A stretch of 38,102 nt of DNA from Clostridiales bacterium (GTDB lineage Bacteria; Bacillota; Clostridia; Christensenellales; Borkfalkiaceae), in NCBI GenBank assembly GCA_015055865.1, contig SVHK01000014.1, positions 1-38,102 on the forward strand, in the 5' to 3' direction. This document shows positions 1 to 38,102 of this stretch, one piece after another (position 1 is the stretch's first letter; each line of letters begins with the position of its first letter). Made by a program: the position numbers and the translations under genes. A model generated the notes under the pieces. That model was given only the letters and a program-made list of their open reading frames with translations, was not told where the DNA came from and did no database searches.

Positions 1-515
1 ATCGCCGCACGCGCACCGTAAATCCCTGCGTCGGGAGCTTGCGCTCTACGAAGCCCGAACTCCATCACCGCGCCCTTACCTGCAGCCCTGCAAATTTTAG
101 ACGACTTGGTTGCAATCAGCGTTTGGTGGTTGATAATATTAAGCAATGCGGTTTCCGCGAATTGCGCTTGAATTAGCGGTGCTTTAATCGTCAAAATCGG
201 TTCGCCAGGAAAAACTACTTGACCTTCTTCAACCGCGTATACGTCCCCCGTGAATTTCATATTTTTGAAATATGCAAGGAAGTCCTCGCTAAAAAGATTG
301 AGCGAACGCAAATACGTTATATCGTCGTCCGTAACTTCCCAATTAAGAAGATACTCCATCGCTTGTTCCAAGCCTGCCGCAATTGAATAAGTAATCATCT
401 TATTGCGACGGAAAAACAAATCGAATACCACTTCTTCCTCGTGTTTACCGTGTTGATAAAACCCGTAACCCATCGTAATTTGATAAAGGTCGGTCAACAT
501 CGTTAAATTTCTCAT
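1..515 (-). CDS. pncB: nicotinate phosphoribosyltransferase, 3' part missing
   Basis: This is the N-terminal ~171 residues of nicotinate phosphoribosyltransferase, which joins nicotinate to PRPP to make nicotinate mononucleotide in NAD salvage (cytoplasm). My translation starts MRNLTMLTDLYQITMGYG, the typical family opening, and continues through EPILTIKAPL, QFAETALLN and GAVMEFGLRRAQ, the usual conserved blocks of the N-terminal and barrel domains. The start is supported by AAAGGAGCTAAG just upstream. Only 14 nt separate it from the lgt stop and its Shine-Dalgarno overlaps the lgt end, so the two are probably co-transcribed and translationally coupled. The gene runs off the left edge. Identification is firm; the missing part cannot be judged. 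Confidence 0.93.
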   Translation of the reverse strand, partial: MRNLTMLTDLYQITMGYGFYQHGKHEEEVVFDLFFRRNKMITYSIAAGLEQAMEYLLNWEVTDDDITYLRSLNLFSEDFLAYFKNMKFTGDVYAVEEGQVVFPGEPILTIKAPLIQAQFAETALLNIINHQTLIATKSSKICRAAGKGAVMEFGLRRAQAPDAGIYGARAA

Positions 516-529
516 TTTTCTTAGCTCCT

Positions 530-1681
530 TTATTCTTCCTTATTCGGACTATCTTCGTCCGTACTTTCTTCCGTAGTATCTTCCGTCGTTACGTTTTGTT
601 CACCGTTTTCGTCCGACTGTTTTTCATTCGTCTTTTTAAACAGATTTTTCAACCAAAGCTCGAATTTAGACGGTTCTTTTTCGGGCGGAATTTGGTAATT
701 TTCGGGATAAATCGCACACATCATATTGATTTTGTTCAAATACGCAACTTCGTCTTTGGCGTCCTTAATATAGTTCGTAATACCGTACTTTTCACCCTTC
801 ACCGAACCGAAAAGAACCCCTTCCTTTTTCTTGTTGAAATACAAGACGAAAAAGAGCAAGGTAAGTCCAAACGCAAGCAAAAGAAGAGAAAAGACCAACG
901 ACCATTGTACACCGCCCTCACTCAAAATATAAGTCGGGTCACGTAAGGGTTCCATAATCGAACGCACGAGTCCGTAGTTAATGAAATAGCAAGAAGTAAT
1001 TACGCCGTTGGGCTTATTCGGATTCTTCCAAGCGAAAATAAAGAGTACCACCGCAACGAGCGTATTGGCTAAACTTTCGTAGAAAAAGAACGCGTAATGC
1101 CACGTACCGCCCGTAATCGTTTGTTCGATACCGAACAATTTTTGGAAAGTAAGCGTGAACGTTTGCAAGCAGTTACCGTCCGCCGTCTTATTGATATACA
1201 CGGAGAAGGGGAAGAACTGCAACGCTTCGTTTTCCACGACCGCGCCGTACACTTCTTGGTTGGCAAAATTCCCCCAACGCCCGATAGCTTGCGCAAGCAT
1301 CAAGCCGATAACGATACAATCCCCAACGCGGAAGAAATTGACTTTCTTGAAATAGCAAACCGCCGCAACCGAAATCGCGCCGCCCAAAATACCGCCGATA
1401 ATGGAAAGACCACCGCTACGAATCCCTTCAAACGAGAACCAATTTTCGATAGGCACTCCGTCCGTCAAGCAATAAAAGAGCCGAGTCGTAACCAACGCGA
1501 CGGGCAAGCAAACGCAAAAAAACGTCAAAAATAAATCGCTTGAAATATTTCTACGCTTAAAAAGCAACGAAATGACGAAAAACGCGGTAAAAATTCCACA
1601 CACGATAATAATCGCGTAAGCGTTGATTTTGAACCCGAATACGTCGATACCGGGATTTTCGTAAGCCAAAAGAGTGTTCAT
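530..1681 (-). CDS. lgt: prolipoprotein diacylglyceryl transferase
   Basis: Membrane enzyme that transfers diacylglyceryl from phosphatidylglycerol to the lipobox cysteine of prolipoproteins. The 383-residue protein shows repeated hydrophobic segments, the family signature GRWGNFANQE near residue 135-145, and a later conserved NYGLVRSIMEPLRDP block with the functional arginine/glutamate pattern. The last ~85 residues form a hydrophilic, very acidic tail (rich in E, D, T) beyond the usual ~280-residue core; I infer it is cytoplasmic and not needed for catalysis. AAGGAG precedes the ATG, and a good promoter lies at 1733-1761. The window encodes at least two lipoproteins that would be its substrates (7351-8289 and 13409-13768). 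Confidence 0.95.
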   Translation of the reverse strand: MNTLLAYENPGIDVFGFKINAYAIIIVCGIFTAFFVISLLFKRRNISSDLFLTFFCVCLPVALVTTRLFYCLTDGVPIENWFSFEGIRSGGLSIIGGILGGAISVAAVCYFKKVNFFRVGDCIVIGLMLAQAIGRWGNFANQEVYGAVVENEALQFFPFSVYINKTADGNCLQTFTLTFQKLFGIEQTITGGTWHYAFFFYESLANTLVAVVLFIFAWKNPNKPNGVITSCYFINYGLVRSIMEPLRDPTYILSEGGVQWSLVFSLLLLAFGLTLLFFVLYFNKKKEGVLFGSVKGEKYGITNYIKDAKDEVAYLNKINMMCAIYPENYQIPPEKEPSKFELWLKNLFKKTNEKQSDENGEQNVTTEDTTEESTDEDSPNKEE

Positions 1682-1698
1682 TTGAAATTTTCTCCTTG

Positions 1699-1719
1699 TA
1701 AAGATTTATTAAATCTTTA
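1699..1719 (-). promoter_or_regulatory. hairpin next to the lgt ribosome binding site
   Basis: Perfect 9-bp arms TAAAGATTT / AAATCTTTA with a 3-nt loop lie between the lgt promoter and its AAGGAG, one base from the latter. No U-run follows, so it is not a terminator. A role in mRNA stability or translation is inferred. Confidence 0.5.
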
Positions 1720-1732
1720 ACCGATTTCTTTC

Positions 1733-1761
1733 ATTATAGCACAATAAAAAAAAATCGTCAA
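1733..1761 (-). promoter_or_regulatory. promoter of lgt-pncB
   Basis: TTGACG and TATAAT on the minus strand, separated by exactly 17 bp. Transcription would start near 1726. Confidence 0.75.
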
Positions 1762-1799
1762 GGGTTAGGGAGTAAATATACGAATTTCCCTTACCCTTA

Positions 1800-1816
1800 A
1801 ACGAGTTTTTCTCGTT
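1800..1816 (-). terminator. weak terminator-like hairpin after folT
   Basis: Six-base arms AACGAG/CTCGTT lie between the folT stop and the lgt promoter. The following T-run is poor, so termination is uncertain. Confidence 0.3.
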
Positions 1817-1832
1817 ATTTAAAAACGAAATT

Positions 1833-2414
1833 TTATTTTTTCACCGTCGCCAACAATTTATCCACGAGCAAAACCCCACCGAAAACGAGCGCGTAATTAA
1901 AAATACAGTTCCAAAGCTGACCTTTGACGATAAAGCGAGCGACGAAATACGTCCAATACGACACCCCATCGCCTGCGTAAAGGAAATAAAACGCCGTCGT
2001 GTTAATCCCCACTGAACAAACGACGAACGAAAACGCGCAAGAAAGCGCAATCATCGCGTACCTGCCCCCTTTATTTTCCCTTTTTACGCCGTTTACTAAT
2101 ACGCCCGTTAGCAAGGAAGTAATCCCCATTGACAAACCTATCCAAGGCATATACGCAAATCCAGACGAGTTCATTAAAAAACCGATTAAATCGCCCAAAA
2201 AACAAACGGCGAAACCGTAAATACCGCCAAGCATAACGCCAAGCAACGCCGACACCGAAAGAGTTAAAGAAAATTGCGTATCCATTAGTTTAAATTCAAA
2301 AAGCGTATTTGCAATCACGGCAAAAGCGGTCATTACGCCAAGATAGGCAATTTTTCTGTTTTTAGATTGTCCGTCCAATAGAGGCGAACGAAGAAACCCC
2401 TTAAAAAAAGACAT
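1833..2414 (-). CDS. folT: folate-family ECF transporter S component
   Basis: Substrate-binding membrane subunit (S component) of an energy-coupling factor vitamin transporter, 193 residues with about five or six hydrophobic segments. It begins with a short basic head, then KIAYLGVMTAFAVIAN, typical of S components. The ligand is inferred as folate because the gene sits directly behind a tetrahydrofolate riboswitch (2463-2576), the classical arrangement for folT. The ATPase and T subunits (EcfA/A'/T) are not in this window and would be shared from elsewhere. The ATG is preceded by GGGAG eight bases upstream, and that GGGAG is part of a hairpin (2422-2437), which suggests translational or transcriptional gating by the riboswitch. 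Confidence 0.85.
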   Translation of the reverse strand: MSFFKGFLRSPLLDGQSKNRKIAYLGVMTAFAVIANTLFEFKLMDTQFSLTLSVSALLGVMLGGIYGFAVCFLGDLIGFLMNSSGFAYMPWIGLSMGITSLLTGVLVNGVKRENKGGRYAMIALSCAFSFVVCSVGINTTAFYFLYAGDGVSYWTYFVARFIVKGQLWNCIFNYALVFGGVLLVDKLLATVKK

Positions 2415-2421
2415 AAAAAAA

Positions 2422-2437
2422 TCTCCCGTAAGAGAGA
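2422..2437 (-). terminator. riboswitch expression-platform hairpin over folT RBS
   Basis: In the minus-strand RNA, UCUCUC and GGGAGA pair (one G-U) around a UUAC loop and are followed directly by seven U and the folT AUG. The same GGGAG is the only Shine-Dalgarno candidate, so one hairpin could act both as an intrinsic terminator and as an RBS lock. Confidence 0.6.
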
Positions 2438-2462
2438 CCGCAAATTTCCGCCCTAAAGCGGT

Positions 2463-2576
2463 AATAAAAGCGGACGCGTCAATGCACCGCAGGAAAGCAT
2501 AAATCGTATTTACTCCCTTTCGTTCGCCGACAACGTCCCGTTCGGCGACACTTTACGCACATTAACTACTCTTATT
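2463..2576 (-). promoter_or_regulatory. tetrahydrofolate (THF) riboswitch
   Basis: Read on the minus strand, the segment shows the conserved blocks of the THF riboswitch in order: GAGTAG near the 5' end, GCGTAAAGTG, GAACGGGACGTTG, CGAACGAA, then CTGCGGTGCATTG and the closing CCGCTTTTAT. The 5' arm AATAAGAG (2569-2576) pairs along its full length with CTTTTATT (2463-2470), forming the closing P1 helix. The gene behind it is a folate S-component, as expected for this class. Binding of reduced folates is predicted to lower folT expression. The RNA would start almost exactly at P1, given the promoter at 2583-2611. Confidence 0.9.
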
Positions 2577-2602
2577 GACAATATTATACACTTTTATATA
2601 AA
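2575..2602 (+). promoter_or_regulatory. promoter of the DUF421/DUF4363 pair
   Basis: Perfect TTGACA (2575-2580), then TATAAA (2597-2602) after 16 bp. The predicted start is around 2608, upstream of the chosen ATG at 2666. Confidence 0.65.
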
Positions 2603-2611
2603 ATTTTGCAA
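2583..2611 (-). promoter_or_regulatory. promoter of the THF riboswitch-folT transcript
   Basis: TTGCAA (2606-2611) and TATAAT (2583-2588) on the minus strand with a 17-bp spacer. It overlaps the divergent promoter at 2575-2602. Confidence 0.7.
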
Positions 2612-2665
2612 GCGTTGAAACTAAAATTTTTACATATCCTAAAAAAAATAACGCATACTTTTTCT

Positions 2666-3352
2666 ATGGGCTTAATTTTTATTCGCACAAGCATCATTTT
2701 TATAACGCTATTGATAATTATGCGTTTGATGGGCAAACGGCAAATCGGCGAAATGCAACCGTACGAATTCGTCATCACACTCATTATCGCGGAACTCGCC
2801 TGTATCCCAATGGGCGACCCCGCCATACCGTTAACGTACGGCATCGTGGCTATTTTGAGTATTTATTTTTTACACCAAGTCGTTTGTTTAATCGACTTAA
2901 AATGGCCAAAAGGGAAAAAGCTAATTAGCGGTACGCCTGCGGTCGTTCTCAATAAAAACGGTATCGACGATTATCAACTCAAAAAGAACAACTTAAACGT
3001 TACCGACCTAATCGAAAGTTTAAGAGTAGCCGGCTATTTCTCACTCGACGCCGTCGATTACGCTCTTTACGAATCGAACGGCTCGCTATCCGTTCTACCA
3101 AAAACCGACTACGAAGAAACACAAAATTCCCTACCGCTCGTGCTCGTTTCCGAAGGTCAATTCGACGCAAATAATTTAACCAAAACTCAAAAAACGAAAG
3201 AGTATTTTTTAAACGTTTTCAAGGAGCAGGGTTGCGACGAATTAAAAAATATACTACTTTGCACGATTGACGGCAACGGGAAATTATATATCCAAAACAA
3301 AGGAAAGCGTTATCAAACGCTACGCTTAAAATGGGAGGAAAAATTATGGTAA
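2666..3352 (+). CDS. DUF421 (YetF-type) membrane protein
   Basis: A 228-residue protein of the DUF421/YetF family, common in spore-forming Firmicutes; the molecular function is unknown. Three hydrophobic helices fill roughly the first 90 residues, including the family motif RLMGKRQIGEMQPYEFV. A soluble C-terminal domain follows, with a typical GTPAVVLNKNG stretch and a small-residue-rich end. I chose the ATG at 2666 because the predicted promoter starts RNA near 2608, which excludes the longer TTG reading. No clear Shine-Dalgarno precedes this ATG, so the start is uncertain. The stop overlaps the next gene by 7 nt. DUF421 and DUF4363 genes often sit together, which supports both calls. Confidence 0.82.
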   Translation: MGLIFIRTSIIFITLLIIMRLMGKRQIGEMQPYEFVITLIIAELACIPMGDPAIPLTYGIVAILSIYFLHQVVCLIDLKWPKGKKLISGTPAVVLNKNGIDDYQLKKNNLNVTDLIESLRVAGYFSLDAVDYALYESNGSLSVLPKTDYEETQNSLPLVLVSEGQFDANNLTKTQKTKEYFLNVFKEQGCDELKNILLCTIDGNGKLYIQNKGKRYQTLRLKWEEKLW

Positions 3353-3723
3353 AAACGATTATAAGTATTATCGTTACCTTTCTTCTAATCGTCGGGTTAA
3401 CCGTATTTGAATTAATTTACGTAAATCTTTCTTTTGAAGATTTTCGCGCCGTGCTTTGCGGGCTGTACGAAAAGACGGAAAACTCTAACGCCACCCACGA
3501 AGACGGCTTAACCGTACAAAAATTTTGGGAAGACAAGAAAAAATATTTACACGTTTGGTTGCCTCACACCTCGATTGAAGGCGTAGACGTGCATTTAAGC
3601 GAAGCGCTTGGGTATCTCTACGAAGGCAGATACACCGACGCACTCCCTAAAATCGAAGTTTTAATCGATATGACGGAAAATATTCCGCACGTTTTCGAAC
3701 TTGATTGGGGCAATATATTCTAA
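3346..3723 (+). CDS. DUF4363 family protein
   Basis: A 125-residue protein with one N-terminal hydrophobic helix (about residues 3-24), likely a membrane anchor or uncleaved signal, followed by an alpha-helical extracytoplasmic domain containing FWEDKKKYLHVWLPH. This arrangement fits DUF4363, whose function is unknown and which is often encoded next to DUF421. The start at 3346 has GGGAGG seven bases upstream. The gene overlaps the end of the DUF421 gene, so translation is probably coupled. A strong hairpin terminator follows at once. Confidence 0.72.
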   Translation: MVKTIISIIVTFLLIVGLTVFELIYVNLSFEDFRAVLCGLYEKTENSNATHEDGLTVQKFWEDKKKYLHVWLPHTSIEGVDVHLSEALGYLYEGRYTDALPKIEVLIDMTENIPHVFELDWGNIF

Positions 3724-3729
3724 TAAGTA

Positions 3730-3759
3730 ATCGGGGCAAGCTCGTTCGCTTACCCCGAT
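3730..3759. terminator. bidirectional terminator
   Basis: Arms ATCGGGG and CCCCGAT, extended by AAGC/GCTT after one mismatch. A T-run follows on the plus strand, and A residues on the far side make it usable for the opposing gene ending at 3767. Confidence 0.8.
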
Positions 3760-3766
3760 TTTTCAT

Positions 3767-4120
3767 TTAAACTAATCCGTATTTCGTTACGATACTTATC
3801 GTCGCGTCGAAAATATTTCGTAAAAACTTCTTAACGGCAACGGACGTCGCGCTATCCAAACGCTCCTTTTCGTTACTTTTAAACATCACGACTATCGCGT
3901 TGAAATTTTGCGTAATCGTTTGCATTTCTTCGTCAATCGCGGTATAAGCGTCTTCTTTTCCTACGCTTTGAATCGAATACATTTCTTCTACCGTTTCGTT
4001 CATTTCTTCTAAACGCGCAACTTCGCCCGTTTTCAGCGCGTCCGCGCTTTGATGATTGAGCGTTGCCAAAAGTTCGATAAACCGTTGTAATTTTACGTTT
4101 CCAACCAAATCCGTCGCCAT
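3767..4120 (-). CDS. small helical protein of unknown function
   Basis: I do not recognise this 117-residue protein. It is hydrophilic, predicted almost wholly helical and rich in E, K and A, with no signal peptide or membrane segment. The pattern of long amphipathic helices resembles small coiled-coil or bundle proteins. The start MATDLVGN was chosen because an AAGGA lies just upstream; longer readings would run into the degV gene. It follows the DegV gene after 11 nt in the same direction and is probably in its operon, which would suggest a link to fatty-acid binding or lipid metabolism, but this is only context. Confidence 0.6.
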   Translation of the reverse strand: MATDLVGNVKLQRFIELLATLNHQSADALKTGEVARLEEMNETVEEMYSIQSVGKEDAYTAIDEEMQTITQNFNAIVVMFKSNEKERLDSATSVAVKKFLRNIFDATISIVTKYGLV

Positions 4121-4131
4121 AATTTTTTTCC

Positions 4132-5028
4132 TTATTTTAAAATTTCTTCTCTCGTTTTTACACTCAACCAACCGCAAGACACCGAGCCCGGTCCGACGTG
4201 CGAACCGATGACGGGTCCCATAATCGTAACCCAAGGTTTTACGCCCGTCTTTTCTTCGATAAGATTCGCAAGTTCGTTCGCGCCCGCTTCGTTGTTAGTA
4301 TGCACGACGACAACAATCCCAAGCTCGTCAATGGGCGCGAGCGCAATCGTATCCAATACCTTTTGGAACGCCTTTTTCATTCCCTTACATTTTTCTACGA
4401 CTTTCAGCTTCCCGTCTTTATCAAACGCAAGCATCGGCTTTATATTTAAAACCGTACCAACCATTGCGGAAACGGACGACACCCTACCGCCCTTTTTTAA
4501 ATAATTCAAGCTATCGGGAATGATACAATGTTGAATACGCCCTCTTAAGCTCATTACGTATTCGTAAGTATCTTTCGCGCTATACCCTTCGTCGCGACGT
4601 TTAACGGCAAGTTTAACGAGTAGCCCTTGCCCAACCGTAGCCGTCAACGGGTCAACCGCGTAAACGGTAAAATCGGGATAAAGCTCCTTTACTGCGTTCG
4701 CCGCTTTATTTGCCACGGTAACCGTCGGGGACAACCCCGAAGAAATGGTAAAATGCACCGTTTCCTTCACACCTGCCTGCGCCATTTTTAAAAAATGCCG
4801 ATAATGAGAGTCGTAATTGAGCATAGAAGTTCTCGAAAACGCGCCATTTTCCAATTTATTATAAAATTCAACGTATTCGTCTATACAAGAAAAATTATCT
4901 AAGCCGTCCTGCATTACACCGTCCTTTTCGACGGTAAAAGTCAAGGGAACGAACCAAATCCCGTTCTCTTGTACATAGTCCTTTTTCAAATCGCAAGTGG
5001 AATCGGTGGAAACCTCAAAAAGTCTCAT
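4132..5028 (-). CDS. DegV family (FakB-type) fatty acid-binding protein
   Basis: DegV proteins bind a single fatty acid; with a FakA kinase they present it for phosphorylation so that exogenous fatty acids can enter phospholipids. The 298-residue protein starts MRLFEVSTDSTCDLKKDY, the typical N-terminal strand and loop, and contains a TSMLN segment and the ITSGLSPT-like SSGLSPTVT block that forms the lipid headgroup pocket. GGRVSS appears near residue 180, as usual. A FakA homologue is encoded at 19206-20849 and another DegV at 13837-14676. AGGAG precedes the ATG and a perfect promoter lies at 5082-5110. Confidence 0.88.
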   Translation of the reverse strand: MRLFEVSTDSTCDLKKDYVQENGIWFVPLTFTVEKDGVMQDGLDNFSCIDEYVEFYNKLENGAFSRTSMLNYDSHYRHFLKMAQAGVKETVHFTISSGLSPTVTVANKAANAVKELYPDFTVYAVDPLTATVGQGLLVKLAVKRRDEGYSAKDTYEYVMSLRGRIQHCIIPDSLNYLKKGGRVSSVSAMVGTVLNIKPMLAFDKDGKLKVVEKCKGMKKAFQKVLDTIALAPIDELGIVVVVHTNNEAGANELANLIEEKTGVKPWVTIMGPVIGSHVGPGSVSCGWLSVKTREEILK

Positions 5029-5081
5029 CGCCTGTTTCTCCTGTTCTCTTTATATTTGCAACGTTTAAGAATATATTGATT

Positions 5082-5110
5082 ATTATACTATTATTTTTTA
5101 CGTTTGTCAA
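5082..5110 (-). promoter_or_regulatory. promoter of the degV gene at 4132-5028
   Basis: Perfect TTGACA and TATAAT on the minus strand with a 17-bp spacer. Confidence 0.8.
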
Positions 5111-5221
5111 GGCGAGAATATGAAAGTTTAATGAAAAATAATTTCTCAAGGAGCTAAAAACTCAAAGTTTTTGTATTTTCTTATCGAAAGTAAAAATTAT
5201 TAAATTTTTAGTCTTAAATAC

Positions 5222-5250
5222 TTGAAAAAAAATAAAAAACAAGCTATAAT
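5222..5250 (+). promoter_or_regulatory. promoter of tkt
   Basis: TTGAAA and perfect TATAAT with a 17-bp spacer. The leader is only about 25 nt long and carries AGGAG. Confidence 0.8.
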
Positions 5251-5280
5251 ATAGATACAGAAACTTATTAGGAGAATAAA

Positions 5281-7284
5281 ATGGACGTTCAAAAAACCAC
5301 CATCAACGCAATCAGAGTTTTATCTGCCGAAGCAATCGAAAAAGCTAAATCCGGTCACCCCGGTCTTCCTTTGGGTTGCGCGCCTATCGCCTACACTCTT
5401 TATCAATACTTTTTAAAGTTTAACCCTAACAACGCGACTTGGCAAGACCGCGATAGATTCATTCTCTCCGCAGGTCACGGCTCAATGCTCGATTATTCTC
5501 TTTTATACTTATATCGTTTCGGGCTTACCAAAGAAGATTTGATGTCTTTCCGTCAATTCGGCTCGAAAACCCCCGGTCACCCTGAATACGGCCACACCGT
5601 CGGTGTAGAAACGACGACCGGACCTTTGGGTCAAGGGATTGCGACCGCAGTCGGTATGGCGTTAGCGGAAGCAAACCTTTCGGCGCGTTTCAATAAAGAC
5701 GGTTTCCCCGTCGTTGACCACTACACTTACGTGCTTTGTGGCGACGGTTGTTTGGAAGAAGGTATTTCTTACGAAGCTTGCTCGTTTGCAGGCGCGAACA
5801 AACTCGGCAAATTGATTTTGTTCTACGACGACAACGAAATCACTATCGAAGGCAACACCGATTGCACGTTCACCGAAAACGTCGGCGCGCGTTTTGCGGC
5901 GCAAAATTGGCAAGTTCAACACGTTGATTTGCGAATCGACCCCGACGACGTACAATCCCTTAAAACGGCAATCGAAAACGCAAAAGCTTGCTCGGATAAA
6001 CCGTCCATTATCATTTGTCACACGAAAATCGGATACGGTTCTCCGCTCGTTGGTTCGGAAAAATGCCACGGCGCGCCTTTGGGCGCAGAAAACTTGCGCT
6101 TAACGAAAGAAAAACTCGAATGGCCCTGCGAAGAACCGTTCGATTGTCCTGAAGAAGTATTCTCGCATTGCAAAACCGCTTGCGACCGCGGTGTGGTAGC
6201 GAACGCGGAATGGTCGGCAATGATGATTAATTATCAAAATGAATACCCCGAACTTTACGCGCAATACACCGCGCTTATGAACGGCGATATGCCTAACTTT
6301 GATGAAATCGCGGGGCTTTACGATTACGAAAAGCCGATGGCTACTCGCCAAACGTCCGCGAAAGTATTGAATACGATTGCGCCCTACGTTCCAGCGTTAA
6401 TCGGCGGTAGCGCAGACCTTGCGCCAAGCAATCTTTCGGATATGAAAGACACGAATGAAACCGTTTACGGGGACTTCTCTTGGAGCAATTACGCAGGTAG
6501 AAATATTCATTTCGGTATCCGCGAACACGCGATGGCGGCGATGGCAAACGGTATGCAACTCCACGGCGGAATGAGAGCGTACTGCTCGACCTTCTTCGTG
6601 TTCTCTGATTACTGCAAACACTCTATCCGCCTTTCGGCGCTTATGAAACAACCCGTTACTTATATTTTCACGCACGACTCCATCGGCGTAGGCGAAGACG
6701 GTCCTACCCACCAGCCGGTAGAACAACTTATTATGCTTCGTTCTATCCCCGGCTTGAAAGTTTACCGTCCTGCGGACGGCAAAGAAACTTCCGCGGCTTG
6801 GGTATCCGCTCTTTCGGGTAACGAACCGACCGCTATCGTGCTTACTAGACAAGCTTTACCGCAATACGAAAACAGCGGTAAGGACGCGTTAAAAGGCGGT
6901 TACGTTTTAGCCGACTGCGAAGGCACGCCCGACGTACTCTTGCTTGCGACGGGTTCGGAAGTCGAACTTTGTATGACGGCGAAAGTTGCGCTTGAAGACC
7001 AAGGCGTTAAGGCGCGCGTCGTATCGATGCCCTGCTTTGAAGAATTTGAAAAGCAAACGGAAGAATACAAGGAAAGCGTTATCCCCTCGTCCGTTACCGC
7101 GCGCGTATGCGTAGAAGCCGGTTCTTCGTATAGCTGGTATAAATACGCAGGTACGAACGGTGAAATTCTTGCAATGGACACGTTCGGCGCGTCCGGTCCT
7201 GCAAACGTATTGTTTAAAGAATTCGGCTTTACGGTAGGAAACGTAGTCTTGAAAGCATATCAATCGATGGAAAAGAGCAAATAA
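5281..7284 (+). CDS. tkt: transketolase
   Basis: Thiamine-diphosphate enzyme that moves two-carbon units between sugar phosphates in the non-oxidative pentose phosphate pathway. The 667 residues match the usual full length. Visible features: SGHPGLPLGCAP at about 24-35; HTVGVETTTGPLGQG; the TPP/metal motif starting GDGCLEEG near residue 154 and ending in the asparagine of DDNEIT; the pyrimidine-binding domain from about residue 345 with GSADLAPSN, FGIREHAMAA and THDSIGVGEDGPTHQP; and a C-terminal domain with LLATGSEVEL. The gene stands alone, with its own promoter and terminator. Confidence 0.97.
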   Translation: MDVQKTTINAIRVLSAEAIEKAKSGHPGLPLGCAPIAYTLYQYFLKFNPNNATWQDRDRFILSAGHGSMLDYSLLYLYRFGLTKEDLMSFRQFGSKTPGHPEYGHTVGVETTTGPLGQGIATAVGMALAEANLSARFNKDGFPVVDHYTYVLCGDGCLEEGISYEACSFAGANKLGKLILFYDDNEITIEGNTDCTFTENVGARFAAQNWQVQHVDLRIDPDDVQSLKTAIENAKACSDKPSIIICHTKIGYGSPLVGSEKCHGAPLGAENLRLTKEKLEWPCEEPFDCPEEVFSHCKTACDRGVVANAEWSAMMINYQNEYPELYAQYTALMNGDMPNFDEIAGLYDYEKPMATRQTSAKVLNTIAPYVPALIGGSADLAPSNLSDMKDTNETVYGDFSWSNYAGRNIHFGIREHAMAAMANGMQLHGGMRAYCSTFFVFSDYCKHSIRLSALMKQPVTYIFTHDSIGVGEDGPTHQPVEQLIMLRSIPGLKVYRPADGKETSAAWVSALSGNEPTAIVLTRQALPQYENSGKDALKGGYVLADCEGTPDVLLLATGSEVELCMTAKVALEDQGVKARVVSMPCFEEFEKQTEEYKESVIPSSVTARVCVEAGSSYSWYKYAGTNGEILAMDTFGASGPANVLFKEFGFTVGNVVLKAYQSMEKSK

Positions 7285-7297
7285 TTTTAATAAAATT

Positions 7298-7328
7298 ATC
7301 GCCTTGCAACTTCTCGTTGCAAGGCGAT
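7298..7328. terminator. bidirectional terminator after tkt
   Basis: Perfect 13-bp arms ATCGCCTTGCAAC / GTTGCAAGGCGAT around TTCTC, followed by a T-rich run. It can also serve the converging gene that ends at 7351. Confidence 0.9.
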
Positions 7329-7350
7329 TTTTTATTTTTCGTTAAAGTTA

Positions 7351-8289
7351 TCAATCAAAAAATTGCGATACGTTTTGCGCAAAGAGATGCCCCAATTTAA
7401 TTTGGCTCATCGAATCGTAATGCGCCATATCGGGCTGTTCTTCCGGCTCGCTCGAACAAGTAAGCCCTTCCGCGATCGTATCAATCAAAACGTTCGTCCA
7501 CGACAATTCCGCCACTTGACGTTTGGATTCGTTCACCAAATCGCAATATACCCAATACACGGGATTATCCGCGATATACGCGTCGATAAACGCTATGCCG
7601 TTATTCCCCGCGTAGCTTGAAAACTTCTTACGGACGTCTTTAATCAAATAGGTCAAATTGTCTTTATACTCCGTTGCGTTTTCCACGGAAAAAGAATCCG
7701 ACTCGCCTTGCATCCAACACATTCCTTCGATGATAAAGTCGTAATTTTTCTCTTTAAGATACTTCAAACTCGTTTCCACAAACGATTCGAAGGCTCGGTA
7801 CATTTCTCCCGTTTTACCAAAGTTAGACGGAGAACGCCATTGTTCGTATAGATTCGAACCGCCCCACGCGTACTTTATTATAAAAAACAGTTCGTTGGGA
7901 TAAAGCTCGTGTAATTTTTCCGCCAACCCCAACTCAGGGCCGAAAAAACCACCGCCTTCGCCTTGCTTGGTCGCGCACTTAACGAACTCCTTAGATTCGT
8001 TCGTTCCCGTAGCAAAGTAATTAATATACACGTTGTCGTAACCCGTTTCGTATTCTAAATACTTCTCTTCGGAAACGTTCTTTTTCAAATAATCGTCACG
8101 ACTACACCCCGACGCGTTCGATTGACCGCCAAGCAAAATAACTTTTGCTTTTTTACCCTGCCCGTCGGGCAAAGTATCGCTAATCGTAAAATTAAATTCG
8201 TCTTTACAAGCGGTTAAAGAAACACTTGCCCCTACGCCGATAAAGAAACAAATCGCAAAAGAAAGTATTATTCTTACACATTTTTTCAT
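7351..8289 (-). CDS. lipoprotein with SGNH/sialate O-acetylesterase-like domain
   Basis: A secreted esterase-like lipoprotein of 312 residues. The N-terminus MKKCVRIILSFAICFF with lipobox LTAC (Cys28) marks export and lipid anchoring. The mature part carries GGQSNASG with the predicted catalytic serine at 57, the CWMQGESDS block, and DMAHYDS with Asp287 and His290 near the end. These are the hallmarks of the SASA/DUF303 group (carbohydrate esterase family 6-like), which removes acetyl groups from sugars such as sialic acid or xylan. The actual substrate is unknown, and no glycan-degradation neighbours are visible. It has its own promoter and stands alone between convergent tkt and gyrA. Confidence 0.82.
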   Translation of the reverse strand: MKKCVRIILSFAICFFIGVGASVSLTACKDEFNFTISDTLPDGQGKKAKVILLGGQSNASGCSRDDYLKKNVSEEKYLEYETGYDNVYINYFATGTNESKEFVKCATKQGEGGGFFGPELGLAEKLHELYPNELFFIIKYAWGGSNLYEQWRSPSNFGKTGEMYRAFESFVETSLKYLKEKNYDFIIEGMCWMQGESDSFSVENATEYKDNLTYLIKDVRKKFSSYAGNNGIAFIDAYIADNPVYWVYCDLVNESKRQVAELSWTNVLIDTIAEGLTCSSEPEEQPDMAHYDSMSQIKLGHLFAQNVSQFFD

Positions 8290-8323
8290 TGTTTTACCCC
8301 TTAATTATTTTTAGGTTATTTTA

Positions 8324-8352
8324 GTTATATCACAATCCGCTTAAACTGTCAA
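8324..8352 (-). promoter_or_regulatory. promoter of the SGNH lipoprotein gene
   Basis: Perfect TTGACA, 17 bp, TATAAC on the minus strand; AAGGGG precedes the ATG. Confidence 0.75.
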
Positions 8353-8379
8353 GCGTTTGATTTATTTTTGTATAAACTA

Positions 8380-8410
8380 CAAAACTCTCGACCCGTGGTC
8401 GAGAGTTTTG
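8380..8410. terminator. terminator after gyrA
   Basis: Arms CAAAACTCTCGAC / GTCGAGAGTTTTG around CCGTG form a strong stem just after the gyrA stop. Confidence 0.85.
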
Positions 8411-8425
8411 CTTATTTTCAATCAA

Positions 8426-11056
8426 TTATTCTTCGTCTTGAACCGTTTCTTCAACAACTTCTTCCGTAGTTTCATCTACAACTTCCGTCGTTTCTTCTAC
8501 TTCGTCTTCCACGACTTGCGCCAAATCTTCGGGACTTAAATCCGCCGCCGTTTCTTCGGGTGCTTGCGTTTCCGCTTCGTCGTCGCGTTCGGTTACGTCA
8601 ACGGTTGCCACAAGACTGTCTTTAACGTTCATAACTCTTACGCCACGCGTCGTTCTACCGATTTTGGAAATAGTATCCGCGTGCATACGGATAATCGTAC
8701 CACCCGTCGTGATAATCATAATGTCGTCTTCGTCACTTACGAGTTTCATATTGACCAAATCGCCCGTCTTTTCGTTGAACACGCCCGCTTTAATACCTTT
8801 ACCGCCACGGTTTTGCAAACGGTAATCTTCTACGGAAGAACGCTTACCGTAACCGAACGACGTGAGCGTGAACAAATCTTTGTTCTTATCAATTACGAGC
8901 ATATCGACGAGCACGTCGTCTTTAGAAAGGTTAATCGCGCGAACGCCCTGCGTACCACGACCGGTAGGACGAACGTCCGTTTCCGCAAAGCGGATACATT
9001 TACCTTCGTGAGAAGCTACGATAAGTTCGTCTTCGCCCGTCGTGAAGTGTACGGCAATCAAATCGTCTTCGTCTTGGAGCTTAATCGCAATCTTACCGTT
9101 CTTAGGGATACGCTTAAATTCGTCCGTCGAAGTCTTTTTAATCAAACCGCGTTTGGTCGCCATAATAAGGTATCCGTTACCGTCTTCTTTTACAGGCAAT
9201 ACCGTTTGCACCTTTTCGCCTGCGTCAAGCTGAATAATATTGACGACGGCTCTACCCCTTGCCGTTCTATTCGCTTCGGGAATTTCGTAACCCTTTACAG
9301 AATACACCTTACCTTTAGACGAGAAAAGCAAAATCGGGTCGTGCGTGGAGCAAACGAACATCTTTTCAACGTAGTCCTCGTCTTTAGGTCTATGCGCCGT
9401 AATACCGCGACCGCCTCTGCCTTGCGCTCTATATTCCGCAACGGGCAAACGCTTGATATAACCCGAATGAGTAAGCGAGATAACGACGTCTTCTCTATCA
9501 ATCAAGTCTTCGTCTTCGATATTGCCGTAATCCACGGAAATTTCCGTCTTTCTCGGCGAAGGATATTTATTCTTGATTTCCGTCAAATCGTTCTTAATAA
9601 TCGCCATTACGCGCCATTCGTTCGCAAGAATATCCTTCAAATCGATAATCGTTGCGCGGAGCGCGTTAAGTTCCTCGTTGAGTTTTTCAACTTCTAAGGA
9701 AGTCAATCTTTGCAAACGCATTTCCAAAATAGCGTTCGCTTGCTTTTCGTCCAATACGAACGCCGAAGTCAAGCCTTCGATAGCGTTGTACTTGTCTTTG
9801 GATTCTTTAATAATGCGTACGACTTCGTCAATATTCGCAAGCGCCAAAACCAAACCGGCAATCAAATGCGCACGTTCTTCCGTCTTGTCGAGTTCGAATT
9901 TGGTACGACGAACGATAACTTCCTTTTGGTGTTCAAGGTAATGATACAATACTTCGCGAAGGTTGAGCGTTTTAGGTTCGGTACCGTTCTCAACGAGCGC
10001 AAGCAAGATAATACCGTCGGAAATTTGGAGTTTGGTCTTTTTGTAAAGGGTATTCAACACGACTTGCGCGTTGGCGTCCTTTTTACATTCGATAACGATT
10101 CTAAGCCCGTCGCGGTCGGATTCGTCGCGAATATCGGAGATACCTTCCAATCGCTTATCGCGTACCATGTCTGCAATCGTTTTGATAAGCATCGCTTTAT
10201 TGACTTGGTAAGGGATTTCCGTAACGACGATACGGGAACGGATATTCGCGCCCGAACCGTATTCTTCAATTTCGCATTTGGAACGGATAACCAAGCTACC
10301 TTGCCCCGTTCTATACGCGTTTCTAATCCCGCTTCTACCCATTAAGATACCGCCCGTAGGGAAATCGGGCGCGGGAATATATTCCATCAATTCGTCTACG
10401 GTGATTTCGGGATTGTCAATCATCGCAATCGTACCGTCGATAACTTCCGCAAGGTTGTGGGGCGGGATATTCGTCGCCATACCGACCGCAATACCGTCCG
10501 CGCCGTTTACGAGCAAGTTAGGATATCTTGCAGGGAGTACGGTGGGCTCTTCTTCGCTACCGTCGAAGTTGGGAATAAAATCTACCGTTTTCTTATCAAG
10601 GTCTTTGAGCATTTCGGAGGCAAGCTTGGTAAGTCTTGCTTCCGTATAACGCATTGCAGCCGCAGGGTCGCCGTCCACCGAACCGAAGTTACCGTGTCCG
10701 TCAACGAGCGGAAAACTAATGGTAAAATCTTGCGCAAGTCTTACGAGCGCGTCGTAAACGGAACTGTCGCCGTGGGGGTGATATTTACCCATACAGTCAC
10801 CGACGATACGGGCGCACTTTCTAAACGCCTTGTCGTTATACAGCCCCATTTCGTGCATAGAGAACAAAATTCTTCTATGAACGGGTTTCAACCCGTCGCG
10901 AACGTCGGGAATTGCGCGCGATTTATTAACCGCCATCGCGTAGGCAATGAACGAGCGCTTTAATTCTTCATCTACTTCGACGTCCAATAATTTGGTCATC
11001 GCAAGCGTTTTCTTAAATTCCTCGGTCAATTCAGGGCTTGTTTCTCTTTTAGCCAT
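8426..11056 (-). CDS. gyrA: DNA gyrase subunit A
   Basis: Subunit of DNA gyrase that cuts and rejoins DNA while negative supercoils are introduced. The 876-residue protein has the breakage-reunion domain with the catalytic tyrosine in [10 protein letters not shown] (Tyr137, equivalent to E. coli Tyr122). The quinolone-determining region [12 protein letters not shown] has Ser98 and Asp102, the wild-type residues at the E. coli 83 and 87 positions. The C-terminal beta-pinwheel carries a GyrA box, QGRGGRG, which favours gyrase over topoisomerase IV. The last ~50 residues are an extremely acidic tail. It follows gyrB by 115 nt with no clear promoter between, so both are probably one transcript. 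A 35-nt repeated module lies directly upstream of its RBS. Confidence 0.97.
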
Positions 11057-11073
11057 TTTTTACTCCTTATCTT

Positions 11074-11108
11074 GCAACGTCCCGTTGCATCTAGTCTTTC
11101 TATCTTTC
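11074..11108 (-). repeat. 35-nt leader module, copy before gyrA
   Basis: In mRNA sense: GAAAGATAGAAAGACTAGAT followed by arms GCAAC/GTTGC around a 5-nt loop, then AAGATAAGGAG and the gyrA ATG. It matches copies at 18777, 27410, 29317 and 29406. Here the hairpin ends about 6 nt before the Shine-Dalgarno. Confidence 0.8.
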
Positions 11109-11171
11109 GTTACTAAAAACGTGTTACTACCTATCGTCCAAATTAACTCGCGCTTAAATATTAAACGCTTA

Positions 11172-13085
11172 TTAAACGTCTAAATCGGTTGCCAAAGCAG
11201 CGTTCTCTTCAATAAACTTTCTACGAAGTTCGGGATTTTCACCCATAAGCATCGTGAACATTTGGTCCGCTTCCGCCGCGTCTTGCATCGTTACTCTTAC
11301 GAGCGTTCTCGTCGCAGGGTTCATCGTCGTGTCCCAAAGCTGTTCTTTACTCATTTCGCCAAGCCCTTTATAGCGTTGATATTCGACTTTACCGGGCGCG
11401 TTTCTATCGTATTCGATTTTTTCTTCTTCGGAGTACAAGTAATCTACGTTGCCCTTGCAAGTCGCCTTATAAAGGGGCGGTTTCGCCGCGTACACGTGCC
11501 CGTGCTCAATCAAAGGACGCATAAAGCGGAACAAGAACGTGTAGAGCAAAATACGGATATGCGCGCCGTCAACGTCGGCATCGGTCATCGAAATAATTCT
11601 ATCGTATCTTAATTTACTTTCGTCGAAATCGTCCAAAATACCGCAACCGAACGCCGTAATCATCGACTTGATTTCTTCGTTTTCCAATACTCTGTTCAAT
11701 CTTACTTTTTCAACGTTCAAAATCTTACCACGAAGGGGCAAAATCGCTTGGAACCGTCTATCTCTACCTTGCTTTGCAGTACCGCCTGCGGAGTCCCCTT
11801 CGACGATATAAATTTCACAAAGCTCGCTACGTCTATCCGAGCAGTCGGCGAGTTTACCGGGCAAGGTCGTACTTTCCAAAATCCCCTTTCTTCTCGTCAA
11901 TTCTCTAGCGCTACGCGCCGCGTCACGCGCCTTTTGCGCCGTAATACAACGCAAAACGAGTTCGCGCGTTACGGACGGGTTTTCTTCCAAGAACGTACTC
12001 ATGTGTTCGGAAACGCACTTATTTACGAACGTTCTAATCGTCGAATTGTTAAGCTTGTCCTTCGTCTGCGATTCGAACTGCGCGTTGATGAGTTTGACGG
12101 AAACGACCGCCGTAATACCTTCACGTACGTCTTCGCCCGTAAGTTTGTCGTTGTCTTTTAAAATATTCAGCTTTCTACCGGCGTCGTTGATAACCTTGGT
12201 AAGCGCCATCTTCAACCCTTCCACGTGCGTACCGCCGTCGATGGTGTTGACGTTGTTCGCGTAGCTGTAAATTACTTCGTTATAGCTTTCGTTATATTGA
12301 ATAGCGACTTCGCAAACGGTATCCCCGTCCGTTTCTTCAAAATATACGGGGTTGGGGAACAACAACTCGTCGCGGTTTTTATTGAGCTCTTCCACGAACG
12401 AACGAATACCGCCTTCGTAGCAGAAGGAGTCCTTTCTTTCTTCGCCGGGACGGGTATCTTCAAGCGTAATTCTCAAACCTTTGTTCAAGTACGCAAGCTC
12501 ACGCAAACGCCCCTTTAAGGTATCGTAATTAAAGATAATCGTTTCGAAAATCTCGCTATCGGGCTGAAAAGTAACTTTCGTACCCGTTCTATCGGTATCG
12601 CCGACGATTTGTACGCTACGTTGAGGCACGCCGCGGTTATAAATTTGCTTATACACGTGTCCGTTTTGGCAAACTTCCGCTTCCAACCATTCGGACAACG
12701 CGTTTACCGCTTTAACGCCTACGCCGTGCAAACCGCTCGAAACTTTATACCCCGAATCACCGCCGAACTTACCGCCCGCGTTGACTTTCGTGAACACGAC
12801 TTCAAGCGTGGAAATCCCTTCCTTCGGGTGAATATCCGTCGGAATACCGCGTCCGTTATCCTGAACGGTACAGCTACCGTCGGGATTGAGCGTAACTTCG
12901 ATATGCGTACAATAACCCGCCAACGCCTCGTCGATGGAGTTATCGACGACTTCGTGCACGAGATGATGCAAACCTTTCGCGTCCGTCGATGAAATATACA
13001 TACCGGGACGTTTTCTGATGTGTTCTAGACCGTCTAAAACCTGTATCTGCTCGGCGCCGTATTCGCCCTCTACCTTTTCCGCCAT
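11172..13085 (-). CDS. gyrB: DNA gyrase subunit B
   Basis: ATPase subunit of gyrase, 637 residues, the usual length for Firmicutes. It shows the GHKL ATP-binding motifs EVVDNSIDEALAG, DNGRGIPTD and GLHGVGVKAVNALS. The TOPRIM metal-binding motifs follow: EGDSAGG near residue 425 and DADVDGAHI near residue 505. The C-terminal YKGLGEM interacts with GyrA. The start has AGGAG upstream and a leader hairpin, with a clean promoter at 13152-13180. The neighbours usual near an origin (dnaA, dnaN, recF) are absent, so the pair appears to have moved away from oriC or lies in a rearranged chromosome. Confidence 0.97.
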   Translation of the reverse strand: MAEKVEGEYGAEQIQVLDGLEHIRKRPGMYISSTDAKGLHHLVHEVVDNSIDEALAGYCTHIEVTLNPDGSCTVQDNGRGIPTDIHPKEGISTLEVVFTKVNAGGKFGGDSGYKVSSGLHGVGVKAVNALSEWLEAEVCQNGHVYKQIYNRGVPQRSVQIVGDTDRTGTKVTFQPDSEIFETIIFNYDTLKGRLRELAYLNKGLRITLEDTRPGEERKDSFCYEGGIRSFVEELNKNRDELLFPNPVYFEETDGDTVCEVAIQYNESYNEVIYSYANNVNTIDGGTHVEGLKMALTKVINDAGRKLNILKDNDKLTGEDVREGITAVVSVKLINAQFESQTKDKLNNSTIRTFVNKCVSEHMSTFLEENPSVTRELVLRCITAQKARDAARSARELTRRKGILESTTLPGKLADCSDRRSELCEIYIVEGDSAGGTAKQGRDRRFQAILPLRGKILNVEKVRLNRVLENEEIKSMITAFGCGILDDFDESKLRYDRIISMTDADVDGAHIRILLYTFLFRFMRPLIEHGHVYAAKPPLYKATCKGNVDYLYSEEEKIEYDRNAPGKVEYQRYKGLGEMSKEQLWDTTMNPATRTLVRVTMQDAAEADQMFTMLMGENPELRRKFIEENAALATDLDV

Positions 13086-13107
13086 TCTCTTTCTCCTACT
13101 TTTCCGC

Positions 13108-13131
13108 TTCTCTTTTTTATAAAAAAGAGAA
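13108..13131 (-). promoter_or_regulatory. hairpin in the gyrB leader
   Basis: Perfect 11-bp arms TTCTCTTTTTT / AAAAAAGAGAA separated by two bases lie between the promoter and the AGGAG of gyrB, ending about 10 nt before the latter. Not a terminator on the gyrB strand, because no U-run follows it. Confidence 0.5.
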
Positions 13132-13151
13132 ATCGGTTATTTTACTCCCCT

Positions 13152-13180
13152 ATTATACCATAAAGCAAATTTTTTTTCAA
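13152..13180 (-). promoter_or_regulatory. promoter of gyrB-gyrA
   Basis: TTGAAA and TATAAT on the minus strand with a 17-bp spacer. Confidence 0.8.
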
Positions 13181-13350
13181 GTACTAAAAGCCCTTTTTTT
13201 AATATTTTTTACTAAAATCGCCTCAAAAAGCGTTATTTGCCCCGAAATCACGCAAAACTTTGTTTCGCGATTATTTACTTGTCAATAAAATAAGCGACGA
13301 TTTTAGCCTAAAATTAATTCGTTTCGTTCAAACTTTTTTTACTTTTACTA

Positions 13351-13379
13351 TTGACAAACGGAAAAACGTATGATATAAT
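13351..13379 (+). promoter_or_regulatory. promoter of the small lipoprotein gene
   Basis: Perfect TTGACA and TATAAT with a 17-bp spacer, about 30 nt before the ATG. Confidence 0.85.
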
Positions 13380-13408
13380 CACCTTACAAAATATTTAGGA
13401 GGCTCTTT

Positions 13409-13768
13409 ATGAGAAAATTCACAAAAACTCTTATGATAACTTTAACGGCTCTTTGTTTATCGGTATGTTTCTTATTTGCCGGTTGTTCTAAACAAGTCGG
13501 TACTTACGTCGGCACAACGCTCATCTCCAAAACGTCTATCGAACTTAAATTAAAAGCGAACGATGAATTTGAAATGACCATTGGCGACACAACAAAAACC
13601 GGCGAATGGAAAGTTAGCGAAGAAGAGGAAAACGTCATCATTCTTGTTATCGGTGGCAATGACGCAGGTAAAGCTACGTACGACGAAGAAAATAAAACGC
13701 TTACAATTAACGGGCTTGCGGACTTGGCATTGGCTGGCGCAAACGGCGCAACTCTCACTAAAAAATAA
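13409..13768 (+). CDS. small lipoprotein, beta-rich
   Basis: A 119-residue exported protein. It has a basic N-terminus, a hydrophobic core and lipobox LFAGC (Cys at about residue 26), so it should be lipid-anchored outside the membrane. The mature ~93 residues have alternating polar/hydrophobic strands (IELKLKANDEFEMTI, GEWKV, KTLTINGL), like small lipocalin- or DUF5640-type beta domains found in many Clostridia lipoproteins. Function is unknown. AGGAGG lies upstream, the promoter is perfect and a strong terminator follows, so it is probably expressed well as a single gene. Confidence 0.78.
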   Translation: MRKFTKTLMITLTALCLSVCFLFAGCSKQVGTYVGTTLISKTSIELKLKANDEFEMTIGDTTKTGEWKVSEEEENVIILVIGGNDAGKATYDEENKTLTINGLADLALAGANGATLTKK

Positions 13769-13784
13769 AAACTAAACAACAAAT

Positions 13785-13822
13785 AAAAAATCCGAAGATT
13801 TTCAAAAATCTTCGGATTTTTT
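13785..13822. terminator. bidirectional terminator
   Basis: TCCGAAGATTT / AAATCTTCGGA arms, flanked by A and T runs on both sides, between two converging genes. Confidence 0.9.
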
Positions 13823-13836
13823 GATATGTATTTATA

Positions 13837-14676
13837 TTAACTTTCATAACCGACCAATAAACCGCCGTTTTCCGCATAGAAACTGCAAAGTCCGCGCAAA
13901 GGATAAATTTCAACGTCCAAATTTTGATATTCGGTTTCAAGAAGTCTTTTAAACGCCTGCGCAAGCGATACGTTACGACAATGCCCAATGCGAATCTTTC
14001 CACCTTTATAACCGCGTACTTTTATCGTTTCCAAAATTTTATTCAACGTACCGTTATCCCCACGGCTTTTCGCGACTTGTTCAAGCGTACCTTGCGCGCT
14101 CGCAACGCCGATAAAACGAAGCCCTAAAATCCCTGCGATTTTTGCCATAAACCCGCTAACGCGTCCGTTGTTTTTTAAATTTTTCAATGATTGGAGCATA
14201 AAGCAAAGCCCCGTTCTTTTTTGGTATTCGGCAATTTTTTCGCAAATCGATTGATAATCTTCGCCGGCTAAAATAAGTTCTTGTAACTTCTCTAAAATAA
14301 GCTTCATTTCAGGCCCCGTCGAAAGGGAATCCACTACGCAAACCTTTCTATCGGGATATTTTTCTTCGTATTCTTTTTTGGCGAGCAACGCCGCGTTACA
14401 GCTCCCCGAAAGTCCCGAAGTAATCGTTACGCAAAAGACGTATTTTTTATCGTCAAATCTTTCCAACCAATCGTATTCGGACGGGCAAGACGTAGTCACT
14501 TTATCGTCGTTTTTATCTAAATCGTCAATCATTTTCTCGACGTCAAGATTGCAATCGTCCACGTATTCGCCCACTTTTGAAATCATCTTCAAAGGCGCAA
14601 CCGCAAACGGCATATCTCCCATACTAAGTACGTCCGCCGCCGAATCGGCAACGATTTTTACTTCCTTTAAATTCAT
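13837..14676 (-). CDS. DegV family (FakB-type) fatty acid-binding protein, second copy
   Basis: A 279-residue DegV paralogue. It starts with VKIVADSAADV, carries VTTSCPSEYDW and the ITSGLSGSCNAA pocket motif, then VVDSLSTGPE and NNGRVSGFM. The role is inferred from FakB: holding a fatty acid for phosphorylation by FakA (19206-20849). It differs clearly in sequence from the DegV at 4132-5028, so the two may prefer different acyl chains. It lies downstream of the minD/minE-like pair in the same direction. AAGGAG precedes the ATG and forms one arm of a possible RBS-masking stem. Confidence 0.87.
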   Translation of the reverse strand: MNLKEVKIVADSAADVLSMGDMPFAVAPLKMISKVGEYVDDCNLDVEKMIDDLDKNDDKVTTSCPSEYDWLERFDDKKYVFCVTITSGLSGSCNAALLAKKEYEEKYPDRKVCVVDSLSTGPEMKLILEKLQELILAGEDYQSICEKIAEYQKRTGLCFMLQSLKNLKNNGRVSGFMAKIAGILGLRFIGVASAQGTLEQVAKSRGDNGTLNKILETIKVRGYKGGKIRIGHCRNVSLAQAFKRLLETEYQNLDVEIYPLRGLCSFYAENGGLLVGYES

Positions 14677-14685
14677 AATAAAACA

Positions 14686-14735
14686 CTCCTTTTTTGCACG
14701 GACTACGCGAAAAACGTACCCCCACGAAAAAGGAG
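14686..14735 (-). promoter_or_regulatory. possible RBS-masking stem before degV (second copy)
   Basis: In mRNA sense CTCCTTTTT (14727-14735) can pair with AAAAAGGAG (14686-14694), which contains the Shine-Dalgarno of the gene ending at 13837. The loop is about 32 nt. Confidence 0.4.
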
Positions 14736-14748
14736 CAATTTTTTATTT

Positions 14749-14982
14749 TTAGCGTAACACGTTAAATTTTTTTACGCGCAAAGCGTCGAATTTTAGCTCT
14801 ACGCGATAAATACCGTCTTCGTAAACGACTTCCATTTCGGGCGTACTTTTCAGCTCGAAATATTCGTTTAATTTCGTCGCCACGTCTTTTAAGACGAGCG
14901 CCTTACAGCCGTCGCTAACGACTGCTTTATCCGTTTGTATGACGTTTTTTACCCGTTCGAACGTATCTAAAGTCAATTTCAT
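14749..14982 (-). CDS. small protein behind minD, putative divergent MinE
   Basis: A 77-residue protein starting 3 nt after the minD stop, with AAGGGGG as its ribosome site inside the end of minD. Its position is exactly that of minE. The pattern DTFERVKNVIQTDKA (residues 6-20) resembles the MinD-contact helix of clostridial MinE proteins, and VLKDVATKLNEYFEL (30-44) followed by two strands EMEVVYED and YRVELKFDALR resembles the dimerising topological-specificity domain. The usual longer N-terminal membrane-targeting stretch is nearly absent. MinE drives MinD pole-to-pole oscillation, placing the division site. The assignment rests on position and a weak pattern; it could instead be an unrelated MinD partner. 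Confidence 0.55.
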   Translation of the reverse strand: MKLTLDTFERVKNVIQTDKAVVSDGCKALVLKDVATKLNEYFELKSTPEMEVVYEDGIYRVELKFDALRVKKFNVLR

Positions 14983-14985
14983 ATC

Positions 14986-15753
14986 TTATAACCCCCTTTT
15001 TAAAAACCGACGGAGCCCGCCAATCGCGCCCGTATACCGTTTCGTAACGTTATACGTTCGCCGTTTGCCCGTTAAAAGGTTAAAGGCAAGTATTTTAAAG
15101 GGTTTTTTATCTTCGGATAATTGATTGAGATACAACTGTTTGTCTTCGGGCAAAACGCCAAGCAAAGGAATTTTTAACACCCCTTCCATTTCACTTAAAC
15201 TCAAACATTCGCCCGAAACGAGCAAATCCCCCCGTAACATATTTACGATAAAAGAGATTTGTTGAAGTTCGTAGCTTTTGAGAATAGTTACGACTTTATC
15301 CGCGTCGCGAAGAGCGGGCAAGTGCGCCGTCGTAACGACGATTGCTTCGTCGGCGGTCGCCACCGCGCGATGAAACCCTTCGTCTATGCCTGCAGGACAA
15401 TCGATTAAAATGTAATCGTATTTGTCCGAAAGTCCGTCTAAAACGAGCTTAAACGACTGAGGCGAGATATACCTTTCCGGCGCGGAACGGCTAGCAAGTA
15501 AGTAGAAATTCGGGTAATCGGGATGTCTTACAAGCGCTTGACTCGCTCGACATCTACCTTCTATCACGTCTACGATATCGTAAACGACGAGATTTTCCAC
15601 TCCGCAAGCGACGTCGGCGTTATTCAAACCGAAATCGGCGTCGCAAATAATCACTCTCTCGCCTTTCAACGAAAGAGCTACCCCAAGATTGACGGCAACG
15701 GTAGTTTTTCCCACTCCGCCTTTACCCGACGTAACGACGATTTTTCTTGCCAT
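14986..15753 (-). CDS. minD: septum site-determining ATPase MinD
   Basis: Membrane-associated ATPase that controls where the division septum forms. The 255 residues carry the deviant Walker A motif SGKGGVGKTT (9-18), the DADFGLNN block and Walker B YILIDCPAGID. It ends in the short amphipathic, basic membrane-targeting helix GLRRFLKRGL typical of MinD and absent from plasmid ParA proteins. I chose MARKIVV as the start because AGGAGGG lies just upstream; a start 11 codons earlier would leave that site unused. MinC is not nearby. The gene has its own promoter and is followed by the MinE-like gene and a degV. Confidence 0.92.
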   Translation of the reverse strand: MARKIVVTSGKGGVGKTTVAVNLGVALSLKGERVIICDADFGLNNADVACGVENLVVYDIVDVIEGRCRASQALVRHPDYPNFYLLASRSAPERYISPQSFKLVLDGLSDKYDYILIDCPAGIDEGFHRAVATADEAIVVTTAHLPALRDADKVVTILKSYELQQISFIVNMLRGDLLVSGECLSLSEMEGVLKIPLLGVLPEDKQLYLNQLSEDKKPFKILAFNLLTGKRRTYNVTKRYTGAIGGLRRFLKRGL

Positions 15754-15775
15754 ATTCCCAACCCTCCTATAGGCT

Positions 15776-15794
15776 AATTTTCGCAAAGAAAATT
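15776..15794 (-). promoter_or_regulatory. hairpin in the minD leader
   Basis: Arms AATTTTC / GAAAATT with a 5-nt loop, seven bases upstream of the AGGAGGG of minD. No U-run follows. Confidence 0.4.
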
Positions 15795-15796
15795 AT

Positions 15797-15825
15797 ACTA
15801 TAAAAGGCAAGGTTTATCCTGTCAA
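15797..15825 (-). promoter_or_regulatory. promoter of minD
   Basis: Perfect TTGACA, 17 bp, TATAGT on the minus strand. Confidence 0.7.
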
Positions 15826-15889
15826 ATGAGAAAGATTTACGGGGTTTTTTGTCAAAACGAAATTTTACGGTATTTAAAAAATCAACGTT

Positions 15890-16573
15890 TTAACGGTTAC
15901 GTTTGCAAAGTTCTGCGCAAACTTCGGAAAGCTTCACGCCACGCGACGACAACAATACCATCATATGGTAAAGGAAATCGGACGCTTCGTCAACGATATC
16001 CGCTTTCGCATCGTTCTTCGCCGCAATCACAAGCTCAACCGCTTCCTCGCCCACTTTCTTTGCGATTTTATCCACACCGCGAGCGAGCAAAAAACTCGTA
16101 TAAGAATCTTCTTCGGGATTGTTCTTGTTTTGTTCGATAATCCGTTGCAAACGCCCAAGCATTACCCCGCCCACTTGGTTATAAGTACCTTTCATTTGCG
16201 CCTCAAAACGGCTAAATTCGGATTTTTCGGGATTTGCATAGCCTTTTTGCGCTACTTTCAAAAGCAAAGCGTCGTTATCCGAGTCAAGGAAAGCGGTAAC
16301 TACTTTTTGGGTATTCCCGTCTATTTCCCCGAACTTGAAAAGCTCCTTACGAGAACGACTATAATAATGCGCGTAACCCGTTTCAAAGGTCTTTGTAACC
16401 GCCTCCGCGTTCATATACGCAAGCATCAAAACTTCGCCGCTTTCGTAATCTTGAGCGATTACGGGAATTAAGCCGTTTTCCTTGAAAACGCATTGTTCTT
16501 CGTTCGCTTTTTTAAGCTTGCTTTCATCCGTTTTCTTGGCTTTGGTTGGTGTTTTACGTTTCACAGCATTCAT
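15890..16573 (-). CDS. hisIE: HisIE-type protein with degenerate cyclohydrolase half
   Basis: A fusion of phosphoribosyl-AMP cyclohydrolase (HisI) and phosphoribosyl-ATP pyrophosphatase (HisE), steps 3 and 2 of histidine synthesis; 227 residues. After a Lys-rich 25-residue head, the HisI half (about 30-125) keeps AYMNAEAV, YYSRSR and three aspartates in DSDND (97-101). The normal DCDxD cysteine is serine, and the region that should read CHTG..SCF is GYANPEKSEFSRF, so all three zinc cysteines are gone. The HisE half (about 137-227) keeps VGEEAVELVIAAKN and EASDFLYH and looks active. I infer a pyrophosphatase with a dead cyclohydrolase domain. No other his gene is nearby. GGAGG precedes the ATG. 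Confidence 0.85.
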   Translation of the reverse strand: MNAVKRKTPTKAKKTDESKLKKANEEQCVFKENGLIPVIAQDYESGEVLMLAYMNAEAVTKTFETGYAHYYSRSRKELFKFGEIDGNTQKVVTAFLDSDNDALLLKVAQKGYANPEKSEFSRFEAQMKGTYNQVGGVMLGRLQRIIEQNKNNPEEDSYTSFLLARGVDKIAKKVGEEAVELVIAAKNDAKADIVDEASDFLYHMMVLLSSRGVKLSEVCAELCKRNR

Positions 16574-16586
16574 AGAACTACCTCCT

Positions 16587-16616
16587 CGCCGACCGACGCA
16601 AACGGTCTTATCGGCG
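16587..16616 (-). promoter_or_regulatory. hairpin abutting the hisIE ribosome site
   Basis: Arms CGCCGA / TCGGCG, with a further ACCG/CGGT possibility inside. The stem ends one base before the GGAGG of hisIE. Confidence 0.45.
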
Positions 16617-16619
16617 TTT

Positions 16620-16648
16620 ATTATAAATTATTTTTCTCGATTCGTCAA
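16620..16648 (-). promoter_or_regulatory. promoter of hisIE
   Basis: TTGACG, 17 bp, TATAAT on the minus strand. Leader of about 35 nt. Confidence 0.72.
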
Positions 16649-16688
16649 CACGAATCAAATTGTTTTCACTCCACCCTTATTTCTTACT

Positions 16689-16728
16689 CTCTACTCTCGT
16701 ATTTCCCAACTCTACTCTCGGTAGAGTT
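16689..16728. repeat. short direct repeat and hairpin between recG and hisIE
   Basis: CTCTACTCTCG occurs at 16689-16699 and 16710-16720. The second copy is part of a stem AACTCTAC / GTAGAGTT (16708-16728). It lies just beyond the recG stop on the minus strand and could be a weak 3'-end structure of recG; no clean T-run follows on that strand. Confidence 0.45.
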
Positions 16729-16766
16729 CTTTGTTTTAAAGGGTTTTACGATATTCTTAAAAGATT

Positions 16767-18773
16767 TTAATTTAATACGACGTCTTTTAAAGAATTGTAT
16801 TTTTTCATCGCTACTTCGCGGATTTCTTCCGTATCAAACCTACCTTCAAGCGTTTCATCGGCGAGTTTTTTTGCCGTAAAAATAATACTCGTAGGATAAC
16901 GCAAGTTTTTAATTTCCGACAAAACTTTGCCCGATTGACGAGTTCCGAAGAAATCTCCGCCACCACGCATTTCAAGGTCTTTTTCAGCTATTTCAAAGCC
17001 GTCCGAACTGTTTTTCAAAGTCGTCAAACGTTCGATTGCCGTTTGACTTTCCGAGCCCATCAACAAAAAGCAATAGCTCTTTTCATCGCCCCTGCCGACC
17101 CGTCCGCGAAGCTGATGGAGTTGAGAAAGCCCGAACCGTTCGGCGTTATAGATAATCATTATCGTTGCGTTGGGTACGTCCACGCCGACTTCGATAACGG
17201 TCGTCGAAACCAAGCAATCGTATTCGCGGTTTTTAAACGCCTGCATTATTTCGGTTTTTTCCTTGTCTTTCATCTTACCGTGCAATAACGCAAACCGAAC
17301 GGTGGGGAGTTTGGCTTTTAAGGTATCGTAAAGCTCTTTCACGCTCATTATCGTACCTTCTTCGTCGTCTTCGATTTTCGCGCAAACAAAATACGCTTGA
17401 CGCCCCCTTTCCACTTCCGCTTTCACGTACCCGTACATTCTGTCGTACATATTCTCGGGTACGATACTCGTGCCGACTTCTTTTCGCTCCTTGGGTTTAT
17501 CTTTAATGGTCGTAATATCCAAATCGCCGTAGAAAATCAACGACAGGGTACGGGGAATAGGGGTCGCGCTCATAACGAGCGTATCCGTACCCGCGCCCTT
17601 TTCAGCTAACGCGTTGCGTTGCGCTACGCCGAAACGGTGTTGCTCGTCGCAAACGATAAAGGCAAGGTCGGGAATTTCCACGTCGTTTTGAATAATCGCG
17701 TGCGTACCGCAAACGATATCGATTTCCCCGTTTTTGATTTTTGCTTTGATTTCCCGTTTCTCTTTCGCCGAAGTCGAACCGGATAAAAAGGCTACGCCGT
17801 ACTCGGGGAAATACTTTTTAATCAAATGATAATTTTGCTCCGCAAGAACTTCGGTTGGAGATAAATACGCCGATTTAAGTCCGCTTTTTACCGCCATAAA
17901 AATTCCGCATAACGCCACGGCGGTCTTACCGCTACCTACGTCGCCTTGCAATAATCTATTCATTCTCGTGGGCGATTGTAAATTCTCGTAAATTTCGTTC
18001 ACCGCCCGTTTTTGCCCGTCCGTAAACTCAAAACCGAACCGTTTGGAAAATTCTCTTACGTCCGTCGCCGTCGCAGAATAGTTATGCGTTCTGGGGTCTT
18101 CTTTACCGCCTTTAATGAGTTTAAACGCGGAAATTAATACGAAATATTCTTCCAACGCAACCCGTTCGGACGCTTCGGCAACCCTATCCATATCCGTCGG
18201 CGCGTGCACGTCGAAATACGCGCGAGCCAAGGACGGAAGATTGTATTTTTTGATTAGTTCGGGTGGAATTACGCTGTCTATTTTTACTTTTTTTAACGCT
18301 TCCAACACCGCTTTCCGAACGACCGCTTGACCAATTTTTCCCTTCAAAGAATAGACGGGTACGATACCACGAAGCCGATAATTTTTATCCAATGGCTCAA
18401 ACGACGGATTGGTAAGTGTGGGCATACCGTATTTATTGCTTACCCGACCGTAAAAAAGATATTCGCCAAGCTTTAAAGATTTTGCAACGTAGGGTTGATT
18501 GAACCATACGACGGTAAACGGATACCCGTCTTGCGTGCAATTCGCTTTCACAACTTTTAACGGACTTCCGTAATTGACGGGAAATATACGCGTTACTTCG
18601 CATTTTACGAGCACCATATCGTTATTATACGCCGTAGCAAGCGACGCGCGTTCGGTTAAATCGAGATAGGCGCGCGGATAGTATCGGATTAAATCTTCCG
18701 CGTCAAAAATTCCAAGTTTATTAAATTCTTTGACGCGCTTTTCTCCAACCGCGCGTATCAACGATAAATCCAT
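16767..18773 (-). CDS. recG: ATP-dependent DNA helicase RecG
   Basis: Branch-migration helicase that remodels stalled replication forks and recombination intermediates. The 668 residues contain the N-terminal wedge/OB domain, Walker A LLQGDVGSGKT (about 275), LSPTEVLAEQ, the DEQH box DEQHRFG, SATPIPRTL, and the C-terminal helicase motifs TTVIEVGVDVPNA and QLRGRVGRG, plus the TRG-like end GTRQSG. Gene order rpmB / asp23-fakA-recG matches Bacillus (rpmB, yloU, yloV, then recG). I see no promoter in front, so it may be read from the asp23 promoter through the repeat array at 18855-19105. Its own Shine-Dalgarno sits in the loop of a repeated hairpin module. Confidence 0.96.
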   Translation of the reverse strand: MDLSLIRAVGEKRVKEFNKLGIFDAEDLIRYYPRAYLDLTERASLATAYNNDMVLVKCEVTRIFPVNYGSPLKVVKANCTQDGYPFTVVWFNQPYVAKSLKLGEYLFYGRVSNKYGMPTLTNPSFEPLDKNYRLRGIVPVYSLKGKIGQAVVRKAVLEALKKVKIDSVIPPELIKKYNLPSLARAYFDVHAPTDMDRVAEASERVALEEYFVLISAFKLIKGGKEDPRTHNYSATATDVREFSKRFGFEFTDGQKRAVNEIYENLQSPTRMNRLLQGDVGSGKTAVALCGIFMAVKSGLKSAYLSPTEVLAEQNYHLIKKYFPEYGVAFLSGSTSAKEKREIKAKIKNGEIDIVCGTHAIIQNDVEIPDLAFIVCDEQHRFGVAQRNALAEKGAGTDTLVMSATPIPRTLSLIFYGDLDITTIKDKPKERKEVGTSIVPENMYDRMYGYVKAEVERGRQAYFVCAKIEDDEEGTIMSVKELYDTLKAKLPTVRFALLHGKMKDKEKTEIMQAFKNREYDCLVSTTVIEVGVDVPNATIMIIYNAERFGLSQLHQLRGRVGRGDEKSYCFLLMGSESQTAIERLTTLKNSSDGFEIAEKDLEMRGGGDFFGTRQSGKVLSEIKNLRYPTSIIFTAKKLADETLEGRFDTEEIREVAMKKYNSLKDVVLN

Positions 18774-18776
18774 ATT

Positions 18777-18811
18777 GAAACCTCACGTTTCATCGAGTCT
18801 TTCTATCTTTC
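18777..18811 (-). repeat. 35-nt leader module, copy before recG
   Basis: In mRNA sense GAAAGATAGAAAGACTCGAT, then arms GAAAC/GTTTC. Other copies have GCAAC/GTTGC, so both arms changed together. The GAGG of the recG ribosome site falls in the loop and 3' arm, three bases before the ATG. Confidence 0.8.
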
Positions 18812-18854
18812 TTTTGCGGTTTGGTTGTTCGTACCCGTAACCGACCAAATCATT

Positions 18855-18979
18855 GCTTGGCGTTAGATACGAGCAGTTCAAGGAGCAACGCGGATTCCCG
18901 ACGGGAGTTTACTAATTGGTAAACGAGCAAGGGAAACGCAAGTTGCGACGAAGAAATGCGAAGTATATAACCGCCAAGC
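18855..18979 (-). repeat. structured intercistronic repeat, copy A1
   Basis: About 125 bp. On the plus strand the ends are GCTTGGCGTTAGATAC and GTATATAACCGCCAAGC, pairing over about 16 positions with one mismatch and one bulge. Inside, GCAAC pairs with GTTGC, TTCCC with GGGAA, and TTTAC with GTAAA at the tip. Conserved unpaired pieces are GACGGGAG and CGAGCAAGG. See the covariation finding. Confidence 0.8.
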
Positions 18980-18984
18980 CTGTC

Positions 18985-19105
18985 GTTTAATCGGAGAACC
19001 GAGCAAGACAAGGCGCGTTGAGTACGCCGACGGGAGTTTACTTAGCGTAAACGAGCAAGGCGCACGGAAACGCAACGCAGTATTGCGACGGTTATACGAT
19101 TAAAC
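18985..19105 (-). repeat. structured intercistronic repeat, copy A2
   Basis: About 121 bp directly after A1. Outer arms are GTTTAATCG / CGATTAAAC plus AACCG/CGGTT. Inner pairs are GCGTTG/CAACGC and CGCC/GGCG, with tip TTTAC/GTAAA. All outer and inner arms differ from A1 but still pair. Confidence 0.8.
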
Positions 19106-19114
19106 ATATAAAAG

Positions 19115-19148
19115 GGCGGAATGAAACGCCTACTCCGCTCCTTCCGCC
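19115..19148 (-). terminator. hairpin after fakA, possible terminator
   Basis: Arms GGCGGAA / TTCCGCC with a 20-nt loop lie 58 nt after the fakA stop and are followed on the minus strand by CTTTTATAT. It may be only a partial terminator if recG is read through. Confidence 0.4.
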
Positions 19149-19205
19149 ACAATTACTTTATTATTATGTTGTAAATAAGACTGAATTATACTTTACGTTT
19201 ATTGA

Positions 19206-20849
19206 TTATTCTAAAGAAATGACGTAATAATAAACGGGTTGACCACCGCTGTGGAAATCAACGTCACAGTCGGGATATTGTTCCGCAATCTTTTCGCAAA
19301 GTTCTTGCGCGTCTTCCGCCTTTACGTCCTCGCCGTAGTAAAGCGTGATGACTTGGTGGAAGTCTTCTTTCATTTTCGCAATCAATTTCAAGGTCGTTTC
19401 TTCAGGCGTCGAAGATTTTGCTAAAATCTTCTTATCGTCCAAACCGATAATATCCCCTTCCTTGATGCTAAATCTATTTAAAGTCGTCGTACGAACGGCG
19501 TGCGTTACTTGTCCTGCCTTAACGTTATCGAGCGCGTGAATCATATTCGTCTTGTTTTCTTCCGCGTTCGTTTCGGGGTTAAATTCAAGCGCAGCCGCAA
19601 AACCTTGCGGTACGTTCTTGGTAGGAATAACGTGCAACGTACGGTTTTGAACGAGTTTTTTCGCTTGTTCCGCCGCAAGAATGATGTTCTTGTTGTTGGG
19701 GAATACGAAAATGTGTTCCGCGTTAATTTTTTGCGCCGCCGTCGCAATATCGTCCGCCGAAGGGTTCATCGTTTGACCGCCTTCGATTACGCGGTCTACG
19801 AACAAATCTTTGAAAATATCCGCAAGCCCAGACCCTGCGCAAATCGCAAGCATACCCATTTCTTTCTTTTCCGCTTCGAGTTTCGCGCGAAGTTGACGGT
19901 TTTGCTCAAGCATATTTTCAATCTTCGGTCTATCAAGCTCGCCAAGTTCCAAAGCGTACGTGAGCGCCTTGCCCGGTTGATTGGTATGGACGTGCACTTT
20001 TACCATTTCCAAATCCCCGATACAAATAACGCTGTCGCCCAAATTCATTAAGCGTTCGCGAAGTCTGTCGATGTCCGAAAGGGTCGTGCTCTTTTTAAGG
20101 TTAATAATGAAAAATTCGGTACAATAAGCGAATTCGATTTCGCCCAAGTCCATATTGATAATATCCGAATTATCGCCAAAATCTTCTTGCGGTTCGGCTT
20201 GCGCTTCCATCAACGTCGCGGTGTTGACTTCTTCTCCCGTCAACGCGGAAGCAAAACCTTTAAAGATAGTCATAAGCCCGACGCCACCGCTATCGACAAC
20301 GCCTGCTTTTTTAAGTACGGGCAAAAGTTCGGGCGTTAAAGCCAACGCTCTTTCGCCTTCTTGAATAACCGCGTCGAAAAATTCTTCAAAGTTTTTCTTT
20401 CTTGAACAACTCTTCGTCGCGTATTCGCTCATCATACGAATAACGGTAAGAATCGTACCTTCCTTAGGCACGGATACCGCGCCGTAAGCAACTTTCGTAC
20501 CGGCTTCGAGCGCCTTGATGAAAGTTTTGATATCGACTTCTTTTTGGCATTCGCGAACGACGGAACAAATACCCCTTAAAATTTGGGATAAGATAACGCC
20601 GGAATTACCGCGCGCGCCACGCAAAGCACCTTTGGAAACGCTATCGCAAACTTCTACGAACGCGTTGGATTGACAAGCCGTCAACTCCTTAACGGAAGAC
20701 TGCATCGTCAAAGACATATTCGTACCGGTATCCCCGTCGGGAACGGGGAAAACGTTTAGCGCGTCAACTTTAGCGCGGTTTTGTTCAAGTAGTTTTGCGC
20801 CGACAAGAACCATTTTTCTAAATTCGGTGCAGTTTATCGTTTTATGCAT
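19206..20849 (-). CDS. fakA: fatty acid kinase FakA (DAK2 domain, YloV family)
   Basis: ATP-dependent kinase that phosphorylates fatty acids carried by DegV/FakB proteins, feeding acyl-phosphate into phospholipid synthesis. The 547 residues start with the DhaL-like nucleotide domain: NVFPVPDGDTGTNMS (about 29-43, metal-binding aspartates), ARGNSGVILSQILRG (about 79-93) and DSGGVGLM. A middle linker and a C-terminal DegV-like domain follow, with IFVFPNNKN and a late HSGGQPVYYY. Full length for the family. It follows asp23 by 112 nt in the same direction, as yloU-yloV in Bacillus. Two DegV genes in the window are candidate partners. Confidence 0.93.
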   Translation of the reverse strand: MHKTINCTEFRKMVLVGAKLLEQNRAKVDALNVFPVPDGDTGTNMSLTMQSSVKELTACQSNAFVEVCDSVSKGALRGARGNSGVILSQILRGICSVVRECQKEVDIKTFIKALEAGTKVAYGAVSVPKEGTILTVIRMMSEYATKSCSRKKNFEEFFDAVIQEGERALALTPELLPVLKKAGVVDSGGVGLMTIFKGFASALTGEEVNTATLMEAQAEPQEDFGDNSDIINMDLGEIEFAYCTEFFIINLKKSTTLSDIDRLRERLMNLGDSVICIGDLEMVKVHVHTNQPGKALTYALELGELDRPKIENMLEQNRQLRAKLEAEKKEMGMLAICAGSGLADIFKDLFVDRVIEGGQTMNPSADDIATAAQKINAEHIFVFPNNKNIILAAEQAKKLVQNRTLHVIPTKNVPQGFAAALEFNPETNAEENKTNMIHALDNVKAGQVTHAVRTTTLNRFSIKEGDIIGLDDKKILAKSSTPEETTLKLIAKMKEDFHQVITLYYGEDVKAEDAQELCEKIAEQYPDCDVDFHSGGQPVYYYVISLE

Positions 20850-20916
20850 TACTAATACTCCTAAATGGGGGCAGAATGTCGCCTACAAGCGAAAAAGCGA
20901 AAAATATTTATTGTAT

Positions 20917-20938
20917 GCGTACGGGCGCACGCCTACGC
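20917..20938 (-). promoter_or_regulatory. hairpin between asp23 and fakA
   Basis: GCGTA/TACGC with inner GGCG/CGCC makes a GC-rich stem, followed after several bases on the minus strand by AATATTTTTC. It may attenuate fakA relative to asp23 or protect the asp23 mRNA end. Confidence 0.4.
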
Positions 20939-20961
20939 GCGCAGAAACCCTTCGCAGGTAT

Positions 20962-21312
20962 TTACAATTTAACCCCAATGACGTTGACGTTAATGGTATC
21001 TACAATCATACCCGTAAATCTTTCGACTTTGTACTTAACCGCTTCCTTTAAGGACTCGGCAACCGCGTTAATAGAAACGCCGTACTTGACGATAACGTAA
21101 ACGTCGATATAAATTCTGTTACCGGACGTCGTAACTTTAATCCCACGTCCGCCGTTGTCTTTTTTCAAAAGTTCGGACAAACTGTCGGTAAAACGACGCG
21201 AAACCATACCCACGATGCCATAACTTTCCATCGCAGTATGAGAGGCGACCTTAGCAATCGCAAGGTCAGATATGGAAATTTTTCCGTAAGCGTTATTCGT
21301 ATTAACTGACAT
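20962..21312 (-). CDS. Asp23/Gls24 family protein (YloU-like)
   Basis: A 116-residue cytoplasmic Asp23/Gls24-family protein, linked to envelope stress and often encoded before FakA. It contains GKISISDLAIAKVASHTA at the start, the GIVGM motif, and the amphipathic ending strands IYIDVYVIVKYGVSI. I chose MSVNTNN as start because GGAG lies 8 nt upstream; the GTG three codons earlier is too close to that site. It opens the predicted asp23-fakA(-recG) transcription unit, with a promoter at 21337-21365. Confidence 0.9.
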   Translation of the reverse strand: MSVNTNNAYGKISISDLAIAKVASHTAMESYGIVGMVSRRFTDSLSELLKKDNGGRGIKVTTSGNRIYIDVYVIVKYGVSINAVAESLKEAVKYKVERFTGMIVDTINVNVIGVKL

Positions 21313-21336
21313 AATTTTCACTCCAACTTCTTACCT

Positions 21337-21365
21337 ATTATACGATATTTTATAAGGAAAGGCAA
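21337..21365 (-). promoter_or_regulatory. promoter of asp23-fakA
   Basis: TTGCCT, 17 bp, TATAAT on the minus strand. Confidence 0.65.
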
Positions 21366-21425
21366 GTGATTTTCAAAAAAAATCAGATTTTTTTTATTTT
21401 TTTGTTTTTTCCAGCTCGTTTTTAA

Positions 21426-21454
21426 TTGCTTTTTTATTAAATTGATGATATAGT
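21426..21454 (+). promoter_or_regulatory. promoter of rpmB
   Basis: TTGCTT, 17 bp, TATAGT. The leader of about 80 nt contains CGTTTTG and CAAAACG (21464-21498), which can pair and could take part in ribosomal-protein control. Confidence 0.5.
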
Positions 21455-21541
21455 ATTTATGCTCGTTTTGACAAAGCAATATATTCTTAAGCAAAACGGG
21501 TAATACGAACACGATAAAATAATCTCAATCGGAGGTGTCAT

Positions 21542-21724
21542 ATGTCTAGAGTATGCAATATCTGCGGTAAAGGTCAAGCGTCTGGTAACAACGTAAGCCA
21601 CTCCAACCGCAAAACGAGAAGAACGTTCAAAGTAAACGTACAAAAAGTTTCCTACGTTGATAACGGTAAAGAAACGACCGGTTACGTTTGCGCAAGATGC
21701 CTGAAGAAAACTGAACGCGCTTAA
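21542..21724 (+). CDS. rpmB: 50S ribosomal protein L28 (bL28)
   Basis: Large-subunit ribosomal protein, 60 residues. It starts [20 protein letters not shown] and ends [11 protein letters not shown]. The cysteine pairs CNIC and CARC make this the zinc-binding (C+) form. CGGAGG is the ribosome site. Divergent to asp23-fakA, as in Bacillus. Two hairpins follow, the second a strong terminator. Confidence 0.97.
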
Positions 21725-21751
21725 CGCCCTACTTAATGCGTAGGCGTTTTG
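21723..21751 (+). terminator. first hairpin after rpmB
   Basis: AACGCC and GGCGTT arms with inner TAC/GTA, overlapping the stop codon and followed by TTTTG. Confidence 0.5.
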
Positions 21752-21778
21752 CCTGCGACAAGAACAACGAAACTCAGG

Positions 21779-21808
21779 CTGTCCCGACTCTCGGGACAGT
21801 CGTTTTTT
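21779..21808 (+). terminator. strong terminator after rpmB
   Basis: Perfect CTGTCCCGA / TCGGGACAG stem with a 3-nt loop, followed by TCGTTTTTT. Confidence 0.88.
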
Positions 21809-21825
21809 CGTATATAAAAGCATTT

Positions 21826-21864
21826 AATCCCCGTTGCCTTTTCAAAAAGCAACGGGGATTTTAT
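21826..21864. terminator. terminator after the XRE gene
   Basis: Perfect 12-bp arms AATCCCCGTTGC / GCAACGGGGATT adjoining the stop of the XRE gene; T-rich on the plus side. Confidence 0.7.
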
Positions 21865-22064
21865 TATAAATCTCTACCAACTAATTCGTCTAACGTAATT
21901 CCGTAAAAATCAGCTAATTTTATACAAAAATCTATATTCGGCATTACTAAATTTCTTTCCCACCGCGATAAATTTTGGTTAGATATTCCCGTCCTTTTTT
22001 CAAGCTCTATCAAACTCAATCCATTCGCTATTCTATGATTTTTTAATTCTTCACCAATCGTCAT
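21864..22064 (-). CDS. XRE-family HTH transcriptional regulator
   Basis: A 66-residue protein made almost entirely of one Cro/C1-type helix-turn-helix: EELKNHRIANGLSLIELEKRTGISNQNLSRWERN, followed by FCIKLADFYGITLDELVGRDL. The start MTIGEEL was chosen for domain fit and the AAAGGTG upstream; longer readings have no ribosome site. It is divergent from the gene at 22185, and two 14-bp palindromes lie between them, so it probably represses both itself and its neighbour. Confidence 0.88.
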   Translation of the reverse strand: MTIGEELKNHRIANGLSLIELEKRTGISNQNLSRWERNLVMPNIDFCIKLADFYGITLDELVGRDL

Positions 22065-22098
22065 TTTCACACCTTTTAGTTTCTTTTTTATAATTTTA

Positions 22099-22112
22099 CA
22101 ACAAATTTGTTG
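22099..22112. promoter_or_regulatory. operator palindrome 1
   Basis: CAACAAATTTGTTG is a perfect 14-bp palindrome. It falls between a possible TTTCAA and TATAAA pair for the minus-strand XRE gene. Confidence 0.75.
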
Positions 22113-22119
22113 AAAATGC

Positions 22120-22148
22120 TTGACTTCAACATATTTGTTGATTATAAT
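22120..22148 (+). promoter_or_regulatory. promoter of the gene at 22185
   Basis: TTGACT, 17 bp, perfect TATAAT. Operator 2 occupies most of the spacer. Confidence 0.8.
22127..22140. promoter_or_regulatory. operator palindrome 2
   Basis: CAACATATTTGTTG differs from operator 1 at one position and lies 28 bp away, centre to centre, inside the -35/-10 spacer. Confidence 0.75.
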
Positions 22149-22184
22149 ATCTAATAGTAAACATATCAAAGGAGAATAAAATTT

Positions 22185-22481
22185 ATGAAATCAAAATACG
22201 TTTCGCCCGTTTTGCAAATGTTTTTAGAAGGACGCGGAACAATCGATTCGATAGGCGTTATACCCAAAAGCTACCGACCGAAAGAGTCCAAGTATAGCGA
22301 GTTAGAAAATTTCTTTCAAGAGAAATACAAAAATTTTCCGAAATTAATGAAATTACACAATGAAATCATTACGGAACTTAGTGGGGATATATCGGCGGAA
22401 TCCGATTATTTTTACGTACAAGGATTCCGATTCGGCGTTTTATTGGGGCTTGATATTGCGGGTTTTATTAAAGAAGAGTAA
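22185..22481 (+). CDS. small protein of unknown function, DUF6809-like
   Basis: A 98-residue soluble protein with no signal or membrane segment. The N-terminal half contains YRPKESKYSELENFFQEKY; the C-terminal half is helical and ends FYVQGFRFGVLLGLDIAGF, a pattern I associate with small DUF6809-type Firmicutes proteins, many of which sit on mobile or stress islands. No enzymatic motif is seen. AGGAG precedes the ATG. Its promoter spacer contains an operator, so it is probably repressed by the divergent XRE protein. The assignment to a family is tentative. Confidence 0.65.
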   Translation: MKSKYVSPVLQMFLEGRGTIDSIGVIPKSYRPKESKYSELENFFQEKYKNFPKLMKLHNEIITELSGDISAESDYFYVQGFRFGVLLGLDIAGFIKEE

Positions 22482-22492
22482 TTAAAAATACG

Positions 22493-22518
22493 ACCGCCTT
22501 GTTTTTCAACAAGGCGGT
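22493..22518. terminator. bidirectional terminator
   Basis: Perfect ACCGCCTTG / CAAGGCGGT arms between the converging small gene and ridA; T-rich on both exits. Confidence 0.88.
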
Positions 22519-22523
22519 TGCTC

Positions 22524-22895
22524 TTATTTTTCGGCGATTACTTCCACTTCCACTTTTACTCCCTTAGGCAGGTCTTTTACCGCCACGCAACTACGCGCAG
22601 GTTTGCCTGTAAAATATTTCGCGTAAACGGCGTTAAACGCCGTAAAATCGGAAATATCCGCAAGGAAACAAGTCGTTTTCACCGCGTTTTGATAGCTTAC
22701 GCCGACGGCGGATAATACCGCGCCGAGATTTTTCATAACTTGCTCGGTTTGTTCTTCGATACCGCCCGATACGATTTCGTTCGTTTCGGGGTCGATAGGA
22801 ATTTGCCCCGAAATAAAAATAAGATTACCGCTAACGACGGCTTGCGAATACGGTCCGATTGCCGACGGCGCGTTTTTCGTTGAAATTATTTCCAT
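22524..22895 (-). CDS. ridA: RidA family enamine/imine deaminase
   Basis: A 123-residue Rid-family protein that hydrolyses reactive 2-aminoacrylate and aminocrotonate made by PLP enzymes such as threonine dehydratase. It shows the conserved opening APSAIGPYSQAV, FISGQIP and the substrate-binding arginine in KPARSCVAV (Arg101, equivalent to E. coli Arg105), with VEVEVIAE at the end. It lies downstream of ilvA in the same direction, the classical functional partner, but the two are separated by 315 nt carrying the repeat. TAGGAG precedes the ATG. The gene ends in a bidirectional terminator, closing the branched-chain block. Confidence 0.93.
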   Translation of the reverse strand: MEIISTKNAPSAIGPYSQAVVSGNLIFISGQIPIDPETNEIVSGGIEEQTEQVMKNLGAVLSAVGVSYQNAVKTTCFLADISDFTAFNAVYAKYFTGKPARSCVAVKDLPKGVKVEVEVIAEK

Positions 22896-22941
22896 TTTTT
22901 TCTTACTCCTATTTTTAAAAGTTTTTATCTTGCGACTAATG

Positions 22942-22962
22942 GTCGCCCTACGCCTATCGGCG
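22942..22962 (-). repeat. short leader repeat before ridA
   Basis: GTCGCCCTACGCC...CGGCG on the plus strand recurs at 27295-27315 before leuC. In mRNA sense it is a GCC/GGC hairpin followed by GTAGGGCGAC. Here a second hairpin GCGAC/GTCGC abuts it. Confidence 0.6.
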
Positions 22963-23023
22963 AAAAGAAGAAATTAAATATTTTTTAAGTCCGCTTTTTG
23001 CAGGCGTTGTCCGTTAAAGCTGT

Positions 23024-23053
23024 GCTTGGCGTTAGATACGAGCAGTTCAAGGC
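23024..23053 (-). repeat. fragment of an A1-type structured repeat
   Basis: Matches the left end of A1 (GCTTGGCGTTAGATAC then GAGCAGTTCAAGG) and then stops; no matching right arm follows. It sits just before the complete copy B. Confidence 0.75.
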
Positions 23054-23069
23054 GTATTGATTATCGTTA

Positions 23070-23187
23070 AAACGCGGAGAACCGAGCAAGACAAGGAGAG
23101 CGAGCATTTTTGTAGGGAGCGTACTAAATCGTACGCGACCAAAAAAACGCGGAGCTCGACGAAGTATTGCGCCGGTTATACGCGTTT
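23070..23187 (-). repeat. structured intercistronic repeat, copy B
   Basis: About 118 bp in the ilvA-ridA gap. Outer arms AAACGCG/CGCGTTT and AACCG/CGGTT; inner CGAGC/GCTCG and TTTTTG/CAAAAA; tip CGTAC/GTACG. It is the most divergent copy, yet every stem is kept by paired changes. Confidence 0.8.
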
Positions 23188-23210
23188 AGTTAAATTTAGA
23201 TTGGATTAGT

Positions 23211-24404
23211 TTAGATTAACTTAAAGCCATATCCAGTAAGCGCGCGCTTAATTTGTTCTATATGCTCGTAATTTTTCGTTTCAAGGATAATACGTAGATA
23301 ACAACCGTTTACGTCCGAGCCTTCGTTTGCGCGTTCGTGATGGACGGAAGTTACGTTACCGCCTAAATCCGCAATAATTCTGGACACGTCTTTTAATTGA
23401 CCGGGCTTATCCATAAGTTCGATGGTGAGCTGACAGTTTCTACCCGACATTAAAAGACCGCGTTTGATGACTCTTGAAAGAATGGTTACGTCAATATTAC
23501 CGCCTGAAAGGATACAAACGACTTTTTTGCCTTCAAGGTTGAATTTCTTGAACATAGCCCCTGCAACCGCAACAGCGCCCGCGCCTTCGGTTACGAGCTT
23601 ATGTTGTTCCATCAACGCCAAAATCGCCGCGGAAATTTCGTCGTCGGTTACCGTCGCGATTTCGTCCACGTATTTTTTGCAAAGTTCATACGTTAAATCG
23701 CCCGGTTTTTTCACGGCTATCCCGTCCGCAATCGTCGAAACGGCGGTAAGCTCTTCCACTTGCCCGTCGTCAATCGATTTTTTCATACTCGGCGCGCCAA
23801 CCGCTTGTACGCCGTACACTTTAACGTTCGGATTTAAAGTTTTAACGGTATAGGCTATCCCTGAGATAAGTCCGCCACCGCCAATAGGTACGATAACGGC
23901 GTCCAAATCGGGAATTTGTTCGATAAGCTCTAAACCAATCGTGCCCTGCCCTGCAATTACGTCTTCATCGTTAAAAGGGTGGATAAAGGTATAGCCTTTT
24001 TCCGATTGAAGTTCCAACGCTTTTTGATAGGCGTCGTCGTACACGCCGTCGACTAAACACACTTCAGCGCCATAACTTTTGGTTGCTTCGACTTTGGAAA
24101 TAGGTGCGCCGTCGGGCAAGCAAATGACCGCTTTTATATCGTTCTTTTTCGCCGCGAGCGCAACGCCTTGCGCGTGGTTGCCAGCCGAACAAGCCACCAC
24201 CCCTTTCGCTTTTTCTTCCGCCGAAAGATTGCTCATTTTATAATACGCGCCACGGATTTTGAACGAGCCGGTCGTTTGTAAATTTTCCGTTTTTAAGTAT
24301 AAATTTACGCCGTTCGCGAGCTTGGGCGCGTAAATAACGTCCGTTTTTCGAACTACGTTTTTTAGCGCGTAATTCGCGCGATATACGTTATCTAAAGTCA
24401 ACAT
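23211..24404 (-). CDS. ilvA: threonine ammonia-lyase
   Basis: PLP enzyme that turns threonine into 2-oxobutanoate, the entry to isoleucine. The 397 residues carry the PLP lysine in TGSFKIRGAYY (Lys49), the glycine loop IGGGGLISG, and SGGNIDVTIL. The C-terminal ~70 residues are an ACT-like domain (LTIELMDKPGQL) that binds a regulatory amino acid. The length and a single ACT unit resemble the shorter clostridial form more than the 500-residue E. coli IlvA with two ACT units. It lies 15 nt after leuB, at the end of the branched-chain gene run. Confidence 0.94.
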   Translation of the reverse strand: MLTLDNVYRANYALKNVVRKTDVIYAPKLANGVNLYLKTENLQTTGSFKIRGAYYKMSNLSAEEKAKGVVACSAGNHAQGVALAAKKNDIKAVICLPDGAPISKVEATKSYGAEVCLVDGVYDDAYQKALELQSEKGYTFIHPFNDEDVIAGQGTIGLELIEQIPDLDAVIVPIGGGGLISGIAYTVKTLNPNVKVYGVQAVGAPSMKKSIDDGQVEELTAVSTIADGIAVKKPGDLTYELCKKYVDEIATVTDDEISAAILALMEQHKLVTEGAGAVAVAGAMFKKFNLEGKKVVCILSGGNIDVTILSRVIKRGLLMSGRNCQLTIELMDKPGQLKDVSRIIADLGGNVTSVHHERANEGSDVNGCYLRIILETKNYEHIEQIKRALTGYGFKLI

Positions 24405-24419
24405 ATTTTTCCCTTCTTA

Positions 24420-25487
24420 TCAAAGATTTTCAATAATTTTCTCCGTCATTTCCGTCGTGGAAAGCGGGGTTGTCGTTCGAGCCAAATCAAACGTCCTAAA
24501 GCCCTGTTCAAGCGTCTTATCGACTGCGTTCAATATCGCGTCGCTTTCCTTTTTCAAATCAAACGAATAGAGCAACATCATCGCGCAAGAAAGTATGGTC
24601 GCAATCGGATTCGCCTTGTTTTGTCCTGCAATATCGGGCGCCGAGCCGTGAATCGGCTCGTACAAACCGCGTTTGGTATCGCCGAGCGACGCCGACGGCA
24701 ACATACCGATAGAGCCCGTGATTTGCGACGCCTCGTCCGATAAAATATCCCCAAACATATTGCTCGTTACGATAACGTCGAATTGCGCTGGATTTTTAAC
24801 GAGTTGCATCGCCGCATTATCGACGAGCATATCCGATACTTCCACGTCCGGATAGTCTTTTGCGATTTCTTTTACGATTTTACGCCAAAGGCGAGAAGTT
24901 TCCAAAACGTTCGCTTTGTCGATACTCGTCAGTTTTTTATTGCGTTTTCTCGCCGTTTCAAACGCGACGCGCGCAATTCTTTCAATTTCCATACGGCTAT
25001 ACGCTTCCGTGTCGAAGGCTTCTTCGCCGTATTTCCCGTCGCGATACCCACGCTCGCCGAAATAAATTCCGCCCGTAAGCTCGCGGACAATCATTATATC
25101 AAATCCGTTTTCGACGATTTCCGCTTTCAACGGACATTCGTCTTTCAAAGCAGGATAGAGTTTCGCAGGACGGAGATTGGTAAATAAGCCCATCGCCGAA
25201 CGAATCCCCAAAAGCGCCTTTTCGGGTCGAACGTTTCCGCCGAGATTATCCCATTTCGGACCACCCACCGCGCCGAGCAAAACGCTGTCCGCGCTCAAGC
25301 AACCGTCAACAGTTTCTTTAGGCAAAGGCTCTCCGACTTTGTCAATCGCAATACCGCCGATTAAATAGGATTTAAACTCAAATTCGTGATTAAACTTTTT
25401 CCCAACCGCGCGCAATACTTCAACCGCGCTCTCTACGATTTCAGGGCCGATACCGTCCCCTTTTAATAAAGCGATGGTATAGTTCAT
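24420..25487 (-). CDS. leuB: 3-isopropylmalate dehydrogenase
   Basis: NAD-dependent oxidative decarboxylation of 3-isopropylmalate, the third step of leucine synthesis. The 355 residues show [34 protein letters not shown] (with the substrate-binding tyrosine and arginine context), the signature [19 protein letters not shown] and [14 protein letters not shown], which holds the NAD pocket. It starts one base after the leuD stop, so coupling is strong. The ribosome site lies inside the leuD end. Confidence 0.97.
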
Positions 25488-25488
25488 T

Positions 25489-25983
25489 TTATTTCAACGC
25501 TCCTTTTTTAATCGATTCGACGAGTCCGCCGTTCGCAATAATTTTTTGAATAAATTCAGGGAAAGGCGTTACGGAAAATTGCTTGCCCGTCGTAAGATTA
25601 TAAATAACGCCTGACGTTAAGTCCGCTTTGATTTCGTCGCCGTCCACAATCCCGTCCACCACTTCGTCGCTCTCGACGATAGCAAGTCCGATATTGATAG
25701 AATTTCTGTAAAAAATCCGCGCAAAACTTCTTGCGATTACGAGCGATATTCCGCTTTCCTTAATCGCAATCGGCGCGTGTTCCCGCGAAGAACCGCAACC
25801 GAAATTGTAGCCGGCTACAATCATATCCCCCGTTTTCACTTTTCCTTTAAAGTCCTTGTCTATGTCTTCCATACAATGGGAGGCAAGTTCTTTTTTGTCA
25901 ATCGTATTCAAATATCTCGCCGGAATAATAACGTCCGTATCGACGTTATCCCCGTATTTAATCGCTTTACCTTGAAAATCCAT
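25489..25983 (-). CDS. leuD: 3-isopropylmalate dehydratase small subunit
   Basis: Small swivelling subunit of isopropylmalate isomerase, which acts with LeuC in the second leucine step. The 164 residues (bacterial/archaeal short type) include the substrate loop motif [13 protein letters not shown] and [17 protein letters not shown]. It lies 11 nt after leuC and 1 nt before leuB. Confidence 0.96.
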
Positions 25984-25994
25984 ACCTTTTCCCC

Positions 25995-27260
25995 TTAACC
26001 CATTATTTCGTTCGGGTCCGCTATCTTACCCATAATCGCGCTCGCCGCCGCCACTGCAGGGCTTGCAAGATATACTTCGCTCTTCACGTCGCCCATTCTG
26101 CCGACGAAGTTTCTATTCGTCGTCGCGACCGCTCTCTCGCCTGCCGCTAAAATACCCATATGCCCGCCCAAACACGGTCCGCAAGTGGGCGTTGATACTA
26201 CGCAACCCGATTCGATAAACGTTTTCAACACTCCGCTTTCAAGCGCCTGTAAATAGATATCCTGCGTAGCAGGAATAACGATTGCGCGAACGTTTTTCGC
26301 TATTTTCTTGCCCTTTAAAATACTCGACGCTTCTTCTAAATCCTTATAAAATCCGTTGGTACAAGACCCGATTACGACTTGGTCGATTTTAATATCCCCG
26401 ATTTGGTCGAAAGTTTTGGTGTTTTCGGGTAAATGCGGGAAGGCTACCGTCGATTTAATTTGAGATAAATCAATTTCGTACGTTTCGTCGTACACGGCGT
26501 CCGCGTCCGCTTTATAGACGGTATAAGGTTTATCGGTACGGGATTTGACGTATTCTTCCGTTTGTTCGTCCACTTCGAAAATACCGTTCTTTGCGCCCGC
26601 TTCTATCGCCATATTTGAAATGGTCAATCTATCGAATATGGATAAAGAACGCACGCCTTCGCCTACGAATTCCATTGATTTATAGAGCGCTCCGTCCACG
26701 CCGATTTTGCCGATGATATGTAAAATGACGTCTTTGCCCGAAACGTATTTATTGAGTTTGCCTTTAAGTACGAATTTAATCGCGGACGGCACTTTAAACC
26801 ACGCTTTGCCCGTCGCCATTGCGCACGCCATATCCGTCGAGCCCGACCCCGTCGAAAACGCGCCGAGCGCGCCGTAAGTACAGGTATGCGAGTCCGCGCC
26901 AATTACGACGTCCCCACAAACGACCAAGCCTTTTTCAGGTAAAAGCGCGTGTTCTATGCCCATACGCCCAACGTCGAAAAAGTTGACTACTCCTTTATCT
27001 TCGCAAAAGTCCCTGCACATTTTACATTGAACGGCGGCTTTGATGTCTTTATTGGGTGCGAAATGGTCCATTACCATCGTAACTTTTTGTTTGTCGAACA
27101 CTTCTTCCGCGCCAATTTTTTCAAATTCGCGAATCGCGACGGGGGACGTGATGTCGTTGCCAAGCACTCTATCTACGTTGACCCAAATTAATTGCCCCGA
27201 TTCTACTACTTCCAATCCTGCGTGTTTCGCAAGGATTTTTTGCGTCATTGTCATACCCAT
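25995..27260 (-). CDS. leuC: 3-isopropylmalate dehydratase large subunit
   Basis: Iron-sulphur subunit of isopropylmalate isomerase. The 421 residues, the shorter LeuC type, contain [13 protein letters not shown], the first cluster cysteine in [12 protein letters not shown] and the other two in [13 protein letters not shown], all three present. [10 protein letters not shown] was taken as the start, with AAAGGA about 12 nt upstream. The 354-nt gap upstream to ilvD contains the C-type repeat and the same GTAGGGCGAC leader motif as ridA. Confidence 0.96.
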
Positions 27261-27294
27261 TTGTTTTTTTGTCCTTTTTGATTGTTAGTTAAAA

Positions 27295-27315
27295 GTCGCC
27301 CTACGCCAAACGGCG
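27295..27315 (-). repeat. short leader repeat before leuC
   Basis: Same GTCGCCCTACGCC...CGGCG as at 22942-22962. A further hairpin GCGAG/CTCGC lies just upstream in mRNA sense. Confidence 0.6.
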
Positions 27316-27391
27316 TGATAACGCGAGCAATGCTCGCTTTTATGAGTCCTTTCTTTTTTCGTGAGCATAGCCCCTTTCCCCTTTTTCGTTA

Positions 27392-27608
27392 AAACGCGAA
27401 GAACCGAGCGCAACGTCCCGTTGCATCGAGTCTTTCTATCTTTCCACTACGCTTGGGCATTGCCCACTCGTCAACCGACCAAACCCGTGCTAAATCGGAG
27501 AACCGAGCAGTTCAAGGAGCGTTGAGTACACCGACGGGAGTTTACTTTATCGTAAACGAGCAAGGCGCACGGAAACGCGACGAAGAAATGCGACGGTTAT
27601 ACGCGTTT
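27392..27608 (-). repeat. composite structured repeat, copy C
   Basis: Outer left arm AAACGCG with GAACCGAG, then the 35-nt module, then AACCGACCAA, then a second left end TAAATCGGAGAACCGAG, the usual interior (GACGGGAG, TTTAC/GTAAA, CGAGCAAGG) and a single right end GACGGTTATACGCGTTT. The right arm pairs with the outer left arm, not the inner one, so the copy looks like a recombined hybrid. Confidence 0.75.
27410..27444 (-). repeat. 35-nt leader module, copy within C
   Basis: GAAAGATAGAAAGACTCGAT plus GCAAC/GTTGC, identical to the copy at 29406-29440. Confidence 0.8.
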
Positions 27609-27614
27609 CGCCCG

Positions 27615-29276
27615 TTAAAAGCGATTAATAATTGCACCCTTATCGGCAGAACTCACCTGCTCCCTATACCTGCGCAAATATCCGGTTACTTCTTTTTTCT
27701 TCAATACCGTTTTCTCTTTACGTTTTTCAAATTCTTCGCAAGAAATCTTCCATTCGATTTTATAGTTTGGAATATCAATTGCAATTATATCCCCGTCTTG
27801 CACGTAGGCAATCGGACCGCCGGAAACCGCTTCGGGGGATACGTGTCCAATAGACGCGCCACGCGTCGCGCCCGAAAATCTACCGTCGGTGATAAGCGCT
27901 ACGTCTTTATCTAACCCCATTCCTGCAATTGCCGAAGTCGGGGAAAGCATTTCGCGCATACCCGGTCCGCCGGCAGGGCCTTCGTAACGAATAACGACGA
28001 CGTCGCCCTTTTGGATTTTACCGCCGTAAATTGCCGAAATACACTCTTCTTCGCTATCAAAAACCTTAGCAGGACCTTCGTGCACGAGCATTTCTTCCGC
28101 AACCGCCGAACGTTTTACCACGCAACCGTTGGGGGCAAGATTGCCCTTTAATACCGCGATACCGCCCGTTTTTCCAAACGGATTATCCACCGAACGAATG
28201 ACGGAAGTATCCAAGTTTTGCGCAGTGGAAATATTTTCTTTCAAGGTTTTACCCGTGCAAGTCAAAACGCTCGTATCAAGCAAACCCAATGTATCAAGTT
28301 CTTTTAATACGGCGTACACTCCGCCTGCTTCGTTTAAGTCTTCCATATACGTAGGACCAGCAGGCGCGAGATGGCACAAGTTGGGCGTTTTCTCGCTGAT
28401 TTCGTTCACTTCGTCTAAATTGAACGGAAGTCCGCACTCGTTGGCAATCGCCGGTAAATGGAGCATACTGTTCGTCGAACAACCGAGCGCCATATCCGCG
28501 GTGATTGCATTTTTGAACGCGGACGCCGTCATAATATCGCGCGGTCGAATATTCTTTCTGACAAGCTCCATCACTTGCATACCTGCGTGTTTTGCAAGCT
28601 CAATACGCGCGGAATATACCGCAGGAATCGTACCGTTACCACGCAAACCCATACCCAATACTTCGGTCAAGCAGTTCATTGAGTTCGCCGTGTACATTCC
28701 CGAGCAAGAACCGCAAGTGGGGCATACCTTCTTTTCAAATTCGCTCAGCTTTTCGTCGTCGATTTTGCCTGCGTTGTACGCGCCGACCGCTTCAAACATA
28801 CTTGAAAGCGAGCGTTTTTTACCGCCTACTCGCCCAGCGAGCATCGGTCCGCCCGAAACGAACACGGTCGGAATATTTAACCGCGCCGCCGCCATTAAAA
28901 GCCCCGGTACGTTCTTGTCGCAGTTGGGGAGCATTACGAGTCCGTCAAACCCGTGCGCTAACACCATCGCTTCGGTTGAATCCGCAATTAAATCACGGGT
29001 AACGAGCGAATATTTCATACCTTTGTGTCCCATCGCGATACCGTCGCAAACGGTAATGGCAGGGAACATAATGGGCGTACCGCCAGCCATCGCAACGCCG
29101 AGTTTTACGGCGTCGCAAATTTTATCAAGGTTGGTGTGCCCTGGTACGATTTCGTTGTACGAACTGACTATCCCGATTAAAGGGCGAGCAAGTTCTTCGT
29201 CCGTCAAGCCGAGCGCGTGATAGAGCGAACGGTGCGGAGCGTTTTGAAATCCGTCGATAAGTTGTTCTTTTATCAT
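27615..29276 (-). CDS. ilvD: dihydroxy-acid dehydratase
   Basis: Iron-sulphur enzyme converting dihydroxy-isovalerate and dihydroxy-methylvalerate to their 2-oxo acids in valine and isoleucine synthesis. The 553 residues show cluster motifs [10 protein letters not shown] and [18 protein letters not shown], the [16 protein letters not shown] region, and the signature [14 protein letters not shown]. Full length. It stands isolated between two repeat-filled gaps (27261-27614 and 29277-29641), both in the same transcription direction. Confidence 0.97.
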
Positions 29277-29316
29277 TGTTGTTACCTATTGTTGTTATTT
29301 GGAAAATCGTTTAGGC

Positions 29317-29352
29317 GCAACCTTTCGTTGCATCGAATTTTTCTATCTTTCG
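29317..29352 (-). repeat. 35-nt leader module, copy before ilvD
   Basis: In mRNA sense GAAAGATAGAAAAATTCGAT plus GCAAC/GTTGC with loop GAAAG. It is the most diverged copy and ends 40 nt before the ilvD start. Confidence 0.75.
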
Positions 29353-29405
29353 TTGTCGCTTGTTTGGAATAAAACCCATTACCGTTAAAACGCGAAGAAC
29401 CGAGC

Positions 29406-29440
29406 GCAACGTCCCGTTGCATCGAGTCTTTCTATCTTTC
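29406..29440 (-). repeat. 35-nt leader module, copy within D
   Basis: Identical to the copy at 27410-27444. Confidence 0.8.
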
Positions 29441-29484
29441 TACTACGTTTAAGTGTTGCATTCTCGTCAACCGACCAAGTTATT

Positions 29485-29608
29485 GCTTGCCGTTAGATAC
29501 AAGCAAGACAAGGAGCAACGCGGATTCCCGACGGGAGTTTACTTTATCGTAAACGAGCAAGGAAAACGCAAGTTGCGACGCAGTATTGCGAAGTATATAA
29601 CGCCAAGC
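29485..29608 (-). repeat. structured intercistronic repeat, copy D (inner, A1 type)
   Basis: Ends GCTTGCCGTTAGATAC / GTATATAACGCCAAGC. The interior is nearly identical to A1 (GCAAC/GTTGC, TTCC/GGAA, TTTAC/GTAAA). Confidence 0.8.
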
Positions 29609-29641
29609 GTTGTATTGCGACGGTTATACGCGTTTAGTTCT

Positions 29642-30688
<1,047 letters not shown>

Positions 30689-30700
30689 TTATTTTTGATT

Positions 30701-31195
30701 TTAATCGAAAAGCGTTGACGCTCCGCGTTCCAACGCAACCACGCCCGTGCGACACATTTCGATAATTCCAAACGGTTGCATCAATTTGATAAACGCGTCG
30801 ATTTTAGACGGGTTACCCGTTACTTCAATGCACATACCGTCCGTAGAATAATCGATTACGTTCGCTCTGAAAACGTCCACCGCCGTCATAATATCGCTAC
30901 GGTTTTTGGCGTCGTTTTTCACTTTCAAAAGCATTAATTCACGTTTAATGGGGTCGGAATCCAAGACTTCTACGCGCTTTACGACGTAGAGTTTTTTCAG
31001 TTGATTAACAAGTTGTACGCAGGTATTTTCGTCGCCGTCAAGCGTTACGGTAATCCTTGAATACTCGTCCCGTTCGGTCGCGCCAACGGTCAAGGTATCG
31101 ATATTAAACCCACGACGGGTAAACATACTCGTAACGCGGGTAAGCACGCCCGACTTGTTTTCAACGTACACCGCTATTATGTATCTTTTCATCAT
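30701..31195 (-). CDS. ilvN: acetolactate synthase small (regulatory) subunit
   Basis: Regulatory subunit of acetohydroxyacid synthase, giving feedback control by valine. The 164 residues begin with an ACT domain (YIIAVYVENKSGVLTRV, MFTRRGFNIDTLTVG), followed by the C-terminal domain that activates the catalytic subunit. I took MMKRYIIAV as the start because GGAG lies about 11 nt upstream; a GTG four codons earlier would overlap that site. It follows ilvB by 22 nt. Confidence 0.95.
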   Translation of the reverse strand: MMKRYIIAVYVENKSGVLTRVTSMFTRRGFNIDTLTVGATERDEYSRITVTLDGDENTCVQLVNQLKKLYVVKRVEVLDSDPIKRELMLLKVKNDAKNRSDIMTAVDVFRANVIDYSTDGMCIEVTGNPSKIDAFIKLMQPFGIIEMCRTGVVALERGASTLFD

Positions 31196-31217
31196 TTTTC
31201 TTATCACTCCGTTTGCG

Positions 31218-32912
31218 TTATTTTTCCACTTTCACGATAATATCGTCTATCGCGCCACCAGGCGGTAACATCGGTAACACGAACTCGTCCTTATCGATAA
31301 CCGTATCGATTACAACCGGTCGATTGAGCGTAATCGCTCGTTTATACGCGCTTTCAAACTCGTTAGGAGTCGTCGCTCTTAACCCAACCGCGCCGAACGC
31401 TTCGGCAAGCTTGACGAAATCTGTTCGTCTATCCGTTAATACGGTGTTCGAATACCGTTTCCCAAAAAACAACGTTTGCCATTGTCTTACCATACCCAAA
31501 ACGCTATTGTTAAAAAGCACGATAACCACAGGGATATTATACGCAACCGCCGTGGCAAGCTCGTTCAAGTTCATACCAAAACTTCCGTCGCCCGTCACCA
31601 ACAACGTCGCGTCGCCCGTCGCCACGTACGAGCCGATTGCCGCGCCAAGCCCAAAACCCATCGTACCAAGCCCACCGCTTGAAACGAATCTACGCGGTCT
31701 ATCGAACGTGGAGTATTGCGCAGCCCACATTTGATGTTGTCCGACGTCCGTTGCGGTAATCATAGCGGAAGGCTTGTTCGCGTTGATGATATCGAACACT
31801 TTTTTAGGCGTCAAACGCCCGTTCGACTTCTCTTCAAACTCCTTTTCAAAGTTTTGTTCTTGGGTTTTAAGTTCTTCCACGCGCGCACGCCATTCGGGGC
31901 GTTCCTTTTTCTCGCAACCGTTCAAAATCTGCATCACCGCGTCGTACACGTCGCCGACGATTCCAATCTCTACGGGTACGTTTTTGTTGATTTCCGATTG
32001 GTCGGGGTCGATTTGGATTATCTTACTGTTTTTCGCAAACTTTTTCAAATTCCCCGTCGCGCGGTCGGAAAACCGAACGCCGATACCAAGAATTACGTCC
32101 GCTTCGTTTTGGGACATACTCGACGCGTAATGCCCGTGCATACCTTGCATTCCCAAAAACCTTTCCGCGCCGATAGCGTCGTTGGGTATTGCCGAAAGCC
32201 CCATAAAACTACAACCGATACAACCGTCTATTTTTTCAGCGAGCGAGAGAATGTCTTTGCCAAGCCCTAACCCTGCCGCGCCACCCCCGATATAGATATA
32301 CGGGCGGGACGACGAATTGATAAGTTCGACGGCTCTTGCGATAATTTCGTCGTTTGCTTTCGGCAAAGGAATTTTTTCCACGACGGGTTTTTGCTCGTAT
32401 TCGCAAGTCGCGATTTGCACGTCCTTGGGTACGTCGATAAGTACGGGTCCGGGTCTGCCGGACTTTGCGATTTGGAACGCTTCTCTAATAATATCCGCCA
32501 ACTCGTTTACGTCGCTTACGAAATAATTATGTTTGGTAATGGGCATCGTTACGCCCGTAATATCGATTTCTTGGAAACTGTCCTTACCGATAAGCGAGCA
32601 AGGTACGTTTCCCGTGATTGCTACGAGCGGTATGGAGTCGAGCATCGCCGTCGCGATTCCCGTAACGAGATTGGTCGCGCCCGGACCGCTCGTTGCGATA
32701 CATACCCCGACCTTGCCCGTCGCTCTCGAATACCCGTCCGCCGCGTGCGACGCGCCTTGTTCGTGCGCCGTCAATACGTGATTGATTTCGTCGCGGTATT
32801 TATATAACGCGTCGTAAACGTTGATAATTTGTCCGCCGGGATACCCGAATACGTCCGTTACGCCCTGTTCTATTAAAGTTCTTACGATAATTTCCGCGCC
32901 TGTTAATTTCAT
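31218..32912 (-). CDS. ilvB: acetolactate synthase large (catalytic) subunit
   Basis: Thiamine-diphosphate enzyme condensing pyruvate with pyruvate or 2-oxobutanoate. The 564 residues show GYPGGQIINVYDAL, the catalytic glutamate region LTAHEQGASHAADGY, the FAD domain and GDGSFGMNLNELATAV with the TPP-binding NN at the end of the motif. MKLTGAEII is the start, since AAAGGA lies 9 nt upstream; a reading nine codons longer has no clear ribosome site. It follows leuA by 23 nt. Confidence 0.97.
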   Translation of the reverse strand: MKLTGAEIIVRTLIEQGVTDVFGYPGGQIINVYDALYKYRDEINHVLTAHEQGASHAADGYSRATGKVGVCIATSGPGATNLVTGIATAMLDSIPLVAITGNVPCSLIGKDSFQEIDITGVTMPITKHNYFVSDVNELADIIREAFQIAKSGRPGPVLIDVPKDVQIATCEYEQKPVVEKIPLPKANDEIIARAVELINSSSRPYIYIGGGAAGLGLGKDILSLAEKIDGCIGCSFMGLSAIPNDAIGAERFLGMQGMHGHYASSMSQNEADVILGIGVRFSDRATGNLKKFAKNSKIIQIDPDQSEINKNVPVEIGIVGDVYDAVMQILNGCEKKERPEWRARVEELKTQEQNFEKEFEEKSNGRLTPKKVFDIINANKPSAMITATDVGQHQMWAAQYSTFDRPRRFVSSGGLGTMGFGLGAAIGSYVATGDATLLVTGDGSFGMNLNELATAVAYNIPVVIVLFNNSVLGMVRQWQTLFFGKRYSNTVLTDRRTDFVKLAEAFGAVGLRATTPNEFESAYKRAITLNRPVVIDTVIDKDEFVLPMLPPGGAIDDIIVKVEK

Positions 32913-32935
32913 TTTATTTTTTCCTTTTGATTCTT

Positions 32936-34615
32936 TCATTCATTTGATTTCTTTTCAGTTTTTAAAAACACGTTGACCGCCGAAACGAGCGCCTTGACGG
33001 ACGACAAGAAAATATCGCTGTCTATCCCCGCGCCCCAATACGTCTTGCCGTTTCTACTAATGGAAACGTACGACGCAGCTTTCGAAGTGGAACGCTCGTC
33101 CAATGCGTGTTCCACGTAGGTTTCTAACGCAAAGTCCGTACTAGACGCAAGTTTGATTGCTTTGGATACGCAGTTCAAACCACCGATACCGTCAACGGTA
33201 TAGACTTCCGTCTTTCCGCCGTAGGATACTTCCACGTTCCCTTCGACTTGTCCGTCGTCCGTTGACCCGAACGAAGTTTGGATTACGTCCAAAGGCGTGT
33301 CCAAATTGGTAAAATCACGCAAGAAAATATTATGCACGTCGTCGGGTGAAAGTTCCCTATGTTCACGGTCGGAAATACTCTTGACGTGATAGCCGAACGT
33401 TTCGCGCATTTTCGCAGGCAAATTGAGTTTGAATTGCGTTTCGAGAATGTACCCGATACCGCCTTTGCCCGATTGAGAATTAATCCGAATAACGTCCGCT
33501 TCGTATTCTCTACCGATATCGGCAGGGTCGATGGGAAGATAAGGCACGGTCCAACGCGCCGTATCGCTCGTTCTAAATTTAATACCTTTTGCAATCGCGT
33601 CTTGGTGCGAACCGGAAAACGCCGCGAATACCAACCTACCGCTGTAAGGTTGCCGTTCATACACTCTCATTCTCGTTACTTTTTCGTACGTTTCCGTTAT
33701 TTCGGGCAAGTTTGAAAAATCGAGTTTGGGGTCAATCCCGTGCGAATACATATTGAGCGCAAGCGTAATAACGTCCACGTTTCCCGTTCTTTCGCCGTTG
33801 CCAAAGAGCGTACCTTCTATTCTTTCGCCACCCGCAAGCAAACCCATTTCACTGTCCGCAACCGCGCAACCACGGTCGTTATGGGGGTGCAAAGAAAGAA
33901 TTACGTTTTCTCTAAAGAGTAAATTTTTACTCATATACTCCACTTGATTTGCATACACGTGGGGCATCGAAAGAGAAACCGTTACGGGCAAATTGATAAT
34001 CGCCTTATCGTCCGCAGTCGGACGCCAAACGTTTAGTACTTCGTTACAAATCTCGACCGCAAATTCCGGTTCCGTGCCCGTAAAACTTTCGGGAGAGTAT
34101 TCGAACGTAATTTTTCCCTTGGCTTTTTTCTTGTATTCTAAACAAAGCTCCGCGCCTTTTTTGGCAATTTCCACGATTTCCGCCTTGCTCTTTTTAAAGA
34201 CCTGTTCGCGTTGCGCCACGCTCGTTGAATTGTAAAGATGAACAATCGTATGCTTCGCGCCGTCAATCGCTTCGAACGTTTTTTGAATAATATGTTCACG
34301 CGCTTGGGTAAGGACCTGAATTTTTACGTCGTCGGGGATTAGATTGCGTTCAATTAGCGCTCGGCAAAACTCGTATTCCGTTTCGCTCGCGGCAGGGAAA
34401 CCAATTTCAATTTCTTTAAATCCGACCTTACAAAGTAAGGTGAAAAATTCCAATTTTTCTTCCAAACTCATCGGAACGATAAGGGCTTGGTTTCCGTCGC
34501 GCAAATCGACGCTACACCAAATCGGGGGGGAATCCACCGCGTCTTTGTTCATCCAATCCATCGTTACGCCATTCGGCGTAAAATATTGTTTTTCGTACTT
34601 GTTACTATTTTGCAT
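32936..34615 (-). CDS. leuA: 2-isopropylmalate synthase, long (LeuA2/yeast) type
   Basis: First committed enzyme of leucine synthesis, joining acetyl-CoA and 2-oxoisovalerate. The 559 residues begin with YFTPNGVTMDWMNKD, typical of the longer actinobacterial/yeast-like class. SVDLRDGNQAL carries the metal-binding aspartate, followed by IGFPAASETEYEF, LHPHNDRGCAVA with the metal-binding histidine pair, and GERTGNVDV. The C-terminal ~120 residues form the leucine-sensing regulatory domain. MQNSNKYEKQYF was chosen as start because AAAGGTGG lies directly upstream; an earlier start would run into the T-box terminator. Confidence 0.95.
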   Translation of the reverse strand: MQNSNKYEKQYFTPNGVTMDWMNKDAVDSPPIWCSVDLRDGNQALIVPMSLEEKLEFFTLLCKVGFKEIEIGFPAASETEYEFCRALIERNLIPDDVKIQVLTQAREHIIQKTFEAIDGAKHTIVHLYNSTSVAQREQVFKKSKAEIVEIAKKGAELCLEYKKKAKGKITFEYSPESFTGTEPEFAVEICNEVLNVWRPTADDKAIINLPVTVSLSMPHVYANQVEYMSKNLLFRENVILSLHPHNDRGCAVADSEMGLLAGGERIEGTLFGNGERTGNVDVITLALNMYSHGIDPKLDFSNLPEITETYEKVTRMRVYERQPYSGRLVFAAFSGSHQDAIAKGIKFRTSDTARWTVPYLPIDPADIGREYEADVIRINSQSGKGGIGYILETQFKLNLPAKMRETFGYHVKSISDREHRELSPDDVHNIFLRDFTNLDTPLDVIQTSFGSTDDGQVEGNVEVSYGGKTEVYTVDGIGGLNCVSKAIKLASSTDFALETYVEHALDERSTSKAASYVSISRNGKTYWGAGIDSDIFLSSVKALVSAVNVFLKTEKKSNE

Positions 34616-34631
34616 AAACCACCTTTGTGAT

Positions 34632-34675
34632 AAAAAAATCTCTTTTGCGCAAGAAAAAAACTTGCGCAAAAGAGA
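34632..34675 (-). terminator. T-box regulated terminator
   Basis: Perfect 15-bp arms TCTCTTTTGCGCAAG / CTTGCGCAAAAGAGA followed by seven U on the minus strand, 17 nt before the leuA start. Confidence 0.92.
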
Positions 34676-34912
34676 CGAAGAATCTTATTCTCCGCGGTAC
34701 CACTCCGCTTGACGGCAATCCGCCCACTCACGCCTTATTTTAGGCAAGCTCTATCACGGGAGCACCCGACCGACTCTACTAAGCTTTCGCCGTTCTTTCG
34801 GTAGCTCGGGGGTGAGTATGTATTCGCAGTCGTTTTCGGCTCGCACCAACCGCCGACTCTCTGTAAACTCTCTTACGAATTTTCGTCCCGTCATCGCTTT
34901 TATTATAGTATA
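34632..34912 (-). promoter_or_regulatory. T-box leader, leucine-specific
   Basis: Minus-strand RNA of about 280 nt. The T-box sequence GGAGTGGTACCGCGG lies at 34692-34706. Stem I shows AGAGAGTCGGCGGTTGGTG, the usual distal hairpin. The best specifier codon is CUC (34814-34816), followed by ACCCCCGAG in the position normal for T-boxes. Uncharged tRNA-Leu would pair with CUC and with UGGU in the antiterminator. This suits leuA just downstream and probably controls the whole ilv/leu run. Confidence 0.92.
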
Positions 34913-34918
34913 TACAAT

Positions 34919-34947
34919 ATTATATTACTTTTTTATTTACTTGTCAA
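34919..34947 (-). promoter_or_regulatory. promoter of the T-box/leuA transcript
   Basis: Perfect TTGACA and TATAAT on the minus strand with 17 bp between. Confidence 0.85.
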
Positions 34948-35014
34948 TTATCTTACCGAATTTTTTCTTTCCAAAATACGGAATTTTGCTTTTTTTAACG
35001 TTTTTTTAAGCTCT

Positions 35015-36079
35015 TTAGGAAATTTTATACACCCAACCGAAATCGTCGTTGATTTTTCCCCATTGAATACCCGTCAAAGCGTCGTACAACTCCTGCGTAA
35101 CCGCGCCGATTTTTCCGTCGTTTACCGCATATTCCTTATCGCCGTAGGCAAGCGCGCCAATGGGGGATACGACCGCCGCCGTACCGCAACCCCACGCTTC
35201 TTCCAACGCACCCGATTCAAGCGCGGAAACGAGTTCGTCCACGGACAGCAAACGTTCCGTTACCTTATACCCCTTTGCGCGCAAAACTTCGATACAAGAT
35301 TTTCTCGTAATTCCCGGCAAAATCGAGCCCGTTAAAACGGGGGTTATAATCTCGCCGTTAATTTTAAACATAACGTTCATCGCGCCCACTTCTTCGACGT
35401 ATTTTCTCTCCACGCCGTCCAACCAAAGCACTTGCGAATACCCTTTTTTGCTCGCCCTTTCGCCCGCTCTCGTACTCGCCGCGTAGTTCCCACCGCATTT
35501 GGCGTAACCCGTACCGCCACGAACCGTTCTTACGTCCTCGTTTTCAATCATTATTTTAACGGGATTTATCCCTTCTTTGTAATAACTTCCGCTGGGCGAC
35601 GCAATCAACGCGAACGTAGCGCGCTTAACCGCGTGTACCCCCAAACTCTCGTCGTTTCCAAAGGTAAAGGGTCGAAGATAGAGCGACGTACCAAAGGATT
35701 TCGGTACCCACTTTTCTTCCAACTTCACGAACGTTTCTAAAATTTGCAATCCGTCTTTCTCGTCGATTTCAGGCAAGCACATTCTTTGCGCGGAATTATT
35801 CATTCTCTTGATATTTTCAAGCGGTCTGAAAAGTTGTACGCCACCGTCCGCGCGACGGTACGCTTTCAACCCTTCGAAAATCTCCGCGCCGTAATGCAAT
35901 ACGGTGGACGCAGGGTGTAAGGACAAATTTTGAAAGGGTACGATTCTTGCATCGTACCAACCCCTTCCTTCTTCGTAGTCCATCAAAAACATATGGTCGG
36001 TAAATACCTTTCCGAACCCAAGCTCACTCTCCAAAGGCATTACGCCAGGTTTATCCGTTTTGGTAATCTTAATTTCCAT
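35015..36079 (-). CDS. ilvE: branched-chain amino acid aminotransferase
   Basis: PLP class IV aminotransferase making the last step of Leu, Ile and Val. The 354 residues are the longer eukaryote-like/Firmicutes type, with LHYGAEIFEGLKAYR, GGVQLFRPLENIKRMN, RPFTFG and the PLP lysine region ERKYVEEVGAMN. Further down are GSILPGITRKS and WGCGTAAVVSPIG. AGGAGG precedes the ATG. Its own promoter separates it from the T-box transcript, and no clear terminator is seen at 34948-35014, so some read-through is possible. Confidence 0.96.
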   Translation of the reverse strand: MEIKITKTDKPGVMPLESELGFGKVFTDHMFLMDYEEGRGWYDARIVPFQNLSLHPASTVLHYGAEIFEGLKAYRRADGGVQLFRPLENIKRMNNSAQRMCLPEIDEKDGLQILETFVKLEEKWVPKSFGTSLYLRPFTFGNDESLGVHAVKRATFALIASPSGSYYKEGINPVKIMIENEDVRTVRGGTGYAKCGGNYAASTRAGERASKKGYSQVLWLDGVERKYVEEVGAMNVMFKINGEIITPVLTGSILPGITRKSCIEVLRAKGYKVTERLLSVDELVSALESGALEEAWGCGTAAVVSPIGALAYGDKEYAVNDGKIGAVTQELYDALTGIQWGKINDDFGWVYKIS

Positions 36080-36089
36080 ATAAACCTCC

Positions 36090-36118
36090 TTTTATTATTC
36101 AAAAAACGAATAATAAAA
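36090..36118 (-). promoter_or_regulatory. hairpin abutting the ilvE ribosome site
   Basis: Perfect 11-bp arms TTTTATTATTC / GAATAATAAAA, loop of 7 nt, touching AGGAGG. A second stem TCAATCA/TGATTGA lies at 36125-36145. Confidence 0.5.
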
Positions 36119-36149
36119 AAATATTCAATCAAATTAAGTGATTGATATT

Positions 36150-36178
36150 ATAATAGCATAATGAAAAAACAAAGTCAA
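36150..36178 (-). promoter_or_regulatory. promoter of ilvE
   Basis: TTGACT, 17 bp, TATTAT on the minus strand; a TATAAT three bases further would give a 20-bp spacer. Confidence 0.6.
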
Positions 36179-36210
36179 CGTTTTTTCAACGAATTTCCGT
36201 TGATTTTGAA

Positions 36211-36236
36211 AAAATCTTCGCTTTTGCGAAGATTTT
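36211..36236 (-). terminator. terminator of the LOG-like gene
   Basis: Perfect AAAATCTTCGC / GCGAAGATTTT stem with TTTT loop just after the stop at 36242. Confidence 0.8.
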
Positions 36237-36241
36237 TGGTT

Positions 36242-36832
36242 TTACTTTTTTAATAAATTGTCCTGTGTGGTAATACTCGTATGCCGTTTATCGTAGCGGT
36301 CGACGTATTTGTTTAAAATTTCGATTGCCTGCTTAGCGGTGCTAACGGCATAAACCTTGTCTTCGGGAATATCGGGATACCGAACGGTATCGTCGAGTTT
36401 CTCTCCTGCGAGTTTTTCACTCCAACCGCCCGAATTTTCAAAAGCAATCAGCAACCGATTAAGCGACCAAGCGAACGCGTATTCACACAAAGTCCCCGCG
36501 CCACCGCCAATCCCAACGACGGCGTAAGCGTTCGCGACCATTGCGTTACGCATCATATCTAACCCCGTCGGAATCACAATATCCGCGTATTCGTTCGCAG
36601 TTTCGGTATCGAAAGACGGGACGAGCGCAATAGTATCCCCTTCTTTATAGTTTTTAGACGCTTTCGCGCCTTCGAGTACCGCGCTCATAACGCCGTGCAA
36701 TCCGCCCGATTGCACGCGGTAACCGTTATCGACGAGCGCCTTACCCAAATCGTAAGCAAGTTTATACCGCACTCCGTCCTTTTCTATCGATTTATTCCCG
36801 ATGACGGAAATAATTTTTCTTCTATCCGACAT
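36242..36832 (-). CDS. LOG/SLOG-fold protein, TIGR00725 family
   Basis: A 196-residue Rossmann-like protein of the TIGR00725 group, related to lysine decarboxylase-like LOG proteins and molybdenum-cofactor carrier-like proteins. Motifs: IISVIGNKS at the start, VQSGGLHGVMSAV, and GIGGGAGTLCEYAFAW near residue 110-125, corresponding to the PGGxGTxxE nucleotide-binding loop of LOG enzymes. The exact substrate is unknown; nucleotide or nucleotide-sugar binding is inferred. The start MSDRRK has AAGGAG upstream; a longer reading overlaps the preceding gene. It follows the reductase gene in the same direction. Confidence 0.8.
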   Translation of the reverse strand: MSDRRKIISVIGNKSIEKDGVRYKLAYDLGKALVDNGYRVQSGGLHGVMSAVLEGAKASKNYKEGDTIALVPSFDTETANEYADIVIPTGLDMMRNAMVANAYAVVGIGGGAGTLCEYAFAWSLNRLLIAFENSGGWSEKLAGEKLDDTVRYPDIPEDKVYAVSTAKQAIEILNKYVDRYDKRHTSITTQDNLLKK

Positions 36833-36882
36833 AAAATTCACTCCTTGCTTTATATAGTATAAGCAACTTTTACGTTTTTCGT

Positions 36883-37503
36883 TCAACGAATGAAGTTCGT
36901 TTTAATTTTTTTCTCGGTTTGGGGCGTAATCCCTGCGTTTTTACCAAGCTCGATACATTTCAAAAGCCATACCATATTATACCCAATTATACGCGCGTTT
37001 TGCAACCCTTCTTCGTCCTTTTCTACTTCGGCAGGTAAATTGCCGTGAACTTGGTTCCAATAATTCGCACTCACGACGGGCATATTGTTGATGGTAAAAT
37101 ATTTATTAATTTGGTCAAACGCCGCCGACGCACCGCCACGGCGACAACTCACCATTCCCGCAACCGGCTTATACGCAAGCGCTTTGCTACCACTGTAAAA
37201 CAATCTACCCATAAACGCGGTAAGCGCTCCGCTTGCGCCTGCGTAATGCACGGGCGAACCGAACACAAACCCGTCCGCGCCGTCGCACTTTTGCGCCATT
37301 TCGTTGACGATATCTTCTTGCACGCACTTACCCAAACCTTTACGGCACGCGCCACAACTCCAACAACTGCTAATAGGCGCTTTACCAAGCCAAACAATTT
37401 CAGTTTCTACGCCGTTTTCTTCCAATACGCGCGCGGTTTCGCTGAGCGCGGTATAAGTACAACCTTTTTCGTGTGGACTGCCGTTAAATAATAAAACTTT
37501 CAT
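36883..37503 (-). CDS. NADPH-dependent FMN reductase/flavodoxin-fold protein
   Basis: A 206-residue flavoprotein of the NADPH-dependent FMN reductase (iron-sulphur flavoprotein-like) group. LLFNGSPHEKGCTYTAL is the phosphate-binding FMN loop, and GSPVHYAGASGAL is the second FMN contact. The cysteine cluster SCWSCGACRKGLGKC (around residues 46-60) resembles the compact motif that holds a 4Fe-4S cluster in Isf proteins. An electron-transfer or quinone/nitro reduction role is inferred. AAAGGA and a good promoter precede it. Confidence 0.85.
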   Translation of the reverse strand: MKVLLFNGSPHEKGCTYTALSETARVLEENGVETEIVWLGKAPISSCWSCGACRKGLGKCVQEDIVNEMAQKCDGADGFVFGSPVHYAGASGALTAFMGRLFYSGSKALAYKPVAGMVSCRRGGASAAFDQINKYFTINNMPVVSANYWNQVHGNLPAEVEKDEEGLQNARIIGYNMVWLLKCIELGKNAGITPQTEKKIKTNFIR

Positions 37504-37535
37504 CTTTTTTATTTCCTTTTTGTGTAATTTGGCAT

Positions 37536-37564
37536 ATTATACCATAAATTAAATTAAATTTCAA
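37536..37564 (-). promoter_or_regulatory. promoter of the FMN reductase gene
   Basis: TTGAAA, 17 bp, TATAAT on the minus strand. The -35 overlaps the mutY stop codon. Confidence 0.78.
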
Positions 37565-38102
37565 GGCTTTTTAGAAAAAATTTCCAAACATTGTTTAAAC
37601 GCGGTAGGCAGGGACACGTTTTGTTCGATTTCGTCCAAAGAATAGCAATCAAACCCCGATTTTTCCGTGTCTATCCAATACGCCGTCATTTCCCATACGA
37701 TATGCGTGAAAATATGCGTAAATTTTTGCGTTTTTACCAATTTATACTCGCCAACCCCCGCTTTTTCAAGCGCGGTTTCAAAATTCAAACCGACGAACGA
37801 CGGAAATTCGTTCATACCTTTAAGCACTCCGCTTTCACGCTTGCGAATCGCAACCCCGCCCGGCGTGGAAATCATTAAAACGCATACCTGCTCCCTGCGT
37901 TTTGCTTTTTTCTCGGGCAAAACGGGGAAATTTTCCTGCGTTTTATGTTTAAAAGATAAACAAATTTCTTGCAACGGACACCGCGCGCAGTCGGGCGATT
38001 GCGGTTTGCAAATAAGCGCACCAAGCTCCATCAAACTTTGCGTAAATTCGCTACACGCCACCCCCGTTTCGGGGTAAATTTCTCTTAATTTTTCCGTTAA
38101 AT
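37561..38102 (-). CDS. mutY: A/G-specific adenine glycosylase, 5' part missing
   Basis: The last ~180 residues of MutY, which removes adenine opposite 8-oxoguanine. Reading continues to the window edge through LTEKLREIYPETGVACSEF with no start needed. FTQSLMELGALIC leads to the 4Fe-4S motif C-x6-C-x2-C-x5-C (CKPQSPDCARCPLQEIC). The C-terminal NUDIX-like domain that recognises 8-oxoguanine follows (VLKGMNEFPSFVG, FTHIFTHIVWEM). The catalytic HhH domain lies beyond the window. Confidence 0.93.
   Translation of the reverse strand, partial: LTEKLREIYPETGVACSEFTQSLMELGALICKPQSPDCARCPLQEICLSFKHKTQENFPVLPEKKAKRREQVCVLMISTPGGVAIRKRESGVLKGMNEFPSFVGLNFETALEKAGVGEYKLVKTQKFTHIFTHIVWEMTAYWIDTEKSGFDCYSLDEIEQNVSLPTAFKQCLEIFSKKP

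Follow-up and report, generated by a model that had tools for sequence, protein, structure and literature searches.

Recognition of mobile repeats in bacteria is normally ascribed to fixed end sequences. Four described systems come closest to the elements analyzed here, as portrayed in the parts of the sources on which we draw. The bcr1 repeat is 167 bp long (PMC2267715) and has been likened to MITEs (PMC3446304). REP and REPIN sequences, which are associated with RAYT transposases, are extragenic palindromes in which a tetranucleotide tag adjoins the hairpin (PMC3733652, PMC3116915). In the IS200/IS605 family, secondary structure is recognized and insertion is linked to a particular side of the replication fork (PMC6006769). 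Lastly, the MRSC-65-2 motif forms one long covarying stem present in dozens of copies per genome, and was judged selfish and possibly relevant as DNA (PMC11109978).

Repeat elements of the window and their distribution

We analyzed a 38,102-nt stretch of a Clostridiales contig (the window), in which an initial annotation had pointed out a family of folding repeats. On re-examination of the sequence, its elements A1, A2, B and D-inner stand with the arms assigned to them, as does its one additional fragment. Matches to R1, a covariance model of the element that we also used for genome searches, are given with each feature:

18855..18979, + strand: element A1, outer stem GCTTGGCG/CGCCAAGC, inner stems GATAC/GTAT, GCAAC/GTTGC and TTCCC/GGGAA, tip GGGAG-TTTAC..GTAAA-CGAGCAAGG; from sequence inspection, alignment and an R1 match
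18985..19105, + strand: element A2, head-to-tail with A1 and with its own arm set, GTTTAATCG/CGATTAAAC; R1 match
23024..23052, + strand: A1-type 5′ fragment whose 29 bases all agree with the 5′ end of A1
23070..23187, + strand: element B, arms AAACGCG/CGCGTTT, tip CGTAC/GTACG; R1 match
27391..27483, + strand: upstream half of composite unit X, before C, with arm AAAACGCG, hairpin GCAACG-TCC-CGTTGC, TCTTTCTATCTTTC and a second hairpin
27488..27616, + strand: hybrid element C, 3′ arm pairing with the arm at 27391; R1 match
29387..29484, + strand: upstream half of composite unit X around D
29485..29608, + strand: element D-inner, nested in unit X; R1 match
29609..29635, + strand: 3′ closing arm of unit X, GTTGTATTGCGACGGTTATACGCGTTT, pairing with 29387 onward

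The description of C as a hybrid is likewise borne out: there is no match between its 5′ arm GCTAAATCGG and its 3′ arm CGCGTTT, and the latter pairs instead with the AAAACGCG arm ~100 bases upstream. The genes flanking the window elements lie on the − strand, which is not true of every gene in the window.

R1 matches the window's own genome (1.43 Mb) 45 times. With this genome counted each time, 34 of the 37 genus genomes have matches (three have none), as do 69 of 200 genomes from the order and 16 of 249 from the phylum. Within one genus, copy number ranges from 0 to 76 in genomes that are 61-96% complete. By a home-made gene caller, all 34 own-genome copies examined lie outside called genes, while called open reading frames overlap 3 of 18 copies in genome G233 and 4 of 86 in the named genus. 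Presence is polymorphic, as some syntenic spacers lack the element. One is the L072 spacer syntenic to the site of element B, which has no R1 match; both flanks matched the window in one comparison, and only one side aligned in a second. That second comparison draws on three of four alignments, the one of L190 against L091 being misoriented and uninformative. The family is abundant in genomes of ruminant-gut Clostridia. Several copies sit at contig ends, so the element may break assemblies. Two loci, L041 and L071, are the same sequence.

A search of viral contigs with the tip pattern and a search of plasmids and phages with one copy from genome G355 returned no matches. A Prevotella contig (L044) matched the tip pattern and had no R1 match, and was set aside as chance. 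The initial annotation recognized no known RNA class, and this agrees with Rfam, where the family is absent: the window elements gave no match at the gathering score and none at E ≤ 5. Across 20 loci the sole match was a T-box (L138) that spans an element copy as an insert (424 bases against a 219-position model), and no Rfam family describes the elements. Our literature search recognized no description of this element family, which is not proof that none exists.

Fold, covariation and strand asymmetry

The initial annotation held that arms change in matched pairs and that it is the fold, not the letters, that is kept. Across 29 own-genome copies, aligned by sequence with a structure taken from one of them, 89.8% of cells are paired, compared with 70.6% in shuffles and 29-40% when the structure is slid along the alignment. 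Both sides have changed in 27 of 41 pairs, cells with a double change number 243 against 86 in shuffles, and the observed covariation score was reached by none of 500 shuffles. These 29 copies are drawn from 37 core hits, leaving out seven truncated, partial or hybrid-looking cores and L020_902. Similar values come from two alignments that were fitted to the covariance model and are biased in its favor. In the first, with 71 copies from the own genome, G072 and G233, 90.8% of cells are paired and double changes number 717 versus 234 shuffled; in the second, with 21 distinct copies from other lineages, the figures are 87.4% and 204 versus 69. The slid structure (26-41% paired over the three alignments) is a better control than the shuffles. 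With paired fraction and double changes above controls in all three alignments, both claims extend beyond the window, though these figures are not R-scape statistics and copies of one genome are related. Further pair types were not above shuffles in the 29 own-genome copies (100 of 500 shuffles reach the count) and only slightly so in the 71-copy set (24 of 500). Between the stems, purine-rich internal loops are conserved (AGA; GAGCA..CAAGG; GGGAG..CGAGC; ACGNAG..TGCGA).

Whole arms differ together between copies, as they would if template switching in quasi-palindromes at replication copied arm onto arm, producing a MITE with homogenized arms and no selection on the fold. The near-equality of A·C and G·T in stems of the own genus would agree with such an origin, and the replication-linked orientation described below would suit a strand-dependent process. 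Template-switch repair of palindromes may well contribute part of the covariation. As the whole explanation it is improbable, because purine-purine loop mismatches go uncorrected in every group examined, suggesting that something selects the imperfect fold.

These mismatches are strongly one-sided. Counts of G·A against T·C in six groups are 407:10, 554:17, 163:1, 145:2, 169:6 and 59:1, and such an excess (407 to 10) argues that the fold of one strand is kept. Consistently, the R1 strand is more stable than its complement in 27/29, 20/20, 97/100, 64/65 and 20/20 copies with DNA parameters, and in 25/29, 18/20, 83/100, 60/65 and 20/20 with RNA parameters, the five copy sets overlapping. The one-sided G·A mismatches, like the wide distribution and the strand bias, were absent from the initial annotation.

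A strand-specific fold with strong covariation in three alignments and conserved unpaired purines could also be that of an undescribed structured RNA, either a small RNA or an antisense or UTR element, with many gene copies whose fold is kept for an RNA function. The greater stability of the R1 strand with RNA parameters and the one-sided mismatches fit this explanation as they fit DNA. Wobble pairs bear on it in both directions. In own-genome stems, G·T makes up only ~2% of pairs and is nearly matched by A·C (24 versus 20), whereas 26 tRNAs of the fetched loci have 40 G·T and no A·C among 556 pairs (7% G·T). Counts are 94 versus 84 in the genus set and 102 versus 59 in the set with G072 and G233; in an unfitted half-to-half alignment of the own genome that includes loops, G·T is the rarer (38 versus 79). 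Few wobbles and equal A·C in the own genome thus speak against RNA. Wobbles are commoner in distant lineages, however: outside the order G·T outnumbers A·C by 44 to 11 and reaches ~6% of pairs, close to the tRNA value, and a G·U at the base of the tip occurs in 15 of 20 copies from other lineages (39 of 71 in the set of own genome, G072 and G233). On balance we regard a structured RNA as possible but rather unlikely, for reasons that include copy number and orientation.

Ends, insertion and replication orientation

In G355, a distant complete genome, the unit is ~155 bp long with matching ends, copies are 92-100% identical across the seven loci compared, and 10 of 12 copies have 6-bp target duplications. 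Flanking repeats of at least five bases occur in 10 of 12 G355 and 1 of 2 G319 copies, compared with 26 of 182 mismatched flank pairs; the left flank was free to slide by one base, in the control likewise, and 1 of 15 loci (L143) was left out as its left end was not found. No consistent target duplication was found in the own genome, G072, G233 or the named-genus loci. Flanking repeats there numbered 39 against 36.7 expected in G233, 53 against 91.3 in G072 and 90 against 78.8 in the named genus. The own-genome excess (72 against 42.0) is due in large part to two copies that neighbor tandem copies.

The ends themselves differ in constancy. The own genome has 15 distinct 5′-arm 8-mers in 27 copies and G233 has 17 in 18, so that fixed terminal inverted repeats are not present within either; G072 has 4 in 18 and G355 only 2 in 11, nearly fixed. 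The earlier argument against a simple MITE with fixed ends is thus sound for the own genome and G233 and fails for G355, which is like an ordinary MITE in its fixed ends and target duplications. When four genomes were scanned with the G355-type end for an autonomous partner, we noticed no inverted pair 1-2.5 kb apart among the places listed, and the backward pattern run as a control gave almost as many matches in three of these genomes.

Within the order, orientation is nearly uniform with respect to base composition: the element strand is the G-poor strand at 94 of 97 loci. On the standard geometry of replication, newly made lagging-strand (Okazaki) DNA is identical in sequence to the G-poor strand. 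Measured along the element strand, GC skew is negative at 12/12 own-genome loci, 13/14 in G072, 14/15 in G233, 55/56 named same-genus loci and 10/12 in G355; loci were counted when they had an R1 match and a length of 2500 bases or more, as 56 of the 64 named loci did. The bias was not seen at 13 other-phylum loci (5 negative, 8 positive). By hand count among the matches listed, tandems included, a single orientation is found in 21 of 22 genus contigs with several copies and 20 of 22 order contigs outside the own genome; loci sharing a contig or genome are not independent.

Orientation follows replication rather than neighboring genes. We considered 94 element clusters that have a gene to either side, on loci no shorter than 4000 bases; the genes come from a home-made longest-ORF caller, whose single assignments can err. 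Skew is negative at 92 of these clusters, no cluster runs antisense to a pair of lagging-strand genes, and we therefore rejected transcription as the determinant. In the own genome, 23 of 34 copies are antisense to both neighbors.

Near-complete replication-strand orientation within an order would also befit a chromosomal signal for the replication or segregation machinery, oriented by selection as Chi and KOPS sites are. We give this explanation very little credence, given that copies vary from 0 to 76 in one genus with 3 of 37 genomes lacking a match, that syntenic spacers exist without the element, and that G355 copies are near-identical with target duplications.

The initial annotation had left open a structured RNA or a mobile DNA hairpin. 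The mobile hairpin fits better, and the RNA is the poorer fit, because of the very variable copy number, the element-free syntenic spacers, the G355 duplications, the replication-tied orientation, the copies antisense to both neighbors, and the scarcity of own-genome G·T wobbles relative to tRNAs. Neither the range of copy number nor an orientation set by replication is expected of an RNA gene. A hairpin shape that persists while its letters change, together with a nearly constant replication orientation in this group of bacteria, suggests a little-known kind of mobile DNA.

Mobilization and known systems

We consider it somewhat probable that the elements are an undescribed family of non-autonomous, MITE-like mobile palindromic DNA, whose shape is read by a trans-acting enzyme and whose orientation is set by replication. 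Such an element, ~120-155 bp long and without a gene of its own, would fold on one strand (the + strand in the window) into a long hairpin interrupted by the conserved purine-rich loops. A recombinase or transposase acting in trans would recognize these loops and the shape of the stems, not the letters of the stems, leaving the arms free to drift in matched pairs. New copies would enter intergenic DNA in an orientation set by replication, which would make the folding strand the G-poor one, with the nascent lagging-strand sequence. This mechanism would involve single-strand recognition and a coupling to the fork.

No transposase, autonomous copy or mobilizing enzyme was found in our searches. 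In their hairpin DNA, the GGAG tag next to the tip stem and the strand-specific orientation, the elements recall REP or IS200/IS605-type hairpins moved on single-stranded DNA by a Y1 (HUH) transposase, and Y1 co-occurs weakly with R1 in the order (33 of 69 R1-positive versus 40 of 131 R1-negative genomes, p 0.02). A Y1 domain scores above the cut-off in 13 of 41 genus genomes. However, Y1 has no match in the own genome (94% complete) or in 10 of 16 high-copy genomes, and the 12 Y1 loci fetched (2-3.4 kb) contain no R1 match. Moreover, HUH chemistry does not fit target duplications such as those in G355, and the better-folding strand is not the lagging-strand template. Movement by Y1 is accordingly very improbable, and we rejected it as the mobilizer. 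We also rejected reverse transcriptase (PF00078), which is absent from the own genome and not associated with R1 in the order (16 of 69 versus 26 of 131, p 0.59). Of the 16 order genomes with nine or more scored matches, 7 have a match to neither enzyme. More speculatively, and with a probability that we judge to be low, the palindromes could be taken into the chromosome in single-stranded, folded form on the side of the fork where nascent lagging (Okazaki) DNA is made, their shape and unpaired purines being recognized instead of an end sequence, with a mobilizer that is neither Y1/HUH nor reverse transcriptase and is possibly the host replication or annealing machinery alone.

A phylum-wide fold with freely changing arms and near-complete replication orientation in one order points to shape recognition on one DNA strand. 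Furthermore, covariation in many copies need not signify a functional RNA; the distinction is aided by wobble content, asymmetric mismatches and orientation to replication.

Compared with the systems introduced above, the elements would resemble IS200/IS605, as we infer, in an insertion tied to one fork side and in recognition of structure; they differ in lacking the Y1 gene and in the G355 target duplications. As far as the source describes it, IS200/IS605 targets the lagging template, which here would carry the less stable fold. REP/REPIN sequences share the palindromic extragenic character and the hairpin with a tetranucleotide tag, but the REPs described are 20-40 bp long, whereas the elements here measure ~125 bp and conserve a multi-loop fold, and their own genome has no Y1 match. 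MRSC-65-2, in the portion of its description considered, shares the one long covarying stem and the dozens of copies per genome; its conserved UYCCGG repeat is essentially lacking here (1 of 186 distinct copies, both strands searched), a comparison made by motif. The bcr1 and similar Bacillus cereus group repeats are alike in being intergenic, MITE-like, foldable, of similar size and in many copies; compared by description, they belong to another lineage, and replication orientation is not mentioned for bcr1 in the passages drawn on. The elements have no coding capacity and occur as dispersed copies (45 own-genome matches), as do DDE-type MITEs. In G355 they look like such MITEs, while in the own genome and G233 their ends are variable.

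A structure-conserved repeat family

Contig C34, the window, belongs to a genome (G000) of 1.43 Mb in 51 contigs that is 94% complete. In it a ~125-bp palindrome occurs five times, always on the + strand, with neighbouring genes encoded on the - strand (names of these genes were assigned from Pfam matches; both RNA features score above the Rfam gathering threshold):

2466-2575, -, THF riboswitch
18779-18838, 27412-27471, 29319-29378 and 29408-29467, second repeat (GTTGCATCGAGTCTTTCTATCTTTC...), which precedes elements and builds composites
18855-18979, +, palindrome A1, flanked together with A2 by recG and fakA (-)
18985-19105, +, palindrome A2
23070-23187, +, palindrome B, flanked by a RidA-like gene and ilvA (-)
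27488-27616, +, palindrome C, a hybrid, flanked by an aconitase-family gene (leuC-like) and ilvD (-)
29485-29608, +, palindrome D, flanked by ilvD and ilvC (-)
34668-34903, -, T-box leader; the gene just 3′ of it is presumably leuA-like

The initial annotation held that the arms change in matched pairs, and this is borne out: among 29 copies from this genome, aligned by sequence, both sides changed in 27 of 41 pairs, with standard pairs at 89.8% of 1189 pair cells vs 70.6% in shuffles and 29-40% in slides. The same fold is supported in 71 copies from this genome and two comparison genomes (G072 and G233), and in 21 distinct copies of other lineages. Loops are less variable than stems, the invariant columns including AGA, CAAG and GGGAG. 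The longest complementary run was greater with an arm's own partner than with the arms of other copies in the window's genome (7.0 vs 5.1), G233 (6.3 vs 4.5), G072 (8.0 vs 7.2) and other lineages (8.7 vs 4.6).

Using R1, a covariance model of this fold, we identified 45 matches in the window's genome (44 in a second, genus-wide scan). With this genome counted, R1-positive genomes make up 34 of 37 in the genus (2 to 76 matches each), 69 of 200 in the order (31 of 103 genera) and 16 of 249 in the phylum; the order-wide scan used stricter filters and scored few candidates, so its copy counts are lower bounds. As a BLAST query, A1 matched 33 of 61 genomes, namely its own and 32 of the 36 other genus members, and none of 24 genomes from other families. 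The tip pattern occurs in 64 stretches in a collection of 84,980 species; 63 come from records titled as Clostridia or Clostridiales MAGs, and deer, goat or sheep gut appears in many of these titles. The remaining one, a Prevotella contig, has no R1 match. Outside the order, some copies lie among tRNA genes or near 16S or 5S rRNA genes (loci L127, L131, L134). Several elements and tandem arrays occupy contig ends (the start of L097 and the ends of L020, L156 and L159), a placement which suggests that they break assemblies.

Composite units, insertion and candidate mobilisers

Palindromes C and D are enclosed by a longer unit. In its upstream part an outer arm is followed by the hairpin GCAACG-TCC-CGTTGC, then by TCTTTCTATCTTTC and another hairpin; its downstream part is a closing arm. 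The second repeat may be an insertion unit in its own right, bordered by CGTTGTAT-like repeats. In locus L190, three repeated ~100-bp units with GACGGTGGTCAGTTTTGTTTC and the second-repeat hairpin adjoin an element at 10022. Copies in L142 and L143, from genomes G355 and G319, carry a ~54-bp insert at the same inner stem, holding a GCCAACAAGTTGGC-like hairpin and TCTTCTTT, an arrangement that recalls the composites of the window's genome.

The spacer syntenic to that of B in L072, between the same two genes, lacks an R1 match and leaves an 82-base gap between matched flanks. At least several genus spacers likewise lack a match despite synteny; of four spacer pairs aligned, L055/L074 and L027/L190 are the clear cases, with flank divergence too great for a base-by-base reading of the unoccupied sites. 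In G355, a distant complete genome, copies are ~155 bp long and have matching ends (GTGTTCAAAAAG/CTTTTTGAACA); those in seven loci share 92-100% identity. Repeats of 5 bases or more flank 10 of 12 G355 copies and 1 of 2 G319 copies, whereas mismatched flank pairs show them in 26 of 182 cases; 6-base identity at zero offset averages 5.07 vs 3.61 in the control, which is high because the target is AT-rich. No consistent target duplication was seen in the window's genome, G072, G233 or the named genus loci. In genome G360, some of the listed end-motif positions (at most 1 mismatch) pair up in inverted orientation over roughly 30 to 150 bases, suggesting very short (~30 base) palindromes with the TGTTCGAAAAG ends of long elements. 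In L138, a copy at 1404-1532 lies on the same strand inside a T-box match at 1268-1691. The match takes up 424 bases for a model of 219 positions, as though the leader had received the copy as an insert.

Neither Y1 transposase (PF01797) nor reverse transcriptase (RT; PF00078) was matched in G000, and of the 16 order genomes in which 9 or more R1 matches were scored, 7 lack both. Across the order, co-occurrence with R1 is weak for Y1 (33/69 R1-positive vs 40/131 R1-negative genomes, p 0.02) and absent for RT (16/69 vs 26/131, p 0.59). None of 16 fetched Y1 or RT loci, about 2-4 kb each, contains an R1 match.

Orientation and replication

Element direction is uniform on all six contigs of the window's genome with several matches, and by hand count of the places listed on 21 of 22 multi-match contigs in the genus scan (the exception, G015 C6, switches once along its length) and 20 of 22 such contigs in the order scan, own genome excluded (exceptions G070 C9 and G190 C26). 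With the element masked, the surrounding sequence, read on the element strand, has negative GC skew at 12/12 loci of the window's genome, 13/14 of G072, 14/15 of G233, 55/56 named same-genus loci and 10/12 G355 loci, and at only 5/13 other phylum loci; loci on the same contig are not independent, and local genes also shape local skew.

We compared 94 element clusters with both neighbours: 64 are antisense, 22 mixed and 8 sense, proportions near those among the gene pairs that these loci contain (373 leading, 161 mixed, 73 lagging). Were orientation set by the neighbours, about a dozen clusters would be expected antisense to their gene pair in a positive-skew locus; none of the 94 is. The 8 sense clusters show negative skew in 6 cases and slightly positive skew in 2. 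This analysis separates replication from transcription as the determinant of orientation.

The folding strand and comparison with known elements

Mismatches are one-sided (G.A 407 vs T.C 10 in 47 own-genome copies, with five other groups similar), and in most copies the R1 strand is the better-folding of the two, under DNA as under RNA energies; the fold of the R1 strand therefore seems to matter. Near-equal G.T and A.C counts in the own-genome set (24 vs 20; 38 vs 79 in an unfitted half-to-half alignment including loop positions), against 40 vs 0 in a tRNA control from fetched loci, favour DNA. G.T outnumbers A.C in copies from outside the order (44 vs 11; G.T about 6% of pairs), and G.U is common at the tip base in the 71- and 21-copy sets; both favour single-strand folding, of DNA or perhaps of RNA.

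Together, we conclude that these repeats are most likely mobile palindromes of an undescribed family conserved in structure. The family is MITE-like in one distant lineage; in the order of the window's genome its arms are not fixed and its orientation is locked to replication. Any mechanism beyond this is inferred. By standard replication geometry, the R1 strand corresponds in sequence to the leading template and to nascent lagging DNA. IS608-type elements target the lagging template, a sequence that, in contrast, the R1 strand does not share.
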